Assembly: GCA_012520725.1 (NCBI GenBank)
Contig: JAAYNQ010000175.1
Location: forward strand, 1 to 46,563
Source: Syntrophomonadaceae bacterium
GTDB taxonomy: Bacteria; Bacillota; Syntrophomonadia; Syntrophomonadales; Syntrophomonadaceae
Direction: 5' to 3'
Length of the DNA: 46,563 bases
Positions 1-46,563 of this stretch are shown here, in pieces. Below the pieces are notes generated by a model that searched no databases, was not told where the DNA came from, and was given only the letters and a program-made list of their open reading frames with translations. Both the position numbers and the translations under genes were made by a program. The number at the start of each line of letters is the position of its first letter. Position 1 is the stretch's first letter.

Positions 1-80
1 ATACTGCAAAACCACCCTAAAGTTAGTTTATCTTTTGTTTGCTTTAAATATCTAACTATTACTTCGATATTCACAGTGGT

Positions 81-647
81 TTATCCTGCTGTTTTACAAT
101 ATTTTTGGGGTTTTTGCAGTGGAATCAAGAACCCAATAATAGCTCTTTTCAATTTTGGCGGGTATTTTTCCACAACCCGCTTCAAAGCCGAAATATTTCC
201 TTGCTTATCCCATAACATCCTGCATACGGCTAATTCTCCCATATACATCACATTCATATCTGCATGGGGGTGTCCTGTTTGATAATGTGCGGAAATTACG
301 CCTTCCTGACATTCTGAAATCACATTTTTTACTCTTTCTTCATCACGCAGAATAAAATCAACATGGTATCCACCAATAACGAGCCAGCCTCCACCATTAA
401 CCCACTGACCCCATTCACCGGGAGGAACAACTAAATTATCCCTGTGTTCATCATCCACTAGTTTTGCTGCCTTGTTCAAGGACACCAGGTCAAGAGTCTG
501 CTTATCGTAATAGAAACCGATATCAATATCCGATTCAGGGGAATGTGTGCCCCTTGCACGGGATCCTCCAAGCACGACAGCCTGAATACCTGAAACATCT
601 GCCAATGCAGATACAACTTTATCTAATATTGTTTTAATATCATTCAT
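81..647 (-). CDS. nucleotidyltransferase-domain protein
   Basis: This 188-aa protein belongs to the small DNA polymerase-beta-like nucleotidyltransferase group. The active-site signature is visible near residues 27-43: GGSRARGTHSPESDIDIG, that is GG-S-R-x-x-G followed by the D-x-D metal-binding pair. Members of this fold transfer a nucleotide to a small molecule, RNA or protein. The substrate cannot be read from the sequence. The remaining ~140 residues form an alpha-rich C-terminal part typical of aminoglycoside-nucleotidyltransferase-like or DUF4037-like proteins. The start is supported by GAGGTGAG at 652-659. It appears monocistronic. The fold is confident; an antibiotic-resistance role is not supported. 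Confidence 0.8.
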   Translation of the reverse strand: MNDIKTILDKVVSALADVSGIQAVVLGGSRARGTHSPESDIDIGFYYDKQTLDLVSLNKAAKLVDDEHRDNLVVPPGEWGQWVNGGGWLVIGGYHVDFILRDEERVKNVISECQEGVISAHYQTGHPHADMNVMYMGELAVCRMLWDKQGNISALKRVVEKYPPKLKRAIIGFLIPLQKPQKYCKTAG

Positions 648-720
648 TTAACTCACCTCATTATATTTAAAGCGTACCCCAGTTCGTTTTAGTGCATCAA
701 AATTTACTTGTTTTACGCTA

Positions 721-808
721 ACATCCAATCTGCTCTCACACCCTTGGGTTTTTCAAAAAACATCTAATCTGCTCTGTCAGCAAGCACCGACATCTAATCC
801 GTTCTGTC
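721..808. repeat. three degenerate ~19-bp direct repeats, possible IS21-type end
   Basis: Three copies of an ACATCTAATCTGCTCTGTC-like unit lie at 721-738, 760-778 and 790-808 (two of the three are close; the first ends CTCAC instead of CTGTC). Read on the minus strand the units are GACAGAGCAGATTAGATGT-like. Multiple short, spaced terminal repeats are typical of IS21-family ends. No transposase lies beside them here, so this would be a solo remnant. The repeats are seen directly; the IS21 link is inference. Confidence 0.4.
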
Positions 809-926
809 GCACTCAAAATCACTTGCTTTGACTTGTTTCCACGAACCAATATTTTTACGATTTTTACTCATCGGATTTTTACCCCTATATCCCGAAAGTG
901 CCTTATTTACTGGGCTTTTAACACAC

Positions 927-2183
927 TCATTCTTTTACCCTCGTTATCAATACTACCGTCTCCACATGGCTCGTTCTGGGAAACATGTCCAATGGCTGTA
1001 TTTGTGAAACTGAGTATTTGTCTGCTGTTAATAGCTTAAGATCTCGGGCCAGGGTGGACGGGTTGCAGGATACATATACTATGCGTTCGGGTTCCGCCTC
1101 AATCAAGGCTTGGATCACTTCTTTTTTCAACCCCGCCCGGGGCGGGTCTAAGACTACTGCGTCAAATTCATATTTTCTATCTTTTAATACCTCTTCGCAG
1201 AGGCCGGCTATAAATTCACAATTGTCGATATGATTTAGTTCAGCATTATGGCGGGCATCTTCTACCGCCTGTTCATTAGCCTCAATGCCAATGACTTTAG
1301 CCGCCTGTGCGGCTATATTTAGAGCTATGCTCCCTACCCCGCAGTAGGCATCCAGCACCTTTTCCCTGCCCTGCAGGTTTAGATATTCCTTCACCTTAGC
1401 CAGTAGTATTTCAGTCATAATTGGATTGACTTGAAAAAAGGAAGCTGCTGAGAGGTAAAATAATTTATTGCCGGCCTTTTCCAGCATTTGGGCTGGACCA
1501 TACAGCTGTTTAAATTGCTGGTGCCGGTAGCTGTAAATAGAATCAATCCTACCTTTCAGCTTCTTGAGCAGGTTTTTATCGGGCATGCATTCGATAAATA
1601 AGACCATGGTTTTCTTATCATAGCTGGATTGTCTTAACATTAATGATGCTGACTGCTCCCCTGATAGACCCCCGGCATTATCTGCAAAAAAGCTGCTTAT
1701 AGCTTGAAGTTGCTGGGGAATAAGCAGACAATCGCGGATAGGAAGCAAATCTCGGCTGCCTGCTACATAATAACCCAGCACTTTTTTTCCGGCTGAGTTC
1801 AGGCCCATATGCCAGGTTACTTTATTACGATAGCACCAGGGTAGATCCATTCCAATTACTGGGTAAACGGGATGATCTATACCCCCTATTCTTTTCAAAT
1901 TATCAACAACTACCTGCCTTTTCAGCTCCAGTTCCCTCTGGTACTTTACATGCTGATAGGCACAGCCCCCACAGGCATAATAGTGGGGGCAACGAGGATT
2001 TTCTCTATCTAGGGAGCTTTCCAGCAATTCCTGTATCTTTCCCCGAGCGAAATGCTTTTTTTCTTGCTCTATTTCTACTTCAACCGTCTCTCCCGGCAGG
2101 GCGTAAGGGATAAATACCACTTTGCCATCCAGACGAGCAACCCCTTCTCCTTTATGATTAATACCTGTTATTAAACAATGCAA
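927..2183 (-). CDS. rlmCD: 23S rRNA (uracil-5-)-methyltransferase, RlmCD/TrmA family
   Basis: This 418-aa SAM-dependent RNA m5U methyltransferase has the full family layout. An N-terminal TRAM RNA-binding domain (about 1-55) is followed by the iron-sulfur cysteine cluster C65, C71, C74 in CPHYYACGGC. The SAM-binding motif is LDAYCGVGSIAL, then VVLDPPRAGL, and the catalytic nucleophile region is VYVSCNPSTLARDL. In Gram-positive bacteria this family (RlmCD) methylates two uracils of 23S rRNA, while close paralogues modify tRNA or other rRNA sites. Exact site specificity cannot be read from the sequence. Length and domain order are normal. The gene stands alone, with the SDR gene upstream on the same strand. 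Confidence 0.88.
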   Translation of the reverse strand: MHCLITGINHKGEGVARLDGKVVFIPYALPGETVEVEIEQEKKHFARGKIQELLESSLDRENPRCPHYYACGGCAYQHVKYQRELELKRQVVVDNLKRIGGIDHPVYPVIGMDLPWCYRNKVTWHMGLNSAGKKVLGYYVAGSRDLLPIRDCLLIPQQLQAISSFFADNAGGLSGEQSASLMLRQSSYDKKTMVLFIECMPDKNLLKKLKGRIDSIYSYRHQQFKQLYGPAQMLEKAGNKLFYLSAASFFQVNPIMTEILLAKVKEYLNLQGREKVLDAYCGVGSIALNIAAQAAKVIGIEANEQAVEDARHNAELNHIDNCEFIAGLCEEVLKDRKYEFDAVVLDPPRAGLKKEVIQALIEAEPERIVYVSCNPSTLARDLKLLTADKYSVSQIQPLDMFPRTSHVETVVLITRVKE

Positions 2184-2324
2184 GCCTTTATCCCCCTGTA
2201 TCAGATTTTCTCATCCTATAATACACCACTATAGCAAATTTTCCCTTTCCCTTATAAATGCATATGACTGAGCTCCTGGCAGTTGAATTAACCAAGCGGA
2301 AGCGGTGCCCATTCATTTTGTTGT

Positions 2325-3113
2325 CTATAATAGTCTTCTTTTTCGAAAAGCTGCGGTCATAAAACGCCATATGGCTTTTCTGTTGGTCAACCAAGCGATC
2401 TGTACATCATTTTTAGTATTGCTTAGTATTCTGGGTATAAAAAATTTGGCCACCGTTTCCGGTTTATCTGCCAATATATTAAATATTTTCTTAAACTTAT
2501 CATCCGCTATGACTTCTGACTGGTCTCCGTCCGGCGTTTTGGTAATAAAATCGGTCAACATCATTCCAGGCGATAGTCGTCCTGCTATTATACCAGTTCC
2601 ATCCAGTTCCCTGGCCAGTCCTTTCATAAAATAGCTTAATGCACACTTGCTGGTCCCATAAAGTATGGTCTTGGGCTGTATCATATTATTGGAGCCTAAA
2701 CCTTCCATGCTATATATGGCTCCCTGGCCTTGTTTTAACATACCCTCTGCTGCAATTTGAGAACCATAAATCATGCCTACCACATTGGTATTAATTACGT
2801 TTTCCGTGTAGCTTGCTCCAGTTTCCCAGGCAAACAAGTACGGTGCATTCTGTCCCGCATTATTGATCCAAATATCTACACTCCCCCACCGGGTAATAGA
2901 AGCATCCCAGAGCTGCTGCAGGCTTGCTCTTTGCTGCACGTCACTTTGAACATAGATATATTTCCCCTCCAAAGACTTCAGTTCATCATGGGCTGATTTA
3001 GGCAAGGCCTCACCCCGGCCAGATAGAGTTACATTACATCCGGCTTGCAGGAACTCCCTGGCCATAGCATAACCAATTCCCCGTGTACTGCCAGTAATCA
3101 CCACATTTTTCAT
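2325..3113 (-). CDS. short-chain dehydrogenase/reductase (SDR)
   Basis: This 262-aa classical SDR has the NAD(P)-binding TGSTRGIG motif at residues 7-14, the NNAG motif near residue 87 and the catalytic YGTSK (Tyr-x-x-x-Lys) near 150. It should catalyse NAD(P)-dependent oxidation or reduction of a hydroxyl or carbonyl group. The C-terminal ~50 residues are basic and include a WRF segment rather than a substrate-defining motif, so no substrate can be proposed. The start follows GGAG eight bases upstream. It has no obvious operon partner. Confidence 0.85.
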   Translation of the reverse strand: MKNVVITGSTRGIGYAMAREFLQAGCNVTLSGRGEALPKSAHDELKSLEGKYIYVQSDVQQRASLQQLWDASITRWGSVDIWINNAGQNAPYLFAWETGASYTENVINTNVVGMIYGSQIAAEGMLKQGQGAIYSMEGLGSNNMIQPKTILYGTSKCALSYFMKGLARELDGTGIIAGRLSPGMMLTDFITKTPDGDQSEVIADDKFKKIFNILADKPETVAKFFIPRILSNTKNDVQIAWLTNRKAIWRFMTAAFRKRRLL

Positions 3114-3490
3114 AAACAGCTCTCCTTATTCTGCATTTAGCCCATCCAGGCCCCAGCAGCTTTTACCACCTTTTATCCGAGATATCATGAGTAAAGTATG
3201 GTTCAAAGGCTCCGGTATTAATCATTAAAGTACATCCCAGGTTTTCGATCTACAGATACTGCTCTCCTTTGGCATCGAAGGTCGATCTAAATAGTATTAA
3301 CTCTTATTTTCATAAATTTGATAGAAACAGCGTCGTTAATAAATACGGTGGATTCGTATCTCTAATATATCCCAATCACAGATTATTGCCACTCCGATAT
3401 ATTTTAAGATCAAGTTTAGGTTTTAAATATGCAATATATATTTTATATTATGTAATTTATATGTTATTATTTGCAATATGGAGGTTGCTT
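3114..3490. other. intergenic region between divergent SDR and Xre genes
   Basis: This 377-bp stretch has no credible gene. Its last ~80 bases are very AT-rich, with repeated ATGCAATAT / TTGCAATATG-like words on both sides of the likely promoter of the Xre regulator, so an autoregulatory operator is possible. I see no terminator or RNA. Confidence 0.3.
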
Positions 3491-3691
3491 ATGAAAAACA
3501 TACGGATGAAAGTGGCCCGGATTGAGCGGGATATGAAACAAGAGGATTTAGCTCAGGTGGTGGGGGTTACCCGTCAAACCATAGGCTTGATTGAAGCAGG
3601 CAAATATAACCCTTCATTAAAACTTTGCATTGCCATATGCAAAGCACTGGGTAAAACCTTAGATGAATTATTTTGGGAGGAGACACCATGA
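3491..3691 (+). CDS. small Xre-family helix-turn-helix regulator
   Basis: This 66-aa protein is a bare Cro/C1-type HTH. The recognition region is [20 protein letters not shown], followed by the [24 protein letters not shown] consensus seen in YozG/YvaO-like regulators. A longer frame opens upstream at 3269, but GGAGG at 3480-3484 and the domain boundary favour the ATG at 3491. The stop overlaps the start of the next gene (ATGA), so the pair is translationally coupled. Such HTH plus membrane-protein pairs are common in Firmicutes, and the HTH usually controls the pair. Confidence 0.88.
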
Positions 3692-4167
3692 AAGACTTAA
3701 TTCAAGATGAGCGCACGGTAGCCCAAAAACGCAAAATCGGCAGTGAAACCTGCAGTCTTCTACTATTAGCTTTATTGATTGCTATATTGGTACAACAGTT
3801 TGTATTAAATCTGCCTTTTGCTAACTATGCAGCTGAATTCATCTGCTTTTTTGGAGCCTGCTTTTATCTTTTAATCCGAAATATAACAGCAGGCAACGAC
3901 TTGTACAGCCGGAAAAACACCGGATATAAATGGGTTATAATCAATAGCCTGCTTTGTGGTTTCACCATCTGCGTAGTCACAGGAATTGCTAATTATACCC
4001 GCTATGGAGATAATACCACTTCAAGTATCTGGCTCATCACTTTGCTAATTACCTTCTTATGCGGAACTGCTGCCTCGTTCTTAGGGTTCTCCCTTATCCA
4101 TTACCTTAATAAGAAAAAGCAGCAAAAAATAGCAGATGAATTGGATGAGGAAGAAGATATACTATAA
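3688..4167 (+). CDS. four-helix membrane protein coupled to Xre regulator
   Basis: This 159-aa protein has four hydrophobic segments (about residues 20-40, 45-65, 90-110 and 122-145) and a charged tail ending [18 protein letters not shown]. It resembles the uncharacterised DUF6773-type membrane proteins encoded with small Xre regulators. The ATG at 3688 overlaps the stop of the regulator and has GGGAGGAG just upstream; a TTG in the same frame at 3673 is less likely. The function is unknown; the partnership with the HTH gene is the main clue. Confidence 0.75.
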
Positions 4168-4502
4168 AGTCACACCGAAACTGTTGGGGTATAAAACATT
4201 TTCATAATGAGCAAGAGTAAATACAATCTTTAAGAAAGCTCCCCCATCCGATATATTTTGGCTTAAAAAAGTCGAGTATTCCCTAGAAAGCTCTGCTAGT
4301 ATTTATGTTGTAGTTAAGAATTTCGAATGATAAATATGTAGTTATTATGAACGCAGAGAAATATCTTTTCAGATTCCTCTACCGGGACTACAATGTGTTG
4401 CTTAACCGCAGTATTGAGCTAGTTCCCTTTGCCTCAGGATGAAATTATAAATACTTGACGAATAATAAGAATAACATAAGCAAAATCCTCAGGAGGGATT
4501 GC
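4168..4502. other. intergenic region upstream of AraC-type regulator
   Basis: This 335-bp stretch is mostly AT-rich. The only frame of note is a 31-codon one at 4347-4442 without a convincing ribosome-binding site or a recognisable product. The AGGAGGG at 4491-4497 belongs to the next gene. Confidence 0.3.
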
Positions 4503-5366
4503 ATGTTAAAAGAATTAAATCAGGTGATTGACTATATTGAAGAGCATTTAAGGGATGAGCTTTCTCTGGAGAGGATATCTGAATATGCCGGGGTTTCTGA
4601 CTATCACTTCAGGAAGGTATTTTTTTATCTTTCCGGCTTGACTCTTAGTGAATATATCAAAAACAGAAAAATGTCAGAAGCGAATCAGGATTTACTAAAT
4701 GGGGAAAAAGTAACGGATGTTGCTTATAAATATGGTTATCAGTCAATCGACGGCTTTGCCCGGGCCTTTAAAAAATGGAGCGGGTTTTTGCCTTCAGAGG
4801 TGATGAAAAAAGGCCTCAGCAAATCGTTTCCCAAACTGTCATTCATAATAAGTGTTAAAGGAGGAGTTGCTATGGAATTTAGAATCGAAGAAAAAGCGGC
4901 CTTCAATCTGGTGGGGGTAAGCAAACGGGTGCCTATGCAATTTGAAGGAATTAATATGGAAATTGTCAAGCTGGCGGAGAGTATAAGCGAGGAACAAAAA
5001 GAAGAAATGCATGCACTGCAAAACATGGAGCCATATGAAGTGGTCAATGCTTCTTATGATGCTGACTTCAATTTTATGAAAGAAGAAGGGTATTTAACTC
5101 ATATGATCGGTATTTTAACCACTGAAGATCAAGTAAGTGAGGGATTGGAAAAAGTACCGGTAGAAGCAGGCACTTGGGCGGTGTTTCCCAATGAAGGACC
5201 ATTTCCATCCACCCTGCAGCAGACCATGGCCCGGGTATATTCCGAGTGGCTTCCTTCTTCGATTTACGAGGTCATCAATGCGCCCTCTTTTTCTTTTACT
5301 AAGATGGAGCAAGAGCGAAAAGATTATGCTTATAGTGAAATTTGGATCCCGGTTCGGAAGAAATAA
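4503..5366 (+). CDS. AraC-family regulator with GyrI-like effector domain
   Basis: This 287-aa protein has an N-terminal AraC DNA-binding domain of two HTH units (about 1-105; ISEYAGVSDYHFRKVF, then VTDVAYKYGYQSIDGFARAFKKWSG). A C-terminal GyrI-like/effector-binding domain follows from about residue 120 (EFRIEEKAAFNLVGVSKRVP to YSEIWIPVRK). This architecture is the Rob/YdeE type. The C-terminal domain usually binds small hydrophobic or cationic compounds and is linked to multidrug or stress responses. AGGAGGG at 4491-4497 fixes the ATG at 4503 rather than an upstream TTG at 4455. The target genes are not evident nearby. Confidence 0.88.
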   Translation: MLKELNQVIDYIEEHLRDELSLERISEYAGVSDYHFRKVFFYLSGLTLSEYIKNRKMSEANQDLLNGEKVTDVAYKYGYQSIDGFARAFKKWSGFLPSEVMKKGLSKSFPKLSFIISVKGGVAMEFRIEEKAAFNLVGVSKRVPMQFEGINMEIVKLAESISEEQKEEMHALQNMEPYEVVNASYDADFNFMKEEGYLTHMIGILTTEDQVSEGLEKVPVEAGTWAVFPNEGPFPSTLQQTMARVYSEWLPSSIYEVINAPSFSFTKMEQERKDYAYSEIWIPVRKK

Positions 5367-5405
5367 TGTTGCACAATCTGACGCTCTTTTTGCTTGCTCT
5401 GGCTT

Positions 5406-6053
5406 CTATCCCATTCTATTACCGCACTCCGGACAAAACTTATTGCCGGGGCTGACCTTGCTGCCACAGGATGGGCAATGGTCCTTGGCTTTCAGCTGGG
5501 TTCCACATTCGGGGCAGAATTTTGCATTGCTGGCCAGGGGGGCTTCACAATTAGGGCAGGAAGCCTGAATTCCTTCCCTCCACACTTCGGTCCCCAATTT
5601 TTTGTCTTCTTCAGCCATGGCCGCATGAGCCCAAACTTCTTCAACCGACTTACTAGCCTGGGCGGCGGCCATCTCTACCCCCAGATCAGGGGCGCATTCC
5701 TTGCAAAGACCTTTATTCTTGTTCCAGCATCCTTTCCTGCATACCCAGGACTGGCAACGAGGACACTGTATAAAGTCCGAGCGCAATTCCTGGCAGGCTT
5801 CTTCAAAAGCCTGGTCATGTGCTTTTTCCCAGGTAGCTGAGCGTACTCTTTCCCCCATATCAGCAGCGGTGTTCATAATTCCACCGAAAATACTCCCGGC
5901 CGCACCCAATAAACCTGTAACCCGACCGGTTACCGAAGGTTTAAAGCGAGTACGAAACCCACTTCCGCAACGGTCACAAAAAAACTCAAACTGAAATCCC
6001 TGGTTGGTGCTTAAGTCGCTATAATTTTTTATAAATTCAATCTTATCGGCCAC
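5406..6053 (-). CDS. zinc-ribbon protein with several CxxC pairs
   Basis: This 215-aa protein starts with GTG behind GGAGG. It carries cysteine pairs typical of zinc ribbons: FFCDRCGSGF near residue 25, CPRCQSWVCRKGCW and CKEC near 97-119, then a C-terminal double zinc-ribbon (CPNCEAPL...CPECGTQL and CPSCGSKV...CPECGNRM). Between them is a Gly/Ala-rich stretch (VTGLLGAAGSIFGGIMNTAAD) that could pack against a membrane or another subunit. No catalytic domain is visible. It is probably a scaffold or nucleic-acid/protein-binding protein of unknown role. It is convergent with the AraC gene. Confidence 0.72.
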   Translation of the reverse strand: MADKIEFIKNYSDLSTNQGFQFEFFCDRCGSGFRTRFKPSVTGRVTGLLGAAGSIFGGIMNTAADMGERVRSATWEKAHDQAFEEACQELRSDFIQCPRCQSWVCRKGCWNKNKGLCKECAPDLGVEMAAAQASKSVEEVWAHAAMAEEDKKLGTEVWREGIQASCPNCEAPLASNAKFCPECGTQLKAKDHCPSCGSKVSPGNKFCPECGNRMG

Positions 6054-6108
6054 CCGGTATACCTCCTTGACTGCAAGCTGTAAATTAATTTTAGCAAAAC
6101 AAGGTGTT

Positions 6109-6264
6109 TCAGACTATAGCTAATCTGAAATCTACTGCTTTACACCCACCTGTTTTATAGCACTTCTCAATTATAGCCTGGTTTCCATACCCATAGATAT
6201 TGGGCAGGTCTTCCGAATAGTCCACGGTGAAATCGATATTCTCCCGTACGGCCTGCGGCGTCAT
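6109..6264 (-). pseudogene. unidentified coding remnant
   Basis: A minus-strand frame with protein-like composition (containing ENIDFTVDYSEDLPNIYGYG) runs to a stop at 6109-6111. It has no ribosome-binding site and no family I recognise. It lies in the gap between two divergent genes and looks like the 3' end of a lost gene. This is weak evidence. Confidence 0.3.
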
Positions 6265-6281
6265 TTCTTGACTAGTAGGCC

Positions 6282-6299
6282 ACCATAATATGGTATAAT
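6282..6299 (+). promoter_or_regulatory. extended -10 promoter with overlapping palindrome (hrb-fprA)
   Basis: TGGTATAAT (extended -10; TATAAT at 6294-6299) lies ~100 bp before hrb. A TTGACT at 6268-6273 is 20 bp away, too far for a standard -35. A perfect ACCATA-A-TATGGT palindrome at 6282-6294 abuts the -10 and could be an operator for a redox- or NO-responsive repressor. That role is inference. Confidence 0.4.
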
Positions 6300-6395
6300 A
6301 CTCATAATAAGCTGCGGTTTTAATACCAAAGTGTCGATATCCTCATTTTTATTTAGCAGATGGGCAAAAATACATAACAGAAAGGATGTAATACT

Positions 6396-7100
6396 ATGGA
6401 CCCTAATATTTTTCGCAAACTCACTTACGGCCTGTTTATTATCAGTTCTACCATGGATGGCAGGCTCAACGGGCAGGTAGCCAATACAGCTTTTCAGATT
6501 ACTGCCGATCCCGCCATGGTAGCCATCGGCATCAACAAGAACAATCTCACCCATCAGTTCATAAAGAGCAGCGGTGTGTTCACAATCTCCATCCTGCCCC
6601 AATCGGTGCCTTTGGATCTGATCGGGCATTTCGGATTTAAGTCCGGGCGTGACATGGATAAATTTGCCACCGTTCCGTTCCAATTGGGGGAGACGGGAGC
6701 GCCTTATCTGCTGGAAAACAGCATCGGCTATCTGGAGGCGCAGGTAGTTGACAAGATGGATGCCGAAACCCATACGGTGTTTCTGGGCAAAGTGATCAAT
6801 TCGGCGGTGTTCAGCGAGGAGGAGCCCATAACCTACGCCTATTATCACCTTCTCAAGCGAGGCGGAGCCAAAGCTGCAGGACCTGCGCAACAGCCGGTTG
6901 CAGAGAAAAAGGCAGATGCCCCTGTAGCCGACCCAGGTACACAGAAGTATCAATGCTCAGTGTGCGGATACGTTTATGATCCGGCGCTGGGAGACCCTGA
7001 TTCCGGCATTGCCCCCGGCACCGCTTTTAAAGACCTCCCTGATGATTGGGTGTGCCCAGTCTGCGGGGTGAGCAAAGACGAATTTGAGCCGGCGGTTTAA
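6396..7100 (+). CDS. hrb: high-molecular-weight rubredoxin (flavin reductase-rubredoxin fusion)
   Basis: This 234-aa fusion has an N-terminal flavin-reductase-like FMN-binding domain (about 1-155; [20 protein letters not shown]) and, after an Ala/Pro-rich linker (about 158-180), a C-terminal rubredoxin. The rubredoxin iron ligands are C187, C190, C220 and C223 (CSVCGY and CPVCGV). The layout matches Hrb of acetogens such as Moorella, where it takes electrons from NAD(P)H and passes them to the flavodiiron protein FprA. The next gene, 58 bp downstream, is fprA, so the two form an oxygen- and/or NO-scavenging pathway for an anaerobe. Function is confident from architecture and context. Confidence 0.92.
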
Positions 7101-7158
7101 ACTACCGGCTAGCGGCAGCATTGATTTCAGGCCAAATACTATTATTGGAGTTGATTAA

Positions 7159-8346
7159 ATGAAAAAGCATATAAAAAGCAATGTGTTCTGGGTTGGTAAA
7201 GTAGACTGGGAACTGGAAACTTTTCATGGCGAAGAATTGACCACTCACCATGGCTCCACCTACAATTCCTATTTAATCCAGGAAGAGAAAACCGTTCTCA
7301 TCGATACGGTCTGGAAACCATTCGCCAGCGAGTTTGTCAATAATTTAGCCAGTGAGATCGACCTGAAACAAATCGATTACATCGTCGCCAATCATGGTGA
7401 GATAGACCACAGTGGAGCCCTTCCGGAGCTGATGAGGCTAATACCGGATACCCCCATTTACTGCACTGCCAATGCGGTCAAATCGCTAAAGGGGATGTAT
7501 CATGAGGATTGGAACTTCAATGTGGTCAAGACCGGTGATAAGCTGGATATCGGCAATGGCAAGGAATTAGTCTTCGTTGAAATGCCCATGCTGCACTGGC
7601 CGGACAGCATGGCTGCTTACCTGACCGGTGACAACATTCTTTTCAGCAATGATGCATTTGGGCAACACTACGCCACTGAAATGCTTTACAACGACCTGGT
7701 GGATCAATGTGATCTTTTTCAGGAAGCCATGAAATATTACGCCAATATCTTGACCCCCTTCAGTGCAGTATTGAAGAGAAAGCTGCAGGAGATTGCCAGT
7801 CTGGGACTGCCTATCGAAATTATTGCCACCAGCCATGGTGTCATATGGAGAGACAATCCCCTGCAGATAGTTGAGAAGTATGCCGAGTGGGCCGACAATT
7901 ACCAGGAAAACCAGATAACAATTGTGTACGATACCATGTGGAATGGCACCAGGACACTGGCTGAAAACATTGCCCGGGGGATTCAGCTAGCCGACCCGGA
8001 GGTCACGGTAAAGGTCTTCAACCTGCCAAAAAGTGACCAGAATGATGTAATTACCGAGGTGTTTAAGTCAAAAACGGTAGTGGTAGGCTCTCCGACTATT
8101 AACAATGGTATTCTGCACACTGTGGCCGGTTTTGCACATCTGATGAAGGAAATGAAGTTCAAAAACAAGAAAGCCGCTGCATTTGGCTGCTATGGTTGGA
8201 GCGGAGAGTCGGTCAAGATCCTCAATCAACTCCTGCAGGATGCAGGCTTTGAGCTTATTGATGAAGGTTACCGGACCCAGTGGAATCCTGATCAGGACAA
8301 ACAGCAAGAGGCGGTCGAATTCGGGAAGAAAATCGCCCAGGGTTAA
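7159..8346 (+). CDS. fprA: flavodiiron protein (A-type flavoprotein)
   Basis: This 395-aa enzyme reduces O2 to water and/or NO to N2O. The N-terminal metallo-beta-lactamase-like domain carries the diiron ligands H79-x-E81-x-D83-H84 (NHGEIDH), H146, D165 and H226. The C-terminal flavodoxin domain starts near 253 (ITIVYDTMWNGTRTLAENIA) and binds FMN. No ligand is missing. There is no fused rubredoxin or flavin reductase domain, since those functions are supplied by the upstream hrb product. GGAGTTGAT precedes the ATG, and a strong hairpin terminates the operon at 8374-8416. Confidence 0.93.
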   Translation: MKKHIKSNVFWVGKVDWELETFHGEELTTHHGSTYNSYLIQEEKTVLIDTVWKPFASEFVNNLASEIDLKQIDYIVANHGEIDHSGALPELMRLIPDTPIYCTANAVKSLKGMYHEDWNFNVVKTGDKLDIGNGKELVFVEMPMLHWPDSMAAYLTGDNILFSNDAFGQHYATEMLYNDLVDQCDLFQEAMKYYANILTPFSAVLKRKLQEIASLGLPIEIIATSHGVIWRDNPLQIVEKYAEWADNYQENQITIVYDTMWNGTRTLAENIARGIQLADPEVTVKVFNLPKSDQNDVITEVFKSKTVVVGSPTINNGILHTVAGFAHLMKEMKFKNKKAAAFGCYGWSGESVKILNQLLQDAGFELIDEGYRTQWNPDQDKQQEAVEFGKKIAQG

Positions 8347-8373
8347 CCATCAGGGAGTTCTATTAAAAGCCAG

Positions 8374-8416
8374 CAAGGCACTCTACGAAATTACAAGGTA
8401 GGGTGCCTTGTTATAT
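8374..8416 (+). terminator. rho-independent terminator of hrb-fprA
   Basis: CAAGGCACTCTAC (8374-8386) pairs with GTAGGGTGCCTTG (8398-8410) over 13 bp, with one G-T pair, and is followed by TTATATTT. It separates the redox operon from the germination operon. Confidence 0.75.
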
Positions 8417-8430
8417 TTCTCCTTAAATAA

Positions 8431-8459
8431 GCATACGCCTGGATAAATTGGGCACAATA
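8431..8459 (+). promoter_or_regulatory. putative sigma-G/sigma-F type promoter of germination operon
   Basis: GCATA at 8431-8435, a 17-bp spacer, and CACAATA at 8453-8459 approximate the forespore consensus GHATR-N17/18-CATNNTA. The position ~30 bp before the first ger gene fits a forespore-expressed operon. Confidence 0.42.
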
Positions 8460-8488
8460 TAGAAGAAATTGGCCATGGAGGGTAAAAC

Positions 8489-10051
8489 ATGTTGCCTTCA
8501 TTTATAAAGCGCATTTTGGGCAGAAAGAAGCAGACTGCTGCTAAGCCGGGCTCTTTTCCCGATGATGATAAATTAAGTCCCCATCTTAATGAAAAAATGA
8601 TTAAACTGCAGCCATATGTCGACCGAAACCGGGATATAAAAGCACGTCCATTTTTCGCTAAAGGGGATCCCAGACGCAAATTAACCTTGTTGTATATGGA
8701 AGGACGGGTTAATCAGGATATTCTGTATGAGCAGCTGCTTAAATCACTTATGCTGTATAGTGATGAGGATTTAATCCAAGGCGGGTCAGCCGAACATCTT
8801 ATAGATAGACTTTATCAGACTTCCATAAGCATAGGTCAGGTGAGGAAAAGCGATTCATTTTCTGATACCTTGCAATCTCTTTTCGAAGGCTATGTAATTT
8901 TGCTCATAGATAGGGTAAAAGATGTTTTAATTTTCGATATCCGCGGCGGCGAGCACCGCTCCCCGGAGGAACCTCCAATAGAGCGAACTTTACGTGGATC
9001 ACGGGAAGGCTTTGTTGAGGATATTATTGTTAACATAGCTTTGATAAGAAAAAGACTCTCTGATCCTAATCTGGTTATAGAAAAATCCACCATTGGCCGT
9101 CGCACCAAAACTGATATAGCCATATTGTATATAGATGACATTGCCGATCCAGAACTGCTTGCCAATATAAAAGATAAAATAGAACAGATTGATGTAGATG
9201 GTATAGCTGCCATCGGATACATTGAGCAGTTCATCGAAGATAACCCCCGCTCCATATTTCCTCAGCTGCGTTCTACGGAAAGACCTGACAAGCTGGTTAC
9301 TGAACTGCTGGAAGGCAAAGTAGCCATTGTGGCCAACGGTACCCCCTGGGTATTAATTGCTCCCTCCCAGTTTATTAATTTTATGCAGGCTTCAGAGGAT
9401 TACTACGAACGGATTATAGTGGCTAATTTCTCCAGATTGTTTCGATTTTTTGCTTTCTTTCTGGCTATATCACTGCCAGGATTATATATTTCCCTCTTAT
9501 CTTTCCACCAGGAATTAGTACCTTTTCAACTTTTTATAACCCTGGCCCAAGCTCGTCAGAATGTACCCTTCCCTGTAGCTTTAGAAGTAATAATACAGGA
9601 AGTCATCATCCAATTGGTGGTGGAAATGGGCTTAAGGTTGCCCACAACCATCGGTCAGACCGTAGGGGTTGTAGCAGGTATAGTCCTGGGGCAGGCAGCT
9701 ATTAGTGCTAATCTGGCCAGTCCCGGCATTATTATTGTTATTGTCATAACTACCATTTGCACCTTTTCCATGCCTAACTACAGTATGGTATTGGCTGTTC
9801 GAGTTCTGCGCTTATTCATGATATTGTTGACTTCCGCATTTGGTTTATTTGGTTTTTCTATTGGCTGGTTTCTGATCCTGGTTCATTTAGCTAGCCTGGA
9901 TAGCTTCGGAGTACCATATTTTGCTCCTTTTGCTCCTACCCGTTATGCCGAAATAAAAGATTCCCTAATTCGGGCTCCTTTAAAAACCATGAATAAACGG
10001 CCTGCTTCTATTCCCCATCAGGATAATATCAGGCAGGAGAGGATTAAATAG
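8489..10051 (+). CDS. gerAA: spore germinant receptor subunit A (GerA family)
   Basis: This 520-aa protein is the A subunit of a GerA-type germinant receptor in the spore inner membrane. A soluble N-terminal domain (about 1-310; DLIQGGSAEHLIDRLYQ, SREGFVEDIIVNIALIRKR, GRRTKTDIAILYIDDIA are family signatures) is followed by a C-terminal membrane domain with about five helices (from ~320, RLFRFFAFFLAISLPGLYISLLSFH). Length is normal. It is the first gene of an A-B-C operon and its stop overlaps the GTG of the B gene. The germinant cannot be deduced. The symbol denotes family; which paralogue (gerA, gerK, etc.) it is remains open. Confidence 0.92.
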   Translation: MLPSFIKRILGRKKQTAAKPGSFPDDDKLSPHLNEKMIKLQPYVDRNRDIKARPFFAKGDPRRKLTLLYMEGRVNQDILYEQLLKSLMLYSDEDLIQGGSAEHLIDRLYQTSISIGQVRKSDSFSDTLQSLFEGYVILLIDRVKDVLIFDIRGGEHRSPEEPPIERTLRGSREGFVEDIIVNIALIRKRLSDPNLVIEKSTIGRRTKTDIAILYIDDIADPELLANIKDKIEQIDVDGIAAIGYIEQFIEDNPRSIFPQLRSTERPDKLVTELLEGKVAIVANGTPWVLIAPSQFINFMQASEDYYERIIVANFSRLFRFFAFFLAISLPGLYISLLSFHQELVPFQLFITLAQARQNVPFPVALEVIIQEVIIQLVVEMGLRLPTTIGQTVGVVAGIVLGQAAISANLASPGIIIVIVITTICTFSMPNYSMVLAVRVLRLFMILLTSAFGLFGFSIGWFLILVHLASLDSFGVPYFAPFAPTRYAEIKDSLIRAPLKTMNKRPASIPHQDNIRQERIK

Positions 10052-11166
10052 TGGATCACTCTCGATTTCATATTACCAGTAAACAACTGATTTTTATCAT
10101 AATAGGCACCCAAATCTCAGCCGGAGTTTTAAGTCTGCCCCGCTTGGTAGCAGGAGAAGCAGCTCAACACGCCTGGATCTCAGTGTTAGTTGGAGCAGTT
10201 CCTTCTTTTTTAGCTATAGCCCTTATATGCTACTTGTATAGCCGCTTCAATGACCCTGACTTTGTTAATGTCAGTAAGCGTCTTTTTGGACGCTACCTGG
10301 GTAGCACATTGATGTTGGTATTTATAACTTATGCCGTCTATTTTGAATCCATTGCAGTACGAGTCTTTGCGGAAATCACTTCCGTTTACATGCTGCCCAC
10401 TACCCCCAAGTGGGCCATAGTGTTAATACTAATTATTGCGGCGGTATATGCGATATCCCTAGGCGGTCAGGTCATAGGTCGCATTAACGAAATACTCTTC
10501 TACCTAATCCTGTTTGACTTGGTGATTATATCTATTCCAGTGCTGACAGACGGTGAGATTCTAAATCTTTATCCATTAACAGAAATCGACTATCTGGGGG
10601 TGCTTAAAGGAGCAATACCTACCTCATTTGCTTATAGCGGAGTCGAGGTGTTGATAGTGTTTTATGCTTTGACTGGTAGAAGAGACGAAGTTTTTAAAGC
10701 AGCTATAATAGGCCAAACGATAGTTGTAGTTGTTTACCTGCTGGCGGTGTTGGCAGCCTTAAGTGTATTTGGGATTGATTCAATAGCAACTATATTCTGG
10801 CCTATCTTAACCCTTTTAAAAGTGCCTGATCTAACGGTAATCGAAAGGTTGGAGTTCTTTTTCCTGGTGTTACTGGGGGGGTTAGGAGTGCGTCCAACTT
10901 TAAACTTAGGCTTGGCAGCTAGCTACTCTTTTTTACGGGTGTTCGATCTGGATTTCAAAAAATATTATGTGCCGGTAGTGATTATATTAGGAGTCATTAT
11001 GTTCATTATAGCTATGCAGCCGGAAAACATTTTGGAAGCCTATAGCAGAGCTTATTATGGTGGTTATGCATTTTGGGCTATCGCTTTAGGCTATCCTCTA
11101 TTATACCATTTAGCTTCCCTAATAAGAGAAGGAGGCATTAAGAATGAACCATCGGAAAGTGCTTAA
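10051..11166 (+). CDS. gerAB: spore germinant receptor subunit B (endospore germination permease)
   Basis: This 371-aa integral membrane protein of the GerAB/APC superfamily has about ten transmembrane helices. The N-terminal TSKQLIFIIIGTQISAGVLSLP motif is characteristic of germination permeases. The B subunit is thought to bind the germinant and pass the signal or ions. The start is GTG, overlapping the stop of gerAA by one base (TAGTG), with GGAGAGG upstream. The 3' end overlaps the start of the C subunit gene by 23 bp, so the three are translationally coupled. Confidence 0.9.
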   Translation: MDHSRFHITSKQLIFIIIGTQISAGVLSLPRLVAGEAAQHAWISVLVGAVPSFLAIALICYLYSRFNDPDFVNVSKRLFGRYLGSTLMLVFITYAVYFESIAVRVFAEITSVYMLPTTPKWAIVLILIIAAVYAISLGGQVIGRINEILFYLILFDLVIISIPVLTDGEILNLYPLTEIDYLGVLKGAIPTSFAYSGVEVLIVFYALTGRRDEVFKAAIIGQTIVVVVYLLAVLAALSVFGIDSIATIFWPILTLLKVPDLTVIERLEFFFLVLLGGLGVRPTLNLGLAASYSFLRVFDLDFKKYYVPVVIILGVIMFIIAMQPENILEAYSRAYYGGYAFWAIALGYPLLYHLASLIREGGIKNEPSESA

Positions 11167-12262
11167 GCTAGGGGTTTACATTACCTTATTATTCCTATTA
11201 AGTGGCTGCTGGGATGCCACTGATGTGGATGAACTAGCTATAGTGATGGTAGCTGGCTATGATACTCCCATGAGCGTAGTCGATACAGACTTACATGTCT
11301 CAGCCCTTACTGATGCTACCATCGGACCCGGGGAAGTAAGGGGGGTAGACGCCCCTTCAATTGGGGCCTCCCGCACTAGCCGTAATTACAGCACTCCCCG
11401 GGATTATGCATTAACTCAGCTGCAGCTGGCATTATATGGTGAAGAATTGGCCCGGCAGGGCTTGAAAAATTATGTAGATATACTACTGCGGGAGCCAGCC
11501 ATAAAAAATTCAGTATATTTAGCCATAGTTGAAGGAAAGGCAGTTGATTTTCTCCAGTCGATTAATGAAAATGAACCTAAAATGGGAGGGCAGAATCTTA
11601 TTACTCTAGTTGAGCTGGCCCCTGATCAATCTTATATACCGGCAACCACTTTATATGATTTCGCTTTGGATATGACTAGTAGAGGCAAGAACCCGGTTAT
11701 TCCTATGCTGCGCTTAATACATGGGGAAAAAGTTCCTGAACTCAGCGGCATAGCGATTTTTAAAAAAGATACCATGATTGATAAAGTAGGCCAGCTGGAA
11801 TCACGCTGGCTGATGATGCTTCGTGGTTTGCAGGCTAGAGCTTATATTCCCTTCACAGTTTACCGGGATGGAGAAGTTTTTGACCGGGGATCTGTTTTAC
11901 TTTCCAATGATCGTAAGGTTAAAGTAGTTCGTAATGGCAACGAATTTGATTTCTACATTACTATATTTTTAGAGGGTACATTAACGGAACGTCTTAGCCA
12001 ACAGCCCGTTTTTTTTGGTGATAGGCATTATATAAAGGAAGTTGAGCAAGCAATAGCAAGTAATACCAAGACAGGAGTAGAACAATTCATAAGATATATG
12101 CAAGAGGATCTGCAAATTGATTGTATAGACATAAGTAAATATGCCCTGGCCAAGTGGCGCAAGGAACTGCAGGACCAAATTGATCATGACTTCATCAACG
12201 AAAGAGTTAACATCCATGTAGATGTTAAAGTAACTATTAAAAATGTGGGGGAATTAGGCTAG
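11144..12262 (+). CDS. gerAC: spore germinant receptor subunit C (Ger(x)C lipoprotein)
   Basis: This 372-aa protein starts with a lipoprotein signal ending at LLSGC (Cys22 is the lipidation site), followed directly by WDATDVDELAIV, the hallmark of Ger(x)C proteins. The mature protein forms the three-domain GerAC fold outside the spore inner membrane and is needed for A and B function. GGAGG precedes its ATG inside the 3' end of gerAB. It is the last gene of the operon. Length is normal for the family. Confidence 0.9.
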   Translation: MNHRKVLKLGVYITLLFLLSGCWDATDVDELAIVMVAGYDTPMSVVDTDLHVSALTDATIGPGEVRGVDAPSIGASRTSRNYSTPRDYALTQLQLALYGEELARQGLKNYVDILLREPAIKNSVYLAIVEGKAVDFLQSINENEPKMGGQNLITLVELAPDQSYIPATTLYDFALDMTSRGKNPVIPMLRLIHGEKVPELSGIAIFKKDTMIDKVGQLESRWLMMLRGLQARAYIPFTVYRDGEVFDRGSVLLSNDRKVKVVRNGNEFDFYITIFLEGTLTERLSQQPVFFGDRHYIKEVEQAIASNTKTGVEQFIRYMQEDLQIDCIDISKYALAKWRKELQDQIDHDFINERVNIHVDVKVTIKNVGELG

Positions 12263-12328
12263 GAATGACTATTTCCATGAGCCCTTAATATAACAGACTG
12301 AGCCATCGCCATTCCTCTCGCCCAATTA

Positions 12329-13132
12329 TTATAGCTTATGAAATACTGGCTTCATTCTTTCAAAGGTAGCGTAGTATTTTACCCCAGCCCGCCTCGCCAT
12401 TTCTGCCGCATCATCAAAACGATAGTGGATATATTCAGGTGAATGGGCATCAGAACCGAAGGTTATATATTCGCCACCCAATTGTACATAGCGGCGCAGC
12501 CAGTCTTCCCCTGGTACCTCCCGTTGCCCCAGGTTTCGGTAGGTGGCAGTGTTTACTTCAATACATTTGCCTAGCGGAATAATATACCTGAACAATGCAT
12601 CAATCTCATCTGGAGCATAATGGTAAAACAGTCGGGAATCCTTTTCCGAATGAGCTCCCTTGGCTGGGAAATCCATATGTCCAACACTGCTGTATAGGTC
12701 TGGATTAAGCTGTTTGAGGCCGGTTAAAATAGTACTGATATAATCCCTAAACACATGGGCTATGGTTTTTCCTTCATAAAAGGCAGGATCAAAGGGATCA
12801 ATATCATTTACCGAATGGGCACTGGCCAAAACAAAATCACATGGCACAGACCGCAATTCATCTTCCAGTTCGGAGAAATACTCCGCCGCTAAAGCAATGC
12901 CTGCTTCAATCCCAAATTTTATCTTGACACTGCTGGAGGTTAATTGGGCGAATCTCTCTTTATAATCAAGCAGGTCCACATGCCAGTCTTCACCTCGATA
13001 AAAATGGATTTCCAAGTGTTCAGTAAAACAAATCTCATCCAGACCTAATGCTTCGGCTCGTTTGATCTGTTGAAAAGGACTGGTTGTACTATCGGCTGAG
13101 ATAGAAGAATGCAAATGATAATCACAACGCAT
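12329..13132 (-). CDS. PHP-domain phosphatase, histidinol-phosphatase (HisJ/HisK) family
   Basis: This 267-aa protein has the PHP metal-binding motifs: DYHLHSSISAD at 4-14, FTEHLE near 36-41, E76 region (FGIEAGIAL), ASAHSVN near 104, GHMDFPAK near 151 and the C-terminal DAHSPEYI (D226-x-H228). These are ligands for a tri-metal phosphoesterase centre. The closest family is HisJ-type histidinol-phosphatase, which would serve histidine synthesis along with the HisC-like gene at 21.5 kb, but many PHP proteins of this size act on other phosphates. The ATG has a GGAGGT site upstream. Confidence 0.8.
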   Translation of the reverse strand: MRCDYHLHSSISADSTTSPFQQIKRAEALGLDEICFTEHLEIHFYRGEDWHVDLLDYKERFAQLTSSSVKIKFGIEAGIALAAEYFSELEDELRSVPCDFVLASAHSVNDIDPFDPAFYEGKTIAHVFRDYISTILTGLKQLNPDLYSSVGHMDFPAKGAHSEKDSRLFYHYAPDEIDALFRYIIPLGKCIEVNTATYRNLGQREVPGEDWLRRYVQLGGEYITFGSDAHSPEYIHYRFDDAAEMARRAGVKYYATFERMKPVFHKL

Positions 13133-13318
13133 TATGGAAGTACCTCCTTAAATAAAGCTTTTCTGCCTCTAGCCGAGCACTTCATCACCCTAATCACAGG
13201 GTATGAAGACATTCTTTTGGCTTCTATCTTTGCTACACCTTCCATAGGATATTCTAACTGATTAATCCTTTTCATTAAAGATTATTGAAAAAAGGAAGCA
13301 TGACGTTCTTTTTGCTTT

Positions 13319-13645
<327 letters not shown>

Positions 13646-13690
13646 TCAATTTTAATAAAACTTGCCCGTAATACTGATGTTTATATGTGG

Positions 13691-13696
13691 TATAAT
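13691..13696 (+). promoter_or_regulatory. extended -10 promoter of secreted stalk-domain protein gene
   Basis: TGGTATAAT (TATAAT at 13691-13696) lies ~45 bp before the TTG start at 13744. It is an extended -10, and no well-placed -35 is seen. Confidence 0.4.
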
Positions 13697-13743
13697 TGCT
13701 AAATAAAGGTGCTTGCTAAACCACAATTAAAGGGGGAAAAATT

Positions 13744-15363
13744 TTGAGGAAGTTAATCTGTTACATTCTGTGTTCATTGGTTTTGTTATTATCCCTGCCA
13801 CAAAATGCTATGGCCAGCGAGAGTTCCAAACAAGCTTTTATCAGGGATATCATGCATATGATGGATGTTAGCATGAATATGAATAGTTCTTACTGGCAGA
13901 ATATGCAACATAACACCAGTAAAATAAACTTCAAGGGAGAGCTGACTGAGAGCAGTTATCAGAGTGCCGATGGCAGTAGCTTAAGCAATCTGCCCTGCAA
14001 AGGCAGCTTTGAGATCATAAGCAATCTAAAAAAAGAGCAATTTCAGATAAAGTTTGATGGACAGGTATCAGAACATATCTTGAATGGTTTAATATATTTC
14101 AGCCAAGATGAGTTAATTATACCAAGGGATACTGTGGAGTCCTTAGCCAACCTGGGTATTGAGGAATTACCGGATATAGAGGAACTGGATGAAATGTATG
14201 ATTATGTAGTCATAAAACCAGTCTTAAGTAATGAAGATTGGTCTCTATTAAAGGAATCAATGATATATAATAACGATATTTACAACAACAAAGATGAAGT
14301 TAAGGCTTTTGTTCGGGAATTCCTCAATACCATTCCAGCCAGCTACTTCTCTTACCATGATGGCTATTTCGTATTGGACTTGCGGCCATCAATACTAGGC
14401 TCCGCAGAATTCATAAGCAACCTCAAGAATAACAGTAAGAATCTGGCAGAAAAATTCGTTGCCATTATGAGCAAACCTCCCAACACCAGTGATGAAGAAT
14501 TTGCCGCTATGAAAGAAGAAATGGTAAACTCCATCGTTGAAGGTATAGAGTCTCTACAAATATCCGATCTGGCAGACTTGGATCTTCCATTTGCAGTAAA
14601 TGAATTTAAGATACTTAGCAAATATAATGCAGTTAATACATCTATCCATATCAGCAGCGAAAAAGAAAGCAAATTAGACCTGAAAATGAATAGTTACAGT
14701 ACCCTTAGCGGCCACAATAATTATTTAAGTAGGATAGATATTAATCTGTTATTAGATTCCCCTGAAACCTTTCTGGACCTTACTCTAAATGCTCGTGGAA
14801 CCAATAATGCGAAAAAGAGCGTTTTGGATTTGGATATCGCTGGTGAAATAATAGAAGAATATGCATCAGCCAGTGGAAGAATCAGCTTTGATGCCAGTAT
14901 GGAGTACAATAGCAAGGCTAGAATTAACTTGCCGGTACTTAACGAAAACAACAGCCTGATAGTAGATGTTGATGATACATTATTGTATACCTATGAAGGA
15001 GAGGAAGTTGATGATGGTAAATTAAAGATTTACATTGAAGGTTACCATATCGATTTCTATGAAGCCCAGCCAGTAATTATTAATTCTTGTACTATGGTAC
15101 CTTTGCGAGAAACCTGTTACTATCTGGGCGGTGAAGTAAACTGGCAAGAACCCGACACGGTGATATTAAGTAATGGTTATGATGAAGACCTGGTATTGAA
15201 AATCAACTCAACTACCTATCAGCAGGGAGAACAAGCATTTACCATGGCATCTCCCCCGTTTATTATTGATGGTCTTACCTATGTCCCGATACGATTGCTG
15301 GCTGAGTATTTCGGTTATACTGTGGAATGGGATGGAGTAAGTCAGTCGATTCATTTGTTTTAA
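13744..15363 (+). CDS. secreted protein with C-terminal copper-amine-oxidase-N-like domain
   Basis: This 539-aa protein starts with TTG behind AAGGGGGAA. Residues 1-24 are a signal peptide (KLICYILCSLVLLLSLP...AMA). A ~400-residue middle part, rich in Asn, Ser and Leu, has no recognisable domain but resembles lipoprotein-like beta-rich folds. The last ~100 residues match the copper amine oxidase N-terminal 'stalk' domain common in Clostridia (PVIINSCTMVPLRETCYYLG ... GLTYVPIRLLAEYFGYTVEW). Despite its name this domain is not catalytic and is thought to mediate envelope or wall interactions. It stands alone, convergent with the HD-GYP gene. Confidence 0.82.
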   Translation: MRKLICYILCSLVLLLSLPQNAMASESSKQAFIRDIMHMMDVSMNMNSSYWQNMQHNTSKINFKGELTESSYQSADGSSLSNLPCKGSFEIISNLKKEQFQIKFDGQVSEHILNGLIYFSQDELIIPRDTVESLANLGIEELPDIEELDEMYDYVVIKPVLSNEDWSLLKESMIYNNDIYNNKDEVKAFVREFLNTIPASYFSYHDGYFVLDLRPSILGSAEFISNLKNNSKNLAEKFVAIMSKPPNTSDEEFAAMKEEMVNSIVEGIESLQISDLADLDLPFAVNEFKILSKYNAVNTSIHISSEKESKLDLKMNSYSTLSGHNNYLSRIDINLLLDSPETFLDLTLNARGTNNAKKSVLDLDIAGEIIEEYASASGRISFDASMEYNSKARINLPVLNENNSLIVDVDDTLLYTYEGEEVDDGKLKIYIEGYHIDFYEAQPVIINSCTMVPLRETCYYLGGEVNWQEPDTVILSNGYDEDLVLKINSTTYQQGEQAFTMASPPFIIDGLTYVPIRLLAEYFGYTVEWDGVSQSIHLF

Positions 15364-15393
15364 CCAAAGCCGTATTATTATGGAAAAAGTGAC

Positions 15394-15419
15394 AGGGGGC
15401 AGTCGTCAGACTGGCCCCT
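15394..15419. other. strong hairpin between convergent genes
   Basis: AGGGGGCAGTC (15394-15404) pairs with GACTGGCCCCT (15409-15419) with one mismatch and a 4-base loop. It could act as a bidirectional terminator, although no T-run follows on the plus strand. Confidence 0.4.
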
Positions 15420-15583
15420 TGCTGCAATCCCCGCAGCCCTTTGTTATTAAGCTCTGATTTAAACTCCTCTTTTCATCTCATGTTTCATTTTTGATGTCCC
15501 CCATTGCTACAGCTCTCATATAAAGAACTGTTTAGCTTGAGCCTGTTTAAACTCTACTTTTTAAGCAAGGCACAAGATAGGGG

Positions 15584-16867
15584 CTATATTTCATGTTCAC
15601 AGTTGCTCCCGGGAATTAGCATAAAATTCTTATACTTTTCAGCCGCTTCAACCTGGGAATCTACGCGGATAGTATTGATTTCATGGAAGTGATTAACCAG
15701 TAATTTTACAACCTTCCCATCAAGTTCGTCACTTGCGACCATATCTCTTAACACATCTCTAGTTTTATCAAAATCCATACCCAAACGGTAAGGACGATCT
15801 TCGGTCAGGGCTGTAAATACATCAGCAACCGCCATAATACGAGATCCTAATGGTAAACTCTCCCCAGCTATATGGAAAGGATAACCAGTACCGTTCAGTT
15901 TTTCATGATGAAAAGATGCCCAGGTGTTGATGGTTTTTAACTGTGTTAACGGCTCCAGCAGATGATAAGTATAATAGGTGTGGGTACGTATTTCATTGAA
16001 TTCATCCTCATTGAGCCTGGATGGCTTTTCCAAAATATCATGGCTTATGGCTATTTTACCTAAATCGTGCAGATACCCAGCGATAAGCATCATTTTACAC
16101 TCATGAGACGAAAATCCACTCAATTGAGCCAGTCTCTCGGCTGTTTTAGCTACCCCCGCAGAATGGCGGGCGGTGAAGCGGTTTCTGAAGTCAATAATCT
16201 GTGAGAATACCAGAGCCAGGTCAACAATATCATCAATTTCCAAAGCATGTATATTAAAAAGTCCAGTGTTGGCAATTATTTCTGGTGTATGTCGTGAAAT
16301 AAGATCCAACCATATATATTCCTTTTTGCTCATCTCAAACAATGCATCCACCAAGTCTGGATGAAACACGGTATTTGCTTGTTTGCGGATGGTAGACATG
16401 ATACCAGGAATCTGAGAAATTATATTGCGGTCAGGGCGTACCAATGCACAAGTACGGTCGGCTAAGTGAATGATATGGCTGGCAAAGGGAACTTCTTCAC
16501 CCATAAAGCTATTTCCTCTTCCCCCATTCCAAGGGAGATGGTGGAATTTAATAATACTGGCGGAATTATGTAGGGGTTTAAAACCTTCTAATAACCTGGC
16601 TCCCCTAAAGGCATGGTTGTTTACAGTTATGGGCTCCGCTTCTACAAGTTCAAACATTTCCTGGCTGGATAACGCACCTATATCATGAATCAATGCTGCA
16701 AGATTGATATCATACTGTTGTTCAATCGGCAGGTTGATGTGCTCCGATAAACGGAAGGCAAGGTATGCAACCTGCTGATGATGATTTGAGAGTTTTGTTG
16801 ATACAAGATCTTGAGCATTGGAAATGCACATCAATAGATCATAGAGTTTGATACGAACTTTATCCAT
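15584..16867 (-). CDS. tandem HD / HD-GYP domain phosphohydrolase
   Basis: This 427-aa protein has two HD-type domains. The first (about 20-190) has LIHDIGAL and HHLPWNGGRG, with a degenerate GYP loop. The second (about 220-400) is a canonical HD-GYP: HS near 238, YLHDLGKIAI, HTYYTYHLL, HHEKLNGTGYP, and DVFTALTEDRPYR. HD-GYP proteins hydrolyse cyclic di-GMP, and the metal-binding HD, HH and GYP residues are all present in the second domain. No signal receiver or membrane segment is present, so it is cytosolic. The first domain may be regulatory. The ribosome-binding site is weak. Confidence 0.88.
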   Translation of the reverse strand: MDKVRIKLYDLLMCISNAQDLVSTKLSNHHQQVAYLAFRLSEHINLPIEQQYDINLAALIHDIGALSSQEMFELVEAEPITVNNHAFRGARLLEGFKPLHNSASIIKFHHLPWNGGRGNSFMGEEVPFASHIIHLADRTCALVRPDRNIISQIPGIMSTIRKQANTVFHPDLVDALFEMSKKEYIWLDLISRHTPEIIANTGLFNIHALEIDDIVDLALVFSQIIDFRNRFTARHSAGVAKTAERLAQLSGFSSHECKMMLIAGYLHDLGKIAISHDILEKPSRLNEDEFNEIRTHTYYTYHLLEPLTQLKTINTWASFHHEKLNGTGYPFHIAGESLPLGSRIMAVADVFTALTEDRPYRLGMDFDKTRDVLRDMVASDELDGKVVKLLVNHFHEINTIRVDSQVEAAEKYKNFMLIPGSNCEHEI

Positions 16868-17402
16868 TAGTTATACATCAGCCTTTCTTCTTGATACACG
16901 AAAACGATTATCAGGTCTATTGCTTGATTTTAATCGCTATTCTTTACTTCTCACCTCCATCCATAGAATCTGCGATCATCAGTTTGAGTTTTTCTTTTTA
17001 CTGCTCCAAGTATGAAAAACCGCTAAGGTATAATAGTTGAGCATCTTGAACAAAGTCTTGCAAATCTGCTGCATGAACCAAGCCACCTGGCAAAAATGCA
17101 GTCAATATAATGATTCCGGATATAATCTTCAATTTTTGTTACTATACCAGCTTTTTCTAGATTCCGAAATATATATTAAAGCTTTTAGAAAAAAATCTCT
17201 AGGATTTCCAACTATTAAACAGTACCCGGCATGGTTGGTAGGTGTCAATACCTTTTGCAAGCAAAATTTTCCATGCATTAAACACCATACCTTTGATTTA
17301 AGGCCAATGTCCTCACTTACCCGAGTTGTTTTGCTTGATATTTGTTTATTTTTCTTGTTTTTACTTTGCTTCCCATATTAGAATTTAAGTGGAGGTGATT
17401 AG
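16868..17402. other. 535-bp intergenic region without a supported gene
   Basis: The only sizeable frame (17037-17381) begins with TTG, lacks a ribosome-binding site, and has an odd composition with no recognisable domain. I see no RNA or repeat. GGAGGTGATT at the right edge is the Shine-Dalgarno of the Uma2 gene. Confidence 0.3.
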
Positions 17403-18149
17403 ATGTCATATAAGAAGGAACTTATCACCGCTCAGGTTTTGGCCGAAGCTCTGGATTTGTCAGTGGAAACTGTCTGGAGATACACCAGGGAGAATAAAAT
17501 ACCTTATATAGTAATAGGAAGCAAGAATTACCGTTACGATTTGGATGATGTTATGCGCTCATTAACTGAGCCGAGGGTGCAGGAGAAGGAGTATAAGGAA
17601 GAAGAAATCAACCAGAAACTTACTTATCAGGACTATCTGTTATTACCGGAAGAACCGGGCTACCGTTTTGAAATCCTGGACGGGGTATTAATTAAAGAAC
17701 CTTCACCTAGTGTTATACATCAGCGGGTTTCCCGTCGACTGCAGCGGATGTTGGAAGACTATTTCTGGAAACTTGATCCTGAGGGCGAAATATTTAACGC
17801 ACCTTTGGATGTTACTTTCCATGATACTAGCATAGTTCAACCAGATCTTTTCTATGTATCCGGTGAACAAAAGTTTATCGTGAAGGATAACAGAATTGAT
17901 GGGCCACCCACACTGATAGTGGAGGTCTTGTCTCCTTCCAGCAGCCGCAAGGATCGTGTGCAAAAGCTCAAGATTTATCAGGAAGCTCAGGTGCAACACT
18001 ATTGGCTGGTCAATCCCCAGGAAAAAACCCTGGAATGCTTTTCCCTGCAGAATGGTATTTATGCTCTAGTCGCTGCTGGACTGGACGAAGAAGTGGTACA
18101 ACACCCGGATTTCACCGGATTATCCATTGCCTTAGGCCATCTGTGGTAG
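17403..18149 (+). CDS. Uma2-family (DUF820) nuclease-fold protein with N-terminal HTH
   Basis: This 248-aa protein fuses an excisionase/MerR-like helix-turn-helix (1-58; ITAQVLAEALDLSVETVWRY ... NYRYDLDDVMRSL) to a Uma2 domain (about 72-248). The Uma2 part has the restriction-endonuclease-like core: GYRFEILDGVL near 90, VQPDLFYVS near 145 and LIVEVLSPSSSRKDR near 175 (a PD-(D/E)xK-type acidic pattern, with E in VEV). Uma2 proteins are widespread, often multi-copy and of poorly known function. The DNA-binding fusion suggests action on DNA. GGAGGTGATT precedes the ATG. Palindromic mobile repeats follow directly. Confidence 0.82.
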   Translation: MSYKKELITAQVLAEALDLSVETVWRYTRENKIPYIVIGSKNYRYDLDDVMRSLTEPRVQEKEYKEEEINQKLTYQDYLLLPEEPGYRFEILDGVLIKEPSPSVIHQRVSRRLQRMLEDYFWKLDPEGEIFNAPLDVTFHDTSIVQPDLFYVSGEQKFIVKDNRIDGPPTLIVEVLSPSSSRKDRVQKLKIYQEAQVQHYWLVNPQEKTLECFSLQNGIYALVAAGLDEEVVQHPDFTGLSIALGHLW

Positions 18150-18172
18150 CTTATTGTCATAATCACCTCTTG

Positions 18173-18420
18173 TAGGGGCGGTCTTCGACCGCCAGCCCAA
18201 GCCGTCTATGATATTTTAGGCGGCTGACCGGCGGGCCAGACTGTCCGAAAACTCGTAAAAAGTAAGAGCTCGACCTCTAAAGTGGATCATGATGTACTAT
18301 TTCAGAGCCAATAAGCGACCTCCAGCCCTAAAAATGGTAAATAATCGGTATAAAGTGGGGCCATTACAAACCTAATCCATAGTTTTCGGACTGTCTCGGG
18401 CGACCGCAGGTCGCCCCTAC
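18173..18420. repeat. GTAGGGGCG-type palindromic (MITE-like) repeat, interrupted
   Basis: The left end GTAGGGGCGGTC-TTC-GACCGCC (hairpin) and the right end GGGCGACC-GCA-GGTCGCCCCTAC (hairpin) are inverted relative to each other, as expected of one mobile element. The interior holds a second palindromic element (18237-18396), so the outer one is split. Confidence 0.6.
18237..18396. mobile_element. small inverted-repeat element nested inside another repeat
   Basis: AGACTGTCCGAAAACT (18238-18253) and AGTTTTCGGACTGTCT (18381-18396) are 16-bp inverted ends with one mismatch. CGGGC occurs on both flanks (18232-18236 and 18397-18401), as a 5-bp target duplication would. The ~160-bp interior has no coding capacity, so it resembles a MITE. 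The duplication call is tentative because the outer repeat is itself GGGCG-rich. Confidence 0.5.
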
Positions 18421-18465
18421 ACTGCTCGCGGGATAATGCGCAGATATACGGTTTTATCCCCGACA

Positions 18466-18494
18466 CTGGCGGGCGAGCACAGCTCGCCCCTACA
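18466..18494. repeat. third GTAGGGGCG-type hairpin repeat, overlapping iorB stop
   Basis: GGGCGAGC-ACA-GCTCGCCCCTAC is a further copy of the same hairpin end. Its CTA at 18490-18492 is the TAG stop codon of iorB on the minus strand, so the repeat supplies the gene's stop and probably its transcription end. Confidence 0.55.
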
Positions 18495-19086
18495 GACCCC
18501 CGTTGGAAATAATATTCATTCCTTCTTCAAAAGCTTTCAAGTTGATATCAATAGCCTTTTCCGGAACCATGCGCCGGATGGCATTTTCCATCTCCGCTAT
18601 GGGCAGACTAGCTACGGCTGCCAGCACTCCTACCAGGACCACATTGGCAGCCCGGGTGTTTCCACATTGGCCGGCAATTTCGGTGGCATTGATTAAACGG
18701 GTATTGGGGACCTTTTCTTTAATTTTATCCACTATGTCCAGAGGGTATTTGACCCGGCCGCTCATTACCGGCAGCGGGTCTACTCTTTCATCATTTATAA
18801 TGACTATCCCATCGGGCTTCAAGTAATCCAGCCAACGAGCTGCTTCCAGCTTTTCGAAGGCCAGCAATATATCGGCATCACCCTTTTTTATTATGGGGGA
18901 ATAAACTTTTTCCCCATACCTGACCTGGGTTACTACGCTGCCGCCCCTTTGGGCCATACCATGGATTTCGGATACTTTTACATCATAGCCCATCTGTACC
19001 GCCACATCGGCCAGAATCCTGCTGGTAAGCAAGGTGCCCTGTCCGCCCACGCCAACTATAAGAATATCAGTTACCTGTTTACTCAT
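18490..19086 (-). CDS. iorB: indolepyruvate:ferredoxin oxidoreductase, beta subunit
   Basis: This 198-aa subunit belongs to the gamma-type domain of 2-oxoacid:ferredoxin oxidoreductases (TDILIVGVGGQGTLLTSRILAD at the start; EIHGMAQRGGSVVTQVRYG near 42-60). With IorA it oxidatively decarboxylates arylpyruvates from aromatic amino acid transamination to arylacetyl-CoA, reducing ferredoxin. It can also run in reverse in some anaerobes. The ATG lies two bases after the iorA stop, and its GGAGG lies inside the 3' end of iorA, so the pair is tightly coupled. The 3' end borders a palindromic repeat. Confidence 0.92.
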   Translation of the reverse strand: MSKQVTDILIVGVGGQGTLLTSRILADVAVQMGYDVKVSEIHGMAQRGGSVVTQVRYGEKVYSPIIKKGDADILLAFEKLEAARWLDYLKPDGIVIINDERVDPLPVMSGRVKYPLDIVDKIKEKVPNTRLINATEIAGQCGNTRAANVVLVGVLAAVASLPIAEMENAIRRMVPEKAIDINLKAFEEGMNIISNGGL

Positions 19087-19088
19087 TG

Positions 19089-20831
19089 TTATACCTCCAA
19101 TACCTTAATAGCATCGAATTTGCATACTTGTGGACAGAGGCCGCAGCCCACACAGCTGTTCAGATTCATTACCGCAACCTTTTCTTCATCCAGGAAATTG
19201 ACTCCAGTGCAGCCCAACCTGATGCATACTTTGCAGCCGGTGCAGAGTTCGGGATCCACATAATACTTAATACCTGTTGGTTGATTTTCTATCAGGGCAC
19301 AGGCCCGTTTGGCTATAATTACTGAAGGTTCTCTCCTCTCCAGTTCTTCCTGTACCGCTTGCTGTAATTGATCCAGTTTCAGCGGGTCAACCACCCTTAC
19401 GTTCTCTATTCCTATAGCCCTGACCAGTGTCGGCAAGTCAAGCTTTTTGGTGGGCTCAGAGTTTATATTTTTACCGGTAGCCGGGTGTTCCTGATGTCCG
19501 GTCATAGCGGTAGTATCATTATCAAGTATGAGTACAGTAGAGGTTCCCTGATTGTATACAATATCTATTAAAGGAGTTATTCCAGAATGAACGAAGGTAG
19601 AATCTCCTATTACGGCTACCATTTTCTCCGCAAATTCAGAACCCCTGGCCTTTTCCATTCCCATGGCAGTGCCTATGCTGGCTCCCATACAGATAGTAGT
19701 ATCCATTCCGTCCAGAGGGCTTAAAGCTCCCAGGGTGTAACAGCCGATATCGCCGGTTACCACCAGGCGCATTCTCCTCAGGGTGTAGAATACCCCCCGG
19801 TGGGGACAACCGGGACAAAGCAGAGGAGGCCGGGCTGGAATTTCTTTTACCAAACCATAGAGATCCTCATTGCTGACTCCCTTAAGCACACTTTCGATGA
19901 GTTCCGGACTGTATTCCCCCAGCAAGGAAAACAGCTCTTTTCCTTCTACCGGGATTCCCCAGGCCTTTATTTGATCCTCTATAACCGGTTCCAGCTCTTC
20001 CACCACTATCAGTCGATCTACCTGGCCGGCAAAATCCCTGATCATTTTTTCAGGGAGAGGATGAACCATCCCCAGCTTTAATACCGACACCTGGGGCATA
20101 ACTTCTTTTACGTACTGGTAAGGCACTCCGCTGCTAATAATACCAATGGATCTGTCGCCCCATTCAATCCGGTTAAGAGGGCTGCTGGAGGCATACTCCT
20201 TGAGTTGCATCATCCGCTTTTCTACTTCCACATGCCTGCCCCGGGCATGACCGGGCAGCATAACATATTTAGGGACATTCTTTTTATATGGCTTTAGCTG
20301 GTACTCCTCTTTGCTGCCAACTTCCACCATGGTCTGGGAATGGGCCAAACGGGTGGTAATCCTCAACATTACCGGGGTATCGAATTCCTCACTGATAGTA
20401 AATGCCAATTTACAATAATCCAGGGCTTCCTGACTGTCAGCGGGCTCCAATACCGGCATTTTGGCGAATTTGCCATAGCCCCGGTTGTCCTGCTCATTCT
20501 GTGAAGAATGCATCCCGGGGTCATCGGCCGAAACCAGTACCAGTCCTCCGTTTACTCCGGTATAAGCAAAAGTATATAAAGGATCGGCTGCCACATTTAC
20601 CCCTACATGCTTCATGGCCACCAGGGTACGGGCTCCACCTATGGATGCACCAACTCCTACCTCTAAGGCCACTTTCTCATTGGGGGCCCACTGGGCATAC
20701 ACCTGATCATATTTAGCAAAAGTACTGACTATTTCTGTACTGGGGGTACCCGGATAAGCAGCAGCCACCGTCGCCCCAGCTTCATAAGCAGCGCGAGCGA
20801 TAGCTTCATTTCCGATCATCAATTGTTTCAT
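19089..20831 (-). CDS. iorA: indolepyruvate:ferredoxin oxidoreductase, alpha subunit
   Basis: This 580-aa catalytic subunit has an N-terminal pyrimidine-binding domain (GNEAIARAAYEAGATVAAAYPGTPSTEI), a middle domain, a thiamine-pyrophosphate domain (CPGCPHRG near 340, GDIGCYTLG, GDSTFVHSGI, DNDTTAMTGHQEHP) and a C-terminal two-cluster ferredoxin part (CTGCKVCIRLGC near 530 and CVGCGLCPQVCKFD near 560). All expected motifs are present and length is normal. In peptide- and amino-acid-using anaerobes it acts after an aromatic aminotransferase, yielding arylacetyl-CoA and reduced ferredoxin. AAGGAGG precedes the ATG. Confidence 0.94.
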   Translation of the reverse strand: MKQLMIGNEAIARAAYEAGATVAAAYPGTPSTEIVSTFAKYDQVYAQWAPNEKVALEVGVGASIGGARTLVAMKHVGVNVAADPLYTFAYTGVNGGLVLVSADDPGMHSSQNEQDNRGYGKFAKMPVLEPADSQEALDYCKLAFTISEEFDTPVMLRITTRLAHSQTMVEVGSKEEYQLKPYKKNVPKYVMLPGHARGRHVEVEKRMMQLKEYASSSPLNRIEWGDRSIGIISSGVPYQYVKEVMPQVSVLKLGMVHPLPEKMIRDFAGQVDRLIVVEELEPVIEDQIKAWGIPVEGKELFSLLGEYSPELIESVLKGVSNEDLYGLVKEIPARPPLLCPGCPHRGVFYTLRRMRLVVTGDIGCYTLGALSPLDGMDTTICMGASIGTAMGMEKARGSEFAEKMVAVIGDSTFVHSGITPLIDIVYNQGTSTVLILDNDTTAMTGHQEHPATGKNINSEPTKKLDLPTLVRAIGIENVRVVDPLKLDQLQQAVQEELERREPSVIIAKRACALIENQPTGIKYYVDPELCTGCKVCIRLGCTGVNFLDEEKVAVMNLNSCVGCGLCPQVCKFDAIKVLEV

Positions 20832-20852
20832 GGTATTCCTCCTTAACCATTA

Positions 20853-20890
20853 TCAAATAAAACCTCTCTTCCAGACGGAAAAGAGGTTTA
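20853..20890 (-). terminator. rho-independent terminator after yyaC
   Basis: On the minus strand AAACCTCTTTTCC pairs with GGAAGAGAGGTTT and is followed by TATTT. It sits between yyaC and iorA. If iorA is transcribed from further upstream, it could instead be an attenuator in the iorA leader. Confidence 0.65.
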
Positions 20891-20963
20891 CTGACCTTGT
20901 TAACCGTGCCTGGTCTATTTTGAATAATACCACAGCTCAGCTTATTCTTCAGCAGAATTCATT

Positions 20964-21518
20964 TTATTCCAATGGGGCCTGTTTTTGCCGATCCCAATCC
21001 AGGATAGCATCACTGATTACCCGGGACATACCATAAACATGGGCCAGGCTGATTTTGTTTACAGTGTTAAAACCCAGTTTCCCAGCCCGGTTGCCTACCA
21101 AAGCGGTGACAGCAAAATCGCCAATTACCGGCAGATTCTTATGTACTGCCTTTCCTGGCTTGAGGGAACCCCTTTTCACCTTAATCAGTCCGGGAGCTTC
21201 ATCCTCACCTATCGAAGCATCTATGGCTACAATTGGTTTGGAGGGAAAGTTGTTTTTAAAAGCCCTTAAATTGGAGCTGATATTGCCTGCATGCCAGGGT
21301 TCCTGCAAAGTACCCAAGACCATAATATTGTGATTATGTTCTTCCAGCATGGTCCCGGTCAAAGGTCCCAAACAGTCCAAGAGGTGGCGGTCAGAACCGA
21401 TACAAATAAAAGCCGGGGCTTGATTCAGTTCCGTAAAACACTCCAGAAAAGCCTGGGTCAGAATAGACCCGGCCTGCTTATGAGTATAATGCACCGATAC
21501 TATCAAATTAGATTTCAT
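20964..21518 (-). CDS. yyaC: sporulation protein YyaC (DUF1256)
   Basis: This 184-aa protein matches the YyaC/DUF1256 family, distantly related to the spore protease GPR. Signatures are FICIGSDRHLLDCLGPLTGTML (near 37-58), VAIDASIGED near 97-106, and LKPGKAVHKNLPVIGDFAVTALV near 119-141. In Bacillus the gene is forespore-expressed; its precise role is unsettled. Its ATG overlaps the TAA of hisC (TAATG), so it is translationally coupled to a biosynthetic aminotransferase. It is a second independent sign, after the ger operon, that this organism sporulates. Confidence 0.88.
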   Translation of the reverse strand: MKSNLIVSVHYTHKQAGSILTQAFLECFTELNQAPAFICIGSDRHLLDCLGPLTGTMLEEHNHNIMVLGTLQEPWHAGNISSNLRAFKNNFPSKPIVAIDASIGEDEAPGLIKVKRGSLKPGKAVHKNLPVIGDFAVTALVGNRAGKLGFNTVNKISLAHVYGMSRVISDAILDWDRQKQAPLE

Positions 21519-22621
21519 TATATCTTCAGAATCTCCTGTAGGGTTTTGATAAAACGCTCATTTTGCTCGGGATTACCGATAGTGACCCGGATATAGGTGG
21601 GATAACCAAAAATATCCCCGGTGCGGACAATTACCCCCCGACTCAGCAGTTCCCGGAATACCATCTGACAATCCTTACCGGTATCGAAAAAGATAAAATT
21701 GGCCTCACTAGGCACATATTTCAGGCCCATCTCTTCCAACTGACGGTATAGATAAACCTTGCCTTCAGCATTGATTTTCCGGCTGGCTCTAAGATGTTGG
21801 TGGTCATCCAGTGCTGCCCGGGCTCCCACTTGAGCTAAATGATTAACATTAAAAGGCTCGGTTATCCTCTTGACTGCATCTACAATCTCAGGATGGGCAA
21901 GCATGTAACCAATGCGCAGTCCTGCCAAACCATAAATCTTGGAAAAGGTACGGGAGACTATTACATTGGGATATTCCGACAAGTAATCCACTCCCTGAAC
22001 AAAATCAGGAGATTCTACATATTCAAAATAGGCTTCATCAAATACTACCAGGACATCCTTTGGTACTCGGGCCATAAATCCATCCATTTCTGCCCGGGTC
22101 ATTATGGTACCAGTAGGATTATTGGGATTGCACAGGTAAATAATCTTGCTTTGCTCCCCTATAGCAGCCAACATGGCCGGCAAATCATGTTTAAAGTTCA
22201 GCAAAGGTACTGCTTTACATTTGGCCCCCATAATGGTAGCGGTAAACTCATATTCAGAAAAGGTAGGTGAAGCAAATATCACCTCATCCTCGGGGTTAAT
22301 AAAAGTCTCCACCAGCAGCTTCAGCAGTTCATCGGAGCCGTTTCCCAATAAAAGCTGATTGGTCTGAACCCCCAAAAAATCAGCCAACCTCTGTTTGAGA
22401 TAAAAGCAATTGCCGTCAGGATAAACATGAATGCTATCTAAAGATTCTTTTACCGCCTGAACCGCCAGCGGAGAAGGTCCCAGGGGATTCTCATTGGAAG
22501 CCATTTTTATTATGTCTTCTATCCCCAACTCCCGCTTGACTTCATCCACCGGTTTCCCTGGAGTATAGGGTTTTAGGTTAAAGATCTGGGGTCTGGCCTG
22601 TCTTTTAATAAAATCCTGCAT
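21518..22621 (-). CDS. hisC: histidinol-phosphate aminotransferase
   Basis: This 367-aa PLP-dependent class I/II aminotransferase has the HisC signatures: KMASNENPLGPSP near 39-51, GNGSDELLKLL near 93, CNPNNPTG near 163, FDEAYFEY near 194 and the Schiff-base lysine in SRTFSKIYGLAGLRIGY near 225. It interconverts histidinol phosphate and imidazole-acetol phosphate in histidine synthesis. HisC-like enzymes often also use aromatic 2-oxoacids, which would feed the adjacent iorAB. The last codon overlaps the yyaC start. Confidence 0.87.
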   Translation of the reverse strand: MQDFIKRQARPQIFNLKPYTPGKPVDEVKRELGIEDIIKMASNENPLGPSPLAVQAVKESLDSIHVYPDGNCFYLKQRLADFLGVQTNQLLLGNGSDELLKLLVETFINPEDEVIFASPTFSEYEFTATIMGAKCKAVPLLNFKHDLPAMLAAIGEQSKIIYLCNPNNPTGTIMTRAEMDGFMARVPKDVLVVFDEAYFEYVESPDFVQGVDYLSEYPNVIVSRTFSKIYGLAGLRIGYMLAHPEIVDAVKRITEPFNVNHLAQVGARAALDDHQHLRASRKINAEGKVYLYRQLEEMGLKYVPSEANFIFFDTGKDCQMVFRELLSRGVIVRTGDIFGYPTYIRVTIGNPEQNERFIKTLQEILKI

Positions 22622-22707
22622 TGCTTATCCCTCCTGCTTTTCCTGCAACCTATATAATAATTGACTTGGATTATTACCAAGGGTTATGAAGACAGCAGCC
22701 AGCCTCA

Positions 22708-24234
22708 TTAGGCTATGGCTGATTCTTCCTGACTATACACCCGTTTAATATGTTCGGCCGGGTAAGCCCTGCTGATAACACTTACCAGGGGCACTACCCC
22801 CAGTGGTATTATCATAGCCAGAGAACCAAAGAAGGGGGAGCCCCAGCTCGATAACAGGCTCATTAGCTGGCCATTGATGAAAGAGGGACTAAAGGTTATT
22901 ATGAAGTACCCTCCTACTGCTATCAACAGACCGCTGAGCATGCCGGCCCAGGCACCGGCCCGAGTTGTGTTAGGCCAGAACAGGCCATAGATGTAAGGAG
23001 CCAAAAATGAACCGGCTACCGCTCCCCAGGAAAGAGCCATAAGGGTCAGTATTATCCCGGGAGGATTTAAAGCCACATACAGGCAAAAGCCGATAAAAAT
23101 AATACATAAGAAACGCATCATATTCATGGTGCCCTTTTCACTAATATCCTTAATCGCCGCTCCTTTAATCAAGTCAATACTCACCGAAGAACTGGCGGTT
23201 AATACCAGTGAAGAAAGAGTTGACATGGATGCCGACAGAACCAGAATCAATATCAATACCCCCACCAAAGGAGGAAGGGTCTGGCCTATAATAATAGGCA
23301 TAATCAAATCCGGAGTGGACACCCCGTTGAATACTGGCAATTCAGCAAAGAATAAATGCCCGGTAGAACCCACATAATAGGCCCCCATGGTTATAATCAG
23401 CGAAAATATACTTGATACCCAGGTAGCCACTGGTATAGACTGCTCGTTCTTAATACCATAGAATTTGCCCACCATCTGGGGAAGTCCCCAGGTACCAAGG
23501 CTGGTTAATATAATCAAGGATAGCAGTCCTATCCAGGTAACCGGAGAAGTAGGCAGTATCAACCCCGGATCCTGGGCTCGTAAAGCAGTAAAGCCATTAA
23601 CGAAGCCATTGACCATTTCATGCCCCAGCACAAAATAGACCATCAACACAACTCCAGCTATCATTATCAAACCCTGTACAAAATCAACCAGGGCTACGGC
23701 CATGTAACCTCCCAAGACCAAATACAAGCCGGATAAAACAGCCATTACTGCCAGGGCCAGTACGTAGGGAATACCAAATATTTGTTCAAAAAGGTAGCTT
23801 AATCCCATAAAAACTGATGCGGCATAGGGTACAAAGAAGATAAATATGATTAAACTGGAAAACACCTTCATTTTGGGGGAGTCATACCTTTTTTCCAAGA
23901 AGGAAGGCATGGTAAGTACATTAAGCCGGCTGGTCATTTCCCTGGTCTTTCGTCCCAGAATACGCCAGGCCAGATAGGTACCGATAATACTGTTGCCCAG
24001 AGCAATTAGCAGGGCTGACATACCATAGCCCCAACCTACTTTACCGGCAAAACCGATTAAAAGAACGGCAGAAAAATAAGCGGTACCATACGAAAAGGCT
24101 GACATCCAGGGGCCAATCGTCCGGTTTCCCACCACAAAATCGTTAACCGTATTGGTTTTTCGACGAGAATAAAGACTTAAACCAACAATCAGGCTAAAAA
24201 AGCACAACAACATAGAAATCTTGGCAAATAACAT
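22708..24234 (-). CDS. sodium:solute symporter (SSS family)
   Basis: This 508-aa membrane protein has about 13 transmembrane segments and the SSS fold. Family motifs include NDFVVGNRTIGPWMSAFSYGTAYFSAVLLIGFAG near the start and GTWGLPQMVGKFYGIKN in the middle. It imports a solute (proline-, pantothenate- or carboxylate-like; not resolvable) using the sodium gradient. The start is placed at the ATG at 24234, nine bases after GGGAGG; two in-frame upstream starts have worse spacing. Lying between hisC and speE, it may import an amino or organic acid, but that is inference. Confidence 0.88.
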   Translation of the reverse strand: MLFAKISMLLCFFSLIVGLSLYSRRKTNTVNDFVVGNRTIGPWMSAFSYGTAYFSAVLLIGFAGKVGWGYGMSALLIALGNSIIGTYLAWRILGRKTREMTSRLNVLTMPSFLEKRYDSPKMKVFSSLIIFIFFVPYAASVFMGLSYLFEQIFGIPYVLALAVMAVLSGLYLVLGGYMAVALVDFVQGLIMIAGVVLMVYFVLGHEMVNGFVNGFTALRAQDPGLILPTSPVTWIGLLSLIILTSLGTWGLPQMVGKFYGIKNEQSIPVATWVSSIFSLIITMGAYYVGSTGHLFFAELPVFNGVSTPDLIMPIIIGQTLPPLVGVLILILVLSASMSTLSSLVLTASSSVSIDLIKGAAIKDISEKGTMNMMRFLCIIFIGFCLYVALNPPGIILTLMALSWGAVAGSFLAPYIYGLFWPNTTRAGAWAGMLSGLLIAVGGYFIITFSPSFINGQLMSLLSSWGSPFFGSLAMIIPLGVVPLVSVISRAYPAEHIKRVYSQEESAIA

Positions 24235-24294
24235 TGCTACCATCCTCCCGTACAACTTTTAATTTTGCTGTTTTATTACTTCAAAACTACCGTA

Positions 24295-25125
24295 CTACCT
24301 CAACATATCCTTTATGAACTGAGGTAAGATGAAAGCACTTCTGTGCAAATCACCATTGTAATATTTTAAACCATCTATGACCTTTTTGTCATCAGCAATT
24401 CTTGCCGGATCCCGTTTTTTGCTCCCCAAAGTAAAGGACCAGGGACCAGCGGTATAAGTCATAATGGGGGCTAGACATACTTTAACCACAGGAAAAACCG
24501 AACTTAAGTTTTGAAAAACCTTTACAAAGATATCCTGATAAAAGACTGGAGATTCCGACTGGACAGCTATCATCCCATCCTGCCGCAGGCACTGGTATAC
24601 ATCCTGGTAAAAGCGGCTACTGTATAATTCCACCGCTGGTCCAATAGGATCTGAAGAATCAACGATAACCAGATCATATGACTGTGAAGTATCCTGAACG
24701 AATTTGATGCCATCCTCAATATGGAGCTTCAGACGGGAATCATTAAAGGCGCAGGCCATAGTAGGCAGGTAAATCTTACTGTTTTCCACGACTCGCTCAT
24801 CGATCTCTACTAAGTCTACTACTTGCACACTATCATGCTTTAATACTTCACGAGCAGTTCCTCCATCTCCACCCCCAATTATCAATATTTTTTGGGGATG
24901 GGGATGAGAATTCATGGCGATATGAGCTATCATTTCATGGTATATGAATTCGTCCCTTTCAGTAACCTGTATGTTGCCATCCAAAACCAGAGTCTTTCCC
25001 CATTCCACCGTATCTATAACCGACAATTCCTGAAACCTGGTTTTTTCTGTATGCAATACCTTTTTTACCTTCCAATGCACTCCGTAACCCCGGGTGTGCT
25101 TCTCATAAAACCATAATTGATCCAC
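24295..25125 (-). CDS. speE: spermidine synthase (polyamine aminopropyltransferase)
   Basis: This 276-aa enzyme transfers the aminopropyl group of decarboxylated SAM to putrescine. Motifs: ELSVIDTVEWGKTLVLDGNIQVTERDEFIYHEMIAH (near 34-69), the nucleotide-binding IIGGGDGGTAREVLKH near 85-100, VEIDERVV near 107 and VDSSDPIGPA near 155 (catalytic Asp). Length is typical. The start is GTG, ten bases after AAGGAGG. No speD or speA gene is visible in the window. Confidence 0.92.
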   Translation of the reverse strand: MDQLWFYEKHTRGYGVHWKVKKVLHTEKTRFQELSVIDTVEWGKTLVLDGNIQVTERDEFIYHEMIAHIAMNSHPHPQKILIIGGGDGGTAREVLKHDSVQVVDLVEIDERVVENSKIYLPTMACAFNDSRLKLHIEDGIKFVQDTSQSYDLVIVDSSDPIGPAVELYSSRFYQDVYQCLRQDGMIAVQSESPVFYQDIFVKVFQNLSSVFPVVKVCLAPIMTYTAGPWSFTLGSKKRDPARIADDKKVIDGLKYYNGDLHRSAFILPQFIKDMLR

Positions 25126-25155
25126 AAGTACTAGGCCTCCTTTTCCGGGTGGTCT

Positions 25156-25476
25156 TTACCCATCTTTATATTTTTCCCTAATCAAGTCCCGAATCATTTC
25201 CCGGTTCTCAGACCAGGAAATAAAATCCTTAAGCTTATTGTTTAATAAGGTTGCTTTAATTATCTCATCGATCTCTTCTGGACCGGCTCCGGGATTCCAT
25301 TGTTTCAAGTCTTCCAGGAAAAGCCGCTGATCTTTATCAATCAAAACCAGCTCCAGTAAATCCAAGAGGAAATTCATTTCCTCAATGGAGATCCTTCCCC
25401 TTATACCCAGGTCGGCAATTAGGCTGGCGGTTTCATCATAGAGCCTTTTTACCTCAATATACCGGGATAGCATCAA
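25156..25476 (-). CDS. small protein of unknown function in replication module
   Basis: This 106-aa, largely helical, acidic protein has no family I recognise (MLSRYIEVKRLYDETASLIADLG ... IRDLIREKYKDG). Its start overlaps the end of the DnaB-like gene by four bases (ATGA), so the two are translationally coupled. Context makes it a candidate accessory factor, such as a helicase loader or adaptor. No ATP-binding motif is present, so it is not a DnaC/DnaI-type loader itself. Confidence 0.6.
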   Translation of the reverse strand: MMLSRYIEVKRLYDETASLIADLGIRGRISIEEMNFLLDLLELVLIDKDQRLFLEDLKQWNPGAGPEEIDEIIKATLLNNKLKDFISWSENREMIRDLIREKYKDG

Positions 25477-26843
25477 TTGGCCACCCTTTCCGCATCTTTC
25501 ATAATTTGTTTCTCCAGATCAAATATTATGGGGATTCTAACTCCACTGCGACCATCCCGGTTCTTTTCTATATCCAGGTAGTAATTGGGTTTTTGGGCAT
25601 ATTTATTTAGCAGTTCATTTTCCTCCAGTTCTTCCCTAGGAATAGGACCAAGTTTCAACATCAGGTCACATTCGTTCTTCATTCTTTTGGCTCCCTGCAA
25701 ACTTCCATCCGGATTCAATTGAACCAGAACCATCACTGCTATTCTAAGATTCTGAGCCAGGATTTTCTGGGTCTTGATAATCTGTTCCAGTATCTGCCAC
25801 TCCTGTAGTCTGGGATCGTGCTTTTCCATTCGCCCTACGTAATCTATGATCATCATATCGATGCTTTTTTGGGCCCTGAATTTGCGGGCAACAGAAACCG
25901 TTTTCTCTGGAGTCAAATTGGGGCAAGGATAGGAGTAAAAACCGCTGCTCCTCAATTTGGCATATCCATTTAGAACCATGGATAATTCACTCTGACTTAT
26001 ATCTCCCATACGAATACGGTCATGTTTAATACCGCTTAATATGGAAGCCCAACGCAGGGCAATCTGTTCCCGACTCATTTCAGTGTTTAGATAAAGAATA
26101 TTCTTGCCGTAATTTACCGCTATAGCTTTAGCCGTATGCAGGGCAAAAGCCGTTTTGCCGTGTCCGGTTTGGGCCCCCAGAATTATCAGATCTCCGGCTT
26201 TATAGCCCAAGGTAATGTGATCCAAATTATCAAAACCAGTGGGTAATCCATCCAGGGGTATTATGCCTTTATGTTCACGTTGGATTTCCTGATATCTTAG
26301 AAAACGCCTTTCTACTTCGTCATAACCCAGCTTGGCCATGTCTTCCGGAGTATCAATGTTATCGTCTATTTCCAGAGCGGTTAAATTCGTAAGATGATCT
26401 TCAGCTTTCATCAGCAACTGCTCTACATCCTGCTCCGGCTGCTCCTTGAGGCTTTGATAATTAAACCTTAAAAAATCTACAAAGCGGCGAATCCTCGATT
26501 TATCTTTAACCCTCTTAATCCAATACTTGATATTTTCATCGTCTATGTAATGTTCAGCGATGTATTTTATCTCTTCAACATCCCGGGGGCTGTTCAGCAT
26601 ACCCAGACTATGAGCTTCTTTTAGCAATTCCACATAGGTTGGCCTTATATCGCGTTCAAACAGGGAACAAAGTAAATCAAATATGCTGGCATTTTTAGGA
26701 GAGTAAAAGTCGGCGCTTTGCAGAGCATGGTAAGCTTCAACACAGGCCTCCTCTGAGTGCATCATAGAGGATAATACTCGCCTTTCACTCTCGCTATCCA
26801 TTAATAGATTTTCCGGCAAGGTCGATTGCAAACTAACATTCAT
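25473..26843 (-). CDS. DnaB-like replicative DNA helicase, divergent
   Basis: This 456-aa protein has the DnaB layout: an N-terminal domain (about 15-115) and a RecA-like C-terminal domain (about 195-456). The Walker A is GAQTGHGKT (residues 223-231) instead of the usual ARPSMGKT, Walker B is MMIIDYVGRM, and the DnaB motif 3 region is AVMVLVQLNPDGSLQGAKRM, in place of the common LSQLSR. These differences suggest a paralogue, or a helicase acquired from an element, rather than the standard chromosomal DnaB. It is followed by the coupled 106-aa gene and preceded (155 bp) by a DnaD-like gene, forming a replication-initiation set. Confidence 0.85.
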   Translation of the reverse strand: MNVSLQSTLPENLLMDSESERRVLSSMMHSEEACVEAYHALQSADFYSPKNASIFDLLCSLFERDIRPTYVELLKEAHSLGMLNSPRDVEEIKYIAEHYIDDENIKYWIKRVKDKSRIRRFVDFLRFNYQSLKEQPEQDVEQLLMKAEDHLTNLTALEIDDNIDTPEDMAKLGYDEVERRFLRYQEIQREHKGIIPLDGLPTGFDNLDHITLGYKAGDLIILGAQTGHGKTAFALHTAKAIAVNYGKNILYLNTEMSREQIALRWASILSGIKHDRIRMGDISQSELSMVLNGYAKLRSSGFYSYPCPNLTPEKTVSVARKFRAQKSIDMMIIDYVGRMEKHDPRLQEWQILEQIIKTQKILAQNLRIAVMVLVQLNPDGSLQGAKRMKNECDLMLKLGPIPREELEENELLNKYAQKPNYYLDIEKNRDGRSGVRIPIIFDLEKQIMKDAERVAN

Positions 26844-26912
26844 TCCCTTATCCCACCTTTAGTCAAAGCTTATGTCTAAGCTTCATTCCGGTACAAGCAG
26901 GTTTACAATTAG

Positions 26913-26940
26913 ATAGCGGAGAACATAAATCCTCCGCTAT
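26913..26940. other. perfect 9-bp inverted repeat between dnaD-like and dnaB-like genes
   Basis: ATAGCGGAG (26913-26921) and CTCCGCTAT (26932-26940) form a perfect hairpin with a 10-base loop. No T-run follows on the minus strand. It could be a processing site, weak terminator or protein-binding site. Confidence 0.45.
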
Positions 26941-26998
26941 TGATTAACCGATGAGACCCCTCTTTTATTATTGTACTGTATTATCCCCCAAAATTGGA

Positions 26999-28168
26999 CT
27001 ATTTTTTTAAAGGGGGCACAAATATTTCGTACTCTTCCTTACGGCTGGGGGATTTCCGATTAGCTTTATCCACAGAATTTCTTTGATTGCTGCGTCTATT
27101 TTCCTTAAACTCCCTTATCTCTTTATCTGCTTCATGAACCTGGCGTATTTCCTTGCTCATCCAGTTGTTTAAGACGCTGTCTATGTATTCCAAGCCGCCA
27201 TTCTTGGTGCGCTGGCACATTACTTCCCCGGCTTTCATTATCATGGCATGGGAAAAGCTCCAATCATATCTCCATTTATAATAAATACGACGCCTGGCCT
27301 CTGCATTCATATCAATACCGGTAAAATTACCGAATTCCATAATATCCGGATCAAATCTTCTAGCCATAAGGGATATATTCTTACCACTGTCAACATAATT
27401 TTTAAAATACATTTCTAATCCATCCAGACTGTTTATGGAGTACTCTTTCAGGTCCCGGGCTATTTTACTGATATCATGGGGATTAACTATCTGCCGTTCA
27501 AAGCATAATTCCAGTAAAACCAGTAAAAACTCGGGTGAAAAGCCCATTTCATCCAACCACTTTCTCAACTCATTGCTCATTTTAACACTCAATAAGTTGC
27601 CGGTTTTACGGGCCACAAAGTCAGCTACCCGCCGGTATTGCTCATCATTTTTTACCGGTGCTGGCAGTGAGGGTACACTTTTGGGGCTGTTGTCTGCCAG
27701 CTTTTGTTCCAGTTGTTCTACTTTATACCGGTATTGCTCTAACATTCTTTCCAGTTTTTCTATTTGCTGGGATTTGGCCTGATCGCTGTTCTCTTTTGGA
27801 CTCAGACGGGGATGGTCCCTAACAATAAGGGCTTCCAGTTTAATTACCAAAGGCTTTAATGAAATCACCTTATCGGTAAAGCCCTTTTTTTTGTTTTCCT
27901 CCAGGTCAATTATACCCAGGTGATGCAGGCGACTGAGTTTCCGGGATAACTTTTGCCTGGTTAAGGAACTGCATGCGCCTAATACTTGTCCCACTTCCAC
28001 CCCTTTTTCAAGTAAGGGTTTACTGTTTTGATAAGCGCAGATTATGGAGGCCAAAATCCCTATATCCTCTACATCCAGCTCCAGTTCTTTGGCATAAGCG
28101 AATAAAACGCCGGGTATATTGATATATCCCCAGCGAAAGACCTCTTCAATGGCTGAGCTTTGAATCAT
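26999..28168 (-). CDS. DnaD-like replication initiation protein
   Basis: This 389-aa protein has a winged-helix N-terminal part (about 1-110; WGYINIPGVLFAYAKELELD ... LTRQKLSRKLSRLHHLGIIDLEENKKKG) as in DnaD. A coiled coil follows (about 135-165; IEKLERMLEQYRYKVEQLEQKL), then two DnaD/DnaB C-terminal-like domains (about 190-260 and 285-350, the latter with the YKWRYDWSFSHAMIMKAGEVMCQRT ... YIDSVLNNW signature). In low-GC Gram-positives such proteins remodel the origin and help load the helicase. Pairing with the downstream DnaB-like helicase is consistent with this. The ATG has CAGGAGG upstream. Confidence 0.85.
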   Translation of the reverse strand: MIQSSAIEEVFRWGYINIPGVLFAYAKELELDVEDIGILASIICAYQNSKPLLEKGVEVGQVLGACSSLTRQKLSRKLSRLHHLGIIDLEENKKKGFTDKVISLKPLVIKLEALIVRDHPRLSPKENSDQAKSQQIEKLERMLEQYRYKVEQLEQKLADNSPKSVPSLPAPVKNDEQYRRVADFVARKTGNLLSVKMSNELRKWLDEMGFSPEFLLVLLELCFERQIVNPHDISKIARDLKEYSINSLDGLEMYFKNYVDSGKNISLMARRFDPDIMEFGNFTGIDMNAEARRRIYYKWRYDWSFSHAMIMKAGEVMCQRTKNGGLEYIDSVLNNWMSKEIRQVHEADKEIREFKENRRSNQRNSVDKANRKSPSRKEEYEIFVPPLKK

Positions 28169-28197
28169 TTATTTTCCTCCTGTAAATGTGTATGCAA

Positions 28198-28227
28198 ATT
28201 ATAGCATTTACCATCCACTAATAACAA
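28198..28227 (-). promoter_or_regulatory. sigma-A promoter of the dnaD-like operon
   Basis: On the minus strand TTGTTA (28227-28222), an 18-bp spacer, and TATAAT (28203-28198), ~25 bp upstream of the CAGGAGG of the dnaD-like gene. Confidence 0.6.
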
Positions 28228-28409
28228 GAATCACTGCAAGTAGCTATCGCATAAAATATGAATCTACAGGAATAAATTTACCCCTTACCCACCCATAAAC
28301 CTGTTCTTTACTTTTACCAGAACTTGACGCGCCAGCTCCCCTTTTTCCGCCATTGTACTTAAATTTCACCCATTTGTGAATAATTAAACTAACCCCTGGC
28401 TCAATATAG

Positions 28410-29993
28410 TCAATCCAAGGTCTTTTGTATTCTTTCCACCATCTTCAATATCTGCTGGTAATTGGAATCCTTAACATTATCCCGGTAGATATCATGTAGT
28501 TTTAATAATAGATCCAAATAGGCCTTTTCAGCCCGGTTAGCCTGATCTTTACTCAAATCCATTGAATGACGTACTCTGGGTACGGTTTCCATTTCCTCCA
28601 GAATAAATTCATCTCCCATTTCAGGGATATATACCGGGACATTAAACTCCGCCTCAATTAATTCTCCTAAAACATCCTGGGATTCTTCCTCACCGTGAAC
28701 CAGAAATACTCCTTTTAAATCGGACTTAAAATGCCTCAGCCAATCCAATAAACCCTGCTGATCGGCATGGGCGGAATAGCTTTCGATATTAACTATCTCT
28801 GCATTTACTGCAATCTTTTCCCCATGAATAGTAACCAGTTTATCACCGTCCAGTATTTTTCGCCCCAGAGTTCCCTTGGCCTGGTAGCCTACAAAAAGTA
28901 CGGTAGACTCGGGACGCCAGATATTGTTCTTTAAATGATGCTTGATCCGGCCAGCCTCACACATGCCGCTGGCAGATATTACTATCATATTGCCCAATTT
29001 GCAATTAAGGGCCATGGACTCCAGATGAGTATGAGAGAATTTTAGCTGATCCAGCATCAAAGGGTGACTTTTATCATCCTCCAATATTTTTCTGGCATCA
29101 TCATCATATAAGTCCACATGTTTTTGGAAAATCCGAGTAGCGGCAATGGCCAGAGGGCTATCGATATATATCTCTATTTCAGAATCCAACTTGCCTTCAG
29201 TGCTAAGATGGTACAAATCGTATAATAAATCCTGAGTTCTCTCCACGGCAAAAGCAGGAATTATCAAATTTCCCCCTTTGCTCATGGCCTGATCAATAAC
29301 CTTTTTCAACTCATCTTTACGACTGGAGACTTCCGGGTGAAGCCGACTGCCATAGGTAGACTCCATAATGACATAGTCAGCACTTTCTATTATGGTAGGA
29401 TTCTTAATGATAGGTTGATCGTTAGTGCCCAAATCACCGGTAAATACCAACTTCCACTGTTTTTCTTTTTCTTGTACCCATAATTCTACAATACAGGCCC
29501 CCAGTATGTGACCGGCATTTCTTAGCCGAACTTTTACTCCCGGGGCCAGCTCAATAATTTCATCCATATTCAGAGAGCGAAACTTATCCAGACATTGGAC
29601 TGCATCTTCAGCAGTATAGATAGGCTCCAGTAAAGGCTTCCCCGCTCTTTTGTTTTTACGGTTCTTTCTGTCTATTTCAGATTCCTGGATATGACCTGAA
29701 TCCGGGAGTAAAACGCCGGCCAAATCTTCTGTAGCATGGCTGCAGTATATTTTTCCTTTAAACCCCTTTTTGCATAATTTAGGGACCAGACCGATATGGT
29801 CTATATGAGCATGGGTCAAGATAAGAAAATCAATGCTCTCCGGTTCAATGGGAAAATCATTAAAGTTCCTTTCCTGTAAGGCTCGAGGCCCCTGGAACAT
29901 GCCGCAGTCTACAGCAAACCTGCTGTTTTCAGTATCTACCAGAAAAAAAGAGCCAGTAACTGTCCTGGCTGCTCCCAGGAAGCTTAGTTTCAT
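28410..29993 (-). CDS. metallo-beta-lactamase/beta-CASP RNA nuclease (CPSF/YSH1-like)
   Basis: This 527-aa protein has an MBL domain with THAHIDHIG (motif 2, near 59-67) and a beta-CASP insert: MESTYGSRLH near 212, IPAFAVERTQDLLYDLY near 246 (motif A), SASGMCEAGRIKHHL near 340 (motif B region) and the C-terminal VHGEEES (motif C). This is the mRNA 3'-end-processing/CPSF73-like group of bacterial and archaeal beta-CASP nucleases, which cut or trim RNA. All metal ligands visible in the motifs are intact. A ~50-residue C-terminal helical tail follows the nuclease core. The ATG follows GGAGG. Confidence 0.88.
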   Translation of the reverse strand: MKLSFLGAARTVTGSFFLVDTENSRFAVDCGMFQGPRALQERNFNDFPIEPESIDFLILTHAHIDHIGLVPKLCKKGFKGKIYCSHATEDLAGVLLPDSGHIQESEIDRKNRKNKRAGKPLLEPIYTAEDAVQCLDKFRSLNMDEIIELAPGVKVRLRNAGHILGACIVELWVQEKEKQWKLVFTGDLGTNDQPIIKNPTIIESADYVIMESTYGSRLHPEVSSRKDELKKVIDQAMSKGGNLIIPAFAVERTQDLLYDLYHLSTEGKLDSEIEIYIDSPLAIAATRIFQKHVDLYDDDARKILEDDKSHPLMLDQLKFSHTHLESMALNCKLGNMIVISASGMCEAGRIKHHLKNNIWRPESTVLFVGYQAKGTLGRKILDGDKLVTIHGEKIAVNAEIVNIESYSAHADQQGLLDWLRHFKSDLKGVFLVHGEEESQDVLGELIEAEFNVPVYIPEMGDEFILEEMETVPRVRHSMDLSKDQANRAEKAYLDLLLKLHDIYRDNVKDSNYQQILKMVERIQKTLD

Positions 29994-30031
29994 CGTTATT
30001 CCTCCATACCCTGTTGAGATTATACTAATAA

Positions 30032-30511
30032 TTATATCGCAACTAAGCGCCTGGCGTCTTTTTTTCTGGATAAGCTGGAATACTGTTCATAAAAATCATG
30101 TACTTCAGCCTTGATAAGCTTTCGGTCTTCAGTTCTTATGGCTCTTAGCAGGTTATCAAAGCTGATGCGTCCGAAATCCTTTACTACCTCGTTACTGTCC
30201 AGGTTCTCCACCACTTCACAATAACGAGCATGGACCTGTTCAAAGACCCCGAAATATATTTCCCGGATATGTATCACTCTTCTTCTAATGGGTTCGGTCT
30301 CTATTCCTTCAATATCCACCATCCTTACCAGGTCATCAATGAGTTTGTTCAAGATCCGGTTATTGAATATGGCAGACATTACCTCGCTGCGGTATTGTCT
30401 GGATAATAAGTAGTTCATATAATCGAGAAAATCTCTTTGGGCTGAAGGACGTAGCAGTGAATAAGCATTTAACAATTCCAAATCCCTTAAAGATAAGTCT
30501 CCCTTCACCAT
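30032..30511 (-). CDS. conserved-looking helical protein of unknown function
   Basis: This 159-aa, helix-rich, soluble protein (LRDLELLNAYSLLRPSAQRDFLDYMNYLLSRQYR ... DFYEQYSSLSRKKDARRL) has no motif I recognise. The phrase LRPSAQRDFLDYMNYLLSRQYR resembles short helical segments often found near HTH regulators or in DNA-binding accessory proteins, but no HTH is visible. It ends 38 bp before the start of the beta-CASP nuclease and is likely in one transcript with it. Function is unknown. Confidence 0.6.
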   Translation of the reverse strand: MVKGDLSLRDLELLNAYSLLRPSAQRDFLDYMNYLLSRQYRSEVMSAIFNNRILNKLIDDLVRMVDIEGIETEPIRRRVIHIREIYFGVFEQVHARYCEVVENLDSNEVVKDFGRISFDNLLRAIRTEDRKLIKAEVHDFYEQYSSLSRKKDARRLVAI

Positions 30512-30649
30512 ATCACCCCTTCCATTGTGATCTAGTAAAGGAGTTCCACCCGGAATAGCCTTTATCCTCCAGTAAATTATCGTAATAATAATGGCTAATC
30601 TAAAGCTATTCGCTCGCTTTCGACAGCCCTCTTTGCTTTATTTGGAAGA

Positions 30650-31816
30650 TTATCCTTTTCTGTGTCGAGCTAAAAATCTCCCCATTCGCTCCAAAGCCTG
30701 CTCAATATCATTTACACTGGCTGCATAACAGCATCTGACATGATCATCACCTGTTCTGCCAAAGGCACTTCCCGGTACCACCGCCACCTTTTCTTCCATT
30801 AGGAGTTTTTCGCTGAATTCTTCGCTGTTCATGCCGGTTAAAGCAATGGACGGAAATGCATAAAAGGCGCCCTGAGGCTCAAAGCATTCCATTCCAATCT
30901 CCCGTAAACCAGCTAGAATTATTTTTCGGCGATAGTTGTAATTCTCCACCATTTTTCTCATTTCGCTCTCCCCATGACGCAAAGCTTCCAGGGCGGCTTG
31001 TTGGGCCATAATGGGAGCACACATAATGGTATACTGGTGTATTTTATTCATGGCAGCAATTAGATCCGGATGGCCACAGGCATAACCAATACGCCATCCA
31101 GTCATGGCAAAGGCTTTGGAGAAACCATTAAAAACAATAGTACGGTCTTTCATTCCCGGCAAAGCAGCTATGGAAACGTGTTTGCCGTTATAGGTCAGTT
31201 CTGAATATATTTCATCTGATATAACTATTAGGTCATTCTTTATGATTAGGTCTACCAAAGCTTGCAGGTCCTCCTGCTTCATAATCCCCCCGGTAGGATT
31301 GTTGGGATAAGTCAGTATCAATACTTTACTCTTGGGGGTAATGCATTTTTCCAGTATATCAGGTCTCAAGCGGTATTCATCTTCCACAAAGGTGTCCACC
31401 GCCACTGGAACCCCATAAGCCAGTGAAGTTCCGGGGGCATAGGATACATATGAAGGCCCAGGGACCAAAACCTCATCACCGGGTTCAATAATAGCCCTTA
31501 AAGCCAGGTCTACCGCCTCACTAACCCCTACTGTAACCAGGATTTCCTTTTCCGGTGAATAAGTAACCCCGATATGCTTGCGCATATATAGAGCAATTTC
31601 TTCCCTCAGTTCTATTAAGCCCTGATTGGAAGTATACATGGTATAACCCTGTTCCAGGCTGTAGAAGCAGGCTTCCCTTATATGCCAGGGAGTAACAAAA
31701 TCTGGCTCTCCTACCCCCAGGGATATAACCCCTCCCATCTGGGAGACCAGGTCGAAAAACTTCCTGATTCCGGAGGGAGGGATGGTCTGTACGGTTTTGG
31801 ATACGTATTTTCTCAT
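30650..31816 (-). CDS. class I/II PLP-dependent aminotransferase (alanine-type candidate)
   Basis: This ~388-aa enzyme of the aspartate aminotransferase I-gamma-like group has VISLGVGEPDFVTP near 33, YTSNQGLIELREEIA near 63, YPNNPTGG near 173, SDEIYSELTY near 203 and the PLP lysine in FNGFSKAFAMTGWRIGY near 237. Substrates of this group include aspartate, alanine and aromatic amino acids. Its leader is a T-box whose specifier reads GCC, so a role in alanine metabolism is the best guess. A GTG at 31825 overlaps the lrp stop (GTGA) and is an alternative start; the ATG at 31816 is equally possible. Confidence 0.87.
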   Translation of the reverse strand: MRKYVSKTVQTIPPSGIRKFFDLVSQMGGVISLGVGEPDFVTPWHIREACFYSLEQGYTMYTSNQGLIELREEIALYMRKHIGVTYSPEKEILVTVGVSEAVDLALRAIIEPGDEVLVPGPSYVSYAPGTSLAYGVPVAVDTFVEDEYRLRPDILEKCITPKSKVLILTYPNNPTGGIMKQEDLQALVDLIIKNDLIVISDEIYSELTYNGKHVSIAALPGMKDRTIVFNGFSKAFAMTGWRIGYACGHPDLIAAMNKIHQYTIMCAPIMAQQAALEALRHGESEMRKMVENYNYRRKIILAGLREIGMECFEPQGAFYAFPSIALTGMNSEEFSEKLLMEEKVAVVPGSAFGRTGDDHVRCCYAASVNDIEQALERMGRFLARHRKG

Positions 31817-31821
31817 ATCAT

Positions 31822-32310
31822 TCACGGACTGATCACCAACCTTCTATCTTCCTGGGGTTTTTCAAAAATAAAATTATCCTGTTTATAGCGCTTGAGTATA
31901 AAATGGGTGGTTGTACTCTGTACCTCATCCAGGGTCGATAGCTTGTGGGAGACAAAAAGGGCAATATCTTTCAGGCTCTCGGCAGCCACCACAACCGACA
32001 AATCATAGGCACCACTCATTAAATATACTGATCTGACTTCGGGAAAGCGGCTTATCCTTTCCGCCACCGCATTAAATCCTACCTCACGGGCAGGGGTGAC
32101 CTTCACATCAATCATGGCCTCCACCCCGTTTTCTCCAAAACGGTCCCAATTAATAACCGTATTATAACCCAGAATGAATTTCTCCTTTTCCAGGTAACTC
32201 AGCACTTCCTGGACTTTGTCTTCGTCTGTGTCCAGCATAGTTGCTATAGCCTTGGGACTAATTTTGGCATCGTGTTCCAGAATTTTTAGAATTTTTTTGG
32301 CCAATTCCAT
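31822..32310 (-). CDS. Lrp/AsnC-family transcriptional regulator
   Basis: This 162-aa protein has an N-terminal winged HTH (1-55; KKILKILEHDAKISPKAIATML) and a C-terminal RAM ligand-binding domain (about 65-150; EAMIDVKVTPAREVGFNAVAERI ... VYLMSGAYDLSVVV). These regulators sense amino acids and form octamers. It is the first gene after the T-box, and its stop overlaps the aminotransferase start, so regulator and enzyme are co-expressed. GGGGG eight bases before the ATG sets the start. Confidence 0.9.
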   Translation of the reverse strand: MELAKKILKILEHDAKISPKAIATMLDTDEDKVQEVLSYLEKEKFILGYNTVINWDRFGENGVEAMIDVKVTPAREVGFNAVAERISRFPEVRSVYLMSGAYDLSVVVAAESLKDIALFVSHKLSTLDEVQSTTTHFILKRYKQDNFIFEKPQEDRRLVISP

Positions 32311-32344
32311 CTTTTAAGCCCCCTTGTTAATAATATTCATAGTC

Positions 32345-32594
32345 ATAATAAAAAAACCCTCATCCCTGAAAGGGACGAGAGTCTGTTTTCCCGCGGTACC
32401 ACCCTAATTGCATCTAATGCCTCTTCTACTAACGATAACGGTATTAGCAACCGTAAGGCTTATTGCTTCCTAAGCATTCACCATCGCTCCCAGGTGGCTT
32501 TCCCGGTGGGCCTGCTCCCGGTTCGCAGCAATCCCGGTTCTCTGCCAGCAGGCTTTAAGGTACTCTTCTGATCATCGCTTTGCAAATATGAGTT
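32345..32594 (-). ncRNA. T-box riboswitch, specifier GCC (alanine)
   Basis: Read on the minus strand, the leader has a Stem I with a loop-E-like AGUA (5' side) and GAAA on the 3' side directly followed by GCC-A at 32498-32496, an AG-bulge/apical region (GGCAGAGAACCGGG ... GCGAACCGGG), the T-box AGGGTGGTACCGCGG at 32405-32391, and a terminator hairpin CTCTCGTCCCTTTCAGGGATGAG plus seven T at ~32382-32351. Alignment to known glycine leaders (GAAA-GGC-A) makes GCC the specifier, for tRNA-Ala(GGC). The UGGU of the T-box matches discriminator A73, consistent with tRNA-Ala. Uncharged tRNA should switch on lrp and the aminotransferase. Confidence 0.85.
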
Positions 32595-32601
32595 TTAAAC
32601 A

Positions 32602-32630
32602 ATCCTATCACTACCAGCAATCCACGTCAA
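32602..32630 (-). promoter_or_regulatory. sigma-A promoter of the T-box transcript
   Basis: On the minus strand TTGACG (32630-32625), 17-bp spacer, TAGGAT (32607-32602). The predicted start, ~32594, is where the T-box Stem I begins. Confidence 0.65.
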
Positions 32631-32725
32631 GGCGAAATTTATGGATAAATGATTGACGGGTAAACTTTTCCTGAACTATTTTTTCTCTTACTGCATATCT
32701 ATAGTTTTATCTGGAGGTGGTTATT

Positions 32726-32953
32726 ATGTATCCTATATCTAATTTGAGCCGGAAAGAGCTTAACGTAGCCCGCAAAATTGACGAATACTTTAAACCCGAT
32801 CACATGAGTTTCCAGGAAAAACTATTTAATGCTTTGCTAATTGCCCAGCACGAACTGGAAGCCGAGTATTACGGTGATGAGTTTGAAAAAAACCGGATAC
32901 TGGAGTTTCGAGATACCCTGCTGTTGCTCCTCAATAAAATTACCCAGAAATAA
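32726..32953 (+). CDS. small hypothetical protein
   Basis: This 75-aa protein (MYPISNLSRKELNVARKIDEYF ... LLLLNKITQK) is helical and charged, with no recognised domain. GGAGG ten bases upstream (32713-32717) supports the ATG at 32726; a GTG at 32717 in the same frame overlaps the ribosome-binding site and is unlikely. It is an isolated plus-strand gene between minus-strand operons, convergent with the phosphatase-like gene. Function is unknown. Confidence 0.6.
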   Translation: MYPISNLSRKELNVARKIDEYFKPDHMSFQEKLFNALLIAQHELEAEYYGDEFEKNRILEFRDTLLLLLNKITQK

Positions 32954-32977
32954 CTATACTCATGTAGCGGGCTGGGC

Positions 32978-34114
32978 CTACTGGAAGAGTGTGAACTTTT
33001 TCTTTAACCACCTGTATTCCAGCAGGTAACCAGCCAGCATCAACAAAAATATCCCCATTCCCAAGACCCGCTGCCAATTTATCCTGGATTCCAGACTGTT
33101 GATAATCTTCTCTCTCTCTCCCGCGAACTCGAAAATATTCTGCCTCTCTTCCTTTATAGCGGTCATCTGATGAATAGTCCGGTACAATTCATCCTGCATA
33201 TCATAATAGCGGGTGAATTGCAAAATTCTCTCTTTTTTCAGATCCGCGGTCCATTTGACATAAACGTATTCTCTATCCTCTTGTCTCACCGTCATGGCAT
33301 CGTATATAGGAATACCAATGGAAGAAGCCGGAGCATTAACCCCCATAAAGCTGCATATAGTGGCAACGGTATCCAGTACTATGCTGGAAGAAGTCTTGAC
33401 ACCGCTGCGACACCCGGGACCCCGGATTATCATAGGCACATAATCGCTGGGAGATGTACTGCGGGCTGAGGTTATGATTATCAAGGAATCCTGGTACATA
33501 TTATGATTCTTCAGCTCACTTATCAATTGCCCCAGCTTACTGTCAAAGGTCATCAAAGCAGAATAATACTGGTTATCATCCAAAGCCAACAGAGCTTCCA
33601 GGCTGTCATTAAGGTAAAGAAAAGAAAAGAAAGGCATTTGTTCCGGTATATTCTGTATCAATCGAGAAAAAGCTTCCTGATCCAGGCTAGAGGGGGGCAA
33701 AGCGATGTATTGGTCTTGCCCATAGTTAAAAACCTGAAGTTTGCCTCCGGAACCATCGATAAGCTGAAAAGTCCGGCCATGTTTCTTTAACAAGGCCAAT
33801 AAGGACTCCACTTGGATTTTGCTTTCACTATTATAATAGCCATGGTCCTCCGGCAGGGCACCAGTCAACAATGAGGCCAAAGCAGCTTCACTGGAATCTG
33901 TTCTTATGGCCAGGCACTTTTCATCCATAAGACCTTCCGCTGCTATCTGACGCAAGTTGTGCATAGGAGTGCTGATATAAGCTTCATAGTTCAAGCCTTC
34001 AACATTTATCAGTATTATCCTTTGCAGCTCTTCAGCCGCCAGTACAGAAGGCTTTATCTGGCCTAATCCGAAAGTGAATAAAGCAATGCAAATCAGCAGG
34101 CACAGCCATCTCAT
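32978..34114 (-). CDS. membrane-anchored alkaline-phosphatase-superfamily-like protein
   Basis: This ~378-aa protein has a signal peptide (MRWLCLLICIALFTFGLGQI...AAE) and a C-terminal transmembrane helix (LGMGIFLLMLAGYLLEYRWLKKKF). The middle resembles the sulfatase/phosphodiesterase fold: IILINVEGLNYEAY at the start, TDSSEAALASLLTGALPEDHGY (nucleophile region) and DSLIIITSARSTSPSDYVPMIIRGPGC. The N-terminal metal-binding Asp is replaced (NVEG instead of xxDG), and the His-x-His motifs expected near ITSAR are absent, so it may be catalytically dead. The start is ATG at 34114 or GTG three bases upstream. It follows ubiB in the same direction. Confidence 0.68.
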   Translation of the reverse strand: MRWLCLLICIALFTFGLGQIKPSVLAAEELQRIILINVEGLNYEAYISTPMHNLRQIAAEGLMDEKCLAIRTDSSEAALASLLTGALPEDHGYYNSESKIQVESLLALLKKHGRTFQLIDGSGGKLQVFNYGQDQYIALPPSSLDQEAFSRLIQNIPEQMPFFSFLYLNDSLEALLALDDNQYYSALMTFDSKLGQLISELKNHNMYQDSLIIITSARSTSPSDYVPMIIRGPGCRSGVKTSSSIVLDTVATICSFMGVNAPASSIGIPIYDAMTVRQEDREYVYVKWTADLKKERILQFTRYYDMQDELYRTIHQMTAIKEERQNIFEFAGEREKIINSLESRINWQRVLGMGIFLLMLAGYLLEYRWLKKKFTLFQ

Positions 34115-34182
34115 CACTAAGCTCTCCCTTTTTCCGCTTTATGTTAATGTATATTGAGTATTAGACTCTAATATGCTTAAGA

Positions 34183-35853
34183 TCAGAATCTGCCGCTGCG
34201 CAAGATAGAGTAGGCCAGGAACAAGCCCAACAATAAAGCCAAAATAAACCCCAACTCAGCTATGGGAAGGCGAGATAATAAACTGCTTCCACTCAGGTTA
34301 GCAAACATAGAAGTGCCAATAATAAGACTGGCCAGTATAATAGCCAGGGAAAGACGATTAGATATTAAATCCAATTTTATCCCCAGTTTCTCCACCCGCG
34401 AGTCTTCTACTCTAATAGTGATTTGTCCCTCATGTAGTTTCTTTAAGATACTGCTAATATCCTGGGGCAATCTGCGAGCAATATGGGTATAGTCCAAGAG
34501 CAATTCTCCCAGTTCCCTTTTAATCCTGGGGCCTGCTAACCTGGCCTTTACCGCTTTTTTGCCATAGGGTACGGCAATATCAACCAGGCTCAGGGTTGGG
34601 TCCAGGCCGGCTATGGTGCTTTCAATGGTCATTAACATCTTAATTAACAATGATAGCTGGGCTGGTAATCGAACCCGGTATTGGGCTGACAGGTCCAGCA
34701 GTTCCCGTAAAGCCTCAGCTACATTTATTTGAGATAAGGGCAGGCCGTAATACTTGCGGGAGAGATTGGCTACATCCCGTCTCAATTCTTCGGGACTGAT
34801 CTGCTGGGTATTATCGGCTATATCCAACAAAGATCGGGTTACCCCCATAACATCATGCTTCATCATTCCTATTAAGAGGGTCGTATATCTATCCCGATCA
34901 TATTCCTCGATTATTCCTACTTGACCGAAATCGTAAAAAATAATTCTCTCCCCTTCCCCTACTGCCATATTGCCGGGATGGGGGTCAGCATGGAAAAAAC
35001 CATGTTCATAGATCTGGTGATAAAGGGCTTTGACTATATGGGATGCTATCCGACCAGTATCATATTGTTGCTGTTTAAGGCGGGCCAGATCAGATATCTT
35101 TACTCCTTCCACGTATTCCATGGTTAATACCCGTTGGCCAGAGTATTCCCAGAAAACCTTAGGAATGATTACCGTATCAATGTCTTTAAAGTTAGCATAG
35201 AAAATTTCTATATTCCTGGCCTCTTTTTGGAAATCCAGTTCATTTACCAGGGCCTGACCTAATTCATCTACAATTTCACTGAATTTATAAAAGCGTATCC
35301 ACTCGCTTCTTCGCTCCAGCCATACGGAAATCTCTCGCAGTATTTCCAGGTCAGTTTTGATCCTATCGTCTATTCCCGGTCTTTTCACTTTAACCACTAC
35401 CCGGATTCCGGAGCTCAAAACCCCCTCATGTACTTGCCCTATGGAGGCAGCAGCCATAGGCTGGGGATTAAAAAAGCTGAAGTCCTGCTTCAGATCTATC
35501 CCCTCTTCAGCTAAAATGGCTTGTACTTGTTCCAGGGGAAAGGAAGGTACCTGGTCCTGTAGATGCTCCAGTTCTTCTATAAACTCAGGATTTAACCAAT
35601 CCGCTCTGGTACTTAAGAGCTGCCCCATTTTTATATAGGTGGGTCCCAGTTCTTCAAAAGCGTTCCTTAAGCGACGAGCGGCACTTTTTCGCCGTCCCCG
35701 TTGATCCACGGGATCAGTTTTTTGACCCAGGCGAAAAAAAGGCAGGTTTAAGTAATCATAAGCTGAGGCAAAGCCATATTTAATAAAAACATTGGCTACT
35801 TCACGGTAGCGGGGCAAGTGTTTTACCGTATTTATCGAACGGTTTAGCAGCAT
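34183..35853 (-). CDS. ABC1/UbiB/AarF-family atypical kinase
   Basis: This 556-aa protein has UbiB-family motifs: the KxGQ motif in TYIKMGQLLSTRADWLN, the Ala-rich loop in PMAAASIGQVHEG, a catalytic-loop HADPHPGN near 292, the DFG motif in IFYDFGQVGII, and two C-terminal transmembrane helices (about 500-550). The family binds ATP and is needed for ubiquinone synthesis in other bacteria; here the role could be in menaquinone or lipid metabolism. The start is ATG at 35853 behind GGAGAAGG; a TTG sits three bases upstream. It follows the phasin-like gene by ~55 bp. Confidence 0.88.
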   Translation of the reverse strand: MLLNRSINTVKHLPRYREVANVFIKYGFASAYDYLNLPFFRLGQKTDPVDQRGRRKSAARRLRNAFEELGPTYIKMGQLLSTRADWLNPEFIEELEHLQDQVPSFPLEQVQAILAEEGIDLKQDFSFFNPQPMAAASIGQVHEGVLSSGIRVVVKVKRPGIDDRIKTDLEILREISVWLERRSEWIRFYKFSEIVDELGQALVNELDFQKEARNIEIFYANFKDIDTVIIPKVFWEYSGQRVLTMEYVEGVKISDLARLKQQQYDTGRIASHIVKALYHQIYEHGFFHADPHPGNMAVGEGERIIFYDFGQVGIIEEYDRDRYTTLLIGMMKHDVMGVTRSLLDIADNTQQISPEELRRDVANLSRKYYGLPLSQINVAEALRELLDLSAQYRVRLPAQLSLLIKMLMTIESTIAGLDPTLSLVDIAVPYGKKAVKARLAGPRIKRELGELLLDYTHIARRLPQDISSILKKLHEGQITIRVEDSRVEKLGIKLDLISNRLSLAIILASLIIGTSMFANLSGSSLLSRLPIAELGFILALLLGLFLAYSILRSGRF

Positions 35854-35909
35854 CAACCTTCTCCTTGCTTGATTGCTAAGGAATGGGCCCTAGGAACAGA
35901 CCGGCCCCA

Positions 35910-36191
35910 CTAGGACAATTTAGCTTCCAAGTCCTTGAGTTTTTTCTTTATTTGATCTATTTCTGATTGGTTGCTGACAAATAAATCCTTTATTTCCTTT
36001 ATTTCATCCCGGATTAGCTTCCTAAGTTCTTCTTGTTCTTCCTCTCCTCGCTTTACCGCATCATCTATAAATTTGCGGGCTTCATCCTTGCTCATCTCAC
36101 CTTTTTCTACCATTTCATGATAGATCTTCTCCGCCTTTTCCCGGCTCAGACTGATAACCCCTAAACCAAAATAGATTGCTTTTCTCATCAT
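35910..36191 (-). CDS. phasin-like / PhaF-type coiled-coil protein
   Basis: This 93-aa protein begins MMRKAIYFGLGVISLSREKAEKIYHEMVEKGEMSKDEA and continues as a charged amphipathic helix ending KKKLKDLEAKLS. This matches the short phasin-family or polyhydroxyalkanoate-regulator-like proteins in which a hydrophobic N-terminal stretch precedes a heptad coiled coil. Phasins coat PHA granules, but such short homologues also occur next to ubiB in organisms without PHA. AAGGAGG precedes the ATG at 36191. The next gene downstream is ubiB. Confidence 0.7.
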   Translation of the reverse strand: MMRKAIYFGLGVISLSREKAEKIYHEMVEKGEMSKDEARKFIDDAVKRGEEEQEELRKLIRDEIKEIKDLFVSNQSEIDQIKKKLKDLEAKLS

Positions 36192-36265
36192 TTTCCTTTT
36201 ACCTCCTTGCTTTATTGGATCTATTCTTAGCCATATCAACCAAAGTTATTCCAGATCCCGGGTAG

Positions 36266-36294
36266 TTGACATCCTTTTTAGTATATGCTATATA
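36266..36294 (+). promoter_or_regulatory. strong sigma-A promoter upstream of CIRCE
   Basis: TTGACA (36266-36271), 17-bp spacer, TATATA (36289-36294). The predicted start, ~36301-36304, is at the first base of the CIRCE element. Confidence 0.75.
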
Positions 36295-36303
36295 AATGGT
36301 AAA

Positions 36304-36330
36304 TTAGCACTCAAGGGGCGAGAGTGCTAA
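36304..36330 (+). promoter_or_regulatory. CIRCE operator (HrcA binding site)
   Basis: TTAGCACTC (36304-36312), nine-base spacer, GAGTGCTAA (36322-36330). This is an exact match to the CIRCE consensus bound by the heat-shock repressor HrcA. It lies at the transcription start and controls the transcript that includes the Hsp20 remnant and htpG. Confidence 0.93.
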
Positions 36331-36354
36331 TAATAGGTGAAGGATTCATTAAAC

Positions 36355-36471
36355 ATGTCTGGATTAGTACCTTTCAACAGGAATAGTTTGAGCTATAGTA
36401 TGAGCTTCAGTACTTCTGCTTTGGAGGACTTATACCACATGTTTGATGGCTTTTTAGCCCCATGCTGTTGA
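36355..36471 (+). pseudogene. N-terminal remnant of a small heat-shock protein (Hsp20)
   Basis: A 38-codon frame follows the CIRCE element. It begins MSGLVPFNRN and ends with an MFDGFL-type motif, matching the N-terminus of clostridial Hsp18/Hsp20 proteins (M-x-G-L-V-P-F-x-R-x ... F-D-x-F). A TGA then ends it, and no alpha-crystallin domain follows. AGGTGAAGG at 36335-36343 is upstream of the ATG. The remnant call is inference from this short similarity and from the heat-shock context. Confidence 0.5.
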
Positions 36472-36554
36472 GTTCATCTCCTGATTCAAACTTAAGCCAG
36501 CTGTGGCTGCGCCCCAGGAGGACGTGGTTTTACTATTAAAAGGGAGCGTAAGAT

Positions 36555-38432
36555 ATGGCAAAAAAACAATTTAAAGCAGAATCCAAACGACTTCTGAATT
36601 TAATGATCAATTCTATTTACACTCACCGGGAAATCTTTCTGCGGGAGCTGATTTCCAATGCCAGTGATGCCATGGACAAAATCTATTACAAAGCTTTAAG
36701 CGATGAGTCCATTGCTTTTAACCCCAGTGATTATTACATTAAAATAACTACCGACAAGGAAAATCGTATATTAACCATATCCGATACTGGTATCGGCATG
36801 ACTAAAGAAGAATTGGATGATAACCTGGGGGTCATTGCAAAAAGCGGATCTATGGCTTTCAAGGAAGAGCATGAAATTAAAGATGGCTACGACATCATAG
36901 GCCAGTTTGGGGTGGGATTCTACTCCGCTTTTATGGTAGCTGACGAAGTTACTGTAATTACCAAAGCCTTTGGTAGCGATAAAGCCTATAAATGGCATTC
37001 CCAAGGAGCCGACGGCTATCGTATACAAGAATGGGAAAAAGATTCCTATGGCACCGATATAATATTAAAGATTAAAGAAAAAACCGAAGAGGAAGATTAT
37101 GATCAATTCCTGGAGAACTATCGCCTGAAAGCTATTATCAAAAAGTATTCGGATTTCATCCGTTATCCCATTAAGATGGACTTTACTTCCCGGCGCTTAA
37201 AAGAAGGCAGTGAAGACGAATATGAAGAATTTATTGAAGAGCGAATAGTCAACTCCATGGTTCCAATCTGGAAGAAGAACAAAAACGAACTCAGCCCGGA
37301 AGATTACGATAACTTTTATCGCGAAAAACGCTATGGCTTTGATAACCCCTTAAAACATATTCATATCAGTGCTGAAGGAGCAGTAAGCTACAATGCCATC
37401 CTCTTCATCCCTGAAAAAATGCCTTTTGATTTCTATACCCGGGAGTATGAAAAGGGCCTGGAACTATACTCCAGCGGAGTCTTGATTATGGACAAATGCC
37501 CGGATTTGCTGCCGGACTTCTTCAGCTTTGTCAAAGGAATGGTGGATTCCGAAGATCTTTCCCTAAATATCTCCCGGGAGATGCTGCAACACGACCGGCA
37601 GCTTAAAATAATTGCCAAAAACATAAAAAACCGCATCAAAACAGAATTAAGCAATATGCTAAAAGATGAGCGGGAAAAATACGAACAATTCTATAAGTCC
37701 TTCGGTCGCCAGCTCAAGTACGGTATCTATGAAGGCTTCGGTATGAACAAGGAAATGCTGCAGGACCTTCTGCTCTTCTATTCATCCCGGGAAAGGAAAA
37801 TGGTCACCCTGTCCGAATATGTAAGCCGGATGCCGGAAGATCAGAAATACATCTATTATGCAGCCGGCGAGTCCATCGAACGAATAGACAAAATGCCTCA
37901 GACCGAACTAATTACCGACAAGGGCTATGAAATACTATACTTTACCGAAGATGTGGACGAATTTGCCATCAGAATGCTGATGAACTACCAGGAAAAAGAG
38001 TTTAAATCCGTATCCAGCGGGGATCTGGGTATAGATCCGGATACAGATAAGGAAAACCAGGACCTGGAGGAGAAGGATAAAGAGCTCTTCCAATACATGA
38101 AAAATGTACTGGGAGACAAGGTTAAAGATGTAAGGGCTTCCAAACGGCTTAAAAACCACCCGGTATGCCTGGCCAATGAAGGCGATCTGACCATAGAAAT
38201 GGAGAAGATCCTCAATGCCATACCTACTGATCAAAAAATCAAGGCTGAACGGATTTTAGAAATCAATAACAATCATGAGGTGTTCCAGTCCCTCAGGGAA
38301 GCCTTTGCCAATGATAAAGAAAAGCTTGATCTGTACACCCATCTACTCTACAATCAAGCCCTGATGATAGAGGGATTGCCCCTGGAGGATCCCCTGGAAT
38401 TCAGCAATAATATTTGCAGCATAATGAAATAA
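36555..38432 (+). CDS. htpG: molecular chaperone HtpG (Hsp90)
   Basis: This 625-aa ATP-dependent chaperone has an N-terminal GHKL ATPase domain: [13 protein letters not shown] near 34-46, [15 protein letters not shown] near 75, and [17 protein letters not shown] near 117. A middle domain follows with the conserved [19 protein letters not shown] equivalent ([16 protein letters not shown]-like) near 330, and then a C-terminal dimerisation domain. Length is typical of bacterial HtpG and all ATP-binding motifs are intact. GGGAG precedes the ATG. The leader begins ~250 bp upstream at a promoter overlapping CIRCE, so HrcA should control it. Confidence 0.95.
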
Positions 38433-38626
38433 TGGACAGCAGGAATCTCCCCTGATCTCATCAGTACCGTTTCCTTGGCTATGGATGTCATCCATTCATG
38501 GCTAAAAAACAGGCAGGCCCGGCCAAAACATTATAAGCACCTTAAGTGACCGGGCAGGCTTTGCCTTTCCGCATGCATTTGGAGAGTGCCAAGCTAAAAA
38601 AATTGTTTATTCATAAAGCCTATGTC

Positions 38627-38655
38627 TTGATTTATCGGCCCACAGGAGGTATAAT
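38627..38655 (+). promoter_or_regulatory. sigma-A promoter of tRNA-Lys
   Basis: TTGATT (38627-38632), 17-bp spacer, TATAAT (38650-38655), 20 bp before the tRNA. Confidence 0.7.
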
Positions 38656-38674
38656 AACTTTCGTGACAAGAAAC

Positions 38675-38751
38675 GGGCCATTAGCTCAATTAGGCAGAGC
38701 AGCTGACTCTTAATCAGAAGGTTGAAGGTTCGATTCCTTCATGGCCCACCA
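38675..38751 (+). tRNA. tRNA-Lys (anticodon CTT), CCA encoded
   Basis: The cloverleaf reads: acceptor GGGCCAT pairing with ATGGCCC, D-arm AGCTCAATTAGGCAGAGCA, anticodon stem-loop CTGACTCTTAATCAG with CTT, T-arm GAAGGTTCGATTCCTTC, and a genome-encoded ACCA end. The 77-base length is normal. It reads AAG codons. It has its own promoter and terminator, so it is a single-gene unit. Confidence 0.95.
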
Positions 38752-38764
38752 ACTAGAATAAAGT

Positions 38765-38791
38765 AACCGCGCGGGTTGGCGCGGTTTTTTT
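38765..38791 (+). terminator. rho-independent terminator of tRNA-Lys
   Basis: AACCGCGC pairs with GCGCGGTT around a short GGGTTG loop, followed by seven T (38785-38791). Confidence 0.8.
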
Positions 38792-39015
38792 GTGTTTCTG
38801 TTTTGAACTTGTTGTTTTTCAAAAAGAGGTGGCAAACAAGGGCATAAGAACTGATATATAGTTTTTGTGTAACGCGGCTCCACTTAGCTTTATAGGAGAT
38901 CCAGAAGCTTTGTTTTTTCCGCTCGTAAAAAACAATCTCGCTTTCAGAACTAATAGCCTGAAAACGGGGTTTGTCTGCAATATAGCCGACGCTTACCGTC
39001 TCCTTAACACCTTAC
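38792..39015. other. intergenic region after tRNA-Lys
   Basis: This 224-bp stretch holds no gene I can support. It includes an AT-rich part and the 3' flank of the SLH gene. The 38433-38626 stretch before the tRNA promoter is likewise empty apart from a GC-rich imperfect inverted repeat (38515-38560) that may end htpG transcription. Confidence 0.3.
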
Positions 39016-40215
39016 TTATATCCCTAAACTGCTCAGCATTTTAGCAGTCATGGTGGCAGCTTCGGCTCGGGTGGCGTTCTCACTTGGAGCAAAGCTGCGG
39101 TTCGGTTTACCGGTTATTATCCCAGCGTCGGCCGCTACTTTTATGTATGGTGCTGCCCAGGCTGGGATTGTAGCTGCATCGGTAAAGTTTAGCTGCGCAC
39201 CGGCTGGTGCTTGCTCCTGCATGGCCCTAACGATCATTACTGCTATCTCGGCGCGGGTAATGTTGGCACTGGCTCGGAAGGTCTTATCTTCGTAACCGTT
39301 AATGATTCCAGCCTGTACTGCAGCGGCAATATAAGGGCGGGACCATGCGGGAATCTCTTTTTGGTCCGCAAAGTTCAGTTCTGGTTCATCGGTCAAAGGC
39401 AGGCTTAAAGCCAAGGCAATGACTTTGGCAAATTCCGCCCGGCTTATATTTTTTTCCGGCTTAAAGGTACCATCGGCATAGCCATTTATGACCTTCATTC
39501 CTACCAGGCGGTTGATATAGGAGCTTGCCCAGTGGGCCTGGATATCTTTTAATGAAGGCAAGTCTGACTCCATGACCCCAGAGGCGGTGGTATGGGGAAT
39601 ATTGACGGTGATGTTTCCGGCTGAAGGTCCGGCTGTTCCTGAACTATTGCTGCTATTGCCCGTTCCAGAGCCGCTTTCCGAATTTCCTGATGAACCAGTA
39701 TTGTCTTGTTCACCTGGTGGAGGAGCGGCAGTGTTAATGATACTGCCGTGCGTTACACTGGCAGCAATCTGTTGCAATGATGCATTGGTAATAGTGAGGT
39801 CGCTTATGGTAAGGGCGGAACTACCTGGCCCTATTATTTTAAAGCTAACGGAAAAGAGCTCTCCCCCGGTGCTTGTTCCGGTAGAGGAGGCCCACACTAC
39901 CCGCACTGCATTTTTTCCTGCCTTTTGGTAGCCCAGGTTGGAAACAAATTGCCCTTTGGCCGCTGTCCCCCTGGTAGCCTGCACAGGGCTGACTACTTGC
40001 GGGTCATAGAAGAGGTTAAGTGAGCCACCTGCCATTCCAGACGGGTTCTCAATGGATACCGTTATGTTGACTTCCTCCCCAGTTTCTCCCTGGGCGCTGC
40101 TGACAGTAACCCGGCAATTGTCGGCTGCCAGGGCCGGGACTGCTGTCAGTAACAGGCCCAGGCAGAGCAAGCAGCTAAGGAATATCTTTAATGGTCTCTT
40201 TCCATGAATCTTCAA
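39016..40215 (-). CDS. cell-wall-anchored protein: cohesin domain + three SLH domains
   Basis: This 399-aa protein is exported by a signal peptide (KIFLSCLLCLGLLLTAVPALA). The mature N-terminus is a type I cohesin-like domain (about 32-160: RVTVSSAQGETGEEVNITVS, MAGGSLNLFYDPQVV, GGELFSVSFKI). A Gly/Ser/Asn-rich linker (about 165-205) follows, then three S-layer homology domains (about 220-400: INGYADGTFKPEKNISRAEF, INGYEDKTFRASANITRAEI, ITGKPNRSFAPSENATRAEA). SLH domains bind pyruvylated wall polymer and cohesins bind dockerins, so this is a surface anchoring scaffold. A TTG start at 40215, seven bases after GGGGGAG, is preferred over an ATG at 40239 that lacks a ribosome-binding site. Confidence 0.9.
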   Translation of the reverse strand: MKIHGKRPLKIFLSCLLCLGLLLTAVPALAADNCRVTVSSAQGETGEEVNITVSIENPSGMAGGSLNLFYDPQVVSPVQATRGTAAKGQFVSNLGYQKAGKNAVRVVWASSTGTSTGGELFSVSFKIIGPGSSALTISDLTITNASLQQIAASVTHGSIINTAAPPPGEQDNTGSSGNSESGSGTGNSSNSSGTAGPSAGNITVNIPHTTASGVMESDLPSLKDIQAHWASSYINRLVGMKVINGYADGTFKPEKNISRAEFAKVIALALSLPLTDEPELNFADQKEIPAWSRPYIAAAVQAGIINGYEDKTFRASANITRAEIAVMIVRAMQEQAPAGAQLNFTDAATIPAWAAPYIKVAADAGIITGKPNRSFAPSENATRAEAATMTAKMLSSLGI

Positions 40216-40276
40216 TTTGACACTCCCCCTTTTCTTCATATCGGTTTTTGCAGCTACAACTTGAGTTATTTTTCAT
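40175..40276 (-). CDS. 33-codon leader ORF overlapping the SLH gene start
   Basis: An ATG at 40276 lies seven bases after an excellent AAGGAGGT (40290-40283) and opens a 33-codon frame (begins MKNNSSCSCKNRYEEKGEC, two Cys pairs close together) that overlaps the first codons of the SLH gene in another frame. It may be a regulatory leader peptide that couples or gates translation of the SLH protein, or a small protein. The Shine-Dalgarno is the only direct evidence of expression. Confidence 0.4.
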   Translation of the reverse strand: MKNNSSCSCKNRYEEKGECQIEDSWKETIKDIP

Positions 40277-40290
40277 TGGCCCACCTCCTT

Positions 40291-40410
40291 GACCTACCTG
40301 CCTACAGGCATAGTCCGGATCTTGCGGCAACCGGGGCGATTATAGCCCGCACCAGCAGTTTAGCAGTCTTAGCTTCCGCGATACAGGCTGTGTTGGGAGT
40401 TGAGTTTTTT
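40291..40410 (-). promoter_or_regulatory. structured GC-rich leader of the SLH gene, unassigned
   Basis: The minus-strand leader contains several short stems (GCGGGC/GCCC, CCGG/CCGG, GCCUGUAGGC) and a TATAAT on a GC-rich background. The run ...UAUAAUCGCCCCGGUUGCCGC... partly resembles the 3' half of c-di-GMP-I riboswitches, but the conserved 5' GGCAAACC hairpin is missing. I therefore leave it unassigned. Confidence 0.3.
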
Positions 40411-40465
40411 TGAAGTCTACAAATTCCTTCCCGGCACAAATATTATCTATTATCAATTATAATTA

Positions 40466-43400
40466 TTAATTCTCCGGAATCATCGGGGTTCCCCCGCCCC
40501 CACCTGGAAGCGGGGTTATGGGGAAGAAGTCTATCAGGTGTACCACTTTGCGCAGAATCAGGATGGCATCCTGGTAGTTGACAATCTGCTCGCCCTCTGG
40601 GGTGAGATCACCGTTAACATTGGCGGCCAGTTCCTGGGATGGGGCAAGCTCAATGAGCCCGGCATCATAGCGCAGAGCCAGTATAGCATCACCCACGTCG
40701 ACCACTCCGTTGTTATTAATGTCCCCATGCAGCACCCCTATGGTAATCACTCCCTCTTCAGTCAGACAGGGAATACCCTCCGGGCTACCATCAGAAAGCA
40801 CGATCCCGTTGCTATCTTCGGTGGGGGTGATCCAAATGTGGCTGAAATCACCGTAAGCCCCAATCAGGCGGAATTTAATAGTGCAGAAGGTAGATGAAAG
40901 TTGATCCTGAGAGGCAATGGCAATATAGGCAAAACCCGTTTGAGCCTGGGTTACGTCACGGATGACATTGGTCTCCAAGTTCAGCTGCCCACCCCCGGAA
41001 GTAATTTCCCAAAGTGGGTTCCCCTCGTTATCAAATAACGGACTGCCGGTAGCACCGGTCTGTTGCACGATTTCTACCACTGCCGGGTTATAGTGTAATT
41101 TAAATTGCGCGCCCTTGGCCCCGGCAACGTAGTCCGAGCCTATGGAAATCTCTACAATTGAGCCAACCGCCCCATTAGCACTGCTGACTTTTACCACAGG
41201 AGTATTCATAGGCTCCAAAGTAAAGTCTATGTCATCAGTGACAGTATTTAGGCTGACTTCCACCGGCTGGGCTTGCTCCGGTATTCCACTTCCGCCGGCG
41301 CTGTTATACCATTCATCCATATACGGCCAGCCATTGGCGCTGGGCACGGCTTTTACGCGATAAGATCCTGCCGGGACAATTAGACTGAAAAAACCGTTTT
41401 CGTCAGTTTCAGTCCCATCCCCCCAAATACCAGTGGAATAGTCTTGGGCGTAAACATGAACTCCGGCCATAGGGGTTTCTCCATCCCCAAGCAGCACCTG
41501 CCCGCTGATTCCTCCCCCGGATTGCAGGGTAAAGTCGATGTTATCATAAGAATATACAGCCGGCCCCAGTTCTATTATATCGGCATCTTCCCGGGCGCTG
41601 TGACCGTCATAATAGCTGCGCAGCCAAAAGCTGTCGGCAGGTGACCAGCGTCCCCCGCTGGGGCACATTACTAAATAATAACCATAGGGCAGACCACTTA
41701 TAGTATAGCTGCCATCTAATTCGCTCCTGCTCCCATTGCACCACTCATCCAGGCAGGCATCCAGACTAATATCGGCCAGCCCATTTCCGTTCATATCTAC
41801 GACCCGGCCGGAAATCCACCCTCCCGGAGGCAAAATGAAATCTATACCGGATACATTGGCAGAAACATCTACTATTTCCATGGCATTATCGAAAATACTT
41901 CCCCCGGCATGGTTATACCAGACAGCAGCATAGGGCTGCCCTGCAAATGGCAGTGCGTGTATCCGGTATTCTCCGGCGGGTACCACCAGGCTATAATAGC
42001 CCTCATCATCGGTTTCGGTTCCGCTGGTCCACTGGTCAGTCAGTTCATTTTCTGTATAAACATGAAGGTTTTCAATACCCTTCCCCTGCTGGTCAGTAAC
42101 CTGTCCGCTTATGAAAAAACCTCCCTGCAAGCGAAAATTGATATTCTCGGTGCCAGCCCCGGTATTGACTGTAACCGGTTCAGCCAGTTCATAATCCGTG
42201 GTACCCCCGGCCGCATTATACCAGGCATCTATAAAGGGTTGGTGGTTTTGGGAAGACTGAGCTCTGACCCGGTATTTCCCCACCGGTAATATCAATCTAT
42301 ACAGCCCATTATCATCAGTATCGGTGCCGGCTATCCAATAACCAGTTTCATAATCAACCGCAAACACATGTAAACTGGCAATAGGATTGTCACCATCGGC
42401 AGTCATTACATAGCCGGAGATTACCCCGGCCGGGCTCAGGACCAAATCTATTCCATTTATACTGGCCCCGTTGACCGTAATAATATCAGCTTCATCCCAG
42501 CTTGATTTGCCGTCATAAAAGGTTTGCGCCCAGTAATTATCGTTGGGCATCCACCGTCCGGGGGCCCACACCTTGTATTGGCCATAGCGGAGTCCGGTAA
42601 GGATGTAACTGCCATCAGGTCCGGTCTCAGCCCCGGTTCCAACCCCGCCATTCTGCTGAAGCCATTCCCCAACTACACCTATTCCCGCCAAACCATTGCC
42701 GGCTGCATCTGTTACCAAGCCGGAAATACAAGCACCCGGTTCCAGGAAAAAGGGTTCCAGGGTAACGCTTTGACCCTCACTTAGCGTAACCGGGATTAGT
42801 TCCTGGCGGACAAAGGTTCCCCCCTGGCCATCATACCAGGACCGAGCATATGGGAAATCCGTCCCCGGTTCAACCACTACCTGGTAGGTCCCCGGAGAAA
42901 CCTCCAGTCTAAACTCCCCGTCGGAATCTGTAAATGTTTGGCTTACAAAATCAGTGGTTTCAAAGTCTTGAACCACAACTTGTATATTTGCTACCGGTTC
43001 GTCAATGTAGTTTACTTTACCGTTAATAAAACTTCCGCCCTCCATCACTTGCAGGGAAAAGGATTCACTGCTGGGTAAATAAGCTAAAGCATCTCCATCA
43101 GCATCGACACTGACGGTAATAGAGTAATTACCCGCCGCAGGCATGGTCTGGGCGGCCTGGCCAATCTGAATAGCTTCACCGGCAGAAAGGTATATATCCT
43201 TTATAGTCACCCGGTCACCATCATCACTGATCTCGTCGGCGGTTAGATCGCGCCAATTGCTTTCCCCCAGTTTAACCGCATTGTAAACAGAAAAGCTGGT
43301 AAATTCCGAAGTAATAGTAAATGTACCATTGCTCAGGTTTTGTCCGCAGGTGTAGGTATATACAACATCCTGATCGCTCTGGCCGGCGGTGGGCGGGTCC

Positions 43401-43850
43401 GGGTATATTGCCAGGGTACCCGGAGTTGTCGGGGTAACAATTGGGTCCGTAAGGAAGACTGTTTTTTGCTCCTCACCGGTACCCGGCGAAGCCGCCCATT
43501 TCTGCCCTTCCCCGTCGGCATCGCTTTGGGCCCACACTGTATATTGGCCTGCGGAGGGCAGAGTCCTTCCAGGCTGAATGACAGCAATAGTATCCCCGGC
43601 ATTCAGAGTAAGACCATTAATGGTAATGGTTTGGCCGTCCCCGCTGATTTCCTGGTTGAGTGAAGCTTCGGGGGGATGGTTGTTGATAAGAAGTTCATCA
43701 AATTGGTTGAAGGTGGTAAGCTCCGAATGTATTTCCACACTACCGTTGTCCAAAGCCTGGCCGGTAGTATAGGTATAACTAACATCGTAATCGCTCTGAC
43801 CGGCAGTAGCCTGGATAGGGTCAACACCTAGGGTACCCGGTATGGGCTGG
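40466..43850 (-). CDS. large surface protein, 3' part: six CarboxypepD_reg-like repeats, cohesin, dockerin
   Basis: Reading continues from the upstream frame (43828-44991) after an apparent one-base frameshift near 43849. Numbering from a TTG at 43753 (unlikely a start; no ribosome-binding site): two Ig-like units (TAGQSDxDVxYTYTxGQ; the first begins at ~43815, before that TTG), then six carboxypeptidase-regulatory-like repeats (INGKV, ISGLV, ISGYV, ISGQV, ISGRV, ISGQV with GTYxV/GEYRI strands), then a cohesin-like domain near 850-990 (VKVSSANGAVGSIVEISIG, KGAQFKLHYNPAVVEIV), and a dockerin at ~1005-1075 with two calcium-loop helices (DINNNGVVDVGDAILALR; ...NYQDAILILRKV). A Gly/Pro tail ends it. 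The dockerin can pair with a cohesin such as that of the downstream SLH protein. Confidence 0.85.
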
Positions 43851-44991
43851 GAGGATTGGCGGTAAGCAAGACTGTAAAACTAAAATTATATTTGTTGTTC
43901 TCCATATAATCTTGAGCCGGTTCTCCTACTATTTCAAGATTACTATACCCATCGATGGGCAAATACTCCATACGGAAGCCACCCCCGACCCCTCCGGTAA
44001 ACTCATCATAGAAGGTTGGGTTGGCATTAGGCTCTAAATCTCCCTCAGCATAGGAAGTTATGAACCAGCTTTCAATCCACCCGGGCGTAGGATTGAGTTC
44101 ACTATCCGCCACATTTACCAGGTGGTTGCTGGACAGCAGGACATTCTCGTTCACCTTTAAGGTTAATTCGGGATCTTGGGTGCCAACCCACTCTTCATGC
44201 CAGAACCAGTCAGAAAAGTCTCCATTATAATAATAGTAAGTATTATCATAGTCTAAAAACCGGTTGGACATAGTCAAGTGAATATTCTCCAGAGGAACAT
44301 TTTCCAAACTGGGCAACCCACTTACCTCGGTAGCGGTGCACACTATATCGTTCAAGGTCAAAAAGCCAAAAAAGTAGTGCTGATAATACTGCGGGTCGAA
44401 GCGTTGTACTGGATATTGCCCCAGTTGTTCGCCGAAAAAGCTGCCGGTGAAAGTTCCGGTGAATACAATATAGGGTTGCCCGTTAAGGGCGGGGCGTTCA
44501 AGATTTACCTGGGGAGTGCGGGTAATCAGTAAGGCATATTCTTGTTCATCACTATCGCTACCCAGAGCATTTGTGGCATAGGTGTCAATTTCGTATTGAG
44601 TGGTACCTATACTCAGGTCAACACTTACAGGTGGAGTTTGGGAACTCAAATCGTGGTTATCATAAATTGCTGGTCGTTCTATCCTGGCATTCCCGTCCTT
44701 CGCAGTGCTTTCCAATCGAAATACCGTACAATCGATATATTCCTGGACCGGAACCAATTTAATTGTTACCTGGGCAGCATTATTGGGAACCATACAGTGC
44801 ATAATTTGTGAACCAGGAGTAAAAGACTGTTCCCCCGTACCCCAGTTAACAACAATCTCAGAAAGACTCGCATCAGCATAATCGAAGCCATAAACCGGTG
44901 CAGGCGGGGCTAGTCCTAAAAGGAAAAACCATACGCCCAGAAACAAATAATACCACCAATAGCGGAAAACCAAAGAACCTATTTTTTTCAT
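43828..44991 (-). CDS. large surface protein, 5' part: signal peptide and cadherin-like domain
   Basis: This 387-codon frame starts behind AAGGGGGAG with a hydrophobic signal (YWWYYLFLGVWFFLLGLAPPAPVYG). Residues ~40-160 resemble a cadherin-like beta-sandwich (SLSEIVVNWGTGEQSFTPGSQ ... YEIDTYATNALGSDSDEQEYALLITRT). The rest (160-375) is a beta-rich region with no recognised domain. It ends at a TAG only because of an apparent frameshift. The other frame carries on from the same place with GTLGVDPIQATAGQSDYDVSYTY, which repeats in the downstream part. So this is the 5' part of one ~1500-aa gene spanning 40466-44991. Confidence 0.82.
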   Translation of the reverse strand: MKKIGSLVFRYWWYYLFLGVWFFLLGLAPPAPVYGFDYADASLSEIVVNWGTGEQSFTPGSQIMHCMVPNNAAQVTIKLVPVQEYIDCTVFRLESTAKDGNARIERPAIYDNHDLSSQTPPVSVDLSIGTTQYEIDTYATNALGSDSDEQEYALLITRTPQVNLERPALNGQPYIVFTGTFTGSFFGEQLGQYPVQRFDPQYYQHYFFGFLTLNDIVCTATEVSGLPSLENVPLENIHLTMSNRFLDYDNTYYYYNGDFSDWFWHEEWVGTQDPELTLKVNENVLLSSNHLVNVADSELNPTPGWIESWFITSYAEGDLEPNANPTFYDEFTGGVGGGFRMEYLPIDGYSNLEIVGEPAQDYMENNKYNFSFTVLLTANPPSPYRVP

Positions 44992-45139
44992 CCGACACTC
45001 CCCCTTACAATTTATCCGGCAGCACTATTGGTAGATTATTCTTGCCTCTGATAATAAATACCTTCCAGATGGAAGACTCAGCAAAAATTTTTTCTAGCCA
45101 GTACTACTGGCCCCCCCTTGACACCGCCAGCAACGCAAA

Positions 45140-45230
45140 ATCGGGTAGGAGGCTCCCTATTATTTGAGTAGCCGCCCCCCACAACCACCGTACGTAGCGT
45201 TCGGAAGCACACCCTTATTCCGAAATAAAG
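45140..45230 (-). mobile_element. 3' end of a group II intron (domain V/VI remnant)
   Basis: Minus-strand sequence CGAACGCTACGTACGGTGG, then GTGGGGGG, then GGCTACTC...GGGAGCC (a domain-VI-like hairpin) ending CCTACCCGAT, resembles the 3' end of bacterial group II introns. No reverse transcriptase frame or 5' half of domain V is found, so only the end remains. Confidence 0.45.
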
Positions 45231-45250
45231 GCCATAGCACATTTTCCCAT

Positions 45251-45294
45251 TTGAAAGTCTTTAGGGCAACACATATAATGAACGCAGTTCATTA
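45251..45294 (+). promoter_or_regulatory. sigma-A promoter with palindromic operator of tetR gene
   Basis: TTGAAA (45251-45256), 17-bp spacer, TATAAT (45274-45279). A perfect 8-3-8 palindrome TAATGAAC-GCA-GTTCATTA (45276-45294) overlaps the -10 and start site, as expected of a TetR autoregulatory operator. Confidence 0.75.
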
Positions 45295-45309
45295 AAAGAA
45301 GGTTATTTT

Positions 45310-45626
45310 ATGCCCAAATTAATTGAGGATCCAAAAAATCAGATCCTGGAACAAGCCAGAACGATTCTGGAAAAGGAAGGCTGTGCCAAGCTTAATATAA
45401 GGCAAATTGCTAAACTCAGCGGGATATCAGTGGGAACGGTTTATAATTACTTCCCTACCAAAAAGGATCTGGTAATTTTTTTAATGATTGAGCATTGGGA
45501 TCGTTATTATAATAGGCTGGATGTAAACAGTAAGAAAACCAGGATGATCAGAACATCAAGACCCAAATTGAAATAATTCTTTGGCATTTAAATCACCTCA
45601 CCCATAATTATGTGCGGTTTTGCTGA
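45310..45626 (+). pseudogene. TetR-family regulator, frameshifted and truncated
   Basis: The first ~77 codons encode a normal TetR DNA-binding domain (ILEQARTILEKEGCAKLNIRQIAKLSGISVGTVYNYFPTKKDLVIF). Near codon 78 the reading frame changes: the frame in use runs to a stop at 45574-45576, while the -1 frame continues from 45543 (DDQNIKTQIEIILWHLNHLTHN) to a stop at 45624-45626, which is what a TetR ligand-binding domain would look like at that point. Even when merged, the protein has only ~105 residues against the usual ~190, so the gene is decayed. Promoter and operator remain intact. Confidence 0.65.
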
Positions 45627-45662
45627 AAAGATTCTGAATAGAGATTTCCTATGAATTTAGTG

Positions 45663-45800
45663 TTACAACTCCTTTCGCATATAAATCACGTTTTTTGACG
45701 GATTTTCATAATAAGGTCCGATTTCATAAAACCCGGGTTTCTTATATAGATTAACTGCACTTTCCAAATCTATGAGAGTATCAAGCACCATGTATTCAAC
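45663..45800 (-). pseudogene. C-terminal fragment of a GNAT acetyltransferase
   Basis: A 45-codon minus-strand frame without a start codon (LDTLIDLESAVNLYKKPGFY then EIGPYYENP) is the end of a GNAT N-acetyltransferase (LYKKxGFYEIxPYYxNP signature). It begins exactly where the Ig-like fragment ends. Confidence 0.55.
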
Positions 45801-46003
45801 TAAAATGATACTACTCCATACCAGCCGTTGGTTGTAGCGTCGAACACATAATTATCTGTACTTGAGGCAAGGGCAGTTGTGACTGCTTCAAAGTCTCCGG
45901 CCGTAAGTTCGCCGACAGCCCATTTGACGATAGCCACACCGGAATCAGAGTCCGCGACCGTGGCTGTAATCATTACGTCACTGTTGGTCCAGCCTGTCGT
46001 GGC
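45800..46003 (-). pseudogene. fragment of an Ig-like domain surface protein
   Basis: A 67-codon minus-strand segment without a start (TGWTNSDVMITATVADSDSG then VAIVKWAVGE...FEAVTTALASS) matches a bacterial Ig-like repeat of large adhesins. It follows in frame, after a TAA, on the LuxR-type fragment. Confidence 0.5.
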
Positions 46004-46366
46004 TTACTCCCCTTTTAAGAGCAAAGCCCGGCCGTATATGATATTGTAAAAGGCTCTAGCCGGAAAAAAGAGGCGGTTGGAGCTGAAATCGCCCTCTGTC
46101 AGCCATGCCGGGATCTTGCTGCTTTGCTGCAGGCAGGCGTTAATGAACCCCTGACACAAGTCAACGGTATGAATAAGGATGTACAACCGGTTTTTTTCAA
46201 CCGTTTGGTGGATCTTCCCGGTTAGATCCAAAACCCGTTTATAATCGCCCCGTGTGAGGGCTATACGGGCCTGAAGGAAAAGCGCGCATAGCATCATGTT
46301 GGGCTGATAAATAAAACAACTGTACTTAGTCTTTTGGTGGGTATAGGTGAATTTGATGTCGGTATG
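46004..46366 (-). pseudogene. internal fragment of a LuxR/MalT-type regulator
   Basis: The frame (open from 46366; first ATG at 46297) reads YQPNMMLCALFLQARIALTR, RLYILIHTVDLCQGFINACL, WLTEGDFSSNRLFFPARAFY, NIIYGRALLLKGE, resembling the helical-repeat middle region of ATP-dependent LuxR-family (MalT-like) regulators. It stops at a TAA after LLKGE. Both the N-terminal ATPase part and the C-terminal HTH are missing. Confidence 0.55.
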
Positions 46367-46397
46367 TCATCTATTGTGACGAAATGCTTTATCACAC

Positions 46398-46423
46398 TAT
46401 TGATGTGAATTATTGATGTGAAT
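46398..46423. repeat. perfect tandem 13-bp duplication
   Basis: TATTGATGTGAAT occurs twice in tandem (46398-46410 and 46411-46423). It lies in non-coding remnant sequence between the LuxR-type fragment and the winged-helix gene. Confidence 0.7.
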
Positions 46424-46450
46424 TCATTTTTCCATTCAGTGAGGGCGAAG

Positions 46451-46563
46451 CTACTCTCCGTCATTATACTGCCTAATAACTTTATCCAATGCATTAACAT
46501 AGTCTATAAACTCTTTTTTCCCTTTCCCGGTCAGGTTATATCTGGTTCGAGGTTTATTGCTGA
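46451..46563 (-). CDS. winged-helix regulator, C-terminal part (cut by window edge)
   Basis: The 37 codons at the window edge (KPRTRYNLTGKGKKEFIDYV then NALDKVIRQYNDGE) match the C-terminus of winged-helix regulators of the HTH_34/MarR-like type (KPRTYYxLTxKGRxAFxxYxxAL). The 5' part lies beyond the right edge. The gene is on the minus strand and its stop is at 46451-46453. Confidence 0.55.
   Translation of the reverse strand, partial: SNKPRTRYNLTGKGKKEFIDYVNALDKVIRQYNDGE

Follow-up and report, generated by a model that had tools for sequence, protein, structure and literature searches.

Lists of cohesin-dockerin modules found outside cellulosomes go back years, with the partners left unclear, and the occurrence of such modules is documented (Peer 2009, as cited in PMC9012536). 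The pair from the non-cellulolytic Archaeoglobus fulgidus is cited as binding specifically and with high affinity (PMC9012536, PMC9705933), and it has been employed as a binding pair of high affinity (PMC9705933). Cohesins and dockerins of ANME archaea and of the sulfate reducers that accompany them have been tied to S-layer domains as well as to syntrophic contact, with expression data available (PMC9012536, PMC10553843).

The locus described here lies in the window, that is, the whole stretch of 46,563 nucleotides analysed from a Syntrophomonadaceae bacterium. Judged by its sequence, it is a variant of the known non-cellulosomal cohesin-dockerin systems, and neither a cellulosome nor a BslA hydrophobin. 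Like the ANME and sulfate-reducer proteins (PMC9012536, PMC10553843), it is non-cellulosomal and S-layer-linked, with a role in cell-cell contact proposed; those genomes, however, carry several dockerins, as well as some scaffoldins with multiple cohesins, and ABC binding proteins, whereas the window genome has a single detectable dockerin, whose gene adjoins that of an SLH anchor, and belongs to an apparently Gram-positive spore-former (spore germination genes, seen on inspection of the translations, and SLH domains point to an anaerobic member of the Bacillota). With the clostridial anchoring scaffoldins it shares a secreted anchor with a cohesin and three SLH domains, but a primary scaffoldin, dockerin enzymes and a carbohydrate-binding module, as in clostridial cellulosomes, are lacking. 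To our knowledge, the Archaeoglobus pair has no SLH anchor and carries other partner domains. We found no description, in the open-licence literature, of a recurrent, adjacent anchor-plus-partner pair with a single genomic dockerin. The reading that we favour, with a probability of roughly 0.6, is a two-component, non-cellulosomal surface display by a private pair of anchor and partner.

The wall anchor and the intergenic gap

All features of the locus are on the minus strand (Table 1). The first-pass annotation had taken one of the two genes to be a wall anchor with a cohesin and three SLH domains, and this is borne out. Its cohesin, c1, lies well above the PF00963 cut-off of 24.1 bits and matches the solved cohesins 3l8q and 2xdh in a phmmer search against the PDB; the SLH triplet scores 160.6 bits, and the N-terminus is signal-peptide-like. 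Among the best matches of c1 is 2xdh, which we take to be the Archaeoglobus cohesin. Anchoring through the SLH domains is plausible, since the host genome encodes a CsaB-type pyruvyl transferase and has SLH domains in about 20 ORFs.

The gap between the two genes counts against surface display by the pair as regards co-transcription. Within it, at 40240-40290, the ribosome-binding-like site is followed by the possible leader ORF, of about 17 codons, which overlaps the anchor start out of frame; translational coupling is possible. A riboswitch was rejected, as the gap has no Rfam match.

Table 1. Features of the locus in the window, followed by the related pairs in other genomes
Feature	Position or locus	Strand	Evidence and remarks
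Wall anchor, 407 aa	39016..40239	(-)	signal-peptide-like start, cohesin c1, linker, three SLH domains
Three SLH domains of anchor	39055-39189, 39241-39372, 39427-39552 (span 39055..39552)	(-)	PF00395
Cohesin c1 of anchor	39739..40119	(-)	PF00963, 43.9-46.6 bits; PDB cohesins by phmmer; custom profile
Intergenic gap, 226 nt	40240..40465	(-)	strong ribosome-binding-like site (AAGGAGGTGG), short possible leader ORF
Large partner, main frame, 1137 aa open	40466..43879	(-)	no signal peptide in frame
C-terminal dockerin, 6-residue insertion in second calcium loop	40529..40735	(-)	Pfam sub-threshold; PDB matches; AlphaFold; custom profile
Cohesin c2	40739..41200	(-)	partial PF00963 match; Foldseek; custom profile; abuts dockerin
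Six carboxypeptidase-regulatory-like (transthyretin-like) repeats, limits approximate	41210..43039	(-)	PF13620, 166.3 bits, 6 stretches
BslA-family Ig-like domain 2	43079..43378	(-)	PF17735, 57.4 bits
BslA-family Ig-like domain 1	43469..43825	(-)	PF17735, 52.7 bits
Frame break	43828..43879	(-)	stop of N-terminal ORF (~43,830) overlaps main-frame start; apparent net one-base slip near 43,850
N-terminal ORF, 387 aa	43828..44991	(-)	signal-peptide-like start, weak cadherin-like sandwich, then region without recognised relative
G065 pair	L021	same strand	117 nt apart
G013 pair	L022	same strand	13 nt apart
G066 pair	L023	same strand	27 nt apart
G066 second pair	L044	same strand	
G032 pair	L024	same strand	21 nt apart; single half-dockerin
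G009 pair	L028	same strand	20 nt apart

The large partner and its frame break

From the N- to the C-terminus, the main frame of the large partner encodes two BslA-family domains, six CarboxypepD_reg repeats, a second cohesin (c2) and a dockerin. The BslA-family domains had been overlooked in the first-pass annotation. Jointly they reach 100.7 bits (cut-off 38.7), and a phmmer search returned no match to them among the PDB sequences. They have in common with BslA/YweA of Bacillus (PF17735; 4bhu, 5mkd) the domain family and the expected Ig-like fold; unlike BslA/YweA, they stand in tandem within a long surface protein, and they do not keep the Bacillus BslA caps, L77-S78-L79 and L153-S154-I155. 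The alignment shows LDN or LSN in place of LSL at Cap 1, and DGE or DGD in place of LSI at Cap 3. Because the hydrophobic caps are largely lost, these domains more probably serve as structural units of Ig-like type than form a water-repellent film, and we rejected a BslA hydrophobin function. A BslA-type hydrophobin coat, shown on the surface via cohesin-dockerin coupling, would account for two PF17735 domains so far above the cut-off, but the substituted caps make it very improbable. The BslA-family domains of the window (43079-43825) and of L013 (1453-1836) have a DADG motif in common at the position of the third BslA cap, possibly a metal site that replaces the hydrophobic cap.

The N-terminal ORF and the main frame lie in different frames. 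Since the homology between the two BslA-like repeats runs right up to the junction, and since the codon-position GC pattern shifts there, the two look like one gene split by a net one-base slip, and the N-terminal ORF is probably the N-terminus of the large partner. By inspection, the junction lacks a slippery heptamer, and a programmed frameshift was rejected. With the gene broken in the assembly, its 1137-residue product would, as sequenced, have no signal peptide, which counts against surface display by the pair. The earlier description of a very large secreted protein is therefore upheld in its repeats, cohesin and dockerin, but not as a single frame, for the signal peptide sits in the N-terminal ORF. 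An AlphaFold model of this ORF alone, made without relatives, was unusable (pLDDT 36). For its tyrosine-rich region of about 230 residues (43831-44600), neither Pfam nor a set of 60 related genomes offers a recognised relative, and a whole-protein search of public genomes found no match.

The break could also be real, in which case the locus would be decaying, the large protein would no longer be secreted, and the anchor alone would be functional. We regard this as rather unlikely. Besides the break itself, decay would fit the lack of the system in other members of the genus and the unusual second loop of the dockerin (see below), but the coding sequence is otherwise open over about 4.6 kb, with no second break, and the repeats read cleanly on both sides of it. 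The host assembly, moreover, is a draft of 212 contigs, and single-base errors occur in such assemblies. In G065, the counterpart of the large gene is likewise broken, which is compatible both with errors in draft assemblies and with decay.

The C-terminal cohesin and dockerin

The two C-terminal modules of the large partner score weakly with Pfam. Cohesin c2 has a partial match (22.9-27.4 bits across 57 of 139 positions), and the dockerin, at 17.5-20.1 bits, remains below its cut-off of 22.9 bits. In a phmmer search against the PDB, the dockerin aligns across both repeats with several solved dockerins. An AlphaFold model of the tail, built from 24 sequences, shows three dockerin-like helices, with a pLDDT mostly of 88-97 in the dockerin; type I and type II cohesins and a double dockerin are the top Foldseek matches of this model. 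Because its cohesin half has low confidence, the fold match of c2 is only supportive. The tail of the L021 protein, from another genus, is 33-40% identical and exceeds the cut-offs for both cohesin and dockerin. Taken together, these comparisons suggest that the weak calls hold up. Set against a type I dockerin, with its two F-hand calcium loops, the first loop of the dockerin is canonical; the insertion in the second is not seen in the other aligned dockerins, and counts against surface display by the pair. Across their first 51 residues, c1 and c2 are 39% identical. Only one to two residues separate c2 from the dockerin, both at the window locus and in L021.

Cohesins and dockerins in the host genome

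A cellulosome has a multi-cohesin scaffoldin and many dockerin enzymes; the host genome, which is 99.99% complete, has three cohesins in three proteins, and one detectable dockerin. No second dockerin came up with the Pfam model across the whole genome, nor with a custom profile, derived from these families, in the 214 kb that cover the SLH-bearing loci. The proposal that the big protein could carry further dockerin proteins is not supported by these searches. Dockerin partners elsewhere in the genome had been suggested as a test; none being detected, the scaffold part of the idea fails by that test, while the simpler part, an anchor plus its partner, survives. A genome-wide search for GH9 cellulases, a glycoside hydrolase family, was negative, and no enzyme domain or carbohydrate-binding domain occurs on the large partner or on any other partner protein examined. 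The genome thus has both modules and no detectable dockerin-bearing plant-wall enzyme, in agreement with the suggestion of a non-cellulosomal assembly without a carbohydrate-active domain. Cellulosomes do contain SLH-cohesin anchors and dockerins, but given a single dockerin and partners of this kind, a remnant or reduced cellulosome is hardly credible.

The third cohesin of the host (L086, G000:C114, 2164-3357; L002 45-767) is part of a secreted cohesin and DUF5018 protein without a dockerin. Its gene adjoins that of a CFI-box-CTERM membrane-anchored protein, and the same contig has a 2408-residue frame with SLH domains.

Related pairs in other genomes

In a comparison set of 63 genomes of the class, cohesins above the cut-off were found in 6 and dockerins in 7. 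Eight cohesin loci in this set are above the cut-off, and seven of them (G000:C96, which is the window locus, G013:C75, G066:C132, G066:C356, G065:C199, G009:C159 and G032:C13) have a dockerin in the adjoining gene on the same strand, the only exception being G000:C114. Two of these seven dockerins are sub-threshold in Pfam, namely the window's own and the single half-repeat of G032. With the modules confined to so few genomes, repeated adjacency by chance is very unlikely, and the comparison speaks strongly for the idea of pairing. An eighth pair in the class, in G036 (L049), is sub-threshold, with a weak cohesin, and a Syntrophobacterales MAG (L052) has the same pairing with a Calx-beta-like repeat protein (repeat type by inspection).

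Pairs are found in other genera of the family too, with varying gene order. The anchors are of the SLH or CFI-box-CTERM type, and the domains of the partners differ at each locus (Ig-like, DUF5018/Big_4, carboxypeptidase-like or unknown). The feature that recurs is an anchor cohesin with a neighbouring dockerin. The closest architecture is that of L021 in G065, where the SLH region of the anchor is 58% identical and one dockerin is again accompanied by two cohesins.

The system is patchy, since the four other members of the host genus have no detectable cohesin or dockerin, and this too counts against surface display by the pair. The dockerins of the group are also not all paired: L055 and L064, two Syntrophomonadaceae dockerins from a search of public genomes, have no neighbouring cohesin. 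In G031, three dockerin genes occur without any recognised cohesin. Its three secreted proteins (L045, L046, L047) bear near-identical dockerins (SSDHQRLFEHLNGTNPL), which suggests a common receptor that is undetected or missing, and two of the three genes adjoin SLH proteins without a recognisable cohesin. An 87-residue frame in G035:C12 (L048, 4839-5015) has a clear dockerin (45.6 bits) amid prophage-tail-like genes. Outside the class, L025 (5692-7752) and L027 (6091-8130) are CARDB-like secreted proteins with lone C-terminal cohesins; they lie beside TonB-like genes, with no dockerin nearby. A cohesin followed by a dockerin within one protein occurs in L063, L067, L069 and L074, from Clostridiales, Hydrogenedentota, Spirochaetales and Nitrososphaerota MAGs.

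The partner of c1 and the role of c2

Because only one dockerin is detectable in the genome, c1 would be served by the neighbour's dockerin alone, barring a missed divergent dockerin or a partner from another cell. With one dockerin for three cohesins, the spare c2 may bind another copy of its own protein, buttress the dockerin, or engage something supplied by another cell. A simple one-to-one pairing does not account for the role of c2, and this counts against surface display as we propose it. The close abutment of c2 and dockerin makes it less likely that the protein folds back onto itself, and favours a chain or a buttress.

In the first case, one type of dockerin would bind both the c1 of the anchor and the c2 of further copies, giving a self-assembling, head-to-tail brush or fibre on a single SLH anchor. 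The locus has two cohesins for its one detectable dockerin, leaving c2 without another partner in the genome; the layout in G065 matches, c1 and c2 resemble each other, and the order of cohesin then dockerin recurs in the four MAG proteins above. We nevertheless consider such a chain improbable, as c2 is the more divergent cohesin, with its partial Pfam match, and may bind no dockerin, and as the pairs in G013 and G009, each of one cohesin and one dockerin, have no need of a chain.

In the second case, c2 would be a structural support for the dockerin and not a receptor, for which the X module in type II cellulosomal complexes is a precedent. This is possible but doubtful: the spacing conserved in L021 and the partial Pfam match of c2 speak for it, but c2 is still recognisable as a cohesin, and its L021 counterpart is well over the cohesin cut-off.

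Proposed surface display and its implications

In the surface display that we favour, the anchor would be secreted, and its SLH domains would fix it in the wall by way of a pyruvylated wall polymer. The large partner would be secreted separately, and its C-terminal dockerin would plug into c1 in a calcium-dependent manner, leaving Ig-like and transthyretin-like domains to project from the cell as an arm; if the frame break stems from an assembly error, the N-terminal domain would be on this arm too. The most likely role would be adhesion, aggregation or decoration of the S-layer, rather than polysaccharide breakdown. Attachment of the big protein to the wall via the neighbour's cohesin, as first suggested, is supported indirectly by the recurring adjacent pairs and by the SLH ORFs and pyruvyl transferase of the host; the extension into a scaffold is not.

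One detectable dockerin, an adjoining anchor cohesin and similar pairs in related genera make this a tractable system, in which elimination leaves little choice of partner. For the spare cohesin, the question is well defined: it may serve to polymerise, to buttress or to make contact across cells. If the chain were true, the locus would encode a minimal, two-gene brush made of a very large adhesin, and a surface appendage could be assembled with neither sortase nor pilus machinery. Expression of related modules is known from methane-oxidising syntrophic consortia (PMC10553843), and an answer would therefore be relevant to the way in which syntrophic cells stay together.
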